DNA of 64,000 nt, taken from assembly GCA_016185145.1 (NCBI GenBank), contig JACPOB010000045.1, positions 1 to 64,000 of the forward strand. The letters run 5' to 3'. The notes below the pieces were generated by a model. It made no database searches. It was not told the origin of the DNA and worked only from the letters and a program-made list of their open reading frames with translations. The DNA is from Rhodospirillales bacterium (GTDB taxonomy: Bacteria; Pseudomonadota; Alphaproteobacteria; Reyranellales; Reyranellaceae). Below, piece by piece: positions 1 to 64,000 of this stretch. Position numbers and translations under genes: made by a program. The first letter of the stretch is position 1, and each line of letters begins with the position of its first letter.

Positions 1-1181
1 GCAAGCCCACCGATGTGCGCGTCCTGATGTACCGCGCCGCCGACGGCCGCTTCATGTCGTTCTTCGGCGACCTGCATCCATCCTTCGCCGGCAATGTCGT
101 GAAGGCGATGGGCGGCGCCAAGCAGGGCTATCCGGTGCTGACGCGCACCATGGCGAAGCTGCCGGCGTCCAGGCGCTCTCCCGCCGAGATCCTGGGCCAG
201 GCCAACGCCCAATGGCGTGCCAGGGTCGTGCGCGTCGATCGCCTGACGCCGACCATCGTCGAAGTCGTGGTCGAGGCTCCCGCCGCGGCGCGCAACTTCG
301 AGCCCGGCCAGTTCTATCGCCTGCAGAACTACGAGGCGCGGTCGAAGAAGGTCGACGGCACCCTGCTCACCATGGAGGGCCTGGCGCTGACCGGCGCCTG
401 GGTCGACAAGGACAAGGGCCTGCTGTCGCTGATCACGCTGGAGATGGGCGGCTCGTCCGACCTCTGCGCGCTGCTCGAGCCGGGCGAGCCGGTGATCGTC
501 ATGGGCCCGACCGGCACGCCGACCGAGATCGAGCCCGGCGAGACCGTGGTGCTGGCGGGCGGCGGCCTCGGCAATGCCGTGCTGTTCTCGATCGGCCAGG
601 CCTTCCGCAAGGCCGGCAGCAAGGTGCTGTACTTCGCCGGCTACAAGAAGCCCTCCGACCGCTACAAGGTCGAGGAGATCGAGGCGGCGGCCGACGTCGT
701 CGTCTGGGCCTGCGACGAGCAGCCCGGCTTCCCGGTCGACCGGCCGCAGGACAAGTCGGTGGTCGACAACATCGTCGAGGCCATGCGCCGCTACGCCTCG
801 GGCGAGCTTGGGCCGCAGCCGATCCCCTTCAAGGATGCCGACCGCATCGTCGCCATCGGCTCGGACGGCATGATGAATGCCGTGCGGCTGGCGCGTCACG
901 GCGTGCTGAAGCCCTGGCTCAGGCCCGATCATCGCGCGCTGGGGTCGATCAACTCCCCGATGCAGTGCATGATGAAGGAGATCTGCGCCCAGTGCCTGCA
1001 GCTCCACAAGGACCCGGTGACGGGCAAGGAATCGGTGGTGTTCTCCTGCTTCAACCAGGACCAGGAGCTCGACCGCGTCGACTTCGGCTGCCTGCGCCAG
1101 CGCCTGCGCCAGAATGGCGTGCAGGAGAAGATCGGCGCACTATGGATCGACCGTTCGCTGAGGAGGATCGGGGCGCGCTGA
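1..1181 (+). CDS. FAD/NAD-binding oxidoreductase, PyrK-like C-terminal part (5' end outside window)
   Basis: The reading frame is open to the left edge, so the GTG at 15 is not a real start and the N-terminus lies upstream. The visible ~390 residues read as a ferredoxin-reductase-type module. A flavin-binding barrel comes first (GQFYRLQNY), then a nucleotide-binding segment (LAGGGLGNAVLFS), then a C-terminal cysteine cluster (QCMMKEICAQC followed by SCFNQ) like the [2Fe-2S] site of PyrK-type electron-transfer subunits. Such modules pass electrons between NAD(P)H and a partner redox domain. In a protein open on the left this is probably the tail of a larger fused flavoprotein. The exact substrate cannot be told from this fragment. 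Confidence 0.75.
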   Translation, partial: KPTDVRVLMYRAADGRFMSFFGDLHPSFAGNVVKAMGGAKQGYPVLTRTMAKLPASRRSPAEILGQANAQWRARVVRVDRLTPTIVEVVVEAPAAARNFEPGQFYRLQNYEARSKKVDGTLLTMEGLALTGAWVDKDKGLLSLITLEMGGSSDLCALLEPGEPVIVMGPTGTPTEIEPGETVVLAGGGLGNAVLFSIGQAFRKAGSKVLYFAGYKKPSDRYKVEEIEAAADVVVWACDEQPGFPVDRPQDKSVVDNIVEAMRRYASGELGPQPIPFKDADRIVAIGSDGMMNAVRLARHGVLKPWLRPDHRALGSINSPMQCMMKEICAQCLQLHKDPVTGKESVVFSCFNQDQELDRVDFGCLRQRLRQNGVQEKIGALWIDRSLRRIGAR

Positions 1182-1204
1182 CTGCCCCCGTCGGGGGGGA
1201 CGCC

Positions 1205-1504
1205 ATGAGCGATCAGCCGTCGAAGGCAACGAGCCTGATCGTCTGCTATGGCCTCGCTGTCTATCTGATCGGCTCGCTTCTGTGGCGCGTGCTCATCCCC
1301 GCCCACGAGTATCCGGGGAGCACGGCGACCTGGCTCGGGATCGCGGTGGATGTGCTGGCGATCGCCGGATTGGTGGGCGTCAGGGCTGGAATTCCGAAGG
1401 CGCTGTTCTGGATCGCCCTGGTCGCCGGCATCGGGCTGCTCGCCATCCGCCTGACCAGCACGGCGAGCTGGTGGACCGGGCACCTGATGTACTCGGTCCG
1501 CTAG
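1205..1504 (+). CDS. small three-helix membrane protein
   Basis: This 99-aa product starts 23 bp after the flavoprotein stop and is probably co-transcribed with it. Hydrophobic segments lie at about residues 11-30 (IVCYGLAVYLIGSLLWRVLI), 40-60 and 66-84, giving a likely three-helix inner-membrane protein with a short cytoplasmic N-terminus. I do not recognise a family. It ends 11 bp before the stop of the convergent cyclase gene. The start is the only ATG that leaves a complete first helix. Function is unknown; a role with the preceding redox protein is only suggested by position. Confidence 0.6.
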   Translation: MSDQPSKATSLIVCYGLAVYLIGSLLWRVLIPAHEYPGSTATWLGIAVDVLAIAGLVGVRAGIPKALFWIALVAGIGLLAIRLTSTASWWTGHLMYSVR

Positions 1505-1515
1505 GACCGACTAGT

Positions 1516-1878
1516 CTAGCTGTTCCAAGGCGGCTTCCCCACCGTGGGCACAAATCGATAGTGGCAGGAGTTGATTGAGTTGCTGAGTTCGTAGTCACCA
1601 TTGCCGTGACCGATGAAATTCATTATTCCCCCTGAGGGGTCCTTGTAGCTCGCAGTAATCTTGCCGTCGCTTCTGACAGGCTCGGAAAACAGCTTCCGGG
1701 CATAATTGACGCCAAGTGTCAGCACGCCGTTAGAAACGTCCACCGTGTAGGTTTGGCCCCATCCGGAGCAGGCCTGCACCGACTTCTCCGGGATTAATTC
1801 TGTGCGATATGTCGTGCTCTCTGCATGAGCCTGGGTGGCAAGCACCCCCATCACTCCAGCAATCGTCATGTAGCGCAT
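1516..1878 (-). CDS. secreted small protein fused in frame to the cyclase (possible internal start)
   Basis: Codon 611 of the cyclase frame is an ATG (1878-1876) preceded by GGAGGATACTCG, a good Shine-Dalgarno at normal spacing. The following 120 residues begin with a typical signal peptide ending AHA before EST, then a beta-rich domain with two cysteines (QACSGW, NSCHYRFVP) whose layout echoes the neighbouring secreted family. Free paralogs end in TPKT or similar followed by a stop; here TPQT is followed directly by GGYS and this start. It is therefore probably an independent gene whose upstream neighbour lost its stop codon, or a fusion that keeps an internal initiation site. Which product is made cannot be decided from sequence. 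Confidence 0.6.
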   Translation of the reverse strand: MRYMTIAGVMGVLATQAHAESTTYRTELIPEKSVQACSGWGQTYTVDVSNGVLTLGVNYARKLFSEPVRSDGKITASYKDPSGGIMNFIGHGNGDYELSNSINSCHYRFVPTVGKPPWNS

Positions 1879-3708
1879 CGAGTATCCTCCCGTCTGGGGC
1901 GTAAAAACATACCGGCAAGGGGTAATGGAACTGGCCACAAGGAAGGGGCGGGCTCCGTTGCCCGGAGCGAACGTTACGTAGAACTCTCTGTTCTTGTCGT
2001 CCTTGCCGACAACTCTTCCAGAGCCATCAGGCTGCAACCCCTTCAAATCGACAGTGAATGAACTCTTCGTCGATCGGCTCGTATAGGTGAGCGTGTTCCC
2101 CCTTATGTCGACCTGCCAGTTGGCCGACAGTTGTGATCCCCCAATCCCGGCGGCACAGGCGGGATTTTCCGTCGTGGGGAAGGCAGCCCACGACGCGTGT
2201 GCCGCGCTGGAGATGTGAGAAGCAGCGGGCTTCTTCTGTTCGTCGTGGCTCGCCGTCGTGGCCTCGGTTTCCTGCAGCAGGGCCTGCTGCTGGGCTCTTG
2301 TCAGGAAGCCGGTCGCCGGCAGATGGCGTGCGTTCTGCCAGCGCGCGATCATCTCGCGCGAGCGCGGGCCGAACACGCCGTCGTGGCCCCTTGTGTTGAA
2401 GCCGAGCGACGTCAGGGCGGCTTGCAGGCGCCGGCGGTCGGCCGGTTCCAGGCGCAACCGCTGTTCCGCCGCCTCGGCTTCCTCGTTGGGCTTGGCCCTG
2501 CCGGCCGCTGTCTTGTTCGCCGCGGCCTTGTTCGCAGCCGCAAGCGCCTCTGTTTCGGCCTGCTCCCGCCGCTCGGTGGCCAGGACCAGCGCCTGGTCGG
2601 CCCGGCGCTTGGCCTCGGCGTCCGCCGCCGCCTTCCTCGCCGCTTGCTCTTCGGCTTGGAGCAGGGCGGCGGCTTCCGCTTCAGCACTGCGCTGGGCGGC
2701 TTGCTCGGTCGCGCGCTCGGCCATCACCGCCGCCGGATCGCCGCCTGCGTCCTTGGCGTTGCGTCGCGCGTCGATGTCCGCCTTCAACTGCGCCAATTCA
2801 CGTTCGGCCTGCTGGCGCGCCTGCCGTGCACTCGCGAGCTCCAGATCTGCCTGTCGCTTGGCCTCGGCTTCCGCTTCGGCCCTCTGTTGCGCCTGCCGCT
2901 CCAGCCGGCGTTTCTCCGCCGCCAGCGCGTCGGCCTTGCGCCGCTCGGTCAGCGCCTGTTCGAGCTGCTCGGCCGACAAGCTCTGCGCCGCTGTGCTGAC
3001 GGATGGCGCCGGATTTGGCGAGAAGGCCAGATATCCGCTGCCGGCAAGCAGCAGCGCTGTGGCCGCGACCGTACCCCACAGCATCGGCCGCCGGATCGCG
3101 ATATCCGCTCGCCGCATCCGGCTTGCCGCGCGGACCGGTCGACGCGACGCGCTCTCGCGAGGGAGCACATGATAGATGTGCAGGGCATTCCTGATGTTCT
3201 TGGCGTGATGCCGGCCGCCGTCGACGAAGACGCAGCTCGCCTGCAGATGCGTGGCGTCGCGTATGGCTGGCGACGCCGCAATCCCGCCCGGCTCGGCCAT
3301 GAGCTGGATGCGGGCGGCGACATTGACGACGTCGCCGAATATGGTCTCCGTTTCGTCGACGATGACCTCGCCCAGATGCAGCCCGATGCGGAACATCAGC
3401 CGCTGTTCCTCGTCGAGCGCTTCGTTGAAGCGTGCCATCCGCTCCTGGACGTCGATCGCCGCCGCGACCGCCGCCATCGCCGAGCCGAATTCGGCCAGCA
3501 CGGAGTCGGCCACGATGTTCACGATCCGGCCGCCCGCGGCATCGACGGCGGACTGCCATACCTCCGCGCGTACCGACTTCAGATGGCTGACCGTGCGGTC
3601 TTCCCCACCTTGCATCAATCGGACGTAGCCGGTGAGGTCGGCCTGAAGGATGGCCGAGAGCCGGCGCGGGCGGGTTGGTTGGCGGTCCTCAGCCATCGGC
3701 GGAGACAT
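1516..3708 (-). CDS. membrane class III nucleotidyl cyclase with periplasmic coiled coil, peptidoglycan-binding domain and C-terminal secreted-family domain
   Basis: This is a 730-aa frame. Residues 15-185 are a class III cyclase domain. Metal ligands D24 and D68 and the transition-state Asn129/Arg133 are present, but the adenine-specifying Lys and Asp positions are Asn64 and Thr122. A single transmembrane helix (about 209-229) is followed by an Ala/Glu/Arg-rich coiled coil (about 245-415). A peptidoglycan-binding domain (about 421-478, DGVFGPRSREMIARWQ) and a domain at 504-606 homologous to the secreted proteins encoded at 3948-6655 follow. The catalytic part should be cytosolic and the rest periplasmic, so it looks like a wall-anchored receptor cyclase. 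The frame then runs without a stop into a second signal-peptide protein (see 1516-1878), so the native protein may end near residue 606. Confidence 0.8.
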   Translation of the reverse strand: MSPPMAEDRQPTRPRRLSAILQADLTGYVRLMQGGEDRTVSHLKSVRAEVWQSAVDAAGGRIVNIVADSVLAEFGSAMAAVAAAIDVQERMARFNEALDEEQRLMFRIGLHLGEVIVDETETIFGDVVNVAARIQLMAEPGGIAASPAIRDATHLQASCVFVDGGRHHAKNIRNALHIYHVLPRESASRRPVRAASRMRRADIAIRRPMLWGTVAATALLLAGSGYLAFSPNPAPSVSTAAQSLSAEQLEQALTERRKADALAAEKRRLERQAQQRAEAEAEAKRQADLELASARQARQQAERELAQLKADIDARRNAKDAGGDPAAVMAERATEQAAQRSAEAEAAALLQAEEQAARKAAADAEAKRRADQALVLATERREQAETEALAAANKAAANKTAAGRAKPNEEAEAAEQRLRLEPADRRRLQAALTSLGFNTRGHDGVFGPRSREMIARWQNARHLPATGFLTRAQQQALLQETEATTASHDEQKKPAASHISSAAHASWAAFPTTENPACAAGIGGSQLSANWQVDIRGNTLTYTSRSTKSSFTVDLKGLQPDGSGRVVGKDDKNREFYVTFAPGNGARPFLVASSITPCRYVFTPQTGGYSMRYMTIAGVMGVLATQAHAESTTYRTELIPEKSVQACSGWGQTYTVDVSNGVLTLGVNYARKLFSEPVRSDGKITASYKDPSGGIMNFIGHGNGDYELSNSINSCHYRFVPTVGKPPWNS

Positions 3709-3947
3709 CGTTCTCGTGACACGCCGAGCATGGCCGCGAGCTCCGCGTGGCGGATGCGCAGAGCCGGAAATACTGCAGCCGGAGCAGGTCCTGTCGCGTC
3801 ATGTCAGCGCCACCGTAGACACCTTGCCCGTCGATAGTCTGGCTACTTGCGGCATCCGGCACAAGACCGGCAGGGGGAAGTGTCCTAGAGCCTTGGCGGC
3901 ATCCGCTCGCGCCGTTGGATGCGGTGGGGGTGGCCCGCCACGAGAAA

Positions 3948-4334
3948 TCACTCTGCCTTGGGCGTAAAAACTGACCTGCAAGGGGTAATGGAATTGGTCA
4001 CCTGGAAGGGGCGGGCCCCGCTGCCCGGATCGAACGTTACGTAGAACTCTCTGTTCTTCTCGTCTCTGCCGACGACTCTTCCAGAACCATCGGGCTGTAG
4101 CGCGTTCAAATCGACAGTGTATGAACTCTTCGTCGTCGTTTGCCTCGTAAAGGTGAGCGTGTCCCCCTTTATGTCGACTTGCCAGTCAGTCGGCCCTGGC
4201 GGCCCGCCAAATTGAGTGGCGCAGGCGGGATTCTCCAGTGTGGCAACGGCAATCCACGTCGCGTCTGCCGCGCTGGAGACGTGAGAGGCACCCACAAGCC
4301 CGATCAAGGTCGTGAGAAACAGTCCCAACCTCAT
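3948..4334 (-). CDS. secreted small protein, cyclase-sensor-like family (copy 1)
   Basis: This 128-aa protein starts at the ATG preceded by GGGAGGCGATAAA. Residues 1-22 (MRLGLFLTTLIGLVG...) are a signal peptide. The mature part carries the family signature: W near the start, a Cys, WQVDIKGDTLTFT, LQPDGSGRVVG, NREFYVTFDPGSGARPF, then CRSVFTPKAE at the end. About 100 residues match residues 504-606 of the upstream cyclase. It lies 17 bp downstream of the next family member (4352-4759) on the same strand, likely one operon. I do not recognise the family; a small beta-rich periplasmic or extracellular domain with one likely disulfide is inferred. Confidence 0.7.
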   Translation of the reverse strand: MRLGLFLTTLIGLVGASHVSSAADATWIAVATLENPACATQFGGPPGPTDWQVDIKGDTLTFTRQTTTKSSYTVDLNALQPDGSGRVVGRDEKNREFYVTFDPGSGARPFQVTNSITPCRSVFTPKAE

Positions 4335-4351
4335 TTTATCGCCTCCCATTG

Positions 4352-4759
4352 CTATGTCGTGGGCGTATAGACGCGCCGGCAAGCCTTGAGGCGATAGGTC
4401 ATATGGAATGTGCGGGCTCCGCTGCCCGGATCGAACGTCAGGTAGAACTCTCTGTTGTTCTTGTCTGTGCCGACAACCTTTCCGGAACCATCAGGCTGCA
4501 ACCCCTTCAAATCGACGGTGAATGAGTGGTTCGGAATTGCGCTCGGACTCGTAAAAGTGAGCGTGTTCCCCTTGATGTCGACCTGCCCACGGGCAGGGGC
4601 GGTCCATTCCGGCCCGGTACTCACCGTGCCGCCGCCGCATGACGTCGACATGCCATTCTCCAGGGCGCCAACGGCAGCCCACGTCGCGTCTGCCGCGCTG
4701 GAGATGTGAGAAACACCCGCCAGCCCGATCAACGTCGTGAGAAACAGTCCCAACCTCAT
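4352..4759 (-). CDS. secreted small protein, cyclase-sensor-like family (copy 2)
   Basis: This 135-aa protein has the same leader (MRLGLFLTTLIGLAG) and the SD AAGGAGCGACAAA before the ATG. A frame extending upstream to 5053 only overlaps the hydrolase gene and is not used. The mature domain differs from copy 1 by a Gly-rich Cys loop (STSCGGGTVSTGPEW) and FTSPSAIPNHSFTVDL, features shared with the plus-strand copy at 5865. The C-terminus is CRRVYTPTT. It is followed 17 bp later by copy 1. Function is unknown; paralogy with the cyclase's periplasmic domain is visible directly. Confidence 0.7.
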   Translation of the reverse strand: MRLGLFLTTLIGLAGVSHISSAADATWAAVGALENGMSTSCGGGTVSTGPEWTAPARGQVDIKGNTLTFTSPSAIPNHSFTVDLKGLQPDGSGKVVGTDKNNREFYLTFDPGSGARTFHMTYRLKACRRVYTPTT

Positions 4760-4830
4760 TTTGTCGCTCCTTGGTTGAAGTATCCTATCACGACACTCGG
4801 AATGTGCTGAATCCGTCGATGATTTTGCAC

Positions 4831-5652
4831 TTACTTCGCCTTGAGCCGCGCATCGAGGAACGCCTTCGTCATCACGAAAGAATCGGCCGCCGCTTCGGGA
4901 TTGCCGCCGATCATGTGGCCGGAACTGGTGAGCACGGGCAAGGTGCCAAGATCGAAGCTGTGCAGCGCACCGGGATAGACCTTGATGGTGGGCGGACGGG
5001 TGTCGTTGGCTCTCGCCGCAACCGTCTTGAGGCAGAGGTCGGCCGGAGTCCAAGTGTCGTTCCTGCCGGTCAGGATCAGCACGTCAGTGACATACGGTCC
5101 CACGATCGCCCTGCCCGAACATCCGGGGTAATAGGCGACTCCCGCCTGAAACGGCTGGCCGCCGCGGTCGCGAGGAATTTCTTCGCCGATCGCGGCCCAA
5201 AGGGTCGACGAGCCGCCGTGAGAGAAGCCAATGATCCCGATCCGGTCAGCCTGGATGTTGGGCAAGGTGCGCAGGTAAGTCGCGGCGTTGTGGGCGTCCT
5301 GCGCACGCACACGAGTCGGGATGGAGTCGACGCTGTCGCAGACGCTGCGTTGATTACGTGGCCCGAAACTGTCGACGATCACCGCGGCGTAGCCCCAGCC
5401 GACCAGGCGAGTTGCCCAGGTCCGGGTGTTGTCGGTGATGCCGCTGCAACTATGCATGACCAGCACGGCCGGGAAGGGGCCGTTCCCCGGTGGGAGATAG
5501 AGTTGCAGACGAGCGCTGCTGTTTGGCCCACCGACCGACTTCGCATCGTAGGTCAGCGGCAGTCGCTCGGACAGCAGGCTTGCGCAATGCGCCAGGATGA
5601 CCGGCAACACCAGTGCGCGCGCTGCCTTGGTCAATGACGTTGCGTATCGCAT
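4831..5652 (-). CDS. dienelactone-hydrolase family protein, exported
   Basis: This 273-aa alpha/beta hydrolase starts at the ATG that gives an N-terminal hydrophobic signal (MRYATSLTKAARALVLPVIL). The family features are present: the nucleophile elbow GFSHGG (Ser in place of the classical Cys), the acid in TGRNDTWTPAD and the His in GALHSFD. A close relative is encoded at 33265-34053. It sits in the middle of the secreted-protein array, between divergently oriented copies, and is separated from copy 2 by 71 bp. A hydrolase for a small ester or lactone in the periplasm is inferred; the substrate is unknown. Confidence 0.8.
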   Translation of the reverse strand: MRYATSLTKAARALVLPVILAHCASLLSERLPLTYDAKSVGGPNSSARLQLYLPPGNGPFPAVLVMHSCSGITDNTRTWATRLVGWGYAAVIVDSFGPRNQRSVCDSVDSIPTRVRAQDAHNAATYLRTLPNIQADRIGIIGFSHGGSSTLWAAIGEEIPRDRGGQPFQAGVAYYPGCSGRAIVGPYVTDVLILTGRNDTWTPADLCLKTVAARANDTRPPTIKVYPGALHSFDLGTLPVLTSSGHMIGGNPEAAADSFVMTKAFLDARLKAK

Positions 5653-5781
5653 GGAGTCTCGGCGCCGTGTCGCTTGACGTGACGCTAGCACCCCGGGGGC
5701 GCGCGTTGTGTAACCTGGGTCACACAAATCGGCCGCCTTTTTGAAGGGGGAGCCGGGAGGTAGCAATAGACGGCACTTCTA

Positions 5782-5867
5782 CGCCGTGCTCCACTTGGGA
5801 GGTATCCGCTCGCCGCTCGACGCGGTGCGGTTGGCTATCGTGGCGGAAAACGACGGGGGAAGAGATG
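5782..5867 (+). repeat. upstream repeat unit D1 (shared leader/promoter segment)
   Basis: About 80 bp immediately upstream of the 5865 gene match the segment upstream of the 6749 gene (6665-6751), including the core GCTATCGTGGCGGAAAAC and a GGGG-AAGAG ribosome-binding region. The similarity ends just inside the coding start. This indicates a duplicated promoter/leader that would place both genes under the same control. A weaker match (GGCGGCATCCGCTCGC) occurs near 3893-3940. Confidence 0.6.
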
Positions 5868-6269
5868 AAGTTGGGACTTCTTCTCGCGACATTGATCGGG
5901 CTAGCGAGTGCTTCTCAAATCTCCAGCACGGCAGACGCGACATGGGCGGCCGTTGGCAAACTGGAGGATGGCACTTCGCCCTACTGCGGCGGCGGTACGA
6001 TTCCCATGCCGGAATGGGTCGGGCGGGCTGACGGGCGGGTCGACATCAAGGGGAACACGCTCACTTTTACGAGTCCGAGCGCAATTCCGAACCATTCATT
6101 CACTGTCGATTTGAAGTCGTTGCAGCCTGATGGTTCTGGAACAGTTGCCGGCAAGGACACCAAGAACCGAACGTTCTACATAACGTTCGATCCGGGCAGC
6201 GGAGCCCGCCCGTTCCATATGACCTATTCCTATGGCGCTTGCCGACGTGTCTATACGCCCAAGACGTAG
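5865..6269 (+). CDS. secreted small protein, cyclase-sensor-like family (copy 3)
   Basis: This 134-aa protein starts at the ATG after GGGGGAAGAG. Its leader is MKLGLLLATLIGLASAS. The mature sequence is closest to copy 2 (PYCGGGTIPMPEW, FTSPSAIPNHSFTVDLKSLQPDG, CRRVYTPKT). It is oriented away from copies 1 and 2, and followed 23 bp later by copy 4, likely one transcript driven from the repeated leader upstream. The family is unknown; export and a Cys pair are visible. Confidence 0.7.
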   Translation: MKLGLLLATLIGLASASQISSTADATWAAVGKLEDGTSPYCGGGTIPMPEWVGRADGRVDIKGNTLTFTSPSAIPNHSFTVDLKSLQPDGSGTVAGKDTKNRTFYITFDPGSGARPFHMTYSYGACRRVYTPKT

Positions 6270-6292
6270 TGACATGGCGATGGGAGGAAGAG

Positions 6293-6655
6293 ATGAGGTT
6301 GGGTCTGTTTCTCACGACACTGATCGGGCTAGCGGGTGCAGCTCACATCGCCAGCGCGGCAGACGCATCGTGGCTTGCCGTTCCCGAGAGCACTCCGGGG
6401 TACTGCGCCATGAGCAGTGCGTCTTGGCAGGTCGACATAAAGGGGCACACGCTTACTTTTACGAACCGATCGAAGAACTATTCACTCACTGTCGATTTGA
6501 AGTCGTTGCAGCCTGATGGTTCTGGAAAGGTTGTCGGCAAAGACGACAAGAACAGGGAGTTCTACGTAACGTTCGATCCGGGCAGCGGAGCTCGCCCATT
6601 CTATCTGACCGGTTCCGACCATCCTTGCAGGTATGTTTTTACGCCCAAGACATAG
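6293..6655 (+). CDS. secreted small protein, cyclase-sensor-like family (copy 4)
   Basis: This 120-aa protein has its start chosen at the ATG after GGGAGGAAGAG, giving the leader MRLGLFLTTLIGLAGAA. The domain is the shortest of the set but nearly identical to the cyclase domain over LQPDGSGKVVGKDDKNREFYVTF and CRYVFTPK. The near identity of these blocks among copies suggests recent duplication or gene conversion. It is followed by the second repeated leader (6665-6751). Confidence 0.7.
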   Translation: MRLGLFLTTLIGLAGAAHIASAADASWLAVPESTPGYCAMSSASWQVDIKGHTLTFTNRSKNYSLTVDLKSLQPDGSGKVVGKDDKNREFYVTFDPGSGARPFYLTGSDHPCRYVFTPKT

Positions 6656-6664
6656 CGCGGCCCG

Positions 6665-6751
6665 CGCCGTGCTCCATTTGGGCGGCATACGCTCGCCGCT
6701 TGACGCGGTGCGTGCGGCTATCGTGGCGGAAAACAAGGGGAGGAAGAGATG
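6665..6751 (+). repeat. upstream repeat unit D2 (shared leader/promoter segment)
   Basis: Second copy of the segment at 5782-5867, with the same GGCTATCGTGGCGGAAAAC core and a stronger SD (GGGGAGGAAGAG) before the ATG at 6749. It precedes the amber-interrupted gene, so that gene was probably under the same control as copies 3 and 4. Confidence 0.6.
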
Positions 6752-7180
6752 AAGTCCAAACTGTTTCTCACGACATTGATCGGGCTAGCGACTGCTGCGG
6801 CTATCACCGTCGCCATACAAGCTTACGCCATGTCGTCGTCGGTCGCCGATTTCCCGGAGTTCACAGCCTGCCCGCTGGCTAAGGGCACGTAGTGGGCCAG
6901 TGGCAAGGAGGCCGAGAAATATGCCGCCGGCCACAATATGCTTTTGGTCGTCAAGGAGGGCCGCCTGCTTTACGCCGCCGACAGGAGCAGAGGTTCGATG
7001 AACGAGCCGAAAGAGGTGCGGTTCGTCCAGCGCGTTTCCGGCGAGATCCAGATCAAGACTCTCAGCCTTACGTCGTACAACCTTCGCAAGACCGGCAACA
7101 TATTCACTGGCATCCAGGATGATGGCGGTACGGGCGGCATGCCCACCATCACCAACGTCGAGTTTGTCTGCGGCGGGTAG
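6749..7180 (+). pseudogene. secreted small protein gene interrupted by an in-frame TAG
   Basis: The leader (MKSKLFLTTLIGLATAA...) matches the array's leaders. After 47 codons (ending ACPLAKGT) a TAG occurs at 6890-6892. The same frame then continues as WASGKEAEKYAAGHN to a stop at 7178-7180, giving 143 codons in total. The downstream part (residues VEGRLLYAADRSRG-like through NVEFVCGG) has coding character and ends with a Cys near the C-terminus as in the family layout, but lacks the LQPDGSG block. It is either a nonsense-inactivated gene, a sequencing error, or suppressed. A restart at 6938 would lack the signal peptide. Confidence 0.6.
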
Positions 7181-7319
7181 AAGCGCCGCCGACTGAGGTG
7201 TCCGCGAACGTGCGTTCAAATTAGGACACTACCCACTACCTGGCCGGCTTGCGGGTGCCAGGGACGTCCTGCACAGTGTCGCCGTCGGGCCCGCCCGACA
7301 GGCGGCGAAGGGATTTCCA

Positions 7320-7754
7320 ATGGCCACTCTTCAAGCGCCGAAGCTCGCCAAGCTCGCCGAGGCGACCCGCGTCGAGTTCGGGCCGCTCGCCTTCTATCAT
7401 CCGCTGATCGCCGACGGCGACACGCCGGTGCGCACCGGCATCCAGACCTCGGCGCCCGGCTACGTCGCGCCGATGCACTGGCATCCCTATGTCGAGCTGC
7501 TGTTCATCATCGACGGCGAGGCCGAGGTCTGGCTGCAGGGCGAGGAAGACAAGCCCTCGCGGCTGGGGCCAGGCGACTGCGTGGCGCTGCCCGCCGACAT
7601 CCCACACAGCTTCCGGACCGTGGGTGACCAGCCGATGCGGCTGCTCGGCATCCATGCCAATCCCGATCGTGTGGTCACCTATCTCGATCGCAGGAGCGAC
7701 GCCTCGGGCTATCCCGTGCTCGACGAAAGATTGGAACCCACCGGGGGGTGTTGA
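7320..7754 (+). CDS. cupin domain protein
   Basis: This 144-aa single-domain cupin has motif 1 MHWHPYVELLFIIDGEAEV and motif 2 GDCVALPADIPHSFRTVG, with the His/His/Glu and His metal ligands in place. The SD GAAGGG precedes the ATG. Such proteins are small-molecule-binding or isomerase/dioxygenase-like enzymes, and the substrate cannot be inferred. It ends 24 bp before the GTG start of the second cyclase gene, so the two are likely co-transcribed. Confidence 0.8.
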   Translation: MATLQAPKLAKLAEATRVEFGPLAFYHPLIADGDTPVRTGIQTSAPGYVAPMHWHPYVELLFIIDGEAEVWLQGEEDKPSRLGPGDCVALPADIPHSFRTVGDQPMRLLGIHANPDRVVTYLDRRSDASGYPVLDERLEPTGGC

Positions 7755-7778
7755 CGTTGCACGGCGAGGGGTTCGCCG

Positions 7779-9569
7779 GTGGCCCACGAACAGCGCAGGC
7801 TTGCTGCTATCGTCTCGATCGATGTGGTTGGCTATTCGCGCCTGATGGGTCGGAACGAAAGCGGCACCCACGCGCTCGTCAAGACACACCTCGCCGAACG
7901 GGTGATGCCCTGTTTCCGCCGGCACGGCGGCCGCCTGGTCAAATCGACCGGTGACGGGGTGCTTGCCGAGTTCGGCAGTGCCGTCGGCGCCCTAAGCGCT
8001 CTCATCGAACTGCAGCAAGAGATGGGCCGGGCCAACCGCGGGCAGCCGGAGGCCGATCGGATCGTCTTTCGCGCCGGCGTCCACCTTGGCGAAGTGATCG
8101 TCGAGCACGACGATATCTACGGAGACGCGGTGAACATTGCGGCGCGTCTCGAGGGCGAGGCCCCGCCGGGCGGCATCCTGGCCTCTCGCGCCGTGCGCGA
8201 GGCGGTAAGCGGTCGGATCAAGGCCGAGCTCCACGCCCTGGGGGAACTCTCCCTCAAGAACATCGAGCGCCCCATCCGGACCTTTCGCGTGGCATGGAAG
8301 GAAGCCGACTGGCCGACCGGGACAGGTGCGCCATCGGACCTGTCGAGCTTGCAGACCGGTCCTTCCCCGCGTTCCGCACTTGACGACACGCCGTCCATCG
8401 CGGTGCTTCCGTTCCGCAATCTGAGCGGCGATCCCGGGCGGCAATACTTCGCCGACGGAGTGGTTGAGGACGTCGTCACCACGCTCTCGCGCATTCCGAA
8501 CCTTGTCGTGATCCCCCGCAATTCCTCCTACTTGTACAAGGACCGTTCGGTCGACGTCCGGCAGGTCGGCAGCGAGCTCGGGGCGAGCTACGTTCTTGAC
8601 GGCAGCGTCCGCATCGCAGGAAGCCGGCTGCGCATCGGCTGCGCGCTGCTCGATGCGGCCAGGGGAAGGCAGATCTGGGCGGAACGCTACGATGGCGCCA
8701 TGGCGGACGTCTTCGATCTGCAGGACAAGATCACGTCGAGCATCGTCGCCACCATCGGGTCCAAGGTGCTGAGCACTGAGATAGCGCGCGCACAGGCGAA
8801 GCCGACGGGCAATTTGAGCGCCTATGATCTTTATCTCCGGGCAATCGCGGGAATCAATGGTCGCACGGAGAGTTCGCTCGGCCAGGCGGTGGAGCTGCTC
8901 GAGCGTGCCGTTGCTGCCGATCGACTGTTCTCGTCCGCCTACGGCTACCTGGCCTGTGCTCATTGGATTCGCCGGGACAACGAATGGGGTCCCTTCGAAG
9001 AGGCGACGGCACGGGGACTTGCCGCGGCGAAGACGGCAATCGAGCTGGGCAAGGACGATCCCATCGCGTTGTACCTGGGAGGTTACGGCATCGCCTTTCT
9101 GGGTGGCCGGTTCCACGACGGCCTGGCGCACATCGAATGCGCCCTGGCGCTCAACCCCAATCAGCTGGGGGCCTGGCGACTGGGCGGCAGGGTATGCTGG
9201 ATGATGGGCGACCACGAAAAGTCCATTCGATACTATGAACGGTGCCTGCAGCTCAGCCCGCAGGACGAATTGGCAATCGAGGCACTATCCGGCATTGGGG
9301 TCCCGCACTTTTTTCTCGGCCACTACGACGAGGCCCTGCACTGGGCAGAACGCACGCTCGGGGTGCAGCCGTCGCACGGTCAGGGCCTTGGGTTGAAGAT
9401 ATTGGCATTGGCGATGGCGGGCTCCCGCCCCGACGAGCTGCGATACGCCGTTCAGCAACTGCCCCAACGTCCGACGGTAGCCTGGGTCATGGAACGGGTG
9501 CCCTTGTCCCGGTCCTGTGATCGCGAACTGATGGAAATGGCTCTGCGCAAGGCAGGGTTTCCGGATTAG
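7779..9569 (+). CDS. class III adenylate cyclase with TolB-like and TPR region
   Basis: This 596-aa protein has its GTG start supported by GAGGGG upstream. Residues 5-180 form a soluble class III cyclase domain with metal Asp15 and Asp59, the adenine-specifying Lys55 and Asp112, and the Asn119/Arg123 pair, so adenylate cyclase activity is expected. Residues about 205-330 match the TolB-N-like segment seen in this family (SIAVLPFRNLSGDPGRQYFADG), and the rest is TPR-like helices (about 345-590). No membrane helix is seen. It differs from the receptor-type cyclase at 1516-3708, which lacks the adenine-specifying residues, and together they flank the secreted-protein array. Confidence 0.88.
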   Translation: MAHEQRRLAAIVSIDVVGYSRLMGRNESGTHALVKTHLAERVMPCFRRHGGRLVKSTGDGVLAEFGSAVGALSALIELQQEMGRANRGQPEADRIVFRAGVHLGEVIVEHDDIYGDAVNIAARLEGEAPPGGILASRAVREAVSGRIKAELHALGELSLKNIERPIRTFRVAWKEADWPTGTGAPSDLSSLQTGPSPRSALDDTPSIAVLPFRNLSGDPGRQYFADGVVEDVVTTLSRIPNLVVIPRNSSYLYKDRSVDVRQVGSELGASYVLDGSVRIAGSRLRIGCALLDAARGRQIWAERYDGAMADVFDLQDKITSSIVATIGSKVLSTEIARAQAKPTGNLSAYDLYLRAIAGINGRTESSLGQAVELLERAVAADRLFSSAYGYLACAHWIRRDNEWGPFEEATARGLAAAKTAIELGKDDPIALYLGGYGIAFLGGRFHDGLAHIECALALNPNQLGAWRLGGRVCWMMGDHEKSIRYYERCLQLSPQDELAIEALSGIGVPHFFLGHYDEALHWAERTLGVQPSHGQGLGLKILALAMAGSRPDELRYAVQQLPQRPTVAWVMERVPLSRSCDRELMEMALRKAGFPD

Positions 9570-9584
9570 GCAGGCGCGCGGGCC

Positions 9585-9602
9585 GGCGCGTATGAACGCG
9601 CC
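9585..9602. terminator. hairpin between convergent genes
   Basis: GGCGCG-TATGAA-CGCGCC forms a perfect 6-bp stem between the cyclase stop (9569) and the methyltransferase stop (9602-9604). There is no T-tract, so a bidirectional terminator role is only inferred from position. Confidence 0.35.
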
Positions 9603-10285
9603 TACGGAGTCCGGACGAACCTGAACAGCACCTTGTCCTGGCTGTAGTAGCGCAGCTGGTCGACGACCTTGGGGAAGTAGGCGCTGCCCACCGTCACCGG
9701 CATGAAGGCGTCGAGGTCGAGCGGCCGCACCGCGACGGTGAAGCCCGCCCCGGCGAAGGCCTTCGAGACGTCCTCCAGCGAATGGTCGTGGATCGGGATC
9801 GACGAGGTCTCGGCGATCAGCTTGCGCCAGCGCGGCCACACCGCGCTGTCGGTGTGGCAGCCCATGGCGGCGACATACGATCCGCCCGGCCGCAGCGCCG
9901 CCTTGATGTCGCGCGCGTGCGCCGCGAGGTCGCTCAGCAGGTAGATCACCTCGTGGCTGAAGGCATAGTCGAAGGTCCGGCCGAGCGAGGCGGCGTTGTC
10001 GGTGACCTTGTACTCGACCGGCCGATGGCCCTTCAGCAGCTCGGCGCGCGCCACCGATTCGCGCGCGATATCGATGCCGACCGCGCCCTTGAAGGGATGG
10101 CGGTCGTACAGCATGCGTAAAAAGCCGCCCTGGTTGCAGCCGTAGTCGAGCACCGTCGAATCGTGCAGGTCGTGCGGCACGGAGACGTTGATCATGCGTC
10201 TCCAGATGGGCGCGTGCGCCGCGCCCATCGCCTCTTCGTCAGCGGGGTTGCGGTTCCAGGTTGCGATCATCGAGGGGTGCTGCAT
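9602..10285 (-). CDS. class I SAM-dependent methyltransferase
   Basis: This 227-aa protein starts at the ATG after AGGAGCGAGCG. It has the Rossmann motif I VLDYGCNQGGFL (about residues 45-56), the acidic residue after strand 2 (GIDIARES), and a motif IV region FDYAFSHEVIYLLSD. The methyl acceptor cannot be deduced. The gene start lies inside the 3' end of the upstream MATE gene (47-bp overlap, different frame), indicating translational coupling. Confidence 0.8.
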   Translation of the reverse strand: MQHPSMIATWNRNPADEEAMGAAHAPIWRRMINVSVPHDLHDSTVLDYGCNQGGFLRMLYDRHPFKGAVGIDIARESVARAELLKGHRPVEYKVTDNAASLGRTFDYAFSHEVIYLLSDLAAHARDIKAALRPGGSYVAAMGCHTDSAVWPRWRKLIAETSSIPIHDHSLEDVSKAFAGAGFTVAVRPLDLDAFMPVTVGSAYFPKVVDQLRYYSQDKVLFRFVRTP

Positions 10286-11654
10286 CGCTCGCTCCTGTCG
10301 TTGCGGCGAATCTAGCACGCTTCGGTCCCCACGGTATGACGAGCAGCGGTCCGGCGATCAGGCTGCCGAAGGCGATCATGCCGACGGCGATGGCGACGAA
10401 CACGCCGGGCAGGCCCCAGCCCAGGATCTCGACGGCGGTCCAGCCGCCGATCGTGGCGATGAAGAGGCGGGCGAGGCCGGCGATGAACGGCGCCTTCATG
10501 CGCCCCGCGCCCTGGCTCGCGAACGACAGCGTCATGCCGAGGCCGAACAGGCAGTAGAAGGGCGCCACGCGCGTGATGTAGGCGACCGTTGCCTCGACCA
10601 CGTGAGCGTCGTTGGTGAAGAGACGCGCCCAGCCTTCGGGCACGAAGGCCAGGATCCAGCCGCAGACGCCGAGCGCGCCGGCCGCCGTCAGGCTGCCGAT
10701 CCAGGCGGCGCGCACGGCGCGCTTCCAGTCGTTGGCGCCGGCCGCGACGCCGACCAGGGTCGTCAGCCCCGAGCCGATGCCGAAGGCCAGCGGCACCAGC
10801 ATGAATTCCAGCCGTACGCCGATGCCGTAGCCGGCCAGCGCCGCGACGCCGAAGCGGCCGACCAGTCCGGTCACCAGCATGGCGGTGAGGTTGGCGGTGA
10901 AGGCCGAGAAGGAGGCGATCAGCCCGACCCGCAGGATGTCCCAGAACAGCCGGCCCTGAAGGCGGACCCCGGCGACGGCCGGCACGAAGCCCAGCTTGCC
11001 GTGCCACAGGGCGCGCGCCTGCAAAGAGGCGGAGACGAAAGAGGTGAACAGCGAGGAGAGCGCCGGCCCCGCCATGCCGAGGCCCGGCCACTCGCCGATG
11101 CCCAGCGCCAGGACGTACGACAGCGGCACCTGGGCGATCGACGACACCAGCATGTAGCGGCCGGGCGTCGCGGCATCGCCGCCGCCGCGCAGCAGCGCCG
11201 ACAGGAAGAAGTTGGCCCAGATGACCAGCGCGCCGGTGAACAGGACATGGGAGTAGGTGAGGGCGTTGGCGAGCGACCGGCCCTCGCCGCCCAGCAGGCG
11301 GTAGAGAGCGGGCAGCACCGTCCAGGCCAGCAGGGTGAACAGCAAGGCCAGCACGGCGCCCAGCACCAGGGCGTGCAGGACGAGCTTGCGCGCATCCTCG
11401 ATGCGCCCGCCGCCCATGGCGCGCGCCATGGCGGCCGCGACGCCGCCGCCCATGCCGCCGGCCGCCATCATGGTCATCATCATCATGAACGGGAAAACCA
11501 GGGCGAAGCCCGCCAGCGCCTCGGTGCCCAGCCGCCCGAAGATGAAGGTCTCGGCGATGGCGACGAAGGTCTGCGCCACCATCACCGCCGTGGTGGGCGC
11601 GGCGAGGTTCCACAGGCTCTTGGCAATCGGCGCCGTCAGAAGCGGATGAGCCAT
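10239..11654 (-). CDS. MATE family efflux transporter
   Basis: This ~471-aa polytopic protein starts at the ATG giving MAHPLLTAPIAKSLW. The features are a MATE-type first helix region (LAAPTTAVMVAQTFVAIAETFIFGRLGTEALAG), a pseudo-twofold repeat of about six helices each, and the length of the NorM/DinF group. It would export cationic or organic compounds in exchange for Na+ or H+. A Met/Gly-rich stretch (FPFMMMMTMMAAGGMGGG) in helix 2 is unusual. It overlaps the methyltransferase gene downstream. Confidence 0.88.
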   Translation of the reverse strand: MAHPLLTAPIAKSLWNLAAPTTAVMVAQTFVAIAETFIFGRLGTEALAGFALVFPFMMMMTMMAAGGMGGGVAAAMARAMGGGRIEDARKLVLHALVLGAVLALLFTLLAWTVLPALYRLLGGEGRSLANALTYSHVLFTGALVIWANFFLSALLRGGGDAATPGRYMLVSSIAQVPLSYVLALGIGEWPGLGMAGPALSSLFTSFVSASLQARALWHGKLGFVPAVAGVRLQGRLFWDILRVGLIASFSAFTANLTAMLVTGLVGRFGVAALAGYGIGVRLEFMLVPLAFGIGSGLTTLVGVAAGANDWKRAVRAAWIGSLTAAGALGVCGWILAFVPEGWARLFTNDAHVVEATVAYITRVAPFYCLFGLGMTLSFASQGAGRMKAPFIAGLARLFIATIGGWTAVEILGWGLPGVFVAIAVGMIAFGSLIAGPLLVIPWGPKRARFAATTGASDAAPLDDRNLEPQPR

Positions 11655-11745
11655 GAGCCTTCCCTGTAAGAGTGCATATACACATTTAGCAGGCTGCAGC
11701 CGACTGTCACCTGACAAAAGCCGTGGGTGGCATTAGGTTTTCGCC

Positions 11746-12051
11746 ATGAGTAACGACCAGCGCCCGCTCGCCAAGCCCACCGTCCAGGTCGAGAACGACC
11801 GTGTCATCGTCACCGAATGGCGCTTTCCGCCGGGCGGCCATACCGGCTGGCACCGCCACAATCACGACTATGTCGTGGTGCCGATCACGACCGGCGAATT
11901 GCACATTTTTGACGGCAAGACGACGGTACCGGCGCCCCTGCGGTCGGGCGTGTCCTATGCCCGCCAGGTCGGCGTCGAGCACGACGTCATCAACCCCAAC
12001 GGGTTCGAGTTCGTCTTCGTCGAGATCGAGCTCAAGACGTCCGCCAACTGA
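11746..12051 (+). CDS. small cupin protein
   Basis: This 101-aa single cupin has motif 1 GGHTGWHRHNHDYVVVPITTGEL, with three histidines, and a second motif around SYARQVGVEHDVIN. It is the size of one-domain cupins that bind a metal and a small ligand. It is divergent from the MATE gene (91 bp between starts) and has no strong SD. Function is unknown. Confidence 0.75.
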   Translation: MSNDQRPLAKPTVQVENDRVIVTEWRFPPGGHTGWHRHNHDYVVVPITTGELHIFDGKTTVPAPLRSGVSYARQVGVEHDVINPNGFEFVFVEIELKTSAN

Positions 12052-12099
12052 TGTCACAGGGCTGACGGGCGCGCGACGCAGCCGCGCAGGGCGGCTGCA

Positions 12100-12128
12100 T
12101 TGACTTAGCGTAGGTCAAGGCTCATATG
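12100..12128 (+). promoter_or_regulatory. candidate sigma70-type promoter for the RNA helicase gene
   Basis: TTGACT is followed after 17 bp by CATATG, about 90 bp before the helicase ATG. The -35 box matches five of six consensus bases and the -10 is weaker. The ~85-nt G/C-rich leader that follows (with CTCCCGGGCCCCTCGG) could fold and regulate helicase expression, but this is inference. Confidence 0.4.
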
Positions 12129-12218
12129 AGGGCCGCCAGTGGTCCGGCCCTACTCCCCAGGGCCTTGTGAGACCGCTCCCGGGCCCCTCGGAATGCGGGG
12201 CTAAGTCACGGAAACTAA

Positions 12219-13742
<1,524 letters not shown>

Positions 13743-13768
13743 AGTGGTCCGCCAACCCGCAGGGGATC

Positions 13769-14008
13769 ATGCAGACCATCTTCGTCATGGTGAAATGCGA
13801 GCTCGGTAAGGCCTACGACGTGGCCGACGATGCTTGCGGCGTCGAGCAGGTGTCGGAGGTCTACTCGACCTCGGGCCAGTACGATCTTCTGATGAAGTGC
13901 TATCTCGACGAGAAGACCGACATCGGCCATTTCGTCACCAGCAAGATCCAGACGCTGGCCGGCGTGAAGGACACGTTTACGCTGATTACGTTCAAGGCTT
14001 TTAGCTAG
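13769..14008 (+). CDS. stand-alone Lrp/AsnC ligand-binding (RAM) domain protein
   Basis: This 79-aa product, with an AGGGG SD just before the ATG, consists only of the alpha/beta RAM fold of Lrp/AsnC regulators (TIFVMVKCELGKAYDVAD ... VSEVYSTSGQYDLLMKCYLD ... LITFKAF). It lacks the N-terminal helix-turn-helix. Such proteins oligomerise and bind amino acids, and may form mixed complexes with full-length Lrp proteins. It is 26 bp after the helicase gene and the last gene before the AT-richer island. Confidence 0.85.
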   Translation: MQTIFVMVKCELGKAYDVADDACGVEQVSEVYSTSGQYDLLMKCYLDEKTDIGHFVTSKIQTLAGVKDTFTLITFKAFS

Positions 14009-14011
14009 GCT

Positions 14012-14607
14012 TCATTCGCTCAAACCAAGCCTTTCGATATTTTCGCGCTCCCAAGATTGAATTCTAGAGGCTGCGTCTTTAGGGCTCGTCCTTAGCTCGG
14101 TCGCGAAGGGAACAACGTAAGCGCGAAACCTGGGAGGCAGGCTTTCGACGGGAATGCTCTCAAGTATCTTGATGCACTCAGGCACATTCCCAACCATGTA
14201 GTGGGTCAAGGCAAGATCAATCCTGAAGTTTACCATCGTATTGCCCGCCATCCAGTTTACGTGCTTCAAGAACTCCCTCGGACCCTTTACTTTGCGTAGA
14301 TAGCTTAAATGTCCGGGAGACATGAAGCTGCAATGCGCTCAGCGGTTTCGCTTAATCGGGATCGGGTCAATTGGATCGGTTCACCGTCCGATATTCTCGT
14401 ACTGTAGTTCAAGATGATAGTATTGGCCGGTCGATGGAGGGGCATGATCACTCGCCAGAGATAGTACATCTCCTTCACGAGGGTTCGTTCAAATACAAAG
14501 CCTCTTAGGATGTGTTCGGTCGGAAGAACAACCAGCACGTCCTTACAAAGCTGCGTACCCTTCAGGTTGCGCTGTATCAGCCGGAATGTCTCGCGTTGGA
14601 TACTCAC
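14012..14607 (-). pseudogene. hypothetical gene split by a probable frameshift (two overlapping frames)
   Basis: Two frames overlap at 14305-14323. The first (14305-14607, GTG start, 100 aa) ends AERIAASCLPDI; the second (14012-14323, 103 aa) begins MSPGHLSYLRKVKG. Inserting one C in the CCC run near 14312 would join them as AASCLPGHLSYLRK and give a continuous protein of about 199 aa. Both halves have coding-like composition and no recognisable domain. The frame lies 19 bp downstream of the 14627-15400 gene and could be part of a toxin-immunity or accessory cassette. Two genuinely overlapping genes remain possible. Confidence 0.45.
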
Positions 14608-14626
14608 CAGAGCACGCTCGACTGGA

Positions 14627-15400
14627 TCAGTTTAGCTTTGTCACTGCCTTTTGAATTCGTTCGATTTGCCTGCAGACGTAATCATAAACGTCCAACATTC
14701 GATCGCTCGGCAACCGGCGGCGTTCTTCCCACTCAGACATAAGCTGTGCGATGAGCTCATGCGCCAGCTCCTTCTCTCCATAGGTGAAGGCGCCGCAGAT
14801 GCCACCCATTAGTGTATGCCATATGTTTCCCAGACTACTATTGCGAAGCACCCAGATCGCTAGACCTTCCAGGCTCTGGACACTGGGCCCTCCAGCGAAA
14901 TTCCATATGCGCTCAATCCTCCTGTTGTATTCCCCGACAACGTGCGCGACTTGTTTGCTCTGGACGTCGGACTCCAATAATGGGGGGCCATGCGTCTCTT
15001 GCCCGTCCATCATCGAGGATATGGCCCATACATCGAAGTCCAAGAAATCGGCTTTCTGATCTGTCAACGAGAATACAGTCGGCACATCGGAATCGGCCGA
15101 ACTATCGAATTCTAATGCAACAGATCGTAAGGCGTTCACTCGTTCGTCATAGAGTTTCATCCGAACTTGCAGCGAGCAGGTCTTGTCATCAGCCTTCATC
15201 GCTCTGACCGACCAACCGGCTGCGACACCGGCGCCGAGCGTATGCACCGACTCAAAAGATAAGCTTTCGCTAGTGATACGGCTGTCGATTACGAAACACT
15301 CCGGGTTGAAGCTGCACCACAGTTTTGTGGCAGCTCGAAGTTTGGAGATGGGTGAATGGGTGATCTTCAAGGCGGAAGGTGCTCCCATTGGCAATCTCAC
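14627..15400 (-). CDS. hypothetical protein of the AT-richer island
   Basis: This frame has up to 257 aa with no recognised family. The first start is GTG at 15400 with ATG five codons in, and neither has a clear SD, so the true start is uncertain. The N-terminal half has a beta-rich pattern (LKITHSPISKLRAATKLWCSF ... FVIDSRITS) and the C-terminal half is helical and acidic (YGEKELAHELIAQLMSEWEERRRLPSDRM). A different frame (15270-15647) overlaps its 5' end and might encode a displaced N-terminus. It follows the candidate toxin gene on the same strand, the position expected for an immunity or accessory gene. Confidence 0.45.
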   Translation of the reverse strand: MRLPMGAPSALKITHSPISKLRAATKLWCSFNPECFVIDSRITSESLSFESVHTLGAGVAAGWSVRAMKADDKTCSLQVRMKLYDERVNALRSVALEFDSSADSDVPTVFSLTDQKADFLDFDVWAISSMMDGQETHGPPLLESDVQSKQVAHVVGEYNRRIERIWNFAGGPSVQSLEGLAIWVLRNSSLGNIWHTLMGGICGAFTYGEKELAHELIAQLMSEWEERRRLPSDRMLDVYDYVCRQIERIQKAVTKLN

Positions 15401-15650
15401 AGCACGGTCGATATGACCGCTTCCTGAGGCAGGACCTCAGGTGCGTACCTTTCCAACCGTTATGTAGTTGTGTCAATTTTAAAGTTAGCAACCCATACGT
15501 GTGATTGCTCTGAAGCGCATCGGCTCTCATCGCTGCTGGCGTTGCCCAAAGGCCGGTGCAGTCCGACAGGGAATAGATGGGCCACTGCAATGAACTCGCA
15601 ATGGAGGCCTCCGTGATACAGTCTTGAAGCTTCCGCTCATCTGGCAACGG

Positions 15651-17102
15651 TTAGGTGGGACGTACTCTTAACCTCAATCGTGGAACTTGGCCTCGACGAG
15701 TTTTTTCGGGAACGGCATCGATCCCCAGCTTGTTCAATTGTCTGATGATCGCGTCCCGATTGCCGCCGCTGACATACACAAATGGAATAATGCCCTTGGA
15801 AGCAAAGGTTTCATACGGGCGAAGTCCGAACTTCTTGGCCGCCTCCTCATTCACTAGGTAGACTTGTCCCGTGCGTACCGCTTCCACCAGTGTCACTAAT
15901 TGCCGCTGGGAGAGCGTAGCATCGCCAGACTTCACCTCGAGGATCAAAATCTCGGATGTCCCGTTAGGGAGGTACATTATGTCTGCTACCATATGGCCAG
16001 GAATGTCTTTGGCGTAGATTCTCCTCTCCTTCACAAATGGCACGTTAGGATCCGCGTCCATGATTTTCGCTGCCTCGGCGTCCCTTGCGGCGTTGCCTTT
16101 GGTTCGGTTGTCGCCGACGCCTGCGGGGTCGAATAAGTCGCCGTAGCCGGGGTCGATGTCCGGACTGTAGACGGAGTGCTCAATCGGCGAGGACCCAATG
16201 AGTGGCCTAGGCTGGACGCCAGCCGCGTCCTTACCGAACGTTGTCGCTGGAAAGTTGACGAGTTGTGTCTGCTGTTCTTGCGGAAACGGTGTTTGTTGCT
16301 GCAGGGCCTGCACGACGGTACGCTGCGGGTCTTCAGCATCGACACCGGTCGCCTGCGTACCCGCTGAGGGGTGGCCAGACGGCTGGGGCCAGGAGTTCCA
16401 TCTCGCTTCCGGCACCGTCGAGGGTGGGGAGTCGGCATGGGCATCGATGTCAGCCAGTCTCGCGGGTGGGACAGAAGGTGCCCATTGTTTGATAGCCGGC
16501 GCTTCGAGCGATGAGCGACCTAGCATTGCCGCAATCTCGGGCGCGTAGGCTCCTGCGGCACCCGCCCCGCGCATGTTCTCGTCAACTGAAGGATACGGCC
16601 TCGTCCAGTTGACTAGCGCCTCATAGGGCACGATCCGCCGGCCGGTTTGCGGGTCAAATGCCGTCGACAACTGCGGCACCGGCATCGCCAACACGTTGCG
16701 AAGCCAATCGGGAAGCTGCGGAGTTGGCGGGTTCGGCTCCTCCACGCCTGGTGGGAGGGCCAGCGTTTGCGCGGTATCGGAAGGCGCTGGCAGAGGCGTT
16801 TCCAGGCGATCGGGCCACGTTGTCTCTGGATGTGGGAGGTCGTTCTCGTTGAGGTTGAAACCCGGGACTTCGGCGCTCAGCCCTACGCGAAAACCGGGAA
16901 CCTCATTCGGCTGTTCAACCATAAGGCCGGTTGGCGGAGCCGATTCAGACAACAAATTGGATTCTGGTGTGGGAAAGTTGACGGGAGGCTGTACTAGGGT
17001 TTGTGACGGCGAGCCGTTTCGATCGATGTCGAAGTCCGGTCTGTCACTCTCTGATCTGTCGCGAAGCCAACGCAGATAGGGGTGAAATAAGTAGTTGAAC
17101 AT
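15651..17102 (-). CDS. proline-rich protein with C-terminal PD-(D/E)XK-like nuclease domain, candidate polymorphic toxin
   Basis: This 483-aa protein starts at the ATG (MFNYLFHPYLRWLRD) after GGAGATGCCGCG; an upstream ATG at 17138 lacks an SD. Residues 40-340 are Pro/Glu/Ser-rich and low in predicted structure, with a tandem EVPGF motif (67-71 and 78-82). The C-terminal ~125 residues form a compact domain: VADIMY (D374), then TSEILILEVKSGDA (E389-x-K391), a pattern of PD-(D/E)XK nucleases, followed by TLSQRQ. Disordered linker plus C-terminal nuclease is the architecture of polymorphic toxins, with immunity genes expected downstream. No secretion signal is evident. Family assignment is inference from the motif. 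Confidence 0.6.
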   Translation of the reverse strand: MFNYLFHPYLRWLRDRSESDRPDFDIDRNGSPSQTLVQPPVNFPTPESNLLSESAPPTGLMVEQPNEVPGFRVGLSAEVPGFNLNENDLPHPETTWPDRLETPLPAPSDTAQTLALPPGVEEPNPPTPQLPDWLRNVLAMPVPQLSTAFDPQTGRRIVPYEALVNWTRPYPSVDENMRGAGAAGAYAPEIAAMLGRSSLEAPAIKQWAPSVPPARLADIDAHADSPPSTVPEARWNSWPQPSGHPSAGTQATGVDAEDPQRTVVQALQQQTPFPQEQQTQLVNFPATTFGKDAAGVQPRPLIGSSPIEHSVYSPDIDPGYGDLFDPAGVGDNRTKGNAARDAEAAKIMDADPNVPFVKERRIYAKDIPGHMVADIMYLPNGTSEILILEVKSGDATLSQRQLVTLVEAVRTGQVYLVNEEAAKKFGLRPYETFASKGIIPFVYVSGGNRDAIIRQLNKLGIDAVPEKTRRGQVPRLRLRVRPT

Positions 17103-17261
17103 CGCGGCATCTCCAAGCTGGCGACACTGCCCCGGCAATGAACCGTTTGATGCGGCGTGTGCCGTTCAGCGGAGAATTCGCGATTGAAAACCTGGATGCC
17201 AAACGTGGAGTTGCCACGTTTCGGGCTCCATGTTTTGAGGCTTGTTTCTACTTAGCTCTGG

Positions 17262-17921
17262 TCACGATCGGTGCGACCGCTCCAGGTTTGCACTCTTCGG
17301 TCGCCCACCTTTGCGATCACGAGCCGTGTTGTTCCAGATGCTGAGGGCTATCTTTCGCGACAGGCCAAAGTGATTCATGGCCGCTCTGAGTAGCACGTCG
17401 CGGCCCGCTCTCTTCTGTTCTGCTCGGAGTGCTTGTCGCGTCTCTTCCATGAAGGCGAGCACCTCGCTGTCGGAAGGACAGTTGGCGACTGTACGCAGTC
17501 GAAAGCCCGGCTTCTTCTCGGCCGCAGGCGCCGGCCAGCACCGCTTGCAATCGTCGGCCCGCACGGAGAGGTTTGACCAGAATGGATTGGTATTGAAGTA
17601 GAGGGTCTTGTTGCCGAGGCATACCTCTCCCCGGTCGTCACGGAGGCGAAGGTCGCTTCGCGTTGCGATCGATCGTGACGGCTCCTTGCCCCATTTGTGG
17701 CCAACAAGAGTAATAAGCTGAGCCCGCCAGGCGTGCAGCAGTTCGTTGGGCGCCGATGTAAAGGACGGGGGAGGTGCGTTCGCCTTTGATGCCGGTCTGA
17801 TCCCTTTCATTTGCTTAACGCCGGCCAGCGTCCGAACGCCATCCGCTCGCAGCAGTTGAGATTCACTGCGCGTCACGATCCAGACAATTGCCTGGGGGAC
17901 CGACCACCATGGTGATGACAA
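17262..17921 (-). CDS. hypothetical protein with C-terminal HTH-like end
   Basis: This frame has about 219 aa when started at TTG 17921. The frame is open much further upstream, but that part is antisense to the amidohydrolase region, and no ATG lies near the first plausible residues (SSPWWSVPQAIVWIVTRSES). The N-terminal PWWSVPQAIVWI motif and the C-terminal ETRQALRAEQKRAGRD...GLSRKIALSIWNNTARDRKGGRPK, resembling a DNA-binding helical end, recall hypothetical proteins of rhizobia, but I cannot name the family. It is AT-richer than its surroundings like the rest of the island. The start is uncertain. Confidence 0.5.
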   Translation of the reverse strand: MSSPWWSVPQAIVWIVTRSESQLLRADGVRTLAGVKQMKGIRPASKANAPPPSFTSAPNELLHAWRAQLITLVGHKWGKEPSRSIATRSDLRLRDDRGEVCLGNKTLYFNTNPFWSNLSVRADDCKRCWPAPAAEKKPGFRLRTVANCPSDSEVLAFMEETRQALRAEQKRAGRDVLLRAAMNHFGLSRKIALSIWNNTARDRKGGRPKSANLERSHRS

Positions 17922-18097
17922 GGTATCTTCGACCTCTGCTCGCTGGCCGGAAGTATAAGGGCAGGGTTCAAAATGCCGAGTCGAAGCGTAAAAATGAGCG
18001 GTGCAAACAAGCGGTTTGCTCACGTGGCACAAACGAAAACGGTGGCGCAGCCTGGCCCGCGCCACCACGAAAACGATCACCGACGTCGTCGGCAGGT

Positions 18098-19240
18098 TCA
18101 GTTGATCAGCCCATAGAACTTCCCGGCGTTGGTGCAGGTGATCATCTTGGTCACCTCCGGCGATACCTCGGCGAACTGCTCCTTGATGTACTGGTCGGAG
18201 TTCGGCCACACGCCGTCGCCGTGCGGATAGTCGGAGCCCCACATCAGGCTCTCCGCGCCCATGTCCTCGATCAGCTTGGCGCCGATGCGGTCGAACTGGA
18301 ACGTGGCCTTGCACTGGCGGCGCCAGTAGTCGGAAGGCTTCATCTTCAGCCCGAGGTCGGTGAAGCGGTCCTCCCATTCGAAGTCCATGCGGTCGAGCGC
18401 GTAGGGGATCCAGCCGCAGCCCGATTCGCCGAAGGCGATGCGGACGTTGGGGTAACGCTCCAGCACGTTGGCTGCGATGATCGCCGCCAGGATGTTCACC
18501 AGGTTCATCTGGAAGCCGGACACGACGGTGAAGAACACCGAGCGGCCGACGCGGCCGGGATGCTTCTGGATCATGTCGGGCGGCACGTTGGGGAAGGTGT
18601 GGAAGTGCAGCGGCAGCTGCACGTCGTTCACCGCCTTCCACAGCGGCTCCCACATGGGATGCCACATCGGCTCCATGTCCCACGAGCAGGAGAGCTCCAG
18701 CCCCTTGATGCCCAGCTTGGCGACGCGATAGATCTCCTTCACTGCGGCGTCGATGTCGCCGTAGGGCAGGCAGGCCAGCCCGATGTGCCGGTCGGGGTAG
18801 TGGCTGCAGAAGGCCTTCAGCCAGTCGTTGTAGATGCGCAGCATCTCGTTGGCGGCGTCCTTGTCGTTCAGCCGGCCGGCCGCGCCCAGGATGCCGTAGA
18901 TCACCTCGGCATCGACGCCGTCGCGGTCGAGATCCTTGATGCGCAGATGCGGGTCGGAGACGCGGCGGATGTCCTTGGCGCCGTCCTCGTAGAGGCCGGT
19001 CGAGGCCATCACATCGACGCGGTGATGCTTGCCTTTGACGTACTTGCTGCCGGCCGGGCCGACGCCGTTCTTGAAGCCGAACGAGGCGCCGTTCTTGGCC
19101 GTCCATTTCGGCCCTTCGTCGCTGTCGACGACGTACGGCATGCGGTCCTTCAACTCGCGCGACGCCATGGACGTGAACAGGTCCGGCGGCATCCAGGGCA
19201 TGTCGAGATGGCAGTCGGCAGAAATGCGGTTGTACTGCAT
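18098..19240 (-). CDS. amidohydrolase family protein (ACMSD-like)
   Basis: This 380-aa TIM-barrel metal enzyme of the amidohydrolase-2 group has an N-terminal ADCHLDMPW metal motif, the HFH pair after strand 5 (LPLHFHTFPN), and the C-terminal WGSDYPHGDG aspartate motif. Members include aminocarboxymuconate-semialdehyde decarboxylase and related decarboxylases or hydrolases. The start is ATG 19240. It is divergent from the SDR/GFA/GMC operon (93 bp between starts), suggesting a shared pathway for an aromatic or cyclic carboxylate; the substrate is inferred only loosely. Confidence 0.85.
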   Translation of the reverse strand: MQYNRISADCHLDMPWMPPDLFTSMASRELKDRMPYVVDSDEGPKWTAKNGASFGFKNGVGPAGSKYVKGKHHRVDVMASTGLYEDGAKDIRRVSDPHLRIKDLDRDGVDAEVIYGILGAAGRLNDKDAANEMLRIYNDWLKAFCSHYPDRHIGLACLPYGDIDAAVKEIYRVAKLGIKGLELSCSWDMEPMWHPMWEPLWKAVNDVQLPLHFHTFPNVPPDMIQKHPGRVGRSVFFTVVSGFQMNLVNILAAIIAANVLERYPNVRIAFGESGCGWIPYALDRMDFEWEDRFTDLGLKMKPSDYWRRQCKATFQFDRIGAKLIEDMGAESLMWGSDYPHGDGVWPNSDQYIKEQFAEVSPEVTKMITCTNAGKFYGLIN

Positions 19241-19333
19241 GCTTCGCTCCCTTAATTGCCGAATTGTGCGCGCCTGCCGGGCTCTCCTGCAAGGGTTCTA
19301 GCCCGGGATTTCGACATGCAAAGGGAGGCAGCC

Positions 19334-20182
19334 ATGCAGAAGATGACGGGTCGGGTTGCCATCGTCACCGGCGCGAGCCGCGGCATCGGCCAGGCGATCG
19401 CCGAGCTGTTCGCGGCGGAAGACGCCAAGGTCGTCTGTGTGGCGCGGACGCTGAACGAGGGCGATCATCGGCTGAAGGGCGCGCTCGCCAGCACCGTCGG
19501 CGGCATCAAGTCGGCGGGCGGCGAGGCGACCGCCGTCGCTGCCGACATCTCGTCGGAGGCCGAGTGCCTGCGGCTCGTCGAGGCGGCGCGCACCGCCTAC
19601 GGCCGCATCGACACCTTGGTGAACAACGCGGCGCTCAATTACTACATCCCGACGGCGGAATACCCGACCAACCGGTGGATCAAGGCGTTCGCCGTCAACG
19701 TCCACGCGCCCTTCATCCTCGCCAAGGCGGTGTTGCCCGACATGGTCGCGCTCGGCCGCGGCGCCATCGTCAACATCAGCTCGGGCTCGGCGATCGGCCC
19801 GGGCCGTGGACCCTACCAGGACCAGACGGTGCGCGGCGGCGTGATGTACGGCGCGAGCAAGGCGGCTCTCGAGCGCTTCACGCAGGGCCTGGCGCAGGAA
19901 ATGGCCCGGCACGGCGGCATCGCGGTGAGCTGCGTGTCGCCCTCGCGCGTCGTGCCGACGCCGGGCACGGTCTATCACAAGCTGGTCGACGGTCTCGACG
20001 ATCCGCGCGGCGAGCCGCCCTCGATGATGGCGCGCGCGGCGCTCCTGCTGGCGAGCGAGCCCGCCGAGAAGGTGAACGGACGCGTCACCTACAGCCAGCA
20101 GATCCTCGAGGAGTTCGGCTGGATCGACAAAGGCGTCGGCCGCGGCATCGACACGGTCGGCTCCGGCTATTCCCAGATCTGA
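19334..20182 (+). CDS. short-chain dehydrogenase/reductase
   Basis: This 282-aa protein starts at the ATG after GGGAGGCAGCC. The NAD(P) motif TGASRGIG lies at residues 12-19, with VNNAALN, a catalytic Ser in NISSGSAIGP and YGASK as the YxxxK pair. The C-terminus is longer than in classical SDRs (QQILEEFGWIDKGVGRG...), as in SDRs annotated as acting on acyl or hydroxy compounds. It is the first gene of an operon with the GFA protein (11 bp gap) and the GMC oxidoreductase, so it probably oxidises or reduces an intermediate of the same pathway. Confidence 0.88.
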   Translation: MQKMTGRVAIVTGASRGIGQAIAELFAAEDAKVVCVARTLNEGDHRLKGALASTVGGIKSAGGEATAVAADISSEAECLRLVEAARTAYGRIDTLVNNAALNYYIPTAEYPTNRWIKAFAVNVHAPFILAKAVLPDMVALGRGAIVNISSGSAIGPGRGPYQDQTVRGGVMYGASKAALERFTQGLAQEMARHGGIAVSCVSPSRVVPTPGTVYHKLVDGLDDPRGEPPSMMARAALLLASEPAEKVNGRVTYSQQILEEFGWIDKGVGRGIDTVGSGYSQI

Positions 20183-20193
20183 GGGAGGTGGTG

Positions 20194-20631
20194 ATGAAAG
20201 CAAGCTGTCTGTGCGGCGCCGTCGCCTACGAGGCCACGCCTCCCGCGTCAGGCCTTCGCATCGGCCTGTGTTCGTGCCGTTCCTGCCGCAAGGCGCACGC
20301 CGCCCCGGCCAATGTCTACGCCACCGTCCCGCGCGCCAACTTCCGCTGGCTGCGCGGCCAGGACAAGACCAGCGTCTACGAATCCTCGCCCGGCAAGAAT
20401 CGCCATTTCTGCTCGGTCTGCGGCTCGCAGCTCATCGCCGAGCATCCCGGCGAGACCAACGTGCTGCTGCGCGTCGCCCTGCTCGACGACGACCCCGGCA
20501 CGCGGCCGGTCGAGCACATCTTCCTGAGCCAGCGCCCGCCGTGGTGCGACTGGGACGCCGACGGCATTCGGCGCTATGAAGAGTGGGGACCGGAAGGGGA
20601 GCCCCAGAATCCACAAATGAACCCGAAATGA
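20194..20631 (+). CDS. GFA/CENP-V family zinc protein
   Basis: This 145-aa protein has an SD GAGGGAGG before the ATG. The zinc-binding cysteines are CLCGAV (C5, C7), CSCRSCRK and FCSVCGS, the pattern of glutathione-dependent formaldehyde-activating-like proteins. Most members have no proven activity; binding of a thiol adduct or aldehyde is the usual suggestion. Its stop overlaps the GMC gene start (ATGA), showing translational coupling, which fits a role in handling an aldehyde formed by the oxidoreductases. Confidence 0.85.
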   Translation: MKASCLCGAVAYEATPPASGLRIGLCSCRSCRKAHAAPANVYATVPRANFRWLRGQDKTSVYESSPGKNRHFCSVCGSQLIAEHPGETNVLLRVALLDDDPGTRPVEHIFLSQRPPWCDWDADGIRRYEEWGPEGEPQNPQMNPK

Positions 20632-22289
20632 CATCCGAGACCGCCACCCGCCTCGACGGAGAATTCGACTACATCATCGTCGGCGCCGGCTCGGCTGGCT
20701 GCGTGCTGGCCAACCGCCTCTCAGCCGATCCGCGCTCGCGCGTGCTGGTCCTGGAGGCGGGCGGCCGCGACAACTGGATCTGGTTCCACATTCCGGTCGG
20801 TTATCTCTTCGCCATCGGCAATCCGCGCTCGGACTGGATGTTCGAGACCGAGAAGGAGCCCGGGCTGAACGGCCGCAGCCTGAAGTACCCGCGTGGAAAA
20901 GTGATCGGCGGCTGCTCGGCCATCAACGCCATGATCTCCATGCGCGGCCAAGCGCAGGACTACGACCACTGGCGCCAGCTCGGCCTGCCCGGCTGGGGCT
21001 GGGACGACGTGCGTCCGGTCTTCAAGCGTCTCGACAATCATTTCCTCGGCGACACCGAGCATCACGGCGCCGGCGGCGAATGGCGGGTCGAGGAACCGCG
21101 TGTGCAATGGGACGTGCTGAACGCCGTCGCCGAGGCGGCCGTCGAGATGGGCGTTCCGCGCACGGCCGACTTCAACACCGGCGACAACACCGGCGTCGGC
21201 TATTTCCACGTCAATCAGAAGCGCGGCGTGCGCTGGTCGTCGGCGCGGGCGTTCCTGAAGCCGGTCCTCGATCGACCCAACCTGCGGCTCGAGACCGGCG
21301 TCCTCGTCGAGAAGGTGGTCTTCGAGGGCAAGCGGGCCGTCGGCGTGCAGTTCCGCCAGGACGGCCGGCTCATGCAGGCTCGCACCAAGGGCGAAGTCAT
21401 CCTGTCGGCCGGCGCCGTCGCCTCGCCGGTGCTCCTGCAGCGTTCCGGCGTCGGTCCGGCGGCGTGGCTGAACGACATGGCCATCCCTGTCGTGCTCGAC
21501 AAGCCGGGCGTCGGCCACAACCTGCAGGATCATCTGCAGCAGCGCGCGATCTTCAAGGTCCAGGGCGTCAAGACGCTGAACGAGACCTATCACTCGCTGG
21601 TCGGGCGTGCCCTGATGGGCGCGCAGTACGCGCTGTTCCAGACCGGCCCGTTGACCATGGCGCCCTCGCAGCTCGGCATCTTCACCAGGTCCTCGCCGGA
21701 TCACGAGCGGGCGAACATCCAGTTCCACGTGCAGCCCCTGTCGCTCGACAAGTTCGGCGATCCCCTGCATCGCTTCCCGGCCGTCACGGTCAGCGCCTGC
21801 AACCTGCAGCCGACGTCGCGCGGCACGATCCGGCTGCGCTCGCGCGATCCCTCGGCCAAGCCGGTCATCGCACCCAACTATCTCGCCACCGTCGAGGACC
21901 GCCGCGTCGCCGCCGACGCCATCCGCGTGACGCGCCGCCTGATGAAGCAGCCGGCGCTGCTGGCCTATCGGCCGGAGGAGTTCCTGCCCGGCCCGTCGGT
22001 CGGCGACGACGACGCATCGCTCGCCAAGGCCGCGGGCGACATCGGCACGACCATCTTCCATCCGGTCGGCACGGCGAAGATGGGCATGGCGTCCGATCCC
22101 ACCGCCGTGGTCGACGAACGCCTGCGCGTGTGCGGCCTGCAAGGCCTGCGGGTGATTGACGCCTCGATCATGCCGACCATAACCTCGGGCAACACGAATA
22201 CACCGACGATCATGATCGCGGAAAAAGCGGCTGGGATGGTGATCGAGGACGGCCGGGCGATGCCGGCTGCGCCGGCGACCGCGTCCTAG
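20628..22289 (+). CDS. GMC family FAD-dependent alcohol oxidoreductase
   Basis: This 553-aa protein starts at the ATG overlapping the preceding stop. The FAD motif VGAGSAG lies at residues 18-24, the GMC signature [15 protein letters not shown] follows, and the C-terminal catalytic His ([11 protein letters not shown]) and Asn (SGNTNTPT) are present. This is the choline dehydrogenase/alcohol dehydrogenase branch, oxidising an alcohol to an aldehyde with FAD. It is followed after 18 bp by a periplasmic binding protein, so uptake and oxidation of the substrate are probably co-expressed. Confidence 0.9.
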
Positions 22290-22307
22290 CTTTCGAGGAG
22301 GGCGGAC

Positions 22308-23873
22308 ATGGGCAAGCGCGTACTCGGCTTACTGGTGGCGTGCGTTCTCGGCATGGCGGGCGCCGCCCAGGCGCAGACGACGCTCAGGATCGTCAATCAT
22401 TCGGATCTCAAGATCCTCGATCCGATCTGGACCACGGCGTACATCGTGCGCAACCACGGCTACATGATCTACGACACGCTGTTCGCCCTGGACGGCAATC
22501 TCCAGGTCAAGCCGCAGATGGTCGACAAGTGGACGACCTCCGATGACAAGCTCGTCTGGACCTTCACCTTGCGCGACGGCCTGGAGTGGCACGACGGCAC
22601 GCCGGTCACCTCCGAGGATGTCGTGCCTTCGCTCAAGCGCTGGGCGGCGCGCGACACGCTCGGCCAGCTGCTCTGGACCAAGGTCGCCGAGATCAAGGCG
22701 GTCGATGCCAGGACGTTCGAGATCCGGCTGAAGGCGCCGACCGGCATCATGATCGACGCGCTGGGCAAGCCCTCGTCGAACGTGCCCTTCATCATGCCCA
22801 AGCGGGTCGCCGAGACCGATCCGTTCAAGCAGATCGAGGATTATACCGGCTCCGGTCCGTTCATCTTCGTCAAGGACGAATGGAAGCCGGGCGACAAGAC
22901 CGTCTACGTCAAGAATCCCAAGTACAAGCCGCGCGCCGAGCCGCCGTCGAACCTGGCCGGCGGCAAGGTGCCGAAGGTCGACCGCGTCGAATGGGTGGCG
23001 ATCCCCGACCAGCAGACCGCGGTCAATGCGCTGGTCAAGGGCGAGATCGACGTCATCGAGACGCCGCAGCACGACCTGCTGAAGATCATGGAGGCGGATA
23101 AGAACATCAAGCTGCCGAACCTCAACAAGTGGGGCAACCAGTACATCTTCCGCTTCAACCAGCTCTACAAGCCGTTCGACAATCCCAAGGTCCGCCAGGC
23201 CGTGCTCTACGCCTTCAATCAGAAGGACTTCCTCGACGCCGTGATCGGCGATCCCAAGTGGTACAAGATCTGCAAGGCGATGTTCATGTGCGACACGCCC
23301 TATGCCAGCTTCAAGGGCTTCGAGGACAAGTACGATTCCAACTTCAACAAGGCCCGCGAGCTCCTGAAGGAGGCGGGCTATGACGGCACGCCGGTCGTGC
23401 TGATGCATTCGACCGACCTCTACGTCCTGGCCAACCTCGCGCCGGTCGCCAAGGCGCTGATGGAAAGAGCTGGCTTCAAGGTCGACATGCAGTCGATGGA
23501 CTGGCAGACGCTGGTCAGCCGGCGCGCCCGCAAGGATCCGCCGGACAAGGGCGGCTGGAACGCCTTCCTGACCTCGTCGGCGTCGGTCGACATCGTCGAC
23601 CCTCTGTCGAATTCCTACATCAACGCCATCGGCGAGAACGGCTGGTTCGGCTGGCCCAAGGACGACGAGCTGGTCAGGCTGCGCACGGCCTTCGCCGACG
23701 AAAGCGATCCCGCCAAGCGCAAGGAGCTCGCCCTCGCCATGCAGCTGCGGGTGTCGGAGAACCCGACCCACGCCTTCGTCGGCCAATGGTACACGCCGGT
23801 GGCCATGCGCAAGAACATCAACGGCATGCTGGAATCGGCCGTGACGATCTTCTGGAACGTCGAGAAGAAATGA
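22308..23873 (+). CDS. ABC transporter substrate-binding protein, family 5 (peptide/opine/nickel type)
   Basis: This 521-aa protein has a signal peptide MGKRVLGLLVACVLGMAGAAQA. Family SBP_bac_5 features are present: ILDPIWTTAYIVRNHGYMIYDTL, the signature EWHDGTPVTSEDVVPSLKRW and the mid-region FNQLYKPFDNPKVRQAV. It captures peptides or other polar compounds for an ABC importer, but no permease or ATPase genes are adjacent in the window. It is the last gene of the GMC operon and is followed by a palindromic repeat. Confidence 0.9.
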   Translation: MGKRVLGLLVACVLGMAGAAQAQTTLRIVNHSDLKILDPIWTTAYIVRNHGYMIYDTLFALDGNLQVKPQMVDKWTTSDDKLVWTFTLRDGLEWHDGTPVTSEDVVPSLKRWAARDTLGQLLWTKVAEIKAVDARTFEIRLKAPTGIMIDALGKPSSNVPFIMPKRVAETDPFKQIEDYTGSGPFIFVKDEWKPGDKTVYVKNPKYKPRAEPPSNLAGGKVPKVDRVEWVAIPDQQTAVNALVKGEIDVIETPQHDLLKIMEADKNIKLPNLNKWGNQYIFRFNQLYKPFDNPKVRQAVLYAFNQKDFLDAVIGDPKWYKICKAMFMCDTPYASFKGFEDKYDSNFNKARELLKEAGYDGTPVVLMHSTDLYVLANLAPVAKALMERAGFKVDMQSMDWQTLVSRRARKDPPDKGGWNAFLTSSASVDIVDPLSNSYINAIGENGWFGWPKDDELVRLRTAFADESDPAKRKELALAMQLRVSENPTHAFVGQWYTPVAMRKNINGMLESAVTIFWNVEKK

Positions 23874-23880
23874 GCGCCGG

Positions 23881-23979
23881 GGGCGCGTCTTCTCATGCTC
23901 TTCCGGACCGCGCGCATCTTGCGCGCTCATGATCATGAGCGAGCTGGAAGCTCGCGGTCCGGAAGACCATGACGCGCCC
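23881..23979. repeat. dispersed palindromic element family A, copy 1
   Basis: Outer arms GGGCGCGTC/GACGCGCCC and CTCTTCCGGACCGCG/CGCGGTCCGGAAGA enclose three inner palindromes: GCGCGC-ATCTT-GCGCGC, TCATGATCATGA and GCGAGCT-GGA-AGCTCGC. It lies between convergent genes and could serve as a bidirectional terminator. The family has further copies at 32791-32891 and 34061-34208. Confidence 0.75.
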
Positions 23980-23983
23980 CAGC

Positions 23984-25429
23984 CTAGTTCCTCGCCTTGA
24001 ACGCAAACTCCGCGCCCGACCGGATGCCGGTCGGCCAGCGCGCGGTCACGGTCTTGAGCTTGGTGTAGAAGCGCACGCCTTCCATGCCGTAGATGCCGTG
24101 ATCGCCGAAGATCGAGGCCTTCCAGCCGCCGAAGATCTTCACGTTGTTGGCGAAGGCGCGCGCGGCGTCGCCGTCGCGGGTGAAGATCGCCGTGCCGTTG
24201 CCGTAGGCGTGGTCGTTCACCAGGCCGATCGCCTCGTCGAAGCTCTTGGAGCGCACCATCGACAGCACCGGCCCGAAGATCTCGTCCTTGTAGATGGTCA
24301 TGTCCGGCGTGACGTTGTCGAACAGGCAGCCGCCCATGAAGTTGCCGTTCTCGTAGCCCTGCAGCTTCAGCCCGCGGCCGTCGACCACCAGCTTGGCACC
24401 TTCCTTCACGCCCTGGTCGACATAGCCCATGACCTTGTCGCGGTGCTGGCGCGTCACCAGCGGCCCCATCTCCGACTGCGGATCGAGCCCGGGCCCGACC
24501 TTCAGCGCCTGCACGCGCGGCGCCAGCTTGGCCAGGAGCCTGTCGCCGACATCGCCCACCGCGACCGCCACCGAGATCGCCATGCAGCGCTCTCCCGCCG
24601 CGCCGTAGCCCGCGCCGATCAGGGCGTCGGTCGCCTGGTCGAGGTCGGCGTCGGGCATGATCACCATGTGGTTCTTGGCGCCGCACAGCGCCTGCACTCG
24701 CTTATTGCGCTCGGTGCCCTGGTGATAGACGTACTCGCCGATCGCCGTGGAGCCGACGAAGGAGATCGCCGGCACGTCGGGATGCTTCAGCAGCGCGTCG
24801 ACCGCGACCTTGTCGCCGTTCAGCACCTGGAAGATGCCGGCCGGCAAGCCGGCTTCGGCGAACAGCTCGGCCAGCAGCATGGGCGCGCTGGGATCCTTCT
24901 CCGACGGCTTCAGGATGAAGGCGTTGCCGCAGGCCACAGCCATGGCGCCCATCCAGCACGGGATCATGATCGGGAAGTTGAACGGCGTGATGCCGGCCAC
25001 GACGCCCAGCGGCTGGCGGATCGACCAGGTGTCCATGTCGGTCGCGACCTGCTCGGTGAAGTCGCCGCGCATGTGATGGGCGATGCCGCAGGCGAACTCG
25101 ACGACCTCCAGGCCGCGGCCGACCTCGCCCTTGGCGTCGTCGAAGGTCTTGCCGTGCTCGAGCGACATCAGGCGCGCCAGGTCGTCGAGGCGCTTCTCCA
25201 TCAGGCTCTTGAGGTTGAACATGACGCGCTGGCGGCGCAGCGGCGGCGTCGCGGCCCAGGCGAGTTGCGCCTTCCTGGCGATCTGCACCGCGGCATCGAT
25301 TTCCGCTTCCGAGGCGAAGGCGACCTTGCCCGTGACTTCGCCCGTCGCCGGGTTGGTGACGTCGCCGGCGCGGCCGCTCTTGCCCGCCACGCGCTTGCCG
25401 TCGATGTAGTGGCCGATCTCGGTCGCCAT
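23984..25429 (-). CDS. mmsA: methylmalonate-semialdehyde dehydrogenase (CoA-acylating) with apparent internal deletion
   Basis: This 481-aa protein is an ALDH-superfamily enzyme that converts methylmalonate or malonate semialdehyde to propionyl- or acetyl-CoA in valine or inositol breakdown. Family features are ITPFNFPIMIP, FVGSTAIGEYVY, the catalytic Cys in GAAGERCMAIS and EIFGPVLS. Near the C-terminus FANNVKI runs directly into FGGWKASIFGDHG. The usual segment between these, a conserved glycine- and proline-rich stretch of about 17 residues, is missing, which also explains the length of 481 instead of about 498. The reading frame is intact. Activity is therefore doubtful unless the gap is a sequence error. 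Confidence 0.85.
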   Translation of the reverse strand: MATEIGHYIDGKRVAGKSGRAGDVTNPATGEVTGKVAFASEAEIDAAVQIARKAQLAWAATPPLRRQRVMFNLKSLMEKRLDDLARLMSLEHGKTFDDAKGEVGRGLEVVEFACGIAHHMRGDFTEQVATDMDTWSIRQPLGVVAGITPFNFPIMIPCWMGAMAVACGNAFILKPSEKDPSAPMLLAELFAEAGLPAGIFQVLNGDKVAVDALLKHPDVPAISFVGSTAIGEYVYHQGTERNKRVQALCGAKNHMVIMPDADLDQATDALIGAGYGAAGERCMAISVAVAVGDVGDRLLAKLAPRVQALKVGPGLDPQSEMGPLVTRQHRDKVMGYVDQGVKEGAKLVVDGRGLKLQGYENGNFMGGCLFDNVTPDMTIYKDEIFGPVLSMVRSKSFDEAIGLVNDHAYGNGTAIFTRDGDAARAFANNVKIFGGWKASIFGDHGIYGMEGVRFYTKLKTVTARWPTGIRSGAEFAFKARN

Positions 25430-25564
25430 CAGTTCCTCCGCATGATTGGCCGCGTTCTAGCACTCCCGCCGCAAGCATGCGACTCCTGCACGCCGTTGCA
25501 GGGCGGGGTTGCGCACGGCACGGCAATCATGCTGCTTTCGTCGCTTCATGAAATGGAGTGCGCC

Positions 25565-26494
25565 ATGCGACGTCGGTACTTTCTTGGGGGAGCCGCCGCG
25601 CTCGGCGCCGGCATGGGAACGTCGGTCCGGGCGCAGGACAGGGCGGTGTTCCTGACCTATACGCAGGAGCAACTCGACCAAGCCTATGATCAGTCGGTCT
25701 GGGCGCCGCAATTCAAGGAGCTGCAGGCCCATGACGATACGGCGAGCGCCGCCGTGCGCAAGGTGATGCCGCCGCGCACCGAGCGCTACGGGACGAAAGA
25801 CGTCGAGCTGCTCGACATCTTCACGCCGCCCAACGCCGCGGGCGCGCCCGTGCTCGTCTATTTTCACGGCGGCGAGTGGCAGTACAACTCGCGGCTTACG
25901 GCGTCGTTCGCCGCGCCGACCGTTGTCGGCCGAGGCGCAGCCTATCTCGTGCCCGACTTCAACAACATCAAGCAGGTGCCGCTCCCCGACATGATCGAGC
26001 AGTGCCGCAGCGCCGTCGAATGGGCCGTGCGCAACGCCGCACGCTTCGGCGGCGACCCTGACAAGGTCTATATCGGTGGCCATTCGTCGGGCGGCCATCT
26101 GGCGAGCTGCGTGCTGATCACCGACTGGACCCGGCGCGGATTGCCAGCCGACGCGATCAAGGGCGCCTTTCTCATGAGCGGCATGTACGACCTCCACCCG
26201 GTGATGCTGTCGTCGCGCGGGCAGTACGTGAAGATCACGCCGCAGGAACAGGCCGCGGCGAGCGTGATGCGGCATCTCGACCAGGTCAGGTGTCCGGTCG
26301 CGATCGCCTGGGCGGACCTCGACAGTCCCGAATTCAAGCGCCAGTCGAAGGTCTTCGCGAGCGCGCTGCAGGGCATGGGGCGATTGGCGAGCCGGACGGT
26401 GGCGTTTGCCGCCAATCACTTTCAGGAGCCGCAGCGCCTCGCCAGGCCGGACAGCGACATGAGCAGGGCGCTGTTCGCGCTCATGAAGATCTAG
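25565..26494 (+). CDS. exported alpha/beta hydrolase (carboxylesterase / formamidase-like)
   Basis: This 309-aa protein starts at the ATG after GGAGTGCGCC. The N-terminus RRRYFLGGAAALGAG resembles a Tat-type signal. The fold markers are the oxyanion YFHGGEW, nucleophile GGHSSGGH, and the acid and base in WADLDSPEF and ANHFQEPQ. Relatives hydrolyse esters or N-formylkynurenine. It starts 135 bp after the divergent mmsA gene. The C-terminal His region is short, and the substrate is unknown. Confidence 0.8.
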   Translation: MRRRYFLGGAAALGAGMGTSVRAQDRAVFLTYTQEQLDQAYDQSVWAPQFKELQAHDDTASAAVRKVMPPRTERYGTKDVELLDIFTPPNAAGAPVLVYFHGGEWQYNSRLTASFAAPTVVGRGAAYLVPDFNNIKQVPLPDMIEQCRSAVEWAVRNAARFGGDPDKVYIGGHSSGGHLASCVLITDWTRRGLPADAIKGAFLMSGMYDLHPVMLSSRGQYVKITPQEQAAASVMRHLDQVRCPVAIAWADLDSPEFKRQSKVFASALQGMGRLASRTVAFAANHFQEPQRLARPDSDMSRALFALMKI

Positions 26495-26531
26495 GTCGCG
26501 CTCGGCCGGAATGTCGTAAGGGCCTAGGGTC

Positions 26532-27644
26532 ATGATCATTCTCTGCCGGGCTCTTGCGGCCATGACGGCCCATTGTTCGGGCCTGTCCTTCACGATCCTC
26601 GCGCTGCTTGCCGGCATCGCTGTGCCGGCAGAGGCACAGACCGTCGACGGCATAGACCAGGTGTGGCGCGGCTGGATGGCCCAATACGGCCGCAAGACGG
26701 GCGGGCTCGCCGTTGTGCATGGCGGTCGCGCGGTCCGCGAGGCGGCCATGGGGCAGGAAGCAGTGGGAGAGCCCGTGCCTGTCGCCAGCCTGTCCAAAGC
26801 CGTGACCGCCGTCTGCGTCGCCGGCCTGATCGAGCGTGGCCGGCTTTCCTTCGACACGCCGCTGTCGCAAGCGCTGGCAAGAACGATGGCGCGGGTCGGG
26901 CAGCCGGTCGACCCGCGGCTGTTGGCCGTCACGATCAGCCAGCTGCTGGTCCATCGTGCCGGCATCGCCAAACAGGACGTCGCCAACGCGCCGCTTGCCG
27001 ACTATCTGCGCACGCATACCGCGCGGCGCACGGCGTTCGACGTGCAGCTCGGCTGGATCTTCCGTCATCGCCTCGCCGCCGAGCCGGGCACGCGCTACGT
27101 CTATTCGAACGCCGGCTATCTGATCCTCGGCGCCGTGATCGAGGAGGCGAGCGGACGGGACTACGAGAGCTACTGCCGCGAGACGGTGCTGCTGCCGCTG
27201 GGCGCGCGCGGGGCCGAGCTCAACCCGGCCTGGCGCATCATGTCGAGCTATGGCGGCTGGCGCATGTCGACCGCTGACTACGGCCGCTTCTATCAGGCCT
27301 TCGCCCCCGGCAATCCGGCGATCGGCCCGCAGGCGCGCGCCTGGATGATGTCGCCTGAGGGCAAGCGTGTCGGCGGCGGGGTGCATTACGGGCTGGGCAC
27401 CTTCGTGCGTCCCACGCCGACAGGCGGCGGAAATTTCTGGCACTGGGGCGCTTGGACCTACGACCTGCGCGGCGCCTACGACGGCAACCTGAGCGCCTCC
27501 TACTCGGCCTTCGCCGTGCGCCAGGGCGCCATCGACACCAACATGGTCGTGCACGTGACGCCCCGGCTGGGCAAGGGCGGCGGCCAGAACGAGCTCGATC
27601 GGACCCTGGGCGGCGCTGCCGAAGCGGTCAGGCGTTGGCCCTGA
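26532..27644 (+). CDS. serine beta-lactamase-fold hydrolase (class C / esterase type), secreted
   Basis: This 370-aa protein has a hydrophobic signal region ending around AVPAEAQT. The catalytic SxxK is ASLSKAV, and YSN (YVYSNAGYL) supplies the second motif. The C-terminal third motif is not obvious, which is common in esterase-like members. Such proteins hydrolyse esters, D-amino-acid amides or peptides rather than antibiotics. An alternative start at the second ATG (26562) gives a shorter leader. The gene ends next to a partial family B repeat. Confidence 0.8.
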   Translation: MIILCRALAAMTAHCSGLSFTILALLAGIAVPAEAQTVDGIDQVWRGWMAQYGRKTGGLAVVHGGRAVREAAMGQEAVGEPVPVASLSKAVTAVCVAGLIERGRLSFDTPLSQALARTMARVGQPVDPRLLAVTISQLLVHRAGIAKQDVANAPLADYLRTHTARRTAFDVQLGWIFRHRLAAEPGTRYVYSNAGYLILGAVIEEASGRDYESYCRETVLLPLGARGAELNPAWRIMSSYGGWRMSTADYGRFYQAFAPGNPAIGPQARAWMMSPEGKRVGGGVHYGLGTFVRPTPTGGGNFWHWGAWTYDLRGAYDGNLSASYSAFAVRQGAIDTNMVVHVTPRLGKGGGQNELDRTLGGAAEAVRRWP

Positions 27645-27648
27645 AGCC

Positions 27649-27683
27649 TGTCACCCCGAAGCACAGCGAGGGGCCTTTAGGCC
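27649..27683. repeat. dispersed repeat family B, partial copy
   Basis: TGTCACCCCGAAGCACAGCG followed by AGGGGCCTTT matches the left half of the family B elements at 35222-35290 and 39827-39895. The right arm is absent. It lies between convergent genes and overlaps the read-through frame of the cupin gene. Confidence 0.5.
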
Positions 27684-27684
27684 A

Positions 27685-28160
27685 TCAGCTATCGTGCGAT
27701 GCGCCGTTCTTGCGTGTGTGGACGTACTTGCCGTCGGCGCCGGCTGTCGCGCGGTTGTCGATGTCGGGATCTCGTCGAACGGCGTGCGATCGCCGATCAC
27801 CAGGATCGTCGCATCGACGTTGCCGCGGTTGACGAAGCGATGGGCGTTGCCGCAGCCGGCCGGGAAGCCGGCGCAAATGCCGGCCCGCAGCGTCTGCGCA
27901 CCCTCGTTGGTCTCCAGCACGATCTCGCCGGACACCACCCAGATGAATTCGTCCTGCTTGCTGTGCGCATGCCGCGCCGAGGATTGGCCGCCGGGCACGA
28001 TGCGGGTCAGGTTCACGCCGAAGTTCTTTAGCCCGACATGATCGCCGAGCCGGCGGTTCCAGCGCTGGCTGTTGTCGGCGCGGAAGACGGCCGGATAGCT
28101 GGTGGCGTTGCTTTCGGCGATGTCGGCCGGATCGAAGGCGGGCAGGCGGGGCTTGGACAT
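27685..28160 (-). pseudogene. cupin gene with a 3' frameshift
   Basis: The first ~130 residues are a typical cupin (HAHSKQDEFIWVVSGEIVL, AGFPAGCGNAHRFVNRG), followed by IGDRTPFDEI. In that frame the rest (PTSTTARQPAPTASTSTHAR...) is low-complexity and reads into a dispersed repeat (stop at 27651). The other frame gives PDIDNRATAGADGKYVHTRKNGASHDS and stops at 27685, exactly the C-terminus expected for this cupin family (a D-R-T ... P-D-x-D ... RKDG pattern). A one- or two-base indel near 27772-27778 is therefore likely. The N-terminus (MSKPRLPAFDPADI) starts at ATG 28160. Confidence 0.55.
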
Positions 28161-28324
28161 GGCTCGAGCCTACCGCCGATGCCGAAGGCGCGCGAACGAA
28201 TCTCCCTCATGCCCACCATAGAGCGCCCTGCTTCCAGGCCGGCTCGGGGAACCAGGACCGTCGGACCGAAAACGGAGTCGTCGAGGCGGCACTTGCGGGT
28301 TAGTGTTCCGCAAAACCCAGAGCA

Positions 28325-29176
28325 ATGCCGATGAACTTGGAGATCATTCCGACCGGTGCCGCCCTGGCCGCAGAAGTGCGTGGCCTTGATCTGTCGCAAC
28401 CGGTGGACGACGCGACCTTCGCCGTGATCGAACAGGCCTACGATGAATATGGCGTGCTCTTCTTTCGCGATCAGCGGATTACACCCGAGCAGCACGTCGC
28501 CTTCACGCGCCGCTTTGGCGAGATCGAGCTCAACATTTTCGGCGAGCGTTGGAGTGTGCCGGGCTGCCCGGAAATCGTCGTCGTGTCCAACATCACCGAA
28601 GACGGAAAACCGATCGGTGTCCGGCGCGCGGGCGAGAACTGGCACAGCGATATGTGCTACACCGCGCGGCCGCCGCGCGGGACGATCCTCTATGCGATCG
28701 AGACGCCGGAGCTTCATGGCCTGCCGCTCGGCGACACCGAATTCGCCAGCGCCGCGGCGGCGTGGGACGCGCTGCCCGAGAGCATGCGCCGCCACATCGA
28801 TGGCCGCCACGCCGTCTTTGACTTTACGGGACGCAAGCGCTCCTTTCAGCCGACCCGGGAGGAAATCGAGCGCAACCCGCCGGTGCGGCACCCTATCGTG
28901 CGCACCCATCCCAAGACCGGTCGCAAATGCCTCTACGTCATGCGCGACGACTGTACCGGTATCGAGGGAATCGCCGCAGAAGACGCCGAGGTGCTGATCT
29001 GTGCCCTCGCCGATCACATCGTGAAGCCGCAATTCATCTACCGGCATCATTGGCGGCCGGGCGACCTGCTGATGTGGGACAATTGCACGGTGCAGCATCG
29101 CGCGATCCAGGACTACAACCTCCCGCTGCGTCGCAAGATGTACCGTACGACCATGGGCGGAGCGGTACCGGTCTGA
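28325..29176 (+). CDS. TauD/TfdA-type Fe(II)/2-oxoglutarate dioxygenase
   Basis: This 283-aa protein has the iron-binding HxD (ENWHSDMCY), the distal His (CTVQHRAIQDY) and the 2-oxoglutarate-binding Arg near the C-terminus (RRKMYRTTMGG). The N-terminus GAALAAEVRGLDLSQPVDD is typical. Such enzymes hydroxylate taurine, aryloxyacetates or other acids, releasing sulfite or an alcohol. The substrate cannot be told. It is divergent from the cupin gene and convergent with the amidohydrolase at 29196; no operon partner is obvious. Confidence 0.9.
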   Translation: MPMNLEIIPTGAALAAEVRGLDLSQPVDDATFAVIEQAYDEYGVLFFRDQRITPEQHVAFTRRFGEIELNIFGERWSVPGCPEIVVVSNITEDGKPIGVRRAGENWHSDMCYTARPPRGTILYAIETPELHGLPLGDTEFASAAAAWDALPESMRRHIDGRHAVFDFTGRKRSFQPTREEIERNPPVRHPIVRTHPKTGRKCLYVMRDDCTGIEGIAAEDAEVLICALADHIVKPQFIYRHHWRPGDLLMWDNCTVQHRAIQDYNLPLRRKMYRTTMGGAVPV

Positions 29177-29195
29177 ACGCCTCGGTGAGTCCGGG

Positions 29196-30881
29196 CTAGG
29201 GTGCGAAGTCGCGGATCACCTCGCCGGGCCGTGCCTTTGGATGGGCGCAGAAGCCCTTGTCGTCGGCGACGTGGGTGCCGTTGATCCAGACGCCGTGCAG
29301 GCCGACCGCCGAGGCGGTGAGCCGCGCCGCGCCGGCCGGCAGGTCGTGCGCCCGCCGCTTGGGGCCGCGCGCCACCGTCTTGGGGTCGAACAGCATCAGG
29401 TCGGCGGCATAGCCCTCGCGCAGCAGCCCGCGGTTCTTGAAGCCGAACAGCTTGGCCGGCTGGCCGGTGAGCCGATGCACGGCTTCCGGCAGGTCGAGCA
29501 CGCCGAGATCGCGGCTCCAATGGCCCATCAGGTGCAGACCGAAGCCCGCGTCGCAGAAGAAGGTGAGATGGGCGCCGGCATCCGACAGCGAGATGTGGGT
29601 GTTGGGATCGGCCAGGATGCGGCCCACCGCCTTCTCGTCGTTGTGCAGGAGCTGGGCCACGAACCTCGTGTCGAGGTTCTCCGACAAGGCGAAGTCGAGG
29701 ATGCAGTCGAGCGGATCCTTGGCAACCTTCTTCGCCAGATCGGCCAGCGTCGCGCCTTCCAGCGCCTGGTTCTCGGGCCTGGCGACCTCGACGACGAACA
29801 GCTTGTCCCATTCGCTGTTGAACACCAGCCGGCCGCGCGAGGCTTCCAGCTCGCGGCGCACCGCATCACGCCAGGACTTGTCGCGATAGACGGCCTTCAG
29901 CGCATCGCCGTCGTGCGCCGCCATGGCGGGCTTCCACGACTGCATGCTCTCGAACAGGTACGGGCTCTTGAAGGTGAAATCCATGCTGAGCGGGCAGCAC
30001 GACGTCTGCGCCACGAGCTGATGGCCGCGCGAGCGCGCGGCATTGATCTGGTCGAGCGTGGCGAAGGCCGCCGTCGGGTTGGTGTTGGAGTGGAAGAGGG
30101 CGGCAATCACCACCGGCCGCCTGGCTTCGATGGCGAGTTCCTCGAGATAGGGAATCGATGTCTTGCTGCCCTTGGTCAGCATGTAGACGCCGCGCCCGCT
30201 CTCGCCCATCGTCCGCACCAGCGTGCGCAGTTCGCGATCGTCGGCAAGCCGCGACGGCATCGGCGTGCCGCCTTCGCCGTTGTGCGCTTCGGCAGTCGAG
30301 GTGGCGAAGCCGACCGCGCCCGCCGCCATGGCCTCGCGCACCAGCGCCGTCATCGCCGCGATCTCGTCCTCGCTGGCCGTACGCTCCGTCGCCTCCGCGC
30401 CCATGACGAAGGTGCGGATGGCCGAATGGCCGGCGAAGCAGGCGACGTTGGGACCGACGCCCTGGCTTTGCAGCATGTCGAGATATTGCGGGAAGCTCTC
30501 GAACTCCCAGCGGATGCCGGCGCGCAGCGCATCGAGCGACATGCCCTCGACATGGGTGAGATGGCGCATGGTGAGGTCGCGGTCGGCCGGCTTGCAGGGC
30601 GCGATGGTGAAGCCGCAGTTGCCCAGCACGGCCGTGGTCACGCCGAGCGCCGGCGAGGGATCGACGAAGGGATCCCAGGTGATCTGGGCATCGTAATGGG
30701 TGTGGCCGTCGATGATGCCGGGCGCCAGGGCGAGACCGTCGGCCTTCACGGTTTCCTTGGCCGCGCCGAGCTTGCCACCGATGGCGGCGATCTTTCCGCC
30801 CGTCACCCCAAGGTCGCCGCGCACGGGTGCGCTGCCAGCCCCGTCGTGGATCTCGGCGTCCTTGATGACCAGGTCGAACAT
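29196..30881 (-). CDS. N-acyl-D-amino-acid deacylase-like amidohydrolase
   Basis: This 561-aa protein starts at the ATG (MFDLVIKDAEIHDGAG) after AAGGAGCCAAA; a longer frame to 31064 overlaps the divergent gene and is not used. The metal-binding GHTHYDAQ near residue 65, GNCGFTIAP and the C-terminal SDAGAHLTFF place it in amidohydrolase family 3 (D-aminoacylase / dihydroorotase-like). A second member is encoded at 45924-47633 (clearly paralogous in order of motifs). Each is close to a Bug-type binding protein gene, suggesting uptake plus hydrolysis of N-acylated or cyclic amides. Confidence 0.85.
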   Translation of the reverse strand: MFDLVIKDAEIHDGAGSAPVRGDLGVTGGKIAAIGGKLGAAKETVKADGLALAPGIIDGHTHYDAQITWDPFVDPSPALGVTTAVLGNCGFTIAPCKPADRDLTMRHLTHVEGMSLDALRAGIRWEFESFPQYLDMLQSQGVGPNVACFAGHSAIRTFVMGAEATERTASEDEIAAMTALVREAMAAGAVGFATSTAEAHNGEGGTPMPSRLADDRELRTLVRTMGESGRGVYMLTKGSKTSIPYLEELAIEARRPVVIAALFHSNTNPTAAFATLDQINAARSRGHQLVAQTSCCPLSMDFTFKSPYLFESMQSWKPAMAAHDGDALKAVYRDKSWRDAVRRELEASRGRLVFNSEWDKLFVVEVARPENQALEGATLADLAKKVAKDPLDCILDFALSENLDTRFVAQLLHNDEKAVGRILADPNTHISLSDAGAHLTFFCDAGFGLHLMGHWSRDLGVLDLPEAVHRLTGQPAKLFGFKNRGLLREGYAADLMLFDPKTVARGPKRRAHDLPAGAARLTASAVGLHGVWINGTHVADDKGFCAHPKARPGEVIRDFAP

Positions 30882-30957
30882 TTTGGCTCCTTCGGATTTC
30901 CGGCATGGTGTGACGCCGGGGCAACCTTTTCCAGTTCCTTTGGCGCTAAACAAAGCC

Positions 30958-31788
30958 ATGACCGATGCAAACGACGAAGGCCTGCTGCGACGCCTGGTCG
31001 TGGCCCTGGCGCCGGTGCCGGGTATCGAGGCGATCGCGCTGGGCGGCTCGCGCGCCCGCGGCACCGCGACCGCCGGCTCGGACTACGATATCGGGCTGTA
31101 CTATCGTGGCCGCCGGCCGATCGACATCGCCGCCTTGGGCCGTGTCGTCGCGTCGCTCGATGACCGCGGTGGCAAGGCCGAGGTCACGCCTCTCGGCGGA
31201 TGGGGACCGTGGATCGACGGCGGCGGCTGGCTGCTGATCGACGGCGTCCATGTCGACCTGCTTTATCGCGACCTCGAGCGGGTGACGGCGGCAATCGACG
31301 ACGCCCACGCCGGCAGGGTCGAGCCGCACTACCAGCCCGGCCATCCGCACGCCTTCCTGCCCACCATCCATGTCGGCGAGGTCGCTCACGCGCGGGCGCT
31401 GCACGATCCGGCGGGATCGCTTGCCGCCCTGCAGGCCCGCACGAGGCCCTACCCACCGGCGCTCGCGGCGGCGCTGAGCAAGCGCTTCGAATGGGAGGCG
31501 GCCTTTGCCCTGGCCAATGCCCGCAAGAGTCTCGATCGCGGCGACGTCTCCTACCTGGCGGGCTGCGTCTTCCGGTCGGTCGCCTGTCTCTGCCAGACGC
31601 TGTTCGCCATGAACGGCGTCTATCTTCTGAACGAGAAGGGCGCCGTTGCGGCCGTCGGCGGCTTTGCCCGCAAGCCGTCGGACTTCGCCGGCCGTATCGC
31701 CGCCATCTATGCCGATCTCGGGACGGGAGCGCATGCCGCGGCTCTCGCGCGCCTGGAGGTGCTGGTGTCGGAGACGGCGGCGCTCTAG
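30958..31788 (+). CDS. nucleotidyltransferase-domain protein
   Basis: This 276-aa protein has the N-terminal polymerase-beta-like signature GGSRARGTATAGSDYDIGLYY, that is GSx10DxD, around residues 25-45. It probably transfers a nucleotide to a small molecule or protein, like kanamycin nucleotidyltransferase or MNT enzymes. The C-terminal half is helical with no recognised family. Its start is 76 bp from the divergent amidohydrolase start. It is followed 31 bp later by a Bug protein; the two may be co-transcribed. Confidence 0.75.
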   Translation: MTDANDEGLLRRLVVALAPVPGIEAIALGGSRARGTATAGSDYDIGLYYRGRRPIDIAALGRVVASLDDRGGKAEVTPLGGWGPWIDGGGWLLIDGVHVDLLYRDLERVTAAIDDAHAGRVEPHYQPGHPHAFLPTIHVGEVAHARALHDPAGSLAALQARTRPYPPALAAALSKRFEWEAAFALANARKSLDRGDVSYLAGCVFRSVACLCQTLFAMNGVYLLNEKGAVAAVGGFARKPSDFAGRIAAIYADLGTGAHAAALARLEVLVSETAAL

Positions 31789-31819
31789 GTTTGCCATCAA
31801 CAAAAGCAAGGGAGGAGAC

Positions 31820-32788
31820 ATGGCGAGGTTGGGACGGCGTGGATTCGTGGCGGCGGCCGCGGCGTGGAGCGCGGCGCCGGCGGTGCTGCGGGCGCAGGAT
31901 TTCCCGTCGAAGCAGGTGCGCGTCGTGGTGCCCTATCCGGCCGGCGGCGGCACCGATCTGGTGGCGCGGTTGATCATCCCGAAGCTCGCCGAGCGCTGGA
32001 AGCAGACCGTCGTCATCGACAACAAGGGCGGCGCCAGCGGCATCCTGGGCAGCGAGATCGTCGCCAAGGCGCCGGCCGACGGCTACACGCTGCTGGTGAC
32101 GACCAGCGCTCACACGATCAATCCCTTCACGACGAAGGCGCTGCCCTACGACACCGAAAAGGACTTCACGCCGGTGACGATTTTGATCAAGGGCGCGATC
32201 GCCCTGGTCGGCTCGCCCAAGGCGGGCTTCGACAGCATGGACAAGTTCCTCGCCGCGGCGCGCGCCAATCCCGGCAAGTACCAGTTCGGCAGCACCGAGA
32301 ACACCACGCGCATGATCGGCGAACTGTTCCGGTTGAAGAGCGGCCTGAAGATCGAAAACGTCGCCTACAAGGGCGCGGCGCCGATGATGCAGGAGCTGGC
32401 CGGCGGCCATATCCCCCTGGGCTTCACCAGTCCCCTTACGGTGATGTCGCACCATCGCAGCGGCACTTTGAAGATGCTCGCGGTCACCACCGAAAAACGG
32501 CTGGAAGTGCTGCCCGAAGTGCCGACCATGGCCGAGGCCGGCGTGCAGGGTGTCGACCGTTCGGCGTGGTTCGCCATGTTCGGGCCGGGCAGGATGCCGG
32601 CCGAGCTGGCGCGGCGCATCCGCGACGACGTCGTGGCGGTGCTGGCCGAGTCCGAGATGCAGGCCAAGATACGCGACCTCGCGAGCGAACCCGGCGGCGA
32701 GCCGCCCGACGCTTTCGCCAAGCGCATCAGCGAGGAGCTCGTCATCTGGCGCGACACGGCGAAAGCCGCCGGCATCGAGCCGGAGTGA
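31820..32788 (+). CDS. Bug-family (TctC) tripartite transporter binding protein
   Basis: This 322-aa protein has the SD GGAGGAGAC before the ATG. The N-terminus RRGFVAAAAAWSAAPAVLRAQ is a Tat-like signal. Family features are FPSKQVRVVVPYPAGGGTDLVARLI, NKGGASGILGSEIVAKAPADGYT and YKGAAPMMQELAGGHI. It binds a carboxylate or amino-acid derivative in the periplasm. No TctA/TctB membrane subunits are adjacent; many such proteins are orphans. A palindromic element follows after 2 bp. Confidence 0.9.
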   Translation: MARLGRRGFVAAAAAWSAAPAVLRAQDFPSKQVRVVVPYPAGGGTDLVARLIIPKLAERWKQTVVIDNKGGASGILGSEIVAKAPADGYTLLVTTSAHTINPFTTKALPYDTEKDFTPVTILIKGAIALVGSPKAGFDSMDKFLAAARANPGKYQFGSTENTTRMIGELFRLKSGLKIENVAYKGAAPMMQELAGGHIPLGFTSPLTVMSHHRSGTLKMLAVTTEKRLEVLPEVPTMAEAGVQGVDRSAWFAMFGPGRMPAELARRIRDDVVAVLAESEMQAKIRDLASEPGGEPPDAFAKRISEELVIWRDTAKAAGIEPE

Positions 32789-32790
32789 GT

Positions 32791-32891
32791 CATGCTCTTC
32801 CGGACCGCGAGCCTCCGGCTCGCTCATGAATCATGAGCGAGCCGGTGGCTCGCGGTCCGGAAGACGATGAGCGGGCCGAAGGCCCGCGCTC
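32791..32891. repeat. dispersed palindromic element family A, copy 2
   Basis: Outer arms CTCTTCCGGACCGCGAG and CTCGCGGTCCGGAAG enclose hairpins GCGAGCC-TCC-GGCTCGC and GCGAGCC-GGT-GGCTCGC with TCATGAATCATGA between. An additional GCGGGCC-GAA-GGCCCGC hairpin follows. It sits 2 bp after the TctC stop and 4 bp before the EthD stop, between convergent genes. Confidence 0.75.
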
Positions 32892-32895
32892 CCAT

Positions 32896-33228
32896 TCACC
32901 CGATCACCGTCTTCTCGTCGATCACGTAGCTCCTGATCTGGCCGATGAACTTCGCGCCGTCGGCGTGCAGCGCCTTCATCTCCGGAGTCTTCGCCGCCGC
33001 CTCGAGCGCGGCCTGGTCGTCGAACCACAGCTCGGCGATGCCGTCGATGGCGACGTCGGTGGCGGGAATGTCGGCGCGCGTGCGCTCGCCCTTGATGTGG
33101 TTCTGCACGTAGCGCCGCAGGCCGGGCACGGCGTGGGCGAGCGGCGCATGCACCTCGACCCAGTGCTTCATGAACTGCTCGTGGGTCCAGCCGTCCTTGC
33201 GGGTGAGTAGGCCGATGGTCTTGATCAT
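32896..33228 (-). CDS. EthD-domain protein
   Basis: This 110-aa ferredoxin-like-fold protein of the dimeric EthD/REDY type carries the pattern IKTIGLLTRKDGWTHEQFMKHWVEVHAPLAHAVPGLRRYVQNH. Such proteins support alkane or ether oxidation, or isomerise small compounds. It is divergent from the hydrolase at 33265 (36 bp between starts), with the palindromic element at its 3' end. The activity is unknown. Confidence 0.8.
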   Translation of the reverse strand: MIKTIGLLTRKDGWTHEQFMKHWVEVHAPLAHAVPGLRRYVQNHIKGERTRADIPATDVAIDGIAELWFDDQAALEAAAKTPEMKALHADGAKFIGQIRSYVIDEKTVIG

Positions 33229-33264
33229 GGTGGGGGGTGCCTTCCGTTTCGGCTAGTATGTGTC

Positions 33265-34053
33265 ATGCACCGTCTCCTTGCGATTGCATTCCTCGTGCTG
33301 TTCTGCGGCAGCGCAGCGGCCCAGACCGTGCGCTTCCCCAGTGTCGCCGTCGGCGGCAGCGCCGCCGGTCCCGAGATCTCCGGCTGGATGTACAAGCCCT
33401 CGGGCGCCGGCCCATTCCCGGGGATCGTGCTCGCCCACACCTGCGCCGGCGTCAGCCAGCATACCGATAGCTGGGGCAAGCTTCTGGTGAGTTGGGGCTA
33501 CGTCGTCGTCGCCCCCGATTCGTTCGGACCGCGCGGCGAGAAGTCGGTGTGCGGCCGCGGCAACGTGGTGAACGGCAGCATGCGCGTGGCCGACGTGGCC
33601 GGCGCGATCGATTTTCTCAATGCGCAGCCGTTCGTGCGCAGAGGCGACATCGGCTTGATCGGGCACAGCCACGGCGGATGGACGACCGTGCGAGCGGTGC
33701 AAAAGAGTTACGATCTCGCCGCCCGCGGACTCAAGGCCGCCGTTGCCTATTACCCGTCCTGCGCGCAACGCTTCGACCGCGACGTCGCCCTGCCGCTGCT
33801 GATCCTGATCGGCGACAAGGACGACTGGACCCCCGCCGACGACTGCCGCAAGCTGCAGGCCGCGGGTTTCACGCGGCCCGACCTGGTCGAGGCCGTCTAC
33901 TATCCCAACGCCTATCACAGCTTCGACAGCAAGGCGGCTGACCGCACCGTCACCGTGGCCAACGGCAAGAGCCATCGTCTCGCCTACGATCCCGCTGCCG
34001 GGCCCGACGCCGAGGCGCGCACCCGCGCTTTCCTCGCGAAGTACCTGCGCTGA
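33265..34053 (+). CDS. secreted dienelactone-hydrolase family protein
   Basis: This 262-aa protein has a signal peptide MHRLLAIAFLVLFCGSAAAQ. It has the same layout as the 4831-5652 product: GIVLAHTCAGV, GYVVVAPDSFGPRGEKSVC, nucleophile GHSHGG, acid GDKDDWTPADDC and His NAYHSFD. The Ser nucleophile replaces the usual Cys. It is a periplasmic hydrolase for an ester or lactone by inference. It is followed by a doubled palindromic element between it and the convergent ureohydrolase. Confidence 0.82.
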   Translation: MHRLLAIAFLVLFCGSAAAQTVRFPSVAVGGSAAGPEISGWMYKPSGAGPFPGIVLAHTCAGVSQHTDSWGKLLVSWGYVVVAPDSFGPRGEKSVCGRGNVVNGSMRVADVAGAIDFLNAQPFVRRGDIGLIGHSHGGWTTVRAVQKSYDLAARGLKAAVAYYPSCAQRFDRDVALPLLILIGDKDDWTPADDCRKLQAAGFTRPDLVEAVYYPNAYHSFDSKAADRTVTVANGKSHRLAYDPAAGPDAEARTRAFLAKYLR

Positions 34054-34060
34054 GGCTGGT

Positions 34061-34208
34061 GTCTTGCCGGACCGCGGACCTCCAGGTCCGCTCATGTCGT
34101 CGTAACGATGACCGCGGTGGTGCGTCTTCTCATATTCTTCAGGACCGCGCGCTTCCAGCGCGCTCAAGCTCATGAGCGCGCGGGAAGCGCGCGGTACGGA
34201 AGAGCATG
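34061..34208. repeat. dispersed palindromic element family A, copies 3a and 3b in tandem
   Basis: A degenerate copy (34061-34130; inner hairpin GCGGACCT-CC-AGGTCCGC after CTTGCCGGACCGC) is followed by a fuller copy (34131-34208; CTTCAGGACCGCG / CGCGGTACGGAAG with GCGCGCT-TCC-AGCGCGC and GCGCGCGGGAAGCGCGC). Both lie between the convergent genes ending at 34053 and 34219. Inner arms differ from copies 1 and 2 but remain complementary. Confidence 0.7.
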
Positions 34209-34218
34209 AGCCCCAGCG

Positions 34219-35160
34219 CTACTTCGCGCCCGCCAGACCCATCTGGCGGCACAGCAGGACCAAGGTCTCGTAGATCACGTGGGCGCAGAGGTGGGCTGCC
34301 ATGCCGTTCACGTCCTGCGGCGGGCTCACCGTGTTGACGTCGACGGCCACGATATGGAGATCGGTCAGGCAGCGCAGCAGGTCGATGCCCTCGCGTGCCG
34401 ACAATCCGCCCCAGGTCGGCGTGCAGACGCCCGGCGCGACCGAGGGATCGAAGACGTCCATGTCGAAGCATAGATAGACCGGCCGCTTGCCGACCCTGTC
34501 GCGGAACTCGGCCATGCGCTGGGCGAAGCCGCCGCGCACCAGCTCATCGAGCGTCACCACCTTGTAGCCGAGACTCATGGCGCGCGGCACGACGCCCTGC
34601 GCATAGGTCGTGCCGCGGATGCCGACGTGCCAGGAGAAGGCCGGATCGACCAGGCCTTCCTCGGCGACATGGGTGAACTGGGTGGCGGAATTGTACTTCT
34701 CCGACGCGTCGTAGGGATAGGCATCGGTGTGCGCATCGATGTGCAGGGCCGCCATCCTGCCGTGCTTCCTGCCGACCGCGCGCGCCACCGGCACGGTGAC
34801 GGAGCCGTCGCCGCCGATCGTGACGGGGATGGCGCCAGCCGCGACGATGCCATCGACTGCCAGCTCGGTACGCGCGAAGGCGTCTTCGATCTTGCTGGGC
34901 GTGAGCCGCACGTTGCCGCAATCGACCAGGCCGAGCGCAGCCGGGACGTCGAAGTCGGCATGGATGCCGTAGCGGCGCATCAGCGCCGACTGCTGGCGCA
35001 CCGAATCGGGTCCGCCGCGCGCACCGATGCGCATGTTGGTGCCGCAGTCGAAGGGGATGCCGAGAATGGCGGCCTTGTTGGCCGGACCCGGCCGGCCGTA
35101 GGGCACGCCCATGAAGGTCGTGGGCGAGGTGAAGAGCTCGTCGTCGGCGAGGCGATCCAT
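34219..35160 (-). CDS. ureohydrolase (agmatinase/arginase family) with one metal ligand replaced
   Basis: This 313-aa protein starts at the ATG giving MDRLADDELFTSPTTFMG; a TTG at 35220 would extend it through a dispersed repeat junction. Family motifs are GGDGSV (115-121), DAHTDAYPY (D142, H144, D146) and CFDMDVFDPSVAPG. Normally the first motif is GGDHS, whose His ligates the Mn ion; here it is Gly119. The protein may therefore bind one metal, use a different substrate, or be catalytically altered. It would hydrolyse a guanidino compound to urea. Spacing to the epoxide hydrolase gene upstream is about 155 bp with a family B repeat between. Confidence 0.82.
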   Translation of the reverse strand: MDRLADDELFTSPTTFMGVPYGRPGPANKAAILGIPFDCGTNMRIGARGGPDSVRQQSALMRRYGIHADFDVPAALGLVDCGNVRLTPSKIEDAFARTELAVDGIVAAGAIPVTIGGDGSVTVPVARAVGRKHGRMAALHIDAHTDAYPYDASEKYNSATQFTHVAEEGLVDPAFSWHVGIRGTTYAQGVVPRAMSLGYKVVTLDELVRGGFAQRMAEFRDRVGKRPVYLCFDMDVFDPSVAPGVCTPTWGGLSAREGIDLLRCLTDLHIVAVDVNTVSPPQDVNGMAAHLCAHVIYETLVLLCRQMGLAGAK

Positions 35161-35221
35161 CTGCTGCCTGCTGGTACCAACTATCGCGGAAGGGAGAGAC
35201 GTAACTCGGATACGAGCCAAC

Positions 35222-35290
35222 TGTCATCCCGAGCGCAGCGAGGGACCTTTGGTGCGGCCTCAAAGGCCCCTCGCTTCGCCCGGGGTGACA
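35222..35290. repeat. dispersed repeat family B, copy 1
   Basis: A 69-bp element begins TGTCATCCCGAGCG and ends CGGGGTGACA, with GCAGCGAGGGACCTTT and AAAGGCCCCTCGCTTCG in between forming inner pairing. Its sequence is shared with 39827-39895 and partly with 27649-27683. It lies between two minus-strand genes (epoxide hydrolase and ureohydrolase). Confidence 0.7.
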
Positions 35291-35315
35291 ATAGCGACAA
35301 TTGCGATTTCCGGTA

Positions 35316-36455
35316 CTAAGTCGACCCCAGGAATTGAAGCAGCAATCGATTGACCTCGTCGGGCTTCTCCTGCTGCATCCAGTGGCCGGCGCCCTCGATG
35401 AGGTGGATCTCCTTCATCTTGCTGCAGGCGGTCTTCCGCATGCGGTCGATGGCGCCCGGCGTCTGGTAGATGCCCCAGTCGCTGCGGCCCGAGATGAAGG
35501 TCGACGGCACGTCGACGGTGCGGCCGCTGAAGACCTCCAGCTCGCCATTGGCCTTGCCGCTGGTCCGTACGCGATACCAGTTGAGCCCGCCCTGGAAGCC
35601 GTTGCGTTCGTACTCGGCGCTGTAGACGCCGAGCTCCGGCTCGGTGAGCCAGCTGTTGGCGGCGATCTCGGCCGGCGACGGCATCTCCTTGGCCACCGTC
35701 TCGGCCATGCCGTCGGCGAGATCCATGATGTAGTAGGTCGGCATCTTAGCCGCCTCCTCGGCGGTCCAGCCGGCGAGCTCGAACGGCTTGTTGGCCTTCC
35801 AGTCGGCGCTCTTGTGGTGGTAGTAGGCGCGCAGGAAGGCGTGCACCCCTTGCTTCGCCTTCCACATGTTCTCGTTGGCCGGCCGCGTCGAGTAGTACCA
35901 TTGGTAATGCTTGCGCGGCCGTGGCAGCGCCGCCATCGCGGCGTGGATGTCGTAGCCCTTGGCGGCGACGGGCTTGTCGGCCGTGTCGAACGGCACCGAT
36001 GGCGGACCGCCGAACGGCGCGCTCATCAGTACCATGCGTCTGAAGATGTCGGGCCGGATCAGCGCGGCGTAGGCCGCCACCGAGGCGCCGAAGTCATGGC
36101 CGACGACTGCTTCCGCCGTCCGATGTCCCAGCGCGAACAGCACGCCGATGGCGTCGCGCACCAGATTCATGAACCGGAAGGCCGAGAGATCGCCGTCGTA
36201 GTCGGCATCCCATCCTGTCGTGCGGCCATAGCCGCGCTGGTCGGGGGCGATGGCGTGATAGCCGGCGGCAGCGAGCGCCGGCATCACCTTGCGCCAGCTG
36301 TAGGCAAGCTCGGGGAAGCCGTGCAGCAGCAGGACGGCCGGCCGCCCCTTCGATTCGAAGCCGGCCTCGAGCACATGGATGTCGAGGCCGTTGATGCCAG
36401 GGAGGATGCGGGCGCGGACACCCTCAGGAAGGACGGACGAAGGAAGCGGTTGCAT
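35316..36455 (-). CDS. epoxide hydrolase-type alpha/beta hydrolase
   Basis: This 379-aa protein starts at ATG 36455. The oxyanion motif HGFPELAYSW, nucleophile Asp in VGHDFGAS, a long cap domain, and the C-terminal His in GAGHWMQQEKPDEVNRLLLQFL identify the epoxide hydrolase or haloalkane dehalogenase group. The Asp nucleophile fits both; the HGFPE variant favours epoxide hydrolase. It would open an epoxide to a diol. It precedes the ureohydrolase gene on the same strand. Confidence 0.85.
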   Translation of the reverse strand: MQPLPSSVLPEGVRARILPGINGLDIHVLEAGFESKGRPAVLLLHGFPELAYSWRKVMPALAAAGYHAIAPDQRGYGRTTGWDADYDGDLSAFRFMNLVRDAIGVLFALGHRTAEAVVGHDFGASVAAYAALIRPDIFRRMVLMSAPFGGPPSVPFDTADKPVAAKGYDIHAAMAALPRPRKHYQWYYSTRPANENMWKAKQGVHAFLRAYYHHKSADWKANKPFELAGWTAEEAAKMPTYYIMDLADGMAETVAKEMPSPAEIAANSWLTEPELGVYSAEYERNGFQGGLNWYRVRTSGKANGELEVFSGRTVDVPSTFISGRSDWGIYQTPGAIDRMRKTACSKMKEIHLIEGAGHWMQQEKPDEVNRLLLQFLGST

Positions 36456-36508
36456 GCCCCGAGCCTACGCGACGCGTCCCGGGAAGGGCAGTCCCTAAAG
36501 GCGGCCCT

Positions 36509-36811
36509 CTATTGCTGGGTCAGCCCGTCGGCGCACGCGCTGCCGTCATTGGCCTGCGGTGTCTTGTCGGATGACTTGCATGCTTCCTGCGACGCGCGCG
36601 CGACGCGCGCCTCGGCGTAGGCGATGTCGGGTTCACCGCGGTCGAACGCCTTTGCCGCGCTCACGACACAGTGCTCGAACGTCCGCGTTCCCGGCGTGAC
36701 GCCATATTCGAAACAGGCATGCTCGGCGAAGGCCAGCGCCTGGCCCGACTGGGCATCGGCCTGGTCGCGAGAGACGATGGCGGCCAGCGTCAGTCCGCTT
36801 GCCGCCAGCAT
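36509..36811 (-). CDS. small secreted Cys-containing protein (paralog of 36869-37258 product)
   Basis: This frame has about 100 aa from ATG 36811. The good SD-like AGGAG lies about 25 bp upstream of this ATG, so a non-AUG start (CTG at 36834, in frame) is possible and would add a more complete hydrophobic signal. The mature part (EHACFEYGVTPGTRTFEHCVVSAAKAFDRGEPDIAYAEARVARASQEAC) matches the neighbour's pattern of Cys residues spaced by helices, ending in GEP...ARVA...EAC. It is likely periplasmic. The family is not recognised. Confidence 0.55.
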   Translation of the reverse strand: MLAASGLTLAAIVSRDQADAQSGQALAFAEHACFEYGVTPGTRTFEHCVVSAAKAFDRGEPDIAYAEARVARASQEACKSSDKTPQANDGSACADGLTQQ

Positions 36812-36868
36812 GATCAGGTTGTAGCGAAGCAGGGCCTTCTCCTTTCCGGTCCGTTGCTTCCACGCCGA

Positions 36869-37258
36869 CTACGGGTGATCGGCAATCTGCGGCCCATACT
36901 CGGGCGCTGCGTCGGCATGCACCATGAGTCCCCGTGCATACGTCTCGCGATCGAAACAGGCCTGGAAGCCCGTCGTCTGCGGTTGCAGGCCGGAGCCCAG
37001 GCAAGCCTCGCGGGCGCTGACGGCTACCCGGGCGAAGCTGCGCGCCAGCGCAGGCTCGCCCCAGTACAAGGCGCGCGTCGCCTGCGACAGGCAGTACTCA
37101 TAGCCGTCGCTTCGAGGCGCGATGCCCTGCTCGCGGCAGATGCGTTGCGCCTGGCTTTCCGCCGATGCAGGCGGCACCGACGGCACCAAGGCGACGAAGG
37201 CGACGACGATCAATGCGGCGCCGAGCGCGATGGCGGCATGCAGCCGGCTGTTGGTCAT
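36869..37258 (-). CDS. small secreted Cys-containing protein, two-repeat paralog
   Basis: This 129-aa protein starts at the ATG after TTGGAGCCAGCC. A signal peptide (MTNSRLHAAIALGAALIVVAFVALVPSVPPASA) precedes two short homologous units: RICREQGIAPRSDGYEYCLSQA...REAC and LQPQTTGFQACFDRETYARG. The arrangement of Cys residues and the GEP...ARS.ARVA segment match the product of the next gene (36509-36811). The pair is probably one operon with a 58-bp gap. Function is unknown; a disulfide-stabilised periplasmic helical protein is inferred. Confidence 0.6.
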   Translation of the reverse strand: MTNSRLHAAIALGAALIVVAFVALVPSVPPASAESQAQRICREQGIAPRSDGYEYCLSQATRALYWGEPALARSFARVAVSAREACLGSGLQPQTTGFQACFDRETYARGLMVHADAAPEYGPQIADHP

Positions 37259-37499
37259 GGCTGGCTCCAAGGTCTGGTACCTGACAAACGCTATGGCGAA
37301 TATCCTGGTTGCCCCTTGGATCGGCAGTCGTCCAATTATTGTCGTAATTGGCGCCGGCGGGCGCACCTGAAAGCATTGCTGGCACTCGGGCAGAGCGACA
37401 CAAGGAATGGCGTGATCGCCGGCTCGGCCCGCCACAGGTGGCCCTCTACGGTACGCAAAAATCCCCGAAAACGAAACGGGCCGTCGATGACTAAAGTTA

Positions 37500-37528
37500 T
37501 TGACAAATATCAACTGTAGTTATATCAA
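37500..37528 (+). promoter_or_regulatory. orphan sigma70-type promoter candidate
   Basis: A perfect -35 TTGACA is followed after 17 bp by TATCAA. The spacer contains the imperfect palindrome TATCAACTGTAGTTATA, which could be an operator. No plus-strand gene follows within 7 kb, so the transcript would be noncoding or the promoter is a relic. Confidence 0.4.
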
Positions 37529-37752
37529 CGGTCCGTTGCGTTGCTTCCCCGCGTTGTCGCTCCATGCATCGTCGATCGGATTCATGACACTCGGCGGGCG
37601 AGCCCGTTGGGCAAGGCCGTGCTGCATGAGCCGGGAGGCGGGGACAGCCGAGAATGCCGACAAAAACTCTCCCGAACGAAAATCGCCAGCGGAACTGTCC
37701 GAAATACCCCGAAGCGCAAGAAAGGCCCAAAAACAGCGGCTTTTGGCGGGTC

Positions 37753-37783
37753 GAATTCGGACAGGGCGAAACTGTCCGAATTC
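37753..37783. repeat. perfect 12-bp inverted repeat with 7-nt loop
   Basis: GAATTCGGACAG (37753-37764) and CTGTCCGAATTC (37772-37783) are exact reverse complements separated by GGCGAAA. No T-run follows, so it is more like a structured RNA element or a recombination/operator site than a simple terminator. Confidence 0.6.
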
Positions 37784-37835
37784 ATCCGAATTCTCGGCTC
37801 ACCGCCCGACGGCCCCCCGCAGGCTATCGTCGAGG

Positions 37836-39002
37836 CTAGTAGCTCTTCGGCAGCCCCAGCACGCGCTCCGCCACGTAGCACAGGATAAGCTGCTCGCTGA
37901 CCGGCGCGATGCGCGCGATCAGGACCTCGCGCAGGAAGCGTTCCACATGGAACTCCTTGGCGTAGCCATATCCGCCATGGGTCAGGATCGCCCGCTCGCA
38001 GGCCTCATAGGCAGCCCTCGCGCCAAGGTACTTCGCCGAGTTGGCCTCGGCGCCGCATTCCTTGCCGTTGTCGTAGAGCCACGCCGCCTTGAAGGCGAGC
38101 AGGTTGGCGGCTTCGAGCTGCATCCAGCTCTCGGCCAGGGGATGCTGGATCGCCTGGTTCTTGCCGATCGGCCGGCCGAACACGATGCGCTCCTTGGCGT
38201 ACTGCGTGGCCTTGGCAAGGGCTGCCTTGCCGATGCCGATCGCCTCGGCGGCGATCAGCACGCGCTCGGGGTTCAGCCCGTGCAGCAGATAATGGAAGCC
38301 CTTGCCTTCCTCGCCGATGCGATCCTCGAGCGGCACCTTCAGCCCGTCGATGAACACCTGGTTGGTGTCGATCGCCTTGCGCCCCATCTTGTCGATCTCG
38401 GTCACCTCGATCTTGGAGCGGTCGAAGTCGGTGTAGAACAGCGACAGGCCATCGGTCGGCTTCTTGCACTTCTCCTTGGGGGTCGTCCGCGCGATCAGCA
38501 GCATCTTGTCGGCGACCGAGGCCGTGGTGGTGAAGGTCTTCTTGCCGTGCACGACGTAGCCGTTGCCGTCGCGCTCGGCCTTGGTGTCGAGCGCCGTGGT
38601 GTTCAGCCCCGCGTCGGGCTCGGTGACGGCGAAGCACCCCTTGATCTTGCCCTTGATGATGTCGGGCAGGATGCGCTTCTTCTGCTCCTCGGTGCCGAAC
38701 ACGACGATCGGGTTGGGGCCGAAGATGTTGAGATGGATCGCCGAGGCGCCCTGAAGGGCGGCGCCCGATTCGGCGACCGTCTGCATCAGGAGCGCCGCCT
38801 CGGTGATGCCGAGCCCCGCGCCGCCATACTCCTCGGGCATGGCGATGCCGAGCCATCCGGCATCGGCCATGGCGCGGTAGAAGTCGTCGGGGAAGCCGCC
38901 TTCCTTGTCCTTCTTCAGCCAGTACCTGTCGTCGAACTGGGCGCAGAGCTTGGCGACGCTGTCCTTGATGGCGAGCTGATCTTCTGAAAACGCGAAATCC
39001 AT
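37836..39002 (-). CDS. acyl-CoA dehydrogenase
   Basis: This 388-aa protein starts at the ATG giving MDFAFSEDQLAIKDSV. Family features are AVTEPDAGLNTTALDTKA (FAD/substrate binding), MGRKAIDTNQVFIDGLKVP, and the C-terminal HGGYGYAKEFHVERFLREVLIARI. The catalytic Glu position is not assigned here. It oxidises an acyl-CoA to the enoyl-CoA with FAD and electron-transfer flavoprotein. It is the last gene of a minus-strand run: DMT permease, SDR, alpha/beta hydrolase, this enzyme (10 bp after the hydrolase). Confidence 0.9.
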   Translation of the reverse strand: MDFAFSEDQLAIKDSVAKLCAQFDDRYWLKKDKEGGFPDDFYRAMADAGWLGIAMPEEYGGAGLGITEAALLMQTVAESGAALQGASAIHLNIFGPNPIVVFGTEEQKKRILPDIIKGKIKGCFAVTEPDAGLNTTALDTKAERDGNGYVVHGKKTFTTTASVADKMLLIARTTPKEKCKKPTDGLSLFYTDFDRSKIEVTEIDKMGRKAIDTNQVFIDGLKVPLEDRIGEEGKGFHYLLHGLNPERVLIAAEAIGIGKAALAKATQYAKERIVFGRPIGKNQAIQHPLAESWMQLEAANLLAFKAAWLYDNGKECGAEANSAKYLGARAAYEACERAILTHGGYGYAKEFHVERFLREVLIARIAPVSEQLILCYVAERVLGLPKSY

Positions 39003-39012
39003 GATGATTGCC

Positions 39013-39807
39013 TTAGCGGTTCGCTGCCAGCCAGGACAGCATGATGCGGTTGAACTGGTCCGGCCGTTCGACGTTCGGCAGGTGACGCGCCGCGGCGATG
39101 CCCTCGTAACGGCCGCCGGGAATCTTCGAGGCGATGAGCTGGTTGCGGTCGGGCGGCGTGCCCTGATCCTCGTCACCGCAGATCACCAGGGTCGGGACCT
39201 TGATGGTGGGCAGGCGGTCCTCGTAATTGAAGTTCTGGATCGCCGACATGCATCCCGCCGAGCCTGCAGGCGTGGTGTTGCTGATCGTGTCGCGGACCTC
39301 GCGCCAGCGCACCGGATTCACCTTCTTGAACTCGTCGGTGAACCAGCGCTCCATCGTGGCGTCGGCGAGCGCCGCCAGGCCCTTGGTCCGCACGACAGCC
39401 TTGCGCTCCTCCCAGGTCCCCGCCGAGCCGGGCGGCGTCGACGGCTGGGTGTCGCACAGCGTCAGCGACAGCAGGCGGTCGGGATAAGCGAGCACGAAGC
39501 CCTGGCCGATCATGCCGCCGATCGAGAGGCCGATATAGTGCACCTTCTTGATGTCGAGCACGTCGAGCGCGCCCCTGACGTCGGCCGCCAGCGCGTCCAT
39601 CGTGTAATCGCCGTCGACCGGGGCGCTGCCGCCGTGGCCGCGCATGTCGAGCCGCAGCACGCGATAGCCCGCGGCCAGCAGCGGCACCATCTGCTCGACC
39701 CACATGCCGCCGTCGGCATTCAGCGAATGGGTGAAGCACACCGTCGGCGCGCCCTGCGGGCCGGCGAGGTCGAAGTAGACTTTTCGTCCGTTGAGAGAGA
39801 GCAGCAT
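39013..39807 (-). CDS. alpha/beta hydrolase, 3-oxoadipate enol-lactonase-like
   Basis: This 264-aa protein has the SD GGAGACCAACA before the ATG. It has CFTHSLNADGGMWVEQM, the nucleophile elbow GLSIGGMIGQ, acid in CGDEDQGTPPD and a His in ARHLPNVERPDQFN. This matches the PcaD/EST group that hydrolyses enol-lactones or esters. It is followed after 10 bp by the acyl-CoA dehydrogenase gene and preceded by a family B repeat, so it may work in a beta-ketoadipate-type route. Confidence 0.82.
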   Translation of the reverse strand: MLLSLNGRKVYFDLAGPQGAPTVCFTHSLNADGGMWVEQMVPLLAAGYRVLRLDMRGHGGSAPVDGDYTMDALAADVRGALDVLDIKKVHYIGLSIGGMIGQGFVLAYPDRLLSLTLCDTQPSTPPGSAGTWEERKAVVRTKGLAALADATMERWFTDEFKKVNPVRWREVRDTISNTTPAGSAGCMSAIQNFNYEDRLPTIKVPTLVICGDEDQGTPPDRNQLIASKIPGGRYEGIAAARHLPNVERPDQFNRIMLSWLAANR

Positions 39808-39826
39808 TGTTGGTCTCCAAATTTGC

Positions 39827-39895
39827 TGTCATCCCGAGCGAAGCGAGGGACCTTTCTTGTTGCCTTGAAGGCCGCTCGCTCAGTTCGGGGTGACA
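39827..39895. repeat. dispersed repeat family B, copy 2
   Basis: A 69-bp element begins TGTCATCCCGAGCG and ends TTCGGGGTGACA, the same layout as 35222-35290, with divergence in the middle (CTTTCTTGTTGCCTTGAAGG). It lies between the SDR stop and the hydrolase start, inside a minus-strand operon. Confidence 0.7.
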
Positions 39896-39900
39896 GCGGA

Positions 39901-40671
39901 TCACATCGCCGAGATCCCGCCGTCGATCACGACTTCCGAGCCGGTCATGAAGCTCGATTCGTCGGAGGCAAGGAACACCAGCGCCCAGCCCACTTCCTCC
40001 GGCCGGCCGAGCCGGCCGATCGGCACCTGGCGGCCGAGCTTCTGTTGCATCACCTCGTTGCCGAAGCGGTCGCGGTACTTGTCGAGGATCGGCGTGTCGA
40101 TGAAGGTCGGATGCACCGAGTTGCAGCGGATGTTGTAGCCCGACTTGGCGCAGTGCAGCGCCACCGACTTGCTGAGCAGACGCACACCCGCCTTGGCCGA
40201 GTTGTAGGCCGCCATGTTGGCGCCGGCGATGATGCCGGAGATCGACGAGATGTTGATCACCGAGCCGCCCAGACGCTGCGTGTGCTTCTTGATCTCGGCG
40301 ACGCCGTGCTTGCAGCCCAGGAACACGCCGTCGAGGTCGATGGCGTGGACCTTGCGCCACTCCTCGAGCTGGATCTCCTCCACCGTCTTGCTGAGCCCGA
40401 TGCCGGCCGAGTTCAGGAGCACGTGGAGCGCACCGAACTTGTCGACCGTCTCCTGGATGGCGGCCTTCCAGTTGTCCTCGCTGGTGACGTCGAGCTTCAC
40501 GAAGTGCCCGGCCGAGCCCAGCTTGTCGGCCACCGCCTTGCCGCGATCGGCGGCGATGTCGGCGACCACGACCTTGGCGCCCTCCTGCGCCATCAGGGCC
40601 GCGGCATTGGCGCCGAGGCCCGATGCGCCGCCTGTGATCAGCGCCACCTTGCCTGCAAGGCGATCGGTCAT
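39901..40671 (-). CDS. short-chain dehydrogenase/reductase
   Basis: This 256-aa protein starts at the ATG after GAGGAAGAAGGAC. Motifs are TGGASGLG (residues 14-21), LNSAGIG, SSISGIIAG, YNSAK (YxxxK) and GSEVVIDGG. It is of the classical cofactor-specific type and probably NAD(H)-linked because of the acidic residue in VVVADIAADRG. Its start overlaps the stop of the upstream DMT transporter by 4 bp, indicating coupling. The substrate is unknown. Confidence 0.9.
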   Translation of the reverse strand: MTDRLAGKVALITGGASGLGANAAALMAQEGAKVVVADIAADRGKAVADKLGSAGHFVKLDVTSEDNWKAAIQETVDKFGALHVLLNSAGIGLSKTVEEIQLEEWRKVHAIDLDGVFLGCKHGVAEIKKHTQRLGGSVINISSISGIIAGANMAAYNSAKAGVRLLSKSVALHCAKSGYNIRCNSVHPTFIDTPILDKYRDRFGNEVMQQKLGRQVPIGRLGRPEEVGWALVFLASDESSFMTGSEVVIDGGISAM

Positions 40672-41582
40672 GTCCTTCTTCCTCCAGCTCTGGCTTCGCG
40701 ATGGGCGATATAGCTCGTCGCCGCCACGATGATCGCAGCGCCGACGAACGTCCAGCCGTCCGCGGTCTTGCCCCAGAGTGCCACGTCCGACAAGGCGGCC
40801 CACAGGATGCCGAGGAAGGTGATGGGTTGCAGGGCGGAAATGTCGAGCAGTCGATAGGCCCAGGTGACGAAGAAATACCCCAGGGTGCCGAAGAAGCCGG
40901 ACGCCAGGAACCACAGGAACTGCTCGCCTGTCGGGGTCTGCCAGAACCACAGGCCGAACGGCGCGAAGCAGACGGCGCCGACGATGCTTTGCCACAGCAC
41001 GACGACCTCGGGCTTGTCGCGGCCGGCCACGACCTTGGCGACCAGATTGGAGCCGGCGATCAGGGGCACGGCCATCATCATCATCAGGACGCCGGGACTC
41101 AGCGAGACCAGGCCCGGCCGCACGATCACCAGCATGCCGAAGAAGCCGACTCCGACCGCGACCCAGCGCCGCCAGTGCACCTTTTCGTGCAGGAAGAGGA
41201 CGGCGCCCACGGTGATGAAGATCGGCCCGGTGAAGCCCAGTGCCGCCATGGTGGCGAGCGGCAGCCAGGCGACGGCCTCGTACCACAGGCCGTAGCCCGG
41301 CGTATGGAACACGCCGCGCAGGCAGTGGAGCTTGAGATCGCGCGTGCGCATGCCGGCCGGTCCGGCACGCCACAGCATGAACGGCGCGATCAGCGCCACG
41401 CCCGCCAGCCAGCGGCCCCACGAGACCATCAGCGGCGGCAGCTCGCTCGCCAGCTCCTTCGCCGAGATGTTGAGGCAGTTGAAGAACACGCCCGACACGA
41501 CCGCGAGGAAGAAGCCGCGCGCCACGCGCGAGGGAATGAGGCGCGACAGCGAGTCGGGTGCATCGGCGGCGGACGCGGACAT
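40668..41582 (-). CDS. EamA/DMT family transporter
   Basis: This 304-aa protein has about ten transmembrane helices in two EamA repeats (FFNCLNISAKELASELPPLMVSWGRW in the first; VVLWQSIVGAVCF ... GFFGTLGYFFVTWAYRLLDISALQP in the second). Members export or import metabolites such as amino acids. It is followed by an SDR gene overlapping by 4 bp. A 33-bp gap separates it from the ABC-2 permease gene upstream. Confidence 0.85.
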   Translation of the reverse strand: MSASAADAPDSLSRLIPSRVARGFFLAVVSGVFFNCLNISAKELASELPPLMVSWGRWLAGVALIAPFMLWRAGPAGMRTRDLKLHCLRGVFHTPGYGLWYEAVAWLPLATMAALGFTGPIFITVGAVLFLHEKVHWRRWVAVGVGFFGMLVIVRPGLVSLSPGVLMMMMAVPLIAGSNLVAKVVAGRDKPEVVVLWQSIVGAVCFAPFGLWFWQTPTGEQFLWFLASGFFGTLGYFFVTWAYRLLDISALQPITFLGILWAALSDVALWGKTADGWTFVGAAIIVAATSYIAHREARAGGRRT

Positions 41583-41615
41583 GGCGTCTCGGCTTGCTCC
41601 CCGGCCGGGCGACGG

Positions 41616-42785
41616 TCAAGCCGCGGGTTTCGCAGCCGTGTCCAGGGTCATGCGATAGCGGCCGATGGCGAGCGCCGCCGTCGCCAGCACGATGACGATC
41701 AGGGCCGCCATCTCCTGGTCGACGTCATCGAAGATCGCCGCTTTCAGGATCACGCCGCGGGTGATCCGGATATAATGCGTGGCGGGCATCATTTCGCCCA
41801 GCCACTGTGCCCATTCCGGCATGCCGCGGAACGGGAACATGAAGCCCGACAGCAGGATCGTCGGCAGCAGGAAGAAGAAGGAGACCTGGGTGGCCTGCAT
41901 CTGGCTTTCGGTCACGGTCGAGATGGTGAAGCCGATGGCGAGGTTGGCGAAGATGAACAGCGCCGTGCCCAGCACCAGCAGGGGCAGGCTGCCCTCGATG
42001 GTGATGTCGAACAGCGACCAGGACAGCGCGAGGATCATCGTGGTCTGCAGCGCGCCGACGACGAAGTAGGGCAGGATCTTGCCGATCATCACTTCGATGG
42101 GACGCACCGGCGTGGCCAGCAGCGTCTCCATGGTGCCGAGTTCGCGTTCGCGGGTGATGGCGAGCGCCGTCATCAGCACCATGCTGCCCGACAGGATCAC
42201 GGCCAGCAGCCCCGGCACGATGTTGAGCCGCGACTTGCCCTCGGGATTGTAACGGCGATGCAGCACCAGCTCGATGGCATCCTCGCGGCCGGACCACGCC
42301 GCCAGCGGTCCCACCAGGTCGTGCTTCAGGGCCTGCTCGATCGCCGGACCGGCATGCGCCATCGAGGCCGAGATCGTCATCGGATCGGTGGCGTCGGCGT
42401 CGATCAGCACCTGGGTGCGTTCGCCGCGGATCAGGCGTCGCGTGAAGTCGGACGGGATCCTGACGACGAACTGCACCTCGCCGCTCTGCAGCAGGGCGTT
42501 GGCCTCGGCTTCGGTGGCCGGACGATGGGTGAAGTCCATGTAGTTGGTGTTGCCGAGCGCCGTCAGCACGGTGCGCGTCAGCGCACTCTGGTCGGCCGCG
42601 ATGACGGCCGTCGGCAGGCGATGTGGATCGGTGTTGATGGCGTAGCCGAACAGCAGCAGCTCGAGGATCGGCAGCCCGAGCATCAGCGAGAAGCTCAGGC
42701 GGTCGCGCCTCAGGCCCTGGATTTCCTTGATGACGATGGCGGCCAGCCGCACCCAGAAGCCGCGCACGGCCGCAACGTAGCCCAC
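41616..42785 (-). CDS. ABC-2 type membrane permease (YhhJ-like)
   Basis: This 389-aa protein has an N-terminal helix followed by a large periplasmic loop (about residues 45-170, AVIAADQSALTRTV...) and a C-terminal membrane block of about five helices with the signature RERELGTMETLLATPVRPIEVMIGK. It partners with the ATPase at 42788-43732 (2 bp upstream on the strand) and HlyD protein at 43723-44745, an exporter layout like YbhGFSR. It probably exports a lipid-like or drug-like compound. Confidence 0.9.
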   Translation of the reverse strand: MGYVAAVRGFWVRLAAIVIKEIQGLRRDRLSFSLMLGLPILELLLFGYAINTDPHRLPTAVIAADQSALTRTVLTALGNTNYMDFTHRPATEAEANALLQSGEVQFVVRIPSDFTRRLIRGERTQVLIDADATDPMTISASMAHAGPAIEQALKHDLVGPLAAWSGREDAIELVLHRRYNPEGKSRLNIVPGLLAVILSGSMVLMTALAITRERELGTMETLLATPVRPIEVMIGKILPYFVVGALQTTMILALSWSLFDITIEGSLPLLVLGTALFIFANLAIGFTISTVTESQMQATQVSFFFLLPTILLSGFMFPFRGMPEWAQWLGEMMPATHYIRITRGVILKAAIFDDVDQEMAALIVIVLATAALAIGRYRMTLDTAAKPAA

Positions 42786-42787
42786 GG

Positions 42788-43732
42788 TCAGACCTCCGCC
42801 GAATTGTCGCGCGCCATGCCCATCAGATGGATGAAGATGTCCTCGAGCGTCGGCTGGGCTTCCTGCCAGTCGAGGTCGGGATCGCCGCGGAACGGCGCGA
42901 TGGCGTCGAGGATCGCACTGCGCTCGGGACTGCAGACATGCAGCGTCGTACCGAACGCCGCGGCCGTTATGTCGGGTCGACGCAGCGAATCCGCCAGCCG
43001 GCCGGCGCGGGGTCCGGTGGCCACGAAGGCGTGCAGGCCGCAGTTCTCGATGACGTCCGCGACGGTGCCGCGCGCGATCAGCTCGCCGTAGGCGATGTAG
43101 GCGATCTCATGGCAGCGCTCGGCCTCATCCATGTAATGCGTCGACACCAGGACGGTGATGCCCCGCGCTGCATAAGCGTGGATCTCGTCCCAGAAGGCGC
43201 GTCGTGCCTTGGGATCGACGCCGGCGGTCGGCTCGTCGAGCAGCAGCACGCGCGGCTCGTGCAGCATGCAGGCCGCGAGCGCCAGCCGCTGCTTCCAGCC
43301 GCCGGACAAGGCGCCGGTGATCTGCTTCTGCCGCGTCGCGAGGCCGAGGCGCTCCAGCGCCCCATCGACCCTCTCGCGCAACCGATCGAGCGCGTAGACG
43401 CGGGCGATGAATTCGAGGTTCTCGCGGATGGAGAGATCGTCATAGAGGCCGAAGCGCTGGCTCATGTAGCCGGTCTGGCGCTTGATCTCCTCGCGCTCGC
43501 GCATCAGGTCGTGGCCGAGGCACGTACCGCCTCCGCCATCGGGCGTGAGCAGGCCGCAGATCATGCGCAAGGTCGTGGTCTTGCCGGAGCCGTTGGGCCC
43601 CAGGAAACCGCAGACCCGGCCGGCACCGACCGCGAGGCTGACACGATCGACGACGGTGCGCGCGCCGAAGCGCTTCACCAGGTCGTGGACGTCGATCGCC
43701 AGAACCGGGTCGGGTGCCGCCGTTACCGCCAC
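42788..43732 (-). CDS. ABC exporter ATP-binding protein
   Basis: This ~314-aa protein starts at GTG 43732, overlapping the HlyD stop (frame open further upstream but that is antisense). Walker A GPNGSGKTT, the Q-loop region YMSQRFGLYDDLS, the signature LSGGWKQRLALA, Walker B VLLLDEPTAGVD and the switch VSTHYMDEAERC are complete. The C-terminal extension (about residues 230-314) is of the type that binds its ABC-2 partner. It energises export with the permease at 41616-42785. Confidence 0.92.
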   Translation of the reverse strand: MAVTAAPDPVLAIDVHDLVKRFGARTVVDRVSLAVGAGRVCGFLGPNGSGKTTTLRMICGLLTPDGGGGTCLGHDLMREREEIKRQTGYMSQRFGLYDDLSIRENLEFIARVYALDRLRERVDGALERLGLATRQKQITGALSGGWKQRLALAACMLHEPRVLLLDEPTAGVDPKARRAFWDEIHAYAARGITVLVSTHYMDEAERCHEIAYIAYGELIARGTVADVIENCGLHAFVATGPRAGRLADSLRRPDITAAAFGTTLHVCSPERSAILDAIAPFRGDPDLDWQEAQPTLEDIFIHLMGMARDNSAEV

Positions 43733-44745
43733 GCCCACGTCTTGGCGTCCAGGGAGAGGGCTTCGACGGTGATCGGCAATCCGGGCTGCAACGGCAGCTG
43801 GTCCATCGGATCGGGCCGCGCTTCGACCATGAACACCAGGTTGGCGCGGGCGCCATGGGAGTAGATGATCGGCGGGGTGTATTCCGCCCGCGGCGCGACG
43901 TAGGTCACGGTGGCCTCCAGCCCCGGCGGGCAGCCGTCGCAGTTGAAGCGGATGCGCGTGCCGGCGCGCACCTTCGCCACTTCGGGCTCCGGGATGAAGA
44001 AGCGCAACTTGACGCGGAAGTCGGGCAGCAGCGACACGACCGGCGAGCCCGCCGGCACCCATTCGCCGACATTGAAGAAGGTGTTCTCGACCAGCGCGCG
44101 GTCGGGCGCGACCGGCATCAGGTCGGCAAGCTGCATCTTGGCGCGGTTGAGGATGGCCTGCTGCTGCTCGATCAGCGCGGCCGCGGCGTCGATCTCCGGT
44201 TGACGCGCGGCAAGATCGCCGGCGCGCTCACGGGCGGTGAGGGCGGCGACACGGGCGCGCAGCTCGGCCACGTTGGCGAAGGCTTGGTCGTAGTTGTGTC
44301 GCGAGACGATGTTTTTGGCCACGAGCTCGCTCTGGCGTCCGAGCTCGGCTTCCGCGGCGACGAGAGTGGCCTCGACCTGGCGGCGCTGGGCGCGGACCAC
44401 GTCCTGCTCCTCGACCCGCTTGCCGGTCAGCAGGTTGCTGTGACGTGCCTGCATCTCGGCGAGGCCGGCGGCGGCGCGCGCAACCTCGGTCTCGGCCTGC
44501 GTGGTGTCGATGACGAACAGGCGATGGCCCTTGTCGATCCGCTCGCCGCGTTCGACGGGCCGGTCGACCAGCCGGCCCGAGACCGGCGGCGCGACCAGCG
44601 TCGTCTCGCCTTCGACATAGCCGAGATAGCGCAGCGGCGCCGGGGTCGATTTCAGGGCGGCCAAGGCGCGTTCGCCCGGGCCCTGTGTTGCCATCAACGC
44701 CCCCGCGGCGGCGGCGACAGTACCGAGCAACAGCGCGAGCTTCAT
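43723..44745 (-). CDS. HlyD family periplasmic adaptor protein
   Basis: This 340-aa protein has an N-terminal signal or anchor (MKLALLLGTVAAAAGALMA). Features are the biotinyl-lipoyl-like half motif LGYVEGETTLVAPPVSGRLVDRPVERGERI, a long coiled coil (residues 80-190) and the second half around VENTFFNVGEWVPAGSPVVSLL. This is the adaptor of a three-gene ABC export operon reading HlyD, ATPase, permease, and probably joins an outer membrane channel encoded elsewhere. Confidence 0.9.
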   Translation of the reverse strand: MKLALLLGTVAAAAGALMATQGPGERALAALKSTPAPLRYLGYVEGETTLVAPPVSGRLVDRPVERGERIDKGHRLFVIDTTQAETEVARAAAGLAEMQARHSNLLTGKRVEEQDVVRAQRRQVEATLVAAEAELGRQSELVAKNIVSRHNYDQAFANVAELRARVAALTARERAGDLAARQPEIDAAAALIEQQQAILNRAKMQLADLMPVAPDRALVENTFFNVGEWVPAGSPVVSLLPDFRVKLRFFIPEPEVAKVRAGTRIRFNCDGCPPGLEATVTYVAPRAEYTPPIIYSHGARANLVFMVEARPDPMDQLPLQPGLPITVEALSLDAKTWAWR

Positions 44746-44827
44746 GGCCGCGACTCCCGTGAACGCGTATCGTCGAGGGGGATTTCATTTTTCGGCCGAC
44801 GGCAACTGCACGGTTCGGCTGAAGTTG

Positions 44828-44855
44828 TTGACGATCAATCTACCTCTCGTACAAC
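44828..44855 (+). promoter_or_regulatory. candidate promoter of the Bug/deacylase operon
   Basis: TTGACG, a 16-bp spacer and TACAAC lie about 85 bp before the start of the TctC-type gene at 44938. The -35 matches five of six and the -10 four of six consensus positions. The interval between the divergent operons (44746-44937) shows no other gene. Confidence 0.4.
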
Positions 44856-44937
44856 CCCTTGGGAACGCACGATTTCCGAACATTTGTTTTCATTGTTTCA
44901 TGCCGCTACGGTCGATCGTTCGGATCGGAGAAGGTTG

Positions 44938-45921
44938 ATGTTGCGTCGCGGTATTTGCATTTCGATGACGGGTCTCGTCGCGCTCGCCAGTCAGCTGACG
45001 GCGCCTGCGGTGGCCCAGGAGACGTATCCCGCCCGGCCTGTGCGCTGGGTAGTACCGTTTCCGGCTGGCGGTCCGACCGACACGCTGTCGCGCATCCTGA
45101 CGGCGCGGCTGTCGGAGATGTGGGGCCAGAGCGTCGTGGTCGAGAACAAGGGTGGCGCCTCGGGTGCGATCGGCACCGACTTCACCGCCAAGTCTCAGCC
45201 CGACGGCTACACGGTGATGCTGGGCACGCAGAGCACGAATGCGTCCAACATGCTCTTCTTTCCCAACCTGCCGTACGATCCGATCAAGGATTTCCAGCCG
45301 CTCACCTTGATCGGCACGGCCTGCATGGCGCTGGTGATTGCGCCGAACATACCGGCCAACACGCCCAAGGAACTGGTCGAGTGGGCCAGGAAGCAGGATG
45401 GCGGTGTCTCCTATGCGTCGGCGGCGCCCGGCAGCTCGCAGCACGTCGCCGCCGAGCTCATGGTCCGGCGGGCCGACATGAAGGCCACGCACATTCCCTA
45501 TCGCGGCAGCTCGGCCGCTATGCCCGACCTGATGAGCGGCCGCGTTGCTTTCATGTTCGATAATCTACCATCGGCGTTGCCGGCGGCGCGCGCCGGCAAG
45601 GTCAAGGCGCTGGCCCAGACCTGCGCCACGCGCTCGCCCTCGGCGCCCGACTTGCCGACCATGGAGGAATCCGGCTTCCCCGACTTCGCCATCGAAGGCT
45701 GGTACGGCATCTTCGCGCCGGCGAAGACTCCGCGGCCGATCGTCGACAAGCTGTCGGCCGACATCAACAAGGTGCTGATGGAGCCGGCCTCGCTGGAGAA
45801 GTGGAAGACGCTGGGCTTCGATCCGATCGGCACGACGCCCGAGGTGTTCGCGGAGCGGCAGAAGGCCGACCTCGCCTACTGGAAGAAGATGATCGACTAC
45901 ACTGGCATCAAGGTGGAGTAA
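44938..45921 (+). CDS. Bug-family (TctC) tripartite transporter binding protein
   Basis: This 327-aa protein starts at the ATG after GGAGAAGGTTG. The signal is MLRRGICISMTGLVALASQLTAPAVAQ. Family features are YPARPVRWVVPFPAGGPTDTLSRIL, ENKGGASGAIGTDFTAKSQPDGYT and the C-terminal TPEVFAERQKADLAYWKKMI. It is 2 bp from the amidohydrolase gene that follows, so the bound ligand is probably that enzyme's substrate or product. No permease subunits are in the window. Confidence 0.9.
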   Translation: MLRRGICISMTGLVALASQLTAPAVAQETYPARPVRWVVPFPAGGPTDTLSRILTARLSEMWGQSVVVENKGGASGAIGTDFTAKSQPDGYTVMLGTQSTNASNMLFFPNLPYDPIKDFQPLTLIGTACMALVIAPNIPANTPKELVEWARKQDGGVSYASAAPGSSQHVAAELMVRRADMKATHIPYRGSSAAMPDLMSGRVAFMFDNLPSALPAARAGKVKALAQTCATRSPSAPDLPTMEESGFPDFAIEGWYGIFAPAKTPRPIVDKLSADINKVLMEPASLEKWKTLGFDPIGTTPEVFAERQKADLAYWKKMIDYTGIKVE

Positions 45922-45923
45922 GC

Positions 45924-47633
45924 ATGGCGTACGACCTGAAGATCGTGGGCGGCGAGATCGTCGACGGCACCGGCGCGCCGCGCCGACGCGGCGACCTCGG
46001 CATCAAGGACGGCAAGGTCGTGGCGCTGGGAAATGCGCCGGATACGGCCGAGCGCACCATCGACGCCGGCGGACAGGTCGTGGCGCCGGGCTTCGTCGAC
46101 ATCCACACGCACTACGATGCCCAGGTCCTGTGGGATCCCATGCTCACCATCTCGCCGTGGCATGGCGTGACGACCGTGGTGGTGGGCAATTGCGGTTTCG
46201 GCATCGCGCCGACCCGGCCCGAGCATCGCGGCCTCGTCCTGCGCACGCTGGAACGGGTCGAGGCGATGAGCCTCGCCGCGCTGGAGGCGGGCATCGGCCC
46301 CGATTGGCCGTTCGTCACCTTCCCGGAATACATGGATGCCGTCGCGGCGCGCCCGCTCGGCATCAATGTCGCGGTCATGCTGGGCCACACGCCGCTGCGT
46401 CTGTCGGTGATGGGCGAGGAGGCGACCGAGCGCGCCGCCCGACCCGACGAGATCGCCACCATGAAGCGGCTGGCCGCCGAGGCGATGGATGTCGGCGCCG
46501 TGGGCTTCGCCACCTCGGTGTCGAAGGTCCATATCGGCTATGGCGGCCGCCCGGTGCCGAGCCGGCTCGCCGGCTTCGACGAGATGCTGGAGATCGCCGA
46601 CGCCGTCGGCCGCTCGGGCCACGGCATCATCCAGTACAATGTCGGCCGCGATCCGCGCTGGGAGGAATACGAGGCGCTGCACGCCAGGTCGGGACGCCCG
46701 CTCGTCTGGACGGCGCTGCTGGCCGGATCGCTGGGGCCCAACTCGCATCGTCCGCAGCTTGCCAGGGCCGGTGAGCAGATCGCACGCGGCCTGCCGATCT
46801 ACCCGCAGGGCGCCTGCCGGCCGATCCAGATCGAGTTCGACTTCCATTCACCTGTCGTATTCGACACCTGGGCGTCGTTCGCTGCAGCGCGCGAGGCCTC
46901 CGACGATGCCTCGCGGCGCGCGGTCTACGCCGACCCCGCCTTCCGCGCGCGGGTGAAGCGCCAGGCCGACGGGCGAGGGCCCGACGATGCGACGTTCATG
47001 GGCAAGGAATTGGAGGGCGACACGCGCCGCGCCACCTTCCGCAGCTATGTCATCGCCCATGCCAAGGATCCGTCGATGAAGGAGCGCACGCTCGTCGACG
47101 TCGCGAAGGAGCGTGGCAAGCATGCCGTCGACCTGATGTTCGACCTGGCGCTGGAGGATCTCGACACCCGCATGCGCGCTTCTCTGCTCAACTTCGTCGA
47201 GGACGAGGTGCGGGAGATCATCAAGGACCCCAATGTCGTGATCGGCCTGGGCGATGGCGGCGCGCATCTCAGCCAGCTCTGCGATGCCTGCTATTCGACG
47301 CACCTGCTCGGCCACTGGGTGCGCGAGGACGGCGCCCTGTCGCTCGAGCAGGCGGTGCATCGTCTGACCGGCGCGACGGCCGCGCTGTTCGGCCTCACAG
47401 ATCGCGGGCGGCTGGCCGTCGGCCTGCCGGCCGACATCGTGGTCTTCGATCCGGCCACGGTCGGCGCCTCGCCGCTGGAGCGCGTCAACGACCTGCCGGC
47501 CGGCGCCGACCGCCTGATCGCCCATCCGCGCGGCATCCAGGCCGTCATCGTCAACGGCCGGCCGCTGCCGCCGCCGGGGCAGGTTCCCGACAGGCCTAGC
47601 GGACGGTTGTTGCGCCAGCGCCGGGAGGCGTAG
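45924..47633 (+). CDS. N-acyl-D-amino-acid deacylase-like amidohydrolase
   Basis: This 569-aa protein has metal motif FVDIHTHYDAQ near residue 60, VVVGNCGFGIAP, GFATSVSKVHIGYGG, and DGGAHLSQLCDACYSTHLLGHW near the C-terminus. It is paralogous to the 29196-30881 product. It likely hydrolyses an N-acylated or cyclic amide. It starts 2 bp after the Bug protein gene and is followed 29 bp later by a VOC-family gene, forming a three-gene operon. Confidence 0.85.
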   Translation: MAYDLKIVGGEIVDGTGAPRRRGDLGIKDGKVVALGNAPDTAERTIDAGGQVVAPGFVDIHTHYDAQVLWDPMLTISPWHGVTTVVVGNCGFGIAPTRPEHRGLVLRTLERVEAMSLAALEAGIGPDWPFVTFPEYMDAVAARPLGINVAVMLGHTPLRLSVMGEEATERAARPDEIATMKRLAAEAMDVGAVGFATSVSKVHIGYGGRPVPSRLAGFDEMLEIADAVGRSGHGIIQYNVGRDPRWEEYEALHARSGRPLVWTALLAGSLGPNSHRPQLARAGEQIARGLPIYPQGACRPIQIEFDFHSPVVFDTWASFAAAREASDDASRRAVYADPAFRARVKRQADGRGPDDATFMGKELEGDTRRATFRSYVIAHAKDPSMKERTLVDVAKERGKHAVDLMFDLALEDLDTRMRASLLNFVEDEVREIIKDPNVVIGLGDGGAHLSQLCDACYSTHLLGHWVREDGALSLEQAVHRLTGATAALFGLTDRGRLAVGLPADIVVFDPATVGASPLERVNDLPAGADRLIAHPRGIQAVIVNGRPLPPPGQVPDRPSGRLLRQRREA

Positions 47634-47662
47634 GATCGGGCAACATTTCCGGAGGTCAGCCG

Positions 47663-48253
47663 ATGGATACCGTCCTGCAATCGCGTACCCTCGACACCAG
47701 GCCGATCGCGCCGTCGCTGTTCGCGCACTTCGTGCTGCGCTCGTCGAACATGGCGAAGATGGTCGACTGGTATTGCACCGTGCTCAACATGCATGTCGTG
47801 CAGCGCAACGACTTCATCTGCTTCATGACCTACGACGACGAGCACCATCGTCTGGCGGTGGTGAACATCGAAGGCCTGCACGAGCCCGACGCCAAGGCGT
47901 GGGGCCTGGCGCATGTCGCCTACACCTTCCGCGATATCGGCCAGTTGCTTTCGACCTGGCGCCGCCTGAAGGACAAGGGCATCGAGCCCTACCGGCCGAT
48001 CCATCACGGTCCGACGATCTCGCTGTACTACCACGATCCCGACGGCAACTCGGTCGAGCTGCAGGTCGATCGCTACAAGACCAAGGAAGAGTGCTCGGCC
48101 TATTTCACGACCGACGCCTTCCGCAAGAATCCGATCGGCGTGGCCTTCGACCCCGCGGTCCTGGCTGCCTCCTACGAGGCGGGCGTGCCCGAGGCCGAGC
48201 TGATGGGCATCCCGGACGGCCCGCCGGCGCCGCTCGGTTCGGCGCGGCGCTGA
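47663..48253 (+). CDS. VOC-superfamily (extradiol dioxygenase/glyoxalase-like) protein
   Basis: This 196-aa protein has the SD GGAGG before the ATG. The N-terminal strand SLFAHFVLRSSNMAKMVDWYCTVL carries the first metal His. GLAHVAYTFRD and YYHDPDGNSVELQVDRYK supply the second His and the Glu. Such proteins are metal-dependent dioxygenases, epimerases or lyases. It is probably last in the Bug/deacylase operon. The C-terminal half (TTDAFRKNPIGVAFDPAVLAASY) is typical of a subgroup with no defined substrate. Confidence 0.83.
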   Translation: MDTVLQSRTLDTRPIAPSLFAHFVLRSSNMAKMVDWYCTVLNMHVVQRNDFICFMTYDDEHHRLAVVNIEGLHEPDAKAWGLAHVAYTFRDIGQLLSTWRRLKDKGIEPYRPIHHGPTISLYYHDPDGNSVELQVDRYKTKEECSAYFTTDAFRKNPIGVAFDPAVLAASYEAGVPEAELMGIPDGPPAPLGSARR

Positions 48254-48267
48254 TCGCCTCTCCGGCT

Positions 48268-48633
48268 TCAGAAAAGCCAGACGAGGGCGACGACGCCCAT
48301 CGCTATGATGGCGGCCGATGCCGCCATCATGATGCGCGTCGAGGGACGGTAGGTTTCGGCGTCGATCGAGCGGCTCACGCGCAGATAATGCCAGAGCGCG
48401 CCGACCATCATCACGATGCCCAGGACGACGAGGCCGGCGCCGAGCGCTCCGACGTGGCGGTTGGCGGCGGCGCGCACCTCCGGCACGACCTGATTGATCT
48501 CCATCAGGAACAGGCTGAAGCGGTTGATCGCCACCCCGAACGCGATCACCGCGATGGAGGTTCGGATCCATGCCAGCAGCGTTCGTTCGTTGGCGAGGTG
48601 ATCGCTGACATGGCGGTTCAGGGGATTATCCAC
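48268..48633 (-). CDS. DUF202 (YidH-like) membrane protein
   Basis: This 121-aa protein starts at GTG preceded by GGGAGGCCACG; a frame starting 18 bp upstream is less likely. The signature HLANERTLLAWIRTSIAVIAFGVAI and two further helices (LVVLGIVMMVGALWHYL, AAIIAMGVVALVWLF) identify the DUF202 family of small inner-membrane proteins. It converges with the VOC gene (14 bp between stops) and is divergent from nothing nearby on the plus strand. Function is unknown. Confidence 0.82.
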   Translation of the reverse strand: MDNPLNRHVSDHLANERTLLAWIRTSIAVIAFGVAINRFSLFLMEINQVVPEVRAAANRHVGALGAGLVVLGIVMMVGALWHYLRVSRSIDAETYRPSTRIMMAASAAIIAMGVVALVWLF

Positions 48634-48707
48634 CGTGGCCTCCCGGCACAAAGAAGAAGGGCGCGAACCCGAAGGATCGCGCCCCGTTTCCTGCCGTCAA
48701 GGAGGGC

Positions 48708-49931
<1,224 letters not shown>

Positions 49932-49994
49932 CCGTCTCTCCCTTTCGTCCTGCGCCGGACTCTGGCCGAAAACACCGGCCATGTGAACGGTCAT

Positions 49995-51302
49995 TCAGGC
50001 CGCACCCGTCGTCCTTTGTTCCCCATCGGGTTCGCGGAGCGGACCCGATCGCGCCTGCAGCCTCTGCCGCATCGGCCGCAACGCCACGATGGCCAGCACG
50101 GCGGCCAGGGCGTTCATCGCCACTGCGATCATGAAGACGACATGCCAATGCCCGGTCGCGGCGGCCAGCAGGCTGGCCAGGGGCACCATCATCGCGGCGG
50201 TGCCTTTGGCGGTGTAGAGCAGGCCGGCGTTGGTGGTGGCGTATTTGGTGCCGAAGTAGTCGGCGCAGGTCGTGGGGAAGAGGCTCGCAACCTCGCCCCA
50301 CGCCAGGAAGACCACGCCGCCCAGCACGACGAACATCACGGGGTCGTGGCCCCATACGCTCATCGCCCAGACGCCGACGGCTTCCAGGGCGAAGATGGCG
50401 AACATCGTGTTCTCGCGGCCGAAATGGTCCGAGATCCAGCCGCTGAGCGGTCGCGTCAGGCCGTTGGTGATGCGGTCGAGGGTAAGGGCAAACGTCAATG
50501 CCGGCAGCGTGACGTCGAGGAGGGTGACGTCCACTCCGGAGACATGGAAGTCGCGCGCGATCGTCGCGAGCTGGGCGGTGAAGACCAGACCGCCGGATGC
50601 CACCAGGACCAGCATGACATAGAGCAGCCAGAAGGGCGGCGAGCGCAGCATCTGCGCAGGGGTGTAGTCGTGAGCGGTCTGGTGGACGCGCCGCGACGGC
50701 GGCGGTGCGTCACCGGGGCGCGGCGAGGCGATCGCAAGGCTCGCCAGGCAGATGACGATGCCCTGGCCGAGGCCGAACCACAGGAACGCCGCCTGGTAGC
50801 CGAACTCGTGGATCGTCGTATGGATGGGGACGATGGTGAGGGCCGACCCCGCGCCGTAGCCCGCCGCGGTCAGGCCGGTGGCGAGGCCGCGCCGGTCGGC
50901 GAACCATTTCAGGGCGTTGCCGATGCAGGTGCCGTAGACGCAGCCCGCACCGACGCCGCCGACGGCGGCGCCGAGATAGAGCAGGGGGAGCGAATCGGCG
51001 ATGGAGTTGATCGACCACGCAGTGGCCACCAGCACGCCGCCCAGGCACACCACGCCCTTGGGACCCAGCCGGTCGACGAACCAGCCCTCGAACGGCACCA
51101 GCCAGGTCTCGGTCAGCACGAAGACTGTGAAGGCCACCTGGATCGCCGCGTGGCTCCAGCCCCACTTCTCGTGGATGGCATGCACGAACAGCGTCCAGCC
51201 GTACTGCAGGTTGGCGATCATCACCATGCAGACAATGCCTGCACCGAGCTGAATCCAGCGATTCGCCGTGCGTTGTCCGTCCGCGGAACTGCTGGGCGGC
51301 AT
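49995..51302 (-). CDS. MFS transporter, OFA (oxalate/formate antiporter-like) type
   Basis: This ~435-aa protein starts at the ATG giving MPPSSSADGQRTANRW; a start at 51341 is longer. Twelve transmembrane segments are apparent. GGVGAGCVYGTCIGNALKWFADRRGLATGLTAAGYGAGSALTI matches the OFA-type loop, and GLTRPLSGWISDHFGRENTM the central-loop motif. Members exchange carboxylates such as oxalate and formate. The actual substrate is unknown. It is divergent from the CoA-ligase gene by 80 bp. Confidence 0.85.
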   Translation of the reverse strand: MPPSSSADGQRTANRWIQLGAGIVCMVMIANLQYGWTLFVHAIHEKWGWSHAAIQVAFTVFVLTETWLVPFEGWFVDRLGPKGVVCLGGVLVATAWSINSIADSLPLLYLGAAVGGVGAGCVYGTCIGNALKWFADRRGLATGLTAAGYGAGSALTIVPIHTTIHEFGYQAAFLWFGLGQGIVICLASLAIASPRPGDAPPPSRRVHQTAHDYTPAQMLRSPPFWLLYVMLVLVASGGLVFTAQLATIARDFHVSGVDVTLLDVTLPALTFALTLDRITNGLTRPLSGWISDHFGRENTMFAIFALEAVGVWAMSVWGHDPVMFVVLGGVVFLAWGEVASLFPTTCADYFGTKYATTNAGLLYTAKGTAAMMVPLASLLAAATGHWHVVFMIAVAMNALAAVLAIVALRPMRQRLQARSGPLREPDGEQRTTGAA

Positions 51303-51382
51303 CGACCCCAAGGCTCCCCCTTGCCGATCGCCGGATCCCACTCCTTAATCGGCAAAACCCAATATCACCCGGGAGTATCGCG

Positions 51383-53245
51383 TTGGACAGTGTGATGCAA
51401 ACGCCCTTCAAGCCGATCGACTTCCTGAGCCGCGACGTCAGGGTCGACCGGCGCGGCGATGGCACCATCCTGCTGCAGTCGAATCACGCGCTGAAGCCCT
51501 ACGAAAAGCACGTCCCGGCGTTCCTCGCCAAGTGGGCCGGCGAGGCGCCTGACCGGGTGTGGCTGGCGCAGCGCCGCGGGCCGGATCGCGAGTGGCTGAA
51601 GGTCACCTACGCCGAGGCCAAGCGCCAGGTCGATGCGGTGACCCAGGCGCTGCTCGACCGCGGCTTCGGGCCGGACAGGCCGGTCATGATCCTGTCCTCC
51701 AATTCCATCGAGTTCGCGTTGCTCACCATGGCAGCCATGCAGGCGCGCGCGCCGCTCGCCCCGGTGTCGCCCGCCTATTCGGTGATGAGCCAGGACCACG
51801 CCAAGCTGCGCTACGTCTTCGACCTCGTGAAGCCCGGGCTGGTGTTCGTACAGAACGGCGAGATCTATGCCCGCGCGCTCGCGGCCCTCGATCTGGAGGG
51901 CGTGCTGCTGGTGCATGTCGACAAGGCGCCGCCCCAGATGCAGTCGCTGCCGTGGAGCGAGCTCTTGGCAACGAAGGCGACGGATGCCGTCGCCCGCTCG
52001 ATCGAGCAGATCGATGCCAGGACCGTGGGCAAGTTCCTGTTCACGTCGGGCAGCACGGGCATGCCCAAGGCCGTGATCAACACCCAGGAGATGATGTGCG
52101 CCAACCTGGCGATGGGCCAGATGGGACGCATCCGCAAGCCTTTCGATCCGCCGGCCGTGATGCTCGACTGGCTGCCGTGGAACCACACGATGGGCGGCAA
52201 CGCCACCTTTCAGGGCAACCTGGCCGAGGGCGGCACGACCTACATCGACGACGGCAAGCCGTTGCCCGGCCTGTTCGAGGAAACGCTGCGCAATCTGCGC
52301 GAGATCTCGCCGACCTACTTCGCCAACGTGCCGGCGGGTTACGCCATGCTGGCGACGGCGCTGGAGAAGGACGACGCGCTCGCCCAGCGCTTCTTCAAGA
52401 ACCTCAATTCGCTGGCCTATGGCGGCGCCACCCTGCCGGACGACCTCTACGAGCGCATGGAAGCGCTGGCGGTGAGGCATACCGGATACCGCCTGCCGTT
52501 CGTCACCGGCTGGGGCTCGACCGAGACCGCGCCGACCGCGACCACGGTGCACTGGGCGTCCGAGCGCGTCGGCCTGATCGGGCTGCCGTATCCCGGCGTG
52601 CAGCTCAAGCTCGTGCCGACGGGCGAGGAAGGCCGCTACGAGCTCCGCCTCAAGAGCGTGATCGTGACGCCGGGCTACTTCCGCCGGCCCGATCTCACCG
52701 CCCAGATGTTCGACGAGGAGGGTTTCTACAAGATCGGCGACGCCGGCCGCTTCGTCGATCCGAACGATCCGAGCTGGGGCCTGATCTTCGACGGCCGCGT
52801 CGTCGAGGACTTCAAGCTGATGAGCGGCACCTTCGTGCTGGTCGGCACCTTGCGCACCACCGCGATCGCCGCCGCCTCGCCGGTGCTGCAGGACGCCGTG
52901 ATCTGCGGCCAGGACCGCGAGTATGTCGGGCTGCTGGGCTTCCCCAACGTCGCGGCCTGCCGTCGCCTCGCCGACGATGACGGCGCCAGGCTGACGGCGG
53001 ACGAGCTGCTGGCCCATCCCGCTGTGGTCGGCGCTCTGCGCGACGGGCTCGCGCGCATGAACGCCGAGTGCAAGGGCTCGTCGATGCGGGTCAGGCGTGC
53101 GATCCTGATGGCCGAGCCGCCGTCGGTCGACGGTCACGAGATCACCGACAAGGGCTACATCAATCAGCGCGCCACGCTCGAACGGCGCCGCGCGCTGGTC
53201 GACAAGCTCTATGCCGGCGGCGGTGGTGTGATCGACATACCCTGA
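51383..53245 (+). CDS. feruloyl-CoA synthetase-like acyl-CoA ligase
   Basis: This 620-aa adenylate-forming enzyme carries [14 protein letters not shown] (P-loop), [17 protein letters not shown], and the C-terminal [24 protein letters not shown] with a Lys-rich tail ([17 protein letters not shown]). The [11 protein letters not shown] variant fits the feruloyl-CoA synthetase subgroup, which activates hydroxycinnamates with ATP and CoA. It is divergent from the MFS/acyl-CoA dehydrogenase pair and followed 10 bp later by ppc. A role in aromatic acid breakdown is inferred, not proven. Confidence 0.87.
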
Positions 53246-53255
53246 CGGGCCGCCC

Positions 53256-56015
53256 ATGGATCGCCTGGACCCCATCGAGCCGACCGAGAAAGACGCCCCG
53301 CTGCGTTACGACATCCGGCTGCTCGGGCGGATCCTCGGCGACACGGTGCGCGCCCAGGAGGGCGACGAAGTCTTCGAGCTGGTCGAGCACATCCGCCGCA
53401 CCGGCGTGCAGTTCCATCGCAATGCCGACGAGGCGGCGCGCCAGGAGCTGCAGAGGATCATGAGCAGCCTGCCGACCGATCGGGCGCTGCGCATCATCCG
53501 GGCCTTCGGCTACTTCTCGCATCTCGCCAACATCGCCGAGGACCAGCACCACATCCGCCGCACGCGCGCCTACGCCAAGGCCGAGGCGCCGCCGCGGCCC
53601 GGCACCATGGCCTACGCGCTCGGCCGCGCCCGCCAGGCGCGGCTGTCGCGCCAGCAGGTACAAGACTTCTTCGACCGTGCGCTCTGCAGCCCGGTGCTGA
53701 CGGCGCATCCCACCGAGATCCGCCGCAAGAGCTCGATCGACCGCGAGATGGAGATCGCGCGCCTGCTCGACGAGCGTGACCGGGTCGAGTTCACGCCGGA
53801 GGAGCTCGCCGCCAACCGCCGCGCGCTGCGCCGCAACGTGCTCACCCTGTGGCAGACCAGCCTGGTGCGCGGCACTCGGCTCAGGGTCATCGACGAGGTC
53901 GCCAACGGCCTGTCCTACTACGATTACACTTTCCTGCGCGCCCTGCCGCTGCTCTACGCCGATCTCGAACGCCTGCTCGGCGCCACCGACCCCGCCTGGC
54001 AGGACATGAAGGTCCCGTCCTTCCTGCGCATGGGAAGCTGGATCGGCGGCGACCGCGACGGCAATCCGTTCGTCACCGCCGAAGTCACGCGCCAGACGCT
54101 CGCCATGCAAAGCGGGCGCGCCATGCGCTTCTATCTCGAGGAGCTGCACGAGCTCGGCGGCGAGCTATCGCTCGACGGCCGCATCGTCGGCGTGTCGGAC
54201 GGCTTACGGGCGCTGGCCGAGCGCTCGCCTGATCGTGCGGTCGAGCGTCAGTCCGAGCCCTATCGCCGTGCTATCGTCGGCGTCTATGCGCGCCTCGCCG
54301 CCACGGCCTGGGCGCTCGACAAGCTGGAAGCGCCGCATCCGCCGGTCGGTCCGGCGCCGGCCTACGACTCGGTGAACGACTTCACGGCCGATCTCGACAC
54401 CATCTTCGATTCGCTGTCGGAGAACGGCTCGGGCGCGCTGGCGCGCGGCCATCTGCGCGCCCTGCGGCGGGCGGTCGACGTCTTCGGTTTCCATCTCGCC
54501 TCGCTCGACCTGCGGCAGAATTCGGACGTGCACGAGCGTGTCATGGCGGAACTCGTCGAAGCAGCCGGCCTCGGCGACTATCGCGCGCTCGACGAGCCCG
54601 GCCGCGTCGCGCTGCTGGTGCGCGAGCTCGGCAACATGCGGCCGCTCTCCTCGCCGCATCTCAGCTACGGTGAGGAGACGGCGAACGAGCTCGGCATGCT
54701 GAACGTCGCGGCCGACGCCCATCGCCGCTACGGGCCGCGCTCCATGCCCGACTACGTGATCTCCAAGGCCGACAGCGTCTCCGACATCCTGGAGGTGGCG
54801 GTGCTGCTGAAGGAGGTCGGGCTGCTGCGCCCGCACGACTGCCGGCTCGACGTCGACATCGTGCCGCTGTTCGAGACCATCGGTGACCTGCAGCGCTGCG
54901 GGCCGATCATGGAGGCGCTGTTCGCCCTGCCGGCCTACCGCCGCCTGCTCGCCTCGCGCGGCAACGTGCAGGAGGTGATGCTGGGTTATTCCGACAGCAA
55001 CAAGGATGGCGGCTACCTCACCTCGACCTGGGAGCTCTACAAGGCCGAGCTGACCTTGGTCGAGCTGTTCCGGCGCCACGAGGTCGGCCTGCGCCTGTTC
55101 CACGGCCGCGGCGGCTCGGTCGGCCGCGGCGGCGGGCCGAGCTACCAGGCCATTCTCGCCCAGCCCTCGGGCGCGGTGCAGGGCCAGATCCGCGTCACCG
55201 AGCAGGGCGAGGTGATCGGCGGCAAGTATTCCAACGCCGAAGTCGGCCGGCGCAATCTGGAAACCCTGGCCGCCGCCACCTTCGAGGCGACCCTGCTGGA
55301 AGTCGAGCGCCCGGTGCCGGCGGCGTGGCGCGCCGTCATGGAGGAGTTGTCGGCCAACGCGTTCAGCGCCTATCGCGCGCTGGTCTACGAGACCGAAGGG
55401 TTCGACCGCTACTTCCGCGAATCGACCGTGCTCGAGGAGATCGCGAGCCTCAACATCGGCAGCCGTCCGGCCTCGCGCTCCAGGAAGCAGGGCATAGAGG
55501 ATCTGCGCGCCATTCCCTGGGTGTTCAGCTGGGCGCAATGCCGCCTGATGCTGCCGGGCTGGTACGGTTTCGGCGCGGCGGTGAAGGACTGGCTGGCGGC
55601 GCATCCCGACGGCATGGCGACGCTGCAGGCCATGCACGCCGAGTGGCCGTTCTTCCGCACGACCCTTTCCAACATGGACATGGTGCTCTCCAAGAGCGAC
55701 CTTGCCATCGCCTCGCGCTATGCCGAGCTGGTGACCGACGCCGATCTCAGCCGACGGATCTTCGATCGCGTGCGCCAGGAATGGCAGGCCTCGGTCGATG
55801 CCGTGCTCGCCATCATGCGCCAGCAGACCCTGCTCGAGACCAATCCGCTGCTGGCGCGCTCGATCCGCAACCGCTTTCCCTACATCGATCCGCTGAACCA
55901 TGTGCAGATCGAATTGCTGCGCCGCCACCGCGCCGGCGACACCGCGCCCGAGGTGGTGCAGGGCATCCATCTCAGCATCAACGGCATCGCAGCCGGCCTG
56001 CGCAACAGCGGATAA
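53256..56015 (+). CDS. ppc: phosphoenolpyruvate carboxylase
   Basis: This 919-aa protein has the family's length and catalytic sites: the His in [12 protein letters not shown] (H151), [12 protein letters not shown] with the essential Lys, the glycine loop [16 protein letters not shown], and [21 protein letters not shown]. It carboxylates PEP to oxaloacetate, replenishing the TCA cycle. The C-terminus ends [10 protein letters not shown] as expected. It begins 10 bp after the CoA-ligase gene and is followed by a family C palindromic element. Confidence 0.97.
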
Positions 56016-56022
56016 GGAAAAA

Positions 56023-56132
56023 CCTCATCCTGAGGAGCGCACGAAGTGCGCGTCTCGAAGGATGGGCAACGAGCATCGCCGGGGTTGCGACCCTTCGAGA
56101 CGCATCGCTACGCGATGCTCCTCAGGGTGAGG
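56023..56132. repeat. dispersed palindromic element family C, copy 1
   Basis: Outer arms CCTCATCCTGAGGAGC and GCTCCTCAGGGTGAGG flank a GTCTCGAAGG / CCTTCGAGAC stem and two hairpins, GCGCAC-GAA-GTGCGC and GCATCGC-TAC-GCGATGC. It lies between ppc and an SDR gene on the same strand. The copy at 63036-63142 keeps the fold with different hairpin arms. Confidence 0.75.
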
Positions 56133-56186
56133 CCGTTCTTTGGCAGCCAGACTTGCCCTACGATGTTGACAAAAGGAGGAACGCAC

Positions 56187-56984
56187 ATGGACTTCACCAA
56201 CAAGGTCGCGCTGGTCACCGGCGGCAGCAACGGCATCGGCCGCGCCACGGCGTTGGGCTTCGCCGGACGCGGCGCCAAGGTCGTCATCGTCGATCGTGAC
56301 GCGGCGGGCGGCGAGGCGACAGCTGGCATCGTGCGGCAGAAGGGTGGCGAGGCGCTGTTCGTGCAGGCCGACGTCACCGACGCCAAGTCCGTGCAGGCGT
56401 ATGTGCAAAAGGCGGTCGACACCTACGGCCGCATCGACTGCTTCCACAACAATGCCGGCATCGAGGGCAAGGTCGCCAACATCGTCGACTACGACGAGGC
56501 GATGTTCGACTCGGTCATGTCGGTCAATGTCCGGGGCGTGTTCCTCGGCATGAAGTACGTGTTGAAGCAGATGCTCGTCCAGAAGAAGGGTGCCATCGTC
56601 AATACCGCCTCGACCGCGGGCCTCATGGGCTCGCCCGGCATGCCGGCTTACGTTGCCTCCAAGCACGCAGTGCTCGGCCTGACCAAGACCGCTTCGGGCG
56701 AGGTTGCGCGCCAGGGCATCCGCGTGAATGCCGTCTGCCCCGGCCCGATCGACACCCGCATGATCCACGACCTCGAGAAGCAGCTGAACCCGAGCGACCC
56801 GGGCAGGGTCGAGGCGACCTACCAGGCCTCGATCCCGATCGGCCGCTACGGCACCGCCGAGGAGGTCGCCAACACCGTGCTGTTCCTCTGCTCCGACCTC
56901 GCCGGCAACATCACCGGCGCCCATTTCGTGGTCGACGGCGGCCGCACATCGACGCCGGGCGCCGTGACGTCGATGAACAGATGA
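56187..56984 (+). CDS. short-chain dehydrogenase/reductase
   Basis: This 265-aa protein starts at the ATG after AAAAGGAGGAACGCAC. Motifs are TGGSNGIG (11-18), HNNAGIEG, the catalytic Ser in NTASTAGLMG and YVASK as YxxxK, with an Asp in VVIVDRDAAG indicating NAD preference. The C-terminus GAHFVVDGG is normal. It is followed by a convergent gene (56991) with a 6-bp gap. The substrate is unknown. Confidence 0.9.
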   Translation: MDFTNKVALVTGGSNGIGRATALGFAGRGAKVVIVDRDAAGGEATAGIVRQKGGEALFVQADVTDAKSVQAYVQKAVDTYGRIDCFHNNAGIEGKVANIVDYDEAMFDSVMSVNVRGVFLGMKYVLKQMLVQKKGAIVNTASTAGLMGSPGMPAYVASKHAVLGLTKTASGEVARQGIRVNAVCPGPIDTRMIHDLEKQLNPSDPGRVEATYQASIPIGRYGTAEEVANTVLFLCSDLAGNITGAHFVVDGGRTSTPGAVTSMNR

Positions 56985-56990
56985 GCCGAG

Positions 56991-57344
56991 TCAGAGCAGG
57001 GACCGTACCCTGACACCATTCACCACCTTCTGCAGCAACTCGCCATTGGCCGGGTCGCGGATGTCGAAGTTGCCGTGGATGGCGTTGAGCTTGGCTTGCT
57101 CCCAGGCGTCGCGTGACACGCGGCCGTCTTCCATCATGGCTTCTGCGTGGAAGCGCATCTTGATCCAGGTTTCTTCCAGAGCGGCGAGACTCCGGTTGGC
57201 CGGCCCGCGGGGGCGGAGCGATGCATTGGTGAACATGACCTTCATCTGGGATTTGGGACGGGAGAAATCGACCACCGCGGCCAGAGACGCGGTGAGAGAC
57301 GCGGTGTAGGCGGCGGCAACGAGGATTCTTCGGCGCGTCGGCAT
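56991..57344 (-). CDS. small secreted protein, hypothetical
   Basis: This 117-aa protein starts at the ATG after GAGGAAGATTGCC. The N-terminus MPTRRRILVAAAYTASLTASLAAVVDFSR is a signal (Tat-like by RRR). No family is recognised; the mature part carries VMFTNASLRPRGPANRSLAALEETWIKMRFHAEAMMEDGR and ends with a basic tail. It lies 17 bp downstream of the 266-aa hypothetical gene and is probably in one operon with it. Confidence 0.55.
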   Translation of the reverse strand: MPTRRRILVAAAYTASLTASLAAVVDFSRPKSQMKVMFTNASLRPRGPANRSLAALEETWIKMRFHAEAMMEDGRVSRDAWEQAKLNAIHGNFDIRDPANGELLQKVVNGVRVRSLL

Positions 57345-57361
57345 GGCAATCTTCCTCGTCT

Positions 57362-58162
57362 TCAGCGAGCCAAGAAGTCGGGACGGCGGGCCGGCATGAA
57401 ATCGTAGGCTCGCGCCATCGCTTCTTCGGGTGTTTTCGCGGCGCCACTGTCCCAGAAGAGCGCTTTGAGCCAAAGCGCCGCCTGCGTGTAGCGGCCTTGC
57501 GACAGGAGTTCCGGCCACATGCCGGCGCGCAAGAAGTGGGTCGTGTTGGCGTCGAACTCGTCGTCGCGACCGTTGCCAGCATGGAGATACAGGCAGGCGT
57601 ACTGGCCGAGTATAAGAAGCGGCGGCTGGCCCTCTGCGATCGTGGTCACGCCGGCGGCCGACCGCAGCGGCAGCACGGCCGCGGGATCGCGCGCGGCGAG
57701 CGCCATCGACAGATGTTCCGGCAGGGCTTCACGCCGCAGGTGGAAATCCCGTGTAGCGTCCTCAGGATCCGCCTGCTCCCAGCCTTGCCACTCCGCCAGC
57801 AGCGCACGCTTGAAGTCGCTTTCGGCGCCGTCGATGCTGCAGAGCCACTTGGCGACACCCAGGGCCCGGCGCCAGGCGTACAGGGCGAACCAGCCGTCGC
57901 GCCAGTGATCCTGTTCGTCGTCGAACAGGCCGACAGCAGGTTCGGGCCGGCCTTCCATCCATTCGACCATGACCTCGAGCGCCGGCCGCACCCGGTCGCC
58001 CAGTCCCAGGAGATAGGCAGTGACCAGGCTGTTGGTCCTGGTCGAGAGGTAGAGCGGCTGGCCCTTCGCCGGTATCTCGTCGGGTTCGAACCGCATCTCA
58101 TAGGCGAGATTGAAATCGAGCCAGAACTGGCGCTTGCGGACCGGATCGAATGTCGGCTGCAT
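57362..58162 (-). CDS. hypothetical helical protein (266 aa)
   Basis: The start is ATG 58162 (MQPTFDPVRKRQFWLDFN) with a possible SD GGGGAG. No domain is recognised; the sequence is rich in aromatic residues and predicted helices, including TNSLVTAYLLGLGDRVRPALEVMVEWMEG and GWFALYAWRRALGVAKWLCSIDGAES, a pattern like alpha-helical repeat proteins or immunity-type proteins. No signal is present, so it should be cytosolic. It is followed by the small secreted protein, which suggests one functional pair. Confidence 0.5.
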   Translation of the reverse strand: MQPTFDPVRKRQFWLDFNLAYEMRFEPDEIPAKGQPLYLSTRTNSLVTAYLLGLGDRVRPALEVMVEWMEGRPEPAVGLFDDEQDHWRDGWFALYAWRRALGVAKWLCSIDGAESDFKRALLAEWQGWEQADPEDATRDFHLRREALPEHLSMALAARDPAAVLPLRSAAGVTTIAEGQPPLLILGQYACLYLHAGNGRDDEFDANTTHFLRAGMWPELLSQGRYTQAALWLKALFWDSGAAKTPEEAMARAYDFMPARRPDFLAR

Positions 58163-58227
58163 CTCCCACGCTCCCCTTGGGTCATACGCTTACCCAGGAG
58201 ACGCAGCCGGACCGCCGGGCGTTACAG

Positions 58228-59028
58228 CTAATTCGCCGTCATCCCACCATCGATCACCAGCTCGGTCCCCGTAACCCACGACGATTCGTCGGAGGCGAGG
58301 TAGAGGCAGCCGGCGGCGATGTCGTAGGGCGTGCCGAAGCGGCCGAGCGGGGTAGCCTCCATGCGCTTGCGGGCGACCTCGGGATTGGAATGGCCCGGAG
58401 CGGTCATCGGCGTGTCGACGAAGCCCGGATGGACCGAGTTCACGCGGATCCTGTCGGGGGCGTACTGGATCGCCGCCGCCTTGGAGAAGATGCGCACCGC
58501 GCCCTTGGAGGCGTGATAGGCGGCGTTGGCGTGGCTGCCGATGATGCCGCAGATCGACGAGATGTTGATGATCGAGCCGCCGCCCGCCCGCTGCATGGCC
58601 GGCACGGCGGCCTTGGTGCCGAGGAACACGCCAGTCGAGTTGATCTCCATCACCAGGTTCCAGTGCTCGAGCGTCTGGTCGGCGAGCCGCGGTCCCGCCG
58701 TGTGGCCGGTCTGGATGTTCTGCTTGGGATCGCGCCCCGAGATGCCGGCGATGTTGCACAGGATGTCGACACGGCCCCAGGCTTTCTCGGCCTGGTCGAC
58801 GATGGCGCTCCATCGCCCTTCGTTCCGCACGTCCTGCTCCGCGAAGCTCGCGGTTCCGCCTGCCGACGCGATTTCCGTCTCGATCGACTTGCCCAGCGCC
58901 GTGTTGCTGTCGGTCAGCAGAACGGACGCGCCATGCTGCGCAAACAGGCGCGCCGTCGCCGCACCGATGCCCGAGGCGCCGCCTGTGACGATCGCGACCT
59001 TGCCTAGGAGTCTTTTGCCCGGTTCCAT
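58228..59028 (-). CDS. short-chain dehydrogenase/reductase
   Basis: This 266-aa protein starts at the ATG (MEPGKRLLGKVAIVTGG) after GGAGACGAAC. TGGASGIG, NIAGISGRDP, ISSICGIIG, YHASK as YxxxK and GTELVIDGG are present. It is closely related in layout to the 39901-40671 SDR and is probably NAD-linked. It is divergent from the flavin monooxygenase gene (53 bp between starts), suggesting coordinated control in an oxidation route. Confidence 0.9.
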   Translation of the reverse strand: MEPGKRLLGKVAIVTGGASGIGAATARLFAQHGASVLLTDSNTALGKSIETEIASAGGTASFAEQDVRNEGRWSAIVDQAEKAWGRVDILCNIAGISGRDPKQNIQTGHTAGPRLADQTLEHWNLVMEINSTGVFLGTKAAVPAMQRAGGGSIINISSICGIIGSHANAAYHASKGAVRIFSKAAAIQYAPDRIRVNSVHPGFVDTPMTAPGHSNPEVARKRMEATPLGRFGTPYDIAAGCLYLASDESSWVTGTELVIDGGMTAN

Positions 59029-59081
59029 GTTCGTCTCCTCGTTTCCTCTGTTAGTCTGGCCCATCTGCGAGGGTGTGACAT

Positions 59082-60836
59082 ATGAACGTGATTTCGAGGC
59101 CGCGTCACGACGTCGAGGACATAGCCGCTTCCTGGCTGAAATCCTTCGGGGATGCCTTGCAGTCGGCCGATGCCGCTGATGCTGCCCGCCACTTCGCAAG
59201 CGAAGGCCACTGGCGCGACGTGCTGGCGTTCACGTGGCGGATCGGAACCGCGACAGGCGCAGCGGCGATCGAGGCAGCGCTTGTACCGACGCTTTCGCGG
59301 ACCAGGCCGCGCCATTTCCATATTCCCGAGGGGCGCTCGCAAGCGCGCCGCGTCAAGCGCGCCGGCGTGGACTGCATCGAGGCGATCTTCGAATTCGAGA
59401 CGGCAGCCGGCCGCGGCAACGGCGTCGTGCGATTGGTCGAGGAGGACGGCGACTGGCGCATCTGGACGCTGCTCACCACGCTCGAGGAGCTGCACGGCTA
59501 TCCCGACGGCCGGCCCAAGGCGGTGAGCGACGCCGAGAAGTATTCGCGCGACTTCGGCGGCGAGAATTGGCTGGACCAGCGACGCAAGGCGCTCGCCTAT
59601 ACCGACCGAGACCCCACGGTCCTGATCGTGGGCGGCGGCCAGGCCGGACTGTCGGCGGCGGCGCGGCTCAATCATCTCGGCGTCGACACGCTGATCATCG
59701 ACCGCAACCGGCGCATCGGAGACAACTGGCGCCTGCGCTACCACTCGCTCACCCTGCACAACGAGGTGCACGTCAATCACCTGCCGCTGATGAAATTCCC
59801 GCCGACCTGGCCGGTGTTCATTCCCAAGGACAAGCTCGCCAACTGGTTCGAGACCTATGTCGAGAGCCTCGAGCTCAACTTCTGGACCGGCACCGAGCTT
59901 TCAGGCGGCAGCTGGGACGACGAGGCGAAGTGCTGGACGGTCAGCCTGCGCCGCAGCGACGGCAGCGAGCGCACCATGAAGCCGCGCCACATCATCGTGG
60001 CCACGGGTGTGAGCGGCATTCCGATCTGGCCCGACATCCCCGGCCTCAAGTCCTTCAAGGGCGAGGTCATGCATTCCGGCAACTACACCACCGGCGCGGC
60101 CTGGAAGGACGGGAACGCCATGGTGATCGGCACGGGCAACAGCGGCCACGACGTCGCCCAGGATCTCTGCGCCAGCGGCGTCCACACCACGATCGTCCAG
60201 CGCAGTCCGACCTACATCGTCAGCATCCGCGAGGCCCAGAAGGTCTATGCGACCTACAGCGAGGGCCTGCCGTTCGAGGACTGCGACCTGCTCGCCTGCT
60301 CGATGCCCTATCCGGTGCTGCGCCGCGCCTACCAGCTCTCGACCGCCGAGATGCGCGAGGTCGACCGCGATCTGCTGAAGGGGCTGGAGAGGCGCGGCTT
60401 CAAGCTGACCTTCGGCGAGGGCGATACCGGCTTCCAGATGATGTATCTGCGGCGCGGCGGCGGTTACTACTTCAACGTCGGCTGCTCCGACATGATCATC
60501 GACGGCCGCGTCGGCCTGCTGCAGTACGACATGATCGACCATTTCGAGGCCGACGGCGTCGTCCTGAAGGACGGCACGAAGAAGCCGCTGGATCTGGTGG
60601 TCGTCGCGACCGGCTACGAAAGCCAGCAGGAGTTCGTGCGCGCCACGCTCGGCAACGACGTCGCCGAGCGCATTGGCCCCGTGTGGGGCTTCGACGATGG
60701 CGGCGAGCTGCGCAACATGTGGGGACCGACGAAGCAGCCGGGCCTCTGGTTCACCGCCGGCAGCCTGGCGCAATGCCGCATCTACTCGCGATATCTGGCG
60801 CTGCAGATCAAGGCGCGGGAAGACGGGTTGATCTGA
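59082..60836 (+). CDS. flavin-containing monooxygenase with N-terminal NTF2/SnoaL-like domain
   Basis: This 584-aa protein has residues 10-140 as an NTF2-like cone (WLKSFGDALQSADAADAARHFASEGHWRDV), the rest a class B flavoprotein monooxygenase: FAD site VGGGQAGLS (184-190), NADPH site VIGTGNSGHDVAQDL, and VVVATGYESQQEFV near the C-terminus. The fusion is known in FMO-type enzymes of actinobacteria and rhizobia acting on ketones, amines or thioethers. It converges with the flavin-binding protein gene at 60868. Confidence 0.9.
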   Translation: MNVISRPRHDVEDIAASWLKSFGDALQSADAADAARHFASEGHWRDVLAFTWRIGTATGAAAIEAALVPTLSRTRPRHFHIPEGRSQARRVKRAGVDCIEAIFEFETAAGRGNGVVRLVEEDGDWRIWTLLTTLEELHGYPDGRPKAVSDAEKYSRDFGGENWLDQRRKALAYTDRDPTVLIVGGGQAGLSAAARLNHLGVDTLIIDRNRRIGDNWRLRYHSLTLHNEVHVNHLPLMKFPPTWPVFIPKDKLANWFETYVESLELNFWTGTELSGGSWDDEAKCWTVSLRRSDGSERTMKPRHIIVATGVSGIPIWPDIPGLKSFKGEVMHSGNYTTGAAWKDGNAMVIGTGNSGHDVAQDLCASGVHTTIVQRSPTYIVSIREAQKVYATYSEGLPFEDCDLLACSMPYPVLRRAYQLSTAEMREVDRDLLKGLERRGFKLTFGEGDTGFQMMYLRRGGGYYFNVGCSDMIIDGRVGLLQYDMIDHFEADGVVLKDGTKKPLDLVVVATGYESQQEFVRATLGNDVAERIGPVWGFDDGGELRNMWGPTKQPGLWFTAGSLAQCRIYSRYLALQIKAREDGLI

Positions 60837-60867
60837 AGGGCGGATGAACGATGTCTTTGCTTCGAGA

Positions 60868-61392
60868 TCACGGCTTTCCAAAGGTCGCGATGCGGTCGAC
60901 GTTGCAGACGAACAGCACGCGCTTTTCGTCGATGGCGGGATCGCGCAATCCGTAAGGTGGCGGATTGCCGGTGTACTTGGTCCAGATCTTGTCGAGCTGC
61001 CTGGTGACGCGCTCGCCGCCCGGCGCGTCCTCGTGCTCCTCGCGCTCCACCGAGCATTTCAGCTGGACCCAGTGGTAGGCGTTGTCGGGGTTGACGACCA
61101 GGATGGTGAGCTTGCCGTTCTTGCGGATCCAGCCGCACTTGGGACGATGAGAGGCCGTGTTCACCAGCACCTTGTCGCCCTCGTAGTCGAACCACATCGG
61201 CGTGAGCCCGATGGTGCCGTCGGGCGCGACGAGGCCCATGGTCACGGTGATCGGCCGGTCGAGCAGCGCCTTGTAGATCGGATCGAGGTCCGACAGGTGC
61301 CTGATCTTCACATGCTCGCCGACGGCGAACTGGCCCTTCTGCAGGCCTCCGGCCACGTCCCGGAATTTCGCGACCGTGATGCCGTCTGCCAT
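60868..61392 (-). CDS. pyridoxamine 5'-phosphate oxidase-fold protein
   Basis: This 174-aa protein starts at the ATG after GGAGGAGACC. The split-barrel flavin-binding pattern is VTMGLVAPDGTIGLTPMWFDYEGDKVLVNTASHRPKCGWIRKNGKLTILVVNPDNAYHW. Such proteins bind FMN, F420 or heme and reduce small substrates. It begins 20 bp after the Baeyer-Villiger monooxygenase stop, so the two are probably an operon. Confidence 0.85.
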   Translation of the reverse strand: MADGITVAKFRDVAGGLQKGQFAVGEHVKIRHLSDLDPIYKALLDRPITVTMGLVAPDGTIGLTPMWFDYEGDKVLVNTASHRPKCGWIRKNGKLTILVVNPDNAYHWVQLKCSVEREEHEDAPGGERVTRQLDKIWTKYTGNPPPYGLRDPAIDEKRVLFVCNVDRIATFGKP

Positions 61393-61412
61393 GGTCTCCT
61401 CCGTCGTATCTG

Positions 61413-63017
61413 TCAGGCCAGCCTGAGCTCCCGATAGCCGTCCGCCGCCACCGCGTCGCAACGTTCACGGAAGGCCGGCGCGCTGCCGCTGTAGCGGGCG
61501 ATGATGCGGGTCTGCTTGCCGTCGAGGTTGCGGTTGATGCCGGTCATCCACGAATCGACTTCGTTGGAGAGCAGGCCGACGCCCAGCGACTTCACGTGAT
61601 CGGTCCACGAGGCGACGCCGTCGGCGGTCGCCTCGACGCGCGTAATGTCGTGCTCTCGCGCGTGGCTGAGCAGATCGGTCACCCATTCGACGCTGTACTC
61701 GATGCTGCGCGGGATATTGCCCAGCGCTGTGTGCGGGCCCATCTGCATCATCATGTTGGGGAAGCCCTCGACCATGATGCCGAGATAGGTCTGCGGCCCG
61801 CCCTTCCACTTGTCCTTGAGCTTGAGCCCGTCGACGCCCTGGAAGTCGATGCGGTCGAAGGCGCCGGTGATGGCGTCGAAGCCGGTGGCGTAGATGATGA
61901 TGTCGAATTCGTACTCGGCGTCGCTGGTCCTGATGCCGCCGGGCGTGATGCGCTCGATCGGCGTTTCCTTGATGTCGATCAGCTTCACGTTGGGCTGGTT
62001 GTAGACTTCGTAGTACTTGGTCTCGAGCGGCACGCGGCGGGTGCCGAAGCCGTGGTTCTTGGGGATCAGCTTGTCGGCCACCGCCTGGTCTTTTACGCGC
62101 TCGCGGATCTTGCGGGCGACGAAGTCGCTCACCAGCGCATTGGCCTCGCGGTCGACGAGAATGTCGCGGAAGTTGCCCTGCCACATGCCGAAGCCGCGGT
62201 TGTTGTAAAGCTTCTCCCACAAGGCCTCGCGCTCCTCGGGCGTCACCTCCATGGCCTTGCGCGGATCGGGCGTGTGCAGGAAGCAGGCGAAGGTCTCGCG
62301 GCAGCGCTGGAAGATCTCGGGATAGCGCGTGCGGATCTCGGCCATTTCCTCCTTGGAGATCTGCGCGTTGTGCAGCGGCGCGCACCAGTTGGGCGTGCGC
62401 TGGAACACGGTGAGATGCCCTGCGGTCTTGGCCACCTCCTGGATGGTCTGCACGCCCGTGGCGCCGGTGCCGATGACGGCCACGCGCTTGCCGACAAAGC
62501 TCACCGGCTCATGCGGCCAACGCGCGGTGTGGCAGGACTGGCCCTTGAAGCTGTCGATGCCGTCGATGCGCGGCATGGTCGGCGCCGACAGCGGCCCGAT
62601 GGCGGTGATCAGGAAGCGGGAGCTGTGCCGGCTGCCGTCCTCCAGCGTGATCTCCCAGCTGTGCGTCTCTTCTTGCCAGTGCGCCGCCGTGACCCGGCTG
62701 CGGAACTGGATGTCGCGGCGAAGGTCGAACTTGTCGGCGACGAAGTTGAGGTATTTCAACGTCTGCGGCTGCGGCGAGAAGTGCTCGGTCCAGTGCCACT
62801 CGTCCAGAAGCTCCTGGGAGAAGGAGAAGCCGTAGGAATAGCTCTCCGAATCGAAGCGCGCGCCGGGATAGCGGTTCCAGTACCAGGTGCCGCCCACGCC
62901 GGTGCCCGTCTCGAACACGCGAACCTTCATGCCGAGCTTGCGCAGCAGATGGAGCTGGTAGAGGCCGGAGATGCCAGCCCCGATGATGATGGCGTCGTAG
63001 TTCAACATAGCTATCAT
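61413..63017 (-). CDS. Baeyer-Villiger monooxygenase (cyclohexanone monooxygenase type)
   Basis: This 534-aa protein has the FAD motif GAGISG (13-18), the BVMO fingerprint FKGQSCHTARWP near residue 160, the NADPH motif VIGTGATGVQT, and the C-terminal ATGFDAITGAFDRIDFQG. It inserts oxygen next to a ketone to give an ester or lactone, using NADPH and O2. ATGs at 63017 and 63008 are both possible. The operon continues with the PNPOx-fold protein; upstream lie the acetoacetate-decarboxylase-like and luciferase-like genes past a repeat. Confidence 0.93.
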   Translation of the reverse strand: MIAMLNYDAIIIGAGISGLYQLHLLRKLGMKVRVFETGTGVGGTWYWNRYPGARFDSESYSYGFSFSQELLDEWHWTEHFSPQPQTLKYLNFVADKFDLRRDIQFRSRVTAAHWQEETHSWEITLEDGSRHSSRFLITAIGPLSAPTMPRIDGIDSFKGQSCHTARWPHEPVSFVGKRVAVIGTGATGVQTIQEVAKTAGHLTVFQRTPNWCAPLHNAQISKEEMAEIRTRYPEIFQRCRETFACFLHTPDPRKAMEVTPEEREALWEKLYNNRGFGMWQGNFRDILVDREANALVSDFVARKIRERVKDQAVADKLIPKNHGFGTRRVPLETKYYEVYNQPNVKLIDIKETPIERITPGGIRTSDAEYEFDIIIYATGFDAITGAFDRIDFQGVDGLKLKDKWKGGPQTYLGIMVEGFPNMMMQMGPHTALGNIPRSIEYSVEWVTDLLSHAREHDITRVEATADGVASWTDHVKSLGVGLLSNEVDSWMTGINRNLDGKQTRIIARYSGSAPAFRERCDAVAADGYRELRLA

Positions 63018-63035
63018 TGCCCCACACTACACCTA

Positions 63036-63142
63036 CTTCACCCTGAGGAGCCGTGCGAAGCACGGCGTCTCGAAGGGTGGGCTATAGTATCGTTGTTGCC
63101 CACCCTTCGAGACGCGCCCTGCGGGCGCTCCTCAGGGTGAGG
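63036..63142. repeat. dispersed palindromic element family C, copy 2
   Basis: It has the same outer arms (CTTCACCCTGAGGAGC and GCTCCTCAGGGTGAGG) and middle stem as copy 1, but the hairpin arms are CCGTGC-GAA-GCACGG and GCGCCC-TGC-GGGCGC. It lies between the decarboxylase-like gene stop and the BVMO start, in a minus-strand operon. Confidence 0.75.
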
Positions 63143-63151
63143 CAAGTCGTG

Positions 63152-63922
63152 TCACTCATCCGCCCGGGACTCCCTGATCCTCCGTGTCCCCTGGAACACG
63201 GGCTTGAGTGGGTCCATCACGAAGCGGATGCGCGGCAGGTCGGTGTCGACCGTGCAGCACGTGCCGACGATGGGATCGGCCAGCGTGATCGCGCCGGCGT
63301 TCCATGCCGCCGCGTCGAAGGCCGAGACCTGCGGTTTGCCGCGTTCGGCCTTGTAGAAGGTGTACTTGGGATCGACCTGGATCAGCATCGGCTGGGTCTG
63401 GCCGTCGAGCGGCGCGTTCGCCGCCGTCACCCAGTTGATGTACTGCACGTCGGTGCCAGCGACCGGCTGCGGATCGATCAGCGCGCAGTCGAGGATGGTC
63501 CTGCCGCCTTTCTTGACGGTGCCCATGACGCGGTCGTGCCGGCGCAGGAATTTCACCTCGCCCGCCTCGACCGGGAAGCCCCAGCGGCCGCGCAGCTCCT
63601 TGGCCGCTGCCTCGGTGCTGGCGACGGCGCCCAGCAGGAAGCCGCGCGGATGCGCGCCGGCCCGGCTGCCCAGCCGCAGCACCGCGAGATTGAACGGCCC
63701 GACCGGGCTCTCCGAGTACCGCGTGACGGCCAGGATCACGTACGAGGGCAGGGCGGGATGCATCGCCTTGGGCAGCAATCCGTCCGTCGTGCTGCGTGGC
63801 ACCTCGATCAGGAGCTGCAGCATCTCGGCCTTGGGCAAGGTCCAGGCCTCGGTGTCGAGATTGACGAGCGTCGGCAGCGCCTTGGCCTTCTGGGTGATGT
63901 CGAGCGTTCCGTAGAGGGGCAT
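63152..63922 (-). CDS. acetoacetate decarboxylase-like protein
   Basis: This 256-aa protein starts 3 bp after the upstream gene's stop. The fold pattern of the ADC family is seen in LPKAMHPALPSYVILAVTRYSESPVGPFNLAVLRLGSRAGAHPRGFLLGAV and RGRWGFPVEAGEVKF. In true acetoacetate decarboxylase a Schiff-base Lys lies in this region; a Lys is present at EVKF but equivalence is uncertain, so another lyase or hydrolase role is possible. It belongs with the luciferase-like protein upstream and the BVMO downstream. Confidence 0.8.
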   Translation of the reverse strand: MPLYGTLDITQKAKALPTLVNLDTEAWTLPKAEMLQLLIEVPRSTTDGLLPKAMHPALPSYVILAVTRYSESPVGPFNLAVLRLGSRAGAHPRGFLLGAVASTEAAAKELRGRWGFPVEAGEVKFLRRHDRVMGTVKKGGRTILDCALIDPQPVAGTDVQYINWVTAANAPLDGQTQPMLIQVDPKYTFYKAERGKPQVSAFDAAAWNAGAITLADPIVGTCCTVDTDLPRIRFVMDPLKPVFQGTRRIRESRADE

Positions 63923-63925
63923 GGC

Positions 63926-64000
63926 TTACTCCGCTGCGACCTTGCTCGCCGATCCCTTGGCGAACACCGGCATCACTTCCTTGGCGAACAGCCGCAGGCT
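63926..64000 (-). CDS. luciferase-like (LLM) flavin-dependent oxidoreductase, C-terminal end
   Basis: Only 24 codons are in the window before the stop TAA at 63926-63928. The end reads SLRLFAKEVMPVFAKGSASKVAAE, the typical C-terminus of LLM-family flavin monooxygenases. The start lies outside the window. The gene precedes the decarboxylase-like gene by 3 bp and is probably the first gene visible in this oxygenase operon. Confidence 0.65.
   Translation of the reverse strand, partial: SLRLFAKEVMPVFAKGSASKVAAE

Follow-up and report, generated by a model that had tools for sequence, protein, structure and literature searches.

Probable capture of dispersing secreted barrel proteins as the outer part of a putative peptidoglycan-anchored class III cyclase in Reyranella

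The locus described here raises the question of why a receptor-type cyclase should carry, toward its C terminus, a domain that four neighboring genes encode as free secreted proteins. The stretch analyzed, hereafter the window, comprises 64,000 nucleotides (contig JACPOB010000045.1 of assembly GCA_016185145.1, which has an estimated contamination of 7.6%) from a member of the genus Reyranella (Alphaproteobacteria), and it contains both the cyclase receptor ORF (1516..3708, minus strand, 730 aa) and the four free genes. SD1 (3948..4334, 128 aa) and SD2 (4352..4759, 135 aa) lie on the minus strand, and the same-strand row SD2, SD1, cyclase is found in both the window genome and R. soli. In both species, a gene for a dienelactone-hydrolase-family protein (4831..5652, minus strand in the window; PF01738, E 4e-16) stands upstream of SD2. 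SD3 (5865..6269, 134 aa) and SD4 (6293..6655, 120 aa) are on the plus strand. Three of the free SD ORFs begin further upstream in a mechanical ORF list, and the coordinates given here start at the leader ATG chosen in a first-pass annotation of the window. That annotation passed over an interrupted gene (6749..7180, plus strand) in which an SD-type leader precedes a different body with an in-frame stop. The number of promoters and terminators called between 1450 and 7300 was not above that in shuffled sequence. A defence role as a Pycsar-type anti-phage cyclase system was rejected because the cyclase, SD1 to SD3, tail2 (see below), the dienelactone hydrolase-family protein and a second cyclase matched no PADLOC model at E 0.01; SD4 gave one weak, unrelated match (E 0.0011).

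The first-pass annotation had aligned residues 504-606 of the cyclase with the four free proteins. All five copies do align, but the fused copy, SD5 (1891..2229, minus strand), covers roughly residues 494-606, taking in the last part of what was once a signal peptide (PAASHISSAAHASW). Three sequence blocks had been assigned to every copy; LQPDGSG is present in 5/5, while NREFYVTF is found in 3/5 (NREFYLTF in SD2 and NRTFYITF in SD3) and GARPF in 4/5 (GARTF in SD2). The Cys near each end and the common leader were confirmed: every SD copy contains exactly two Cys, while the four free copies share a leader that is signal-peptide-like as judged from sequence and hydropathy. The domain copies are 60-68% identical to SD1, with 45 invariant columns, and are 76-92% identical as DNA repeats. 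A five-row SD profile searched against the 7.77-Mb genome recovered all five copies (E 6e-61 to 3e-72) and had no further match at E <= 0.001. The first-pass annotation did not recognize the domain, and none of the four free SD proteins matched Pfam or NCBIfam above cut-off. A Pfam scan of 27 SD rows and 13 tail2 rows likewise gave nothing above the curated cut-off (best E 0.008), and NCBIfam covers tail2 only as a portion of the whole cyclase. SD5 clusters with SD1 in the tree (support 89/92). Between the window genome and R. soli, dN/dS was 0.18 for SD1, 0.28 for SD2 and 0.36 for SD5 (112 codons), the last with both Cys kept in both species.

The receptor-type layout proposed for the ORF was borne out. 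In order, and all on the minus strand, it encodes a class III cyclase homology domain (3154..3666, residues about 15-185; PF00211 E 1.4e-5, 3mr7 E 2.6e-33), a single transmembrane segment (3028..3084, residues 209-227, by Kyte-Doolittle), an Ala/Glu/Arg-rich stalk (2464..2991, coiled-coil-like by eye), a PG_binding_1 domain (2278..2442, residues 423-477, E 9.8e-10), SD5 and tail2. The cyclase domain clears the curated Pfam cut-off (25.2 versus 21.9 bits), as does PG_binding_1 (38.9 versus 23 bits), for which peptidoglycan binding itself is predicted. The ortholog in R. soli (strain NBRC 108950; 717 aa) is 88% identical with an identical domain order, and dN/dS of the cyclase domain between the two species was 0.23. 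The catalytic residues D24, D68, N129 and R133 are retained, of which we take D24 and D68 to be the two metal Asp of class III cyclases. N129 and R133 fall at the transition-state Asn and Arg positions (PMC4215837; see also PMC1262709). The ATP-specifying pair of Lys and Asp (K101 and D157 of Ma1120) is not kept, the aligned residues being N64 and T122, so the domain does not qualify as an adenylyl cyclase by these residues; close cyclase paralogs also have N at the position equivalent to N64. Judged from its sequence, the ORF probably makes a signaling nucleotide, and the residues at the substrate positions leave room for a cyclase domain of low activity or one with a different nucleotide product.

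The end of the ORF, tail2 (1516..1878, minus strand, residues 611-730), is a second secreted protein, fused in frame, that has kept a signal peptide and a start of its own. The first-pass annotation had overlooked this RBS, ATG and signal peptide. An RBS-like GGAGG (1886..1890, minus strand) lies 7 nt before the ATG (1876-1878), and the motif, its spacing, the ATG and the signal peptide are present inside the ORF in both fusion-bearing species. Free 120-aa tail2 genes that are 83-89% identical to the fused one occur in four genomes (G000:C147, G004, G006 and G076), and the RBS-to-ATG stretch preceding the G076 gene is near-identical to that inside the cyclase ORF. No clean empty site was found for the G076 gene; in G014, the sequences on its two sides match loci on different contigs. 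Profile comparison with hhalign identified SD and tail2 as remote relatives (probability 97.2%, E 4.3e-11). Between the two fused tail2 copies, of which that of R. soli is about nine residues shorter at its end, dN/dS was 1.1-1.2 (1.2 for the mature parts; 0.56-1.69 over 15 pairs). This fast evolution suggests that the C-terminal part of the cyclase may be little constrained. Because of the signal peptide inside it, the polypeptide could be cleaved or inserted into the membrane a second time.

An eight-stranded meander was predicted in each of SD5 and tail2, with pLDDT of 86-93 in the SD5 core and only 50-82 per block in tail2. The SD fold is predicted to be an eight-stranded barrel. VIA returned weak matches to small eight-stranded barrels of lipocalin-like type, namely MoaF (4q51, Z 6.6), nitrophorin (5m6j, Z 5.8), an fHbp complex (5o14_B, Z 5.7) and nitrobindin (3wje, Z 5.1); every Z was below 8, at most 6.6, and identity was 2-11%. 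Sequence searches of the PDB with the SD and tail2 profiles gave no convincing match (best E 0.85 and 0.24). The top Foldseek rows (sliding clamps, TM 0.16) were dismissed as not credible.

Relatives of the receptor within the genus end in other domains. Three Reyranella paralogs (G000:C140, G014:C37 and G012:C151) have the same order of cyclase, transmembrane segment, stalk, PG_binding_1 and beta domains and are 71-73% identical to the fused cyclase over residues 1-484; the one that was scanned, G000:C140, has the same Pfam domains. These paralogs terminate in two 'W-R-G-T-Y-x-C' domains, where the fused cyclase has SD5 and tail2 instead. No link between the paralogs' domains and SD or tail2 was found by hhalign (probability 0.1% to SD, with a weak three-row profile), and a model of them was discarded (3 rows, pLDDT 30). 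Two Reyranella Ser/Thr kinases (L099 and L100) are 46-50% identical to the fused cyclase in the transmembrane segment, the stalk and the wall-binding region, but have a kinase where the cyclase stands and different C-terminal domains (Pkinase and PG_binding_1 in L100; layout read by eye in L099). CHASE2 receptor cyclases carry their sensor on the N-terminal side of the cyclase, and we know of no peptidoglycan binding and no free sensor paralogs among them. That sensor domain differs from SD. The CHASE2 cyclases of Sinorhizobium meliloti are likewise class III enzymes with a named receptor domain (PMC13001267). Literature searches found no class III adenylyl cyclase receptor with a peptidoglycan-binding domain and, judged from titles and abstract starts, no title on the SD domain. 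The paper found to join Reyranella with adenylate cyclase concerns coral microbiomes.

SD matches were found only in Reyranella, in 23/65 genomes, and cyclase-fused SD was found at one locus in 2/65, the window genome and R. soli (both soil bacteria), leaving 21/23 SD-bearing genomes without a fused cyclase. Some SD copies are cut by contig ends and incompletely readable (G004:C99, G032:C111, G074:C366 and also G030:C101); the genomes that contain them yielded no protein closely related to the fused cyclase. The copies of SD and tail2 are mostly single genes in unrelated surroundings, and most loci have in common only the gene with no more than some 100 nt of flanking sequence. In 31 other SD/tail2 loci, there was no excess of nearby cyclases (1 observed versus 1.69 expected). 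The first-pass annotation had interpreted free plus fused copies as a tuned system and had named a lack of co-occurrence with cyclases elsewhere as evidence against it, which is largely what these counts show: fused and free copies occur together in one lineage, short of a conserved system of receptor and soluble sensor paralogs. Given these single genes in unrelated surroundings, both the array and the fusion seem to be side effects of a family that disperses. Five genomes share the SD1/SD2 locus, two with the fused cyclase and three without, and the cyclase may have been gained by the two species or lost by the three. SD2 is intact in 5/5, whereas SD1 is intact in 2/2 genomes with the fused cyclase and 0/3 without, with a stop at codon 41 (G014), a stop at codon 51 (G020) or the gene absent (G076). 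By eye, G014 retains a stretch resembling the SD1-cyclase spacer of the window. The SD5-SD1 dS (0.19-0.35) overlaps or exceeds that between SD1 orthologs (0.15-0.22).

We favor, at a probability of roughly 0.6, the explanation that SD and tail2 belong to a dispersing secreted-barrel family and that a peptidoglycan-anchored cyclase carries in-frame SD1-like and tail2 genes as its outer part. The signal-peptide remnant before SD5 and the complete start region of tail2, from RBS through ATG to signal peptide, point from free to fused. Capture is also favored by free tail2 genes elsewhere, paralogs that end differently, kinases that share the membrane-to-wall region and retention of the fusion in R. 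soli. Counting against it are the altered N64/T122, fast tail2 evolution, modest confidence of the tail2 model, Z below 8, the fusion being in two genomes and the contamination of the assembly. At the level of sequence, the anatomy, the homologies, the origin of SD5 and tail2 from genes, the purifying selection on SD5 and the dispersal are established. This is a clear swap of the sensor part of a receptor, yet it is not proof of a new signaling system. SD and tail2 form two branches of one Reyranella family, whose small, secreted, predicted beta-barrel proteins have two conserved Cys each and have spread through the genus mostly as single genes. An SD1-like gene and then a tail2 gene lie in frame where the closest paralogs have other C-terminal domains. 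What we infer beyond this concerns sensing and the transfer of the signal, the ligand, the nucleotide made, a disulphide and the topology. The peptidoglycan-binding domain would anchor the outer part to the wall, where the SD5 barrel would bind a small ligand or a periplasmic partner; the stalk would relay the change across the single transmembrane segment to a cyclase dimer. Most free SD proteins would have an independent periplasmic job, although SD1 may share its ligand with the receptor.

Other readings give the same parts different roles. The internal RBS and start may also yield tail2 as a separate secreted protein beside the long cyclase, a doubtful but possible outcome that agrees with the complete start region in both species and its near-identity to that of the free G076 gene; this RBS may be a leftover of the fusion, seen in two species only, and the near-neutral dN/dS and shortened R. 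soli end of tail2 argue against such a product. Should the C-terminal fusions do nothing, the cyclase would work, if at all, via its other parts. Rarity (2/65 genomes), near-neutral evolution of tail2, altered substrate residues and the ease with which dispersed copies could insert by chance fit such an accident, which purifying selection on SD5, its conserved Cys and a frame still open at an SD5 dS of about 0.2 nevertheless render rather unlikely.

The proposal of the first-pass annotation, that free SD proteins tune the cyclase by competing with the anchored SD5 or by bringing it ligand, would make SD1, the nearest relative of SD5, the main partner, and it draws on the conserved gene row, the clustering of SD5 with SD1, the low dN/dS of SD1 and its survival only beside the fused cyclase. 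That pattern comes from five related genomes, where 2/2 versus 0/3 could be chance, and together with the 21/23 genomes lacking a fused cyclase and the absence of nearby cyclases in excess, it leaves tuning unlikely. A combined version, in which dispersing secreted barrels constitute a ready-made supply of sensor domains, the cyclase captured SD5 from its neighbor SD1, SD1 was retained only alongside the fused receptor and acts as its soluble partner, sharing or presenting the ligand, and the start of tail2 lets one gene make a receptor and a secreted protein, seems distinctly improbable.

Ancient families are the usual basis for inferring how bacterial receptors acquire sensor domains. Here, donor genes, fusion scars (the signal-peptide remnant and the internal RBS) and cyclase-free versions of the locus are visible in close relatives. 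If SD1 is the partner of the fused receptor, the locus would offer a simple, testable case of a receptor whose own sensor domain also exists as a soluble copy. Class III cyclases are numerous in Reyranella (a median of 25 per genome), and exchanges of sensor domains may therefore be common throughout the genus.

At the beginning of contig C187 (genome of 7.77 Mb; completeness, 92.3; contamination, 7.64), a 730-aa class III cyclase (3708-1516, minus strand) lies beside four free small secreted proteins, SD1 (4334-3948) and SD2 (4759-4352) on the minus strand and SD3 (5865-6269) and SD4 (6293-6655) on the plus strand. The cyclase consists, in order, of the class III cyclase domain, a single transmembrane segment (residues 209 to 227), an Ala/Glu/Arg-rich stalk, the peptidoglycan-binding domain PG_binding_1 (423 to 477), and SD5 (494 to 606), a fused copy of the domain found in the free proteins. 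The first-pass annotation described this array correctly but overlooked tail2 (residues 611 to 730), a second secreted protein fused in frame after SD5. Another gene of the window (6749-7180) has an SD-type leader on a different body and is interrupted by an in-frame stop. The second part of this gene matches positions 5915-6154 of the Reyranella soli stretch L029 at 97.5% identity.

SD5 opens with PAASHISSAAHASW, which aligns with the last residues of the leader in the free copies (in SD1, for example, GASHVSSAADATW). SD5 thus retains the equivalent of the free-leader end, and therefore the free gene preceded the fusion. Past SD5, the open frame crosses GGAGG, seven bases, an ATG, and a signal peptide before entering tail2. 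Free tail2 genes of 120 aa (83 to 89% identity) are found in G000 (contig C147), G076, G004, and G006, and their DNA match starts 12 to 15 nt upstream of the ATG. R. soli has the identical layout, in frame, in a 717-aa protein (88% identity). By hhalign, SD and tail2 have related profiles (97.2%; E value of 4.3e-11), and locus L114 of R. soli encodes a free secreted protein in which a tail2-like domain is followed by an SD-like domain (E value of 8e-5 for the SD part). We consider the anatomy and origin of the cyclase-SD5-tail2 fusion to be well supported.

Among 65 Reyranella genomes, the nearest full-length relatives of the cyclase (G000:C140, 73%; G014:C37, 72%; G012:C151, 71%) carry C-terminal domains other than SD5/tail2, and the C-terminal ends of remoter relatives (45 to 47%) differ again. 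The transmembrane segment, stalk, and wall-binding region are common to cyclases and Ser/Thr kinases (L099, 1048-4305, plus strand; L100, 2794-5217, minus strand), and therefore this outer module moves between both. In a set of loci chosen for similarity, 33 ORFs carry a related cyclase domain, and 22 of these terminate in an FHA-like stretch, read by eye. A tail2-like domain also terminates a single-pass, proline-rich protein (L093, 7598-8542, plus strand, E value of 1e-11; L101, 374-1243, minus strand, E value of 3e-12) that matched no Pfam family and that we read as TonB-like. In both loci it is followed by a broken free copy of the C-terminal domain of a paralogous cyclase, and in L093 by a DLH-like remnant as well.

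SD matches, some partial or remote, were found in 23/65 Reyranella genomes, cyclase-fused SD in 2/65, and tail2 with its remote relatives in 10/65. Across 385 genomes sampled evenly from the class, SD matches were confined to 1 of 276 genera (best 10 candidates per genome scored) and matches to tail2 or its remote relatives to 2 (best 12 candidates scored), the one outside Reyranella covering 50 positions (E value of 9e-4). In a pairwise comparison of 24 loci, 20 with SD (the window among them) and 4 with free tail2, most had the gene alone in common, with unrelated surroundings. The exceptions were a locus-sharing group (the window, R. soli, G014, G020, and G076) and a few pairs with an additional common stretch, the longest being 1,220 nt (G084-G062) and 1,248 nt (G004-G067). 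Among the matches listed, DNA identity of SD and tail2 genes between loci reached 96%, and the ends mostly lay no more than about 25 nt from the gene, extending in some pairs to about 105 nt upstream. Repeat-driven rearrangement would leave the same pattern as dispersal of SD and tail2 genes; the G076 tail2 gene (L133, 7005-7364) lies at the junction of two regions found on different contigs in G014.

That free SD copies tune the receptor, as had been proposed, is only hinted at by SD1. SD2 is intact in all five locus-sharing genomes, while SD1 is intact in two, both having the cyclase. SD1 has a stop at codon 51 in G020 and codon 41 in G014, and because these differ, the two losses look independent; G076 lacks SD1, its sole SD match being SD2, with the next gene about 20 bases further. 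This co-retention may be due to chance, the five genomes being related and one being an 81%-complete MAG. Against tuning, other loci show no excess of cyclases. A neighbor survey of 29 SD loci (every SD place found in the genus) and 4 free tail2 loci, 1.7 to 20 kb each and leaving out remote tail2 relatives, found cyclase ORFs in three: the window, R. soli, and G023. With the two fused loci excluded, 1 cyclase was seen in 31 loci versus 1.69 expected from cyclase density, a value that is if anything too low since densities are known only as at least 43 in seven genomes (class III cyclase domains per Reyranella genome, 7 to at least 43; median of 25; 65 genomes). In G023 (L032), a free SD gene (7344-7748, minus strand) divergently adjoins a different cyclase (7858-9486, plus strand), which ends in DUF4189. 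Between the window and R. soli, dN/dS was 0.23 for the cyclase domain, 0.38 for the transmembrane segment and stalk, 0.62 for the PG-binding domain, 0.36 for SD5, and 1.2 for mature tail2; SD1 and SD2 gave 0.18 and 0.28.

A predicted model of residues 482 to 730 (32 rows; mean pLDDT of 71, pTM of 0.47) was most confident in the SD5 core (blocks 51 to 120; pLDDT of 86 to 93, versus 50 to 82 in tail2), with eight strands predicted in each domain. The top VIA-align rows were small barrels, with Z at most 6.6, under the level showing kinship. A sensing role for SD5 can reasonably be inferred. Aligned with 3mr7 and Ma1120, the cyclase retains D24, D68, N129, and R133, and N64 and T122 occupy the places of the ATP-specifying Lys and Asp; in Ma1120, according to PMC4215837, K101 and D157 specify ATP. 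The window encodes a second cyclase (7779-9569; cyclase domain and TPR) adjoining a cupin gene; around the cupin gene of R. soli (stretch L029), no second cyclase was detected. The second cyclase of the window has K at the first substrate position and, by eye, D at the second.
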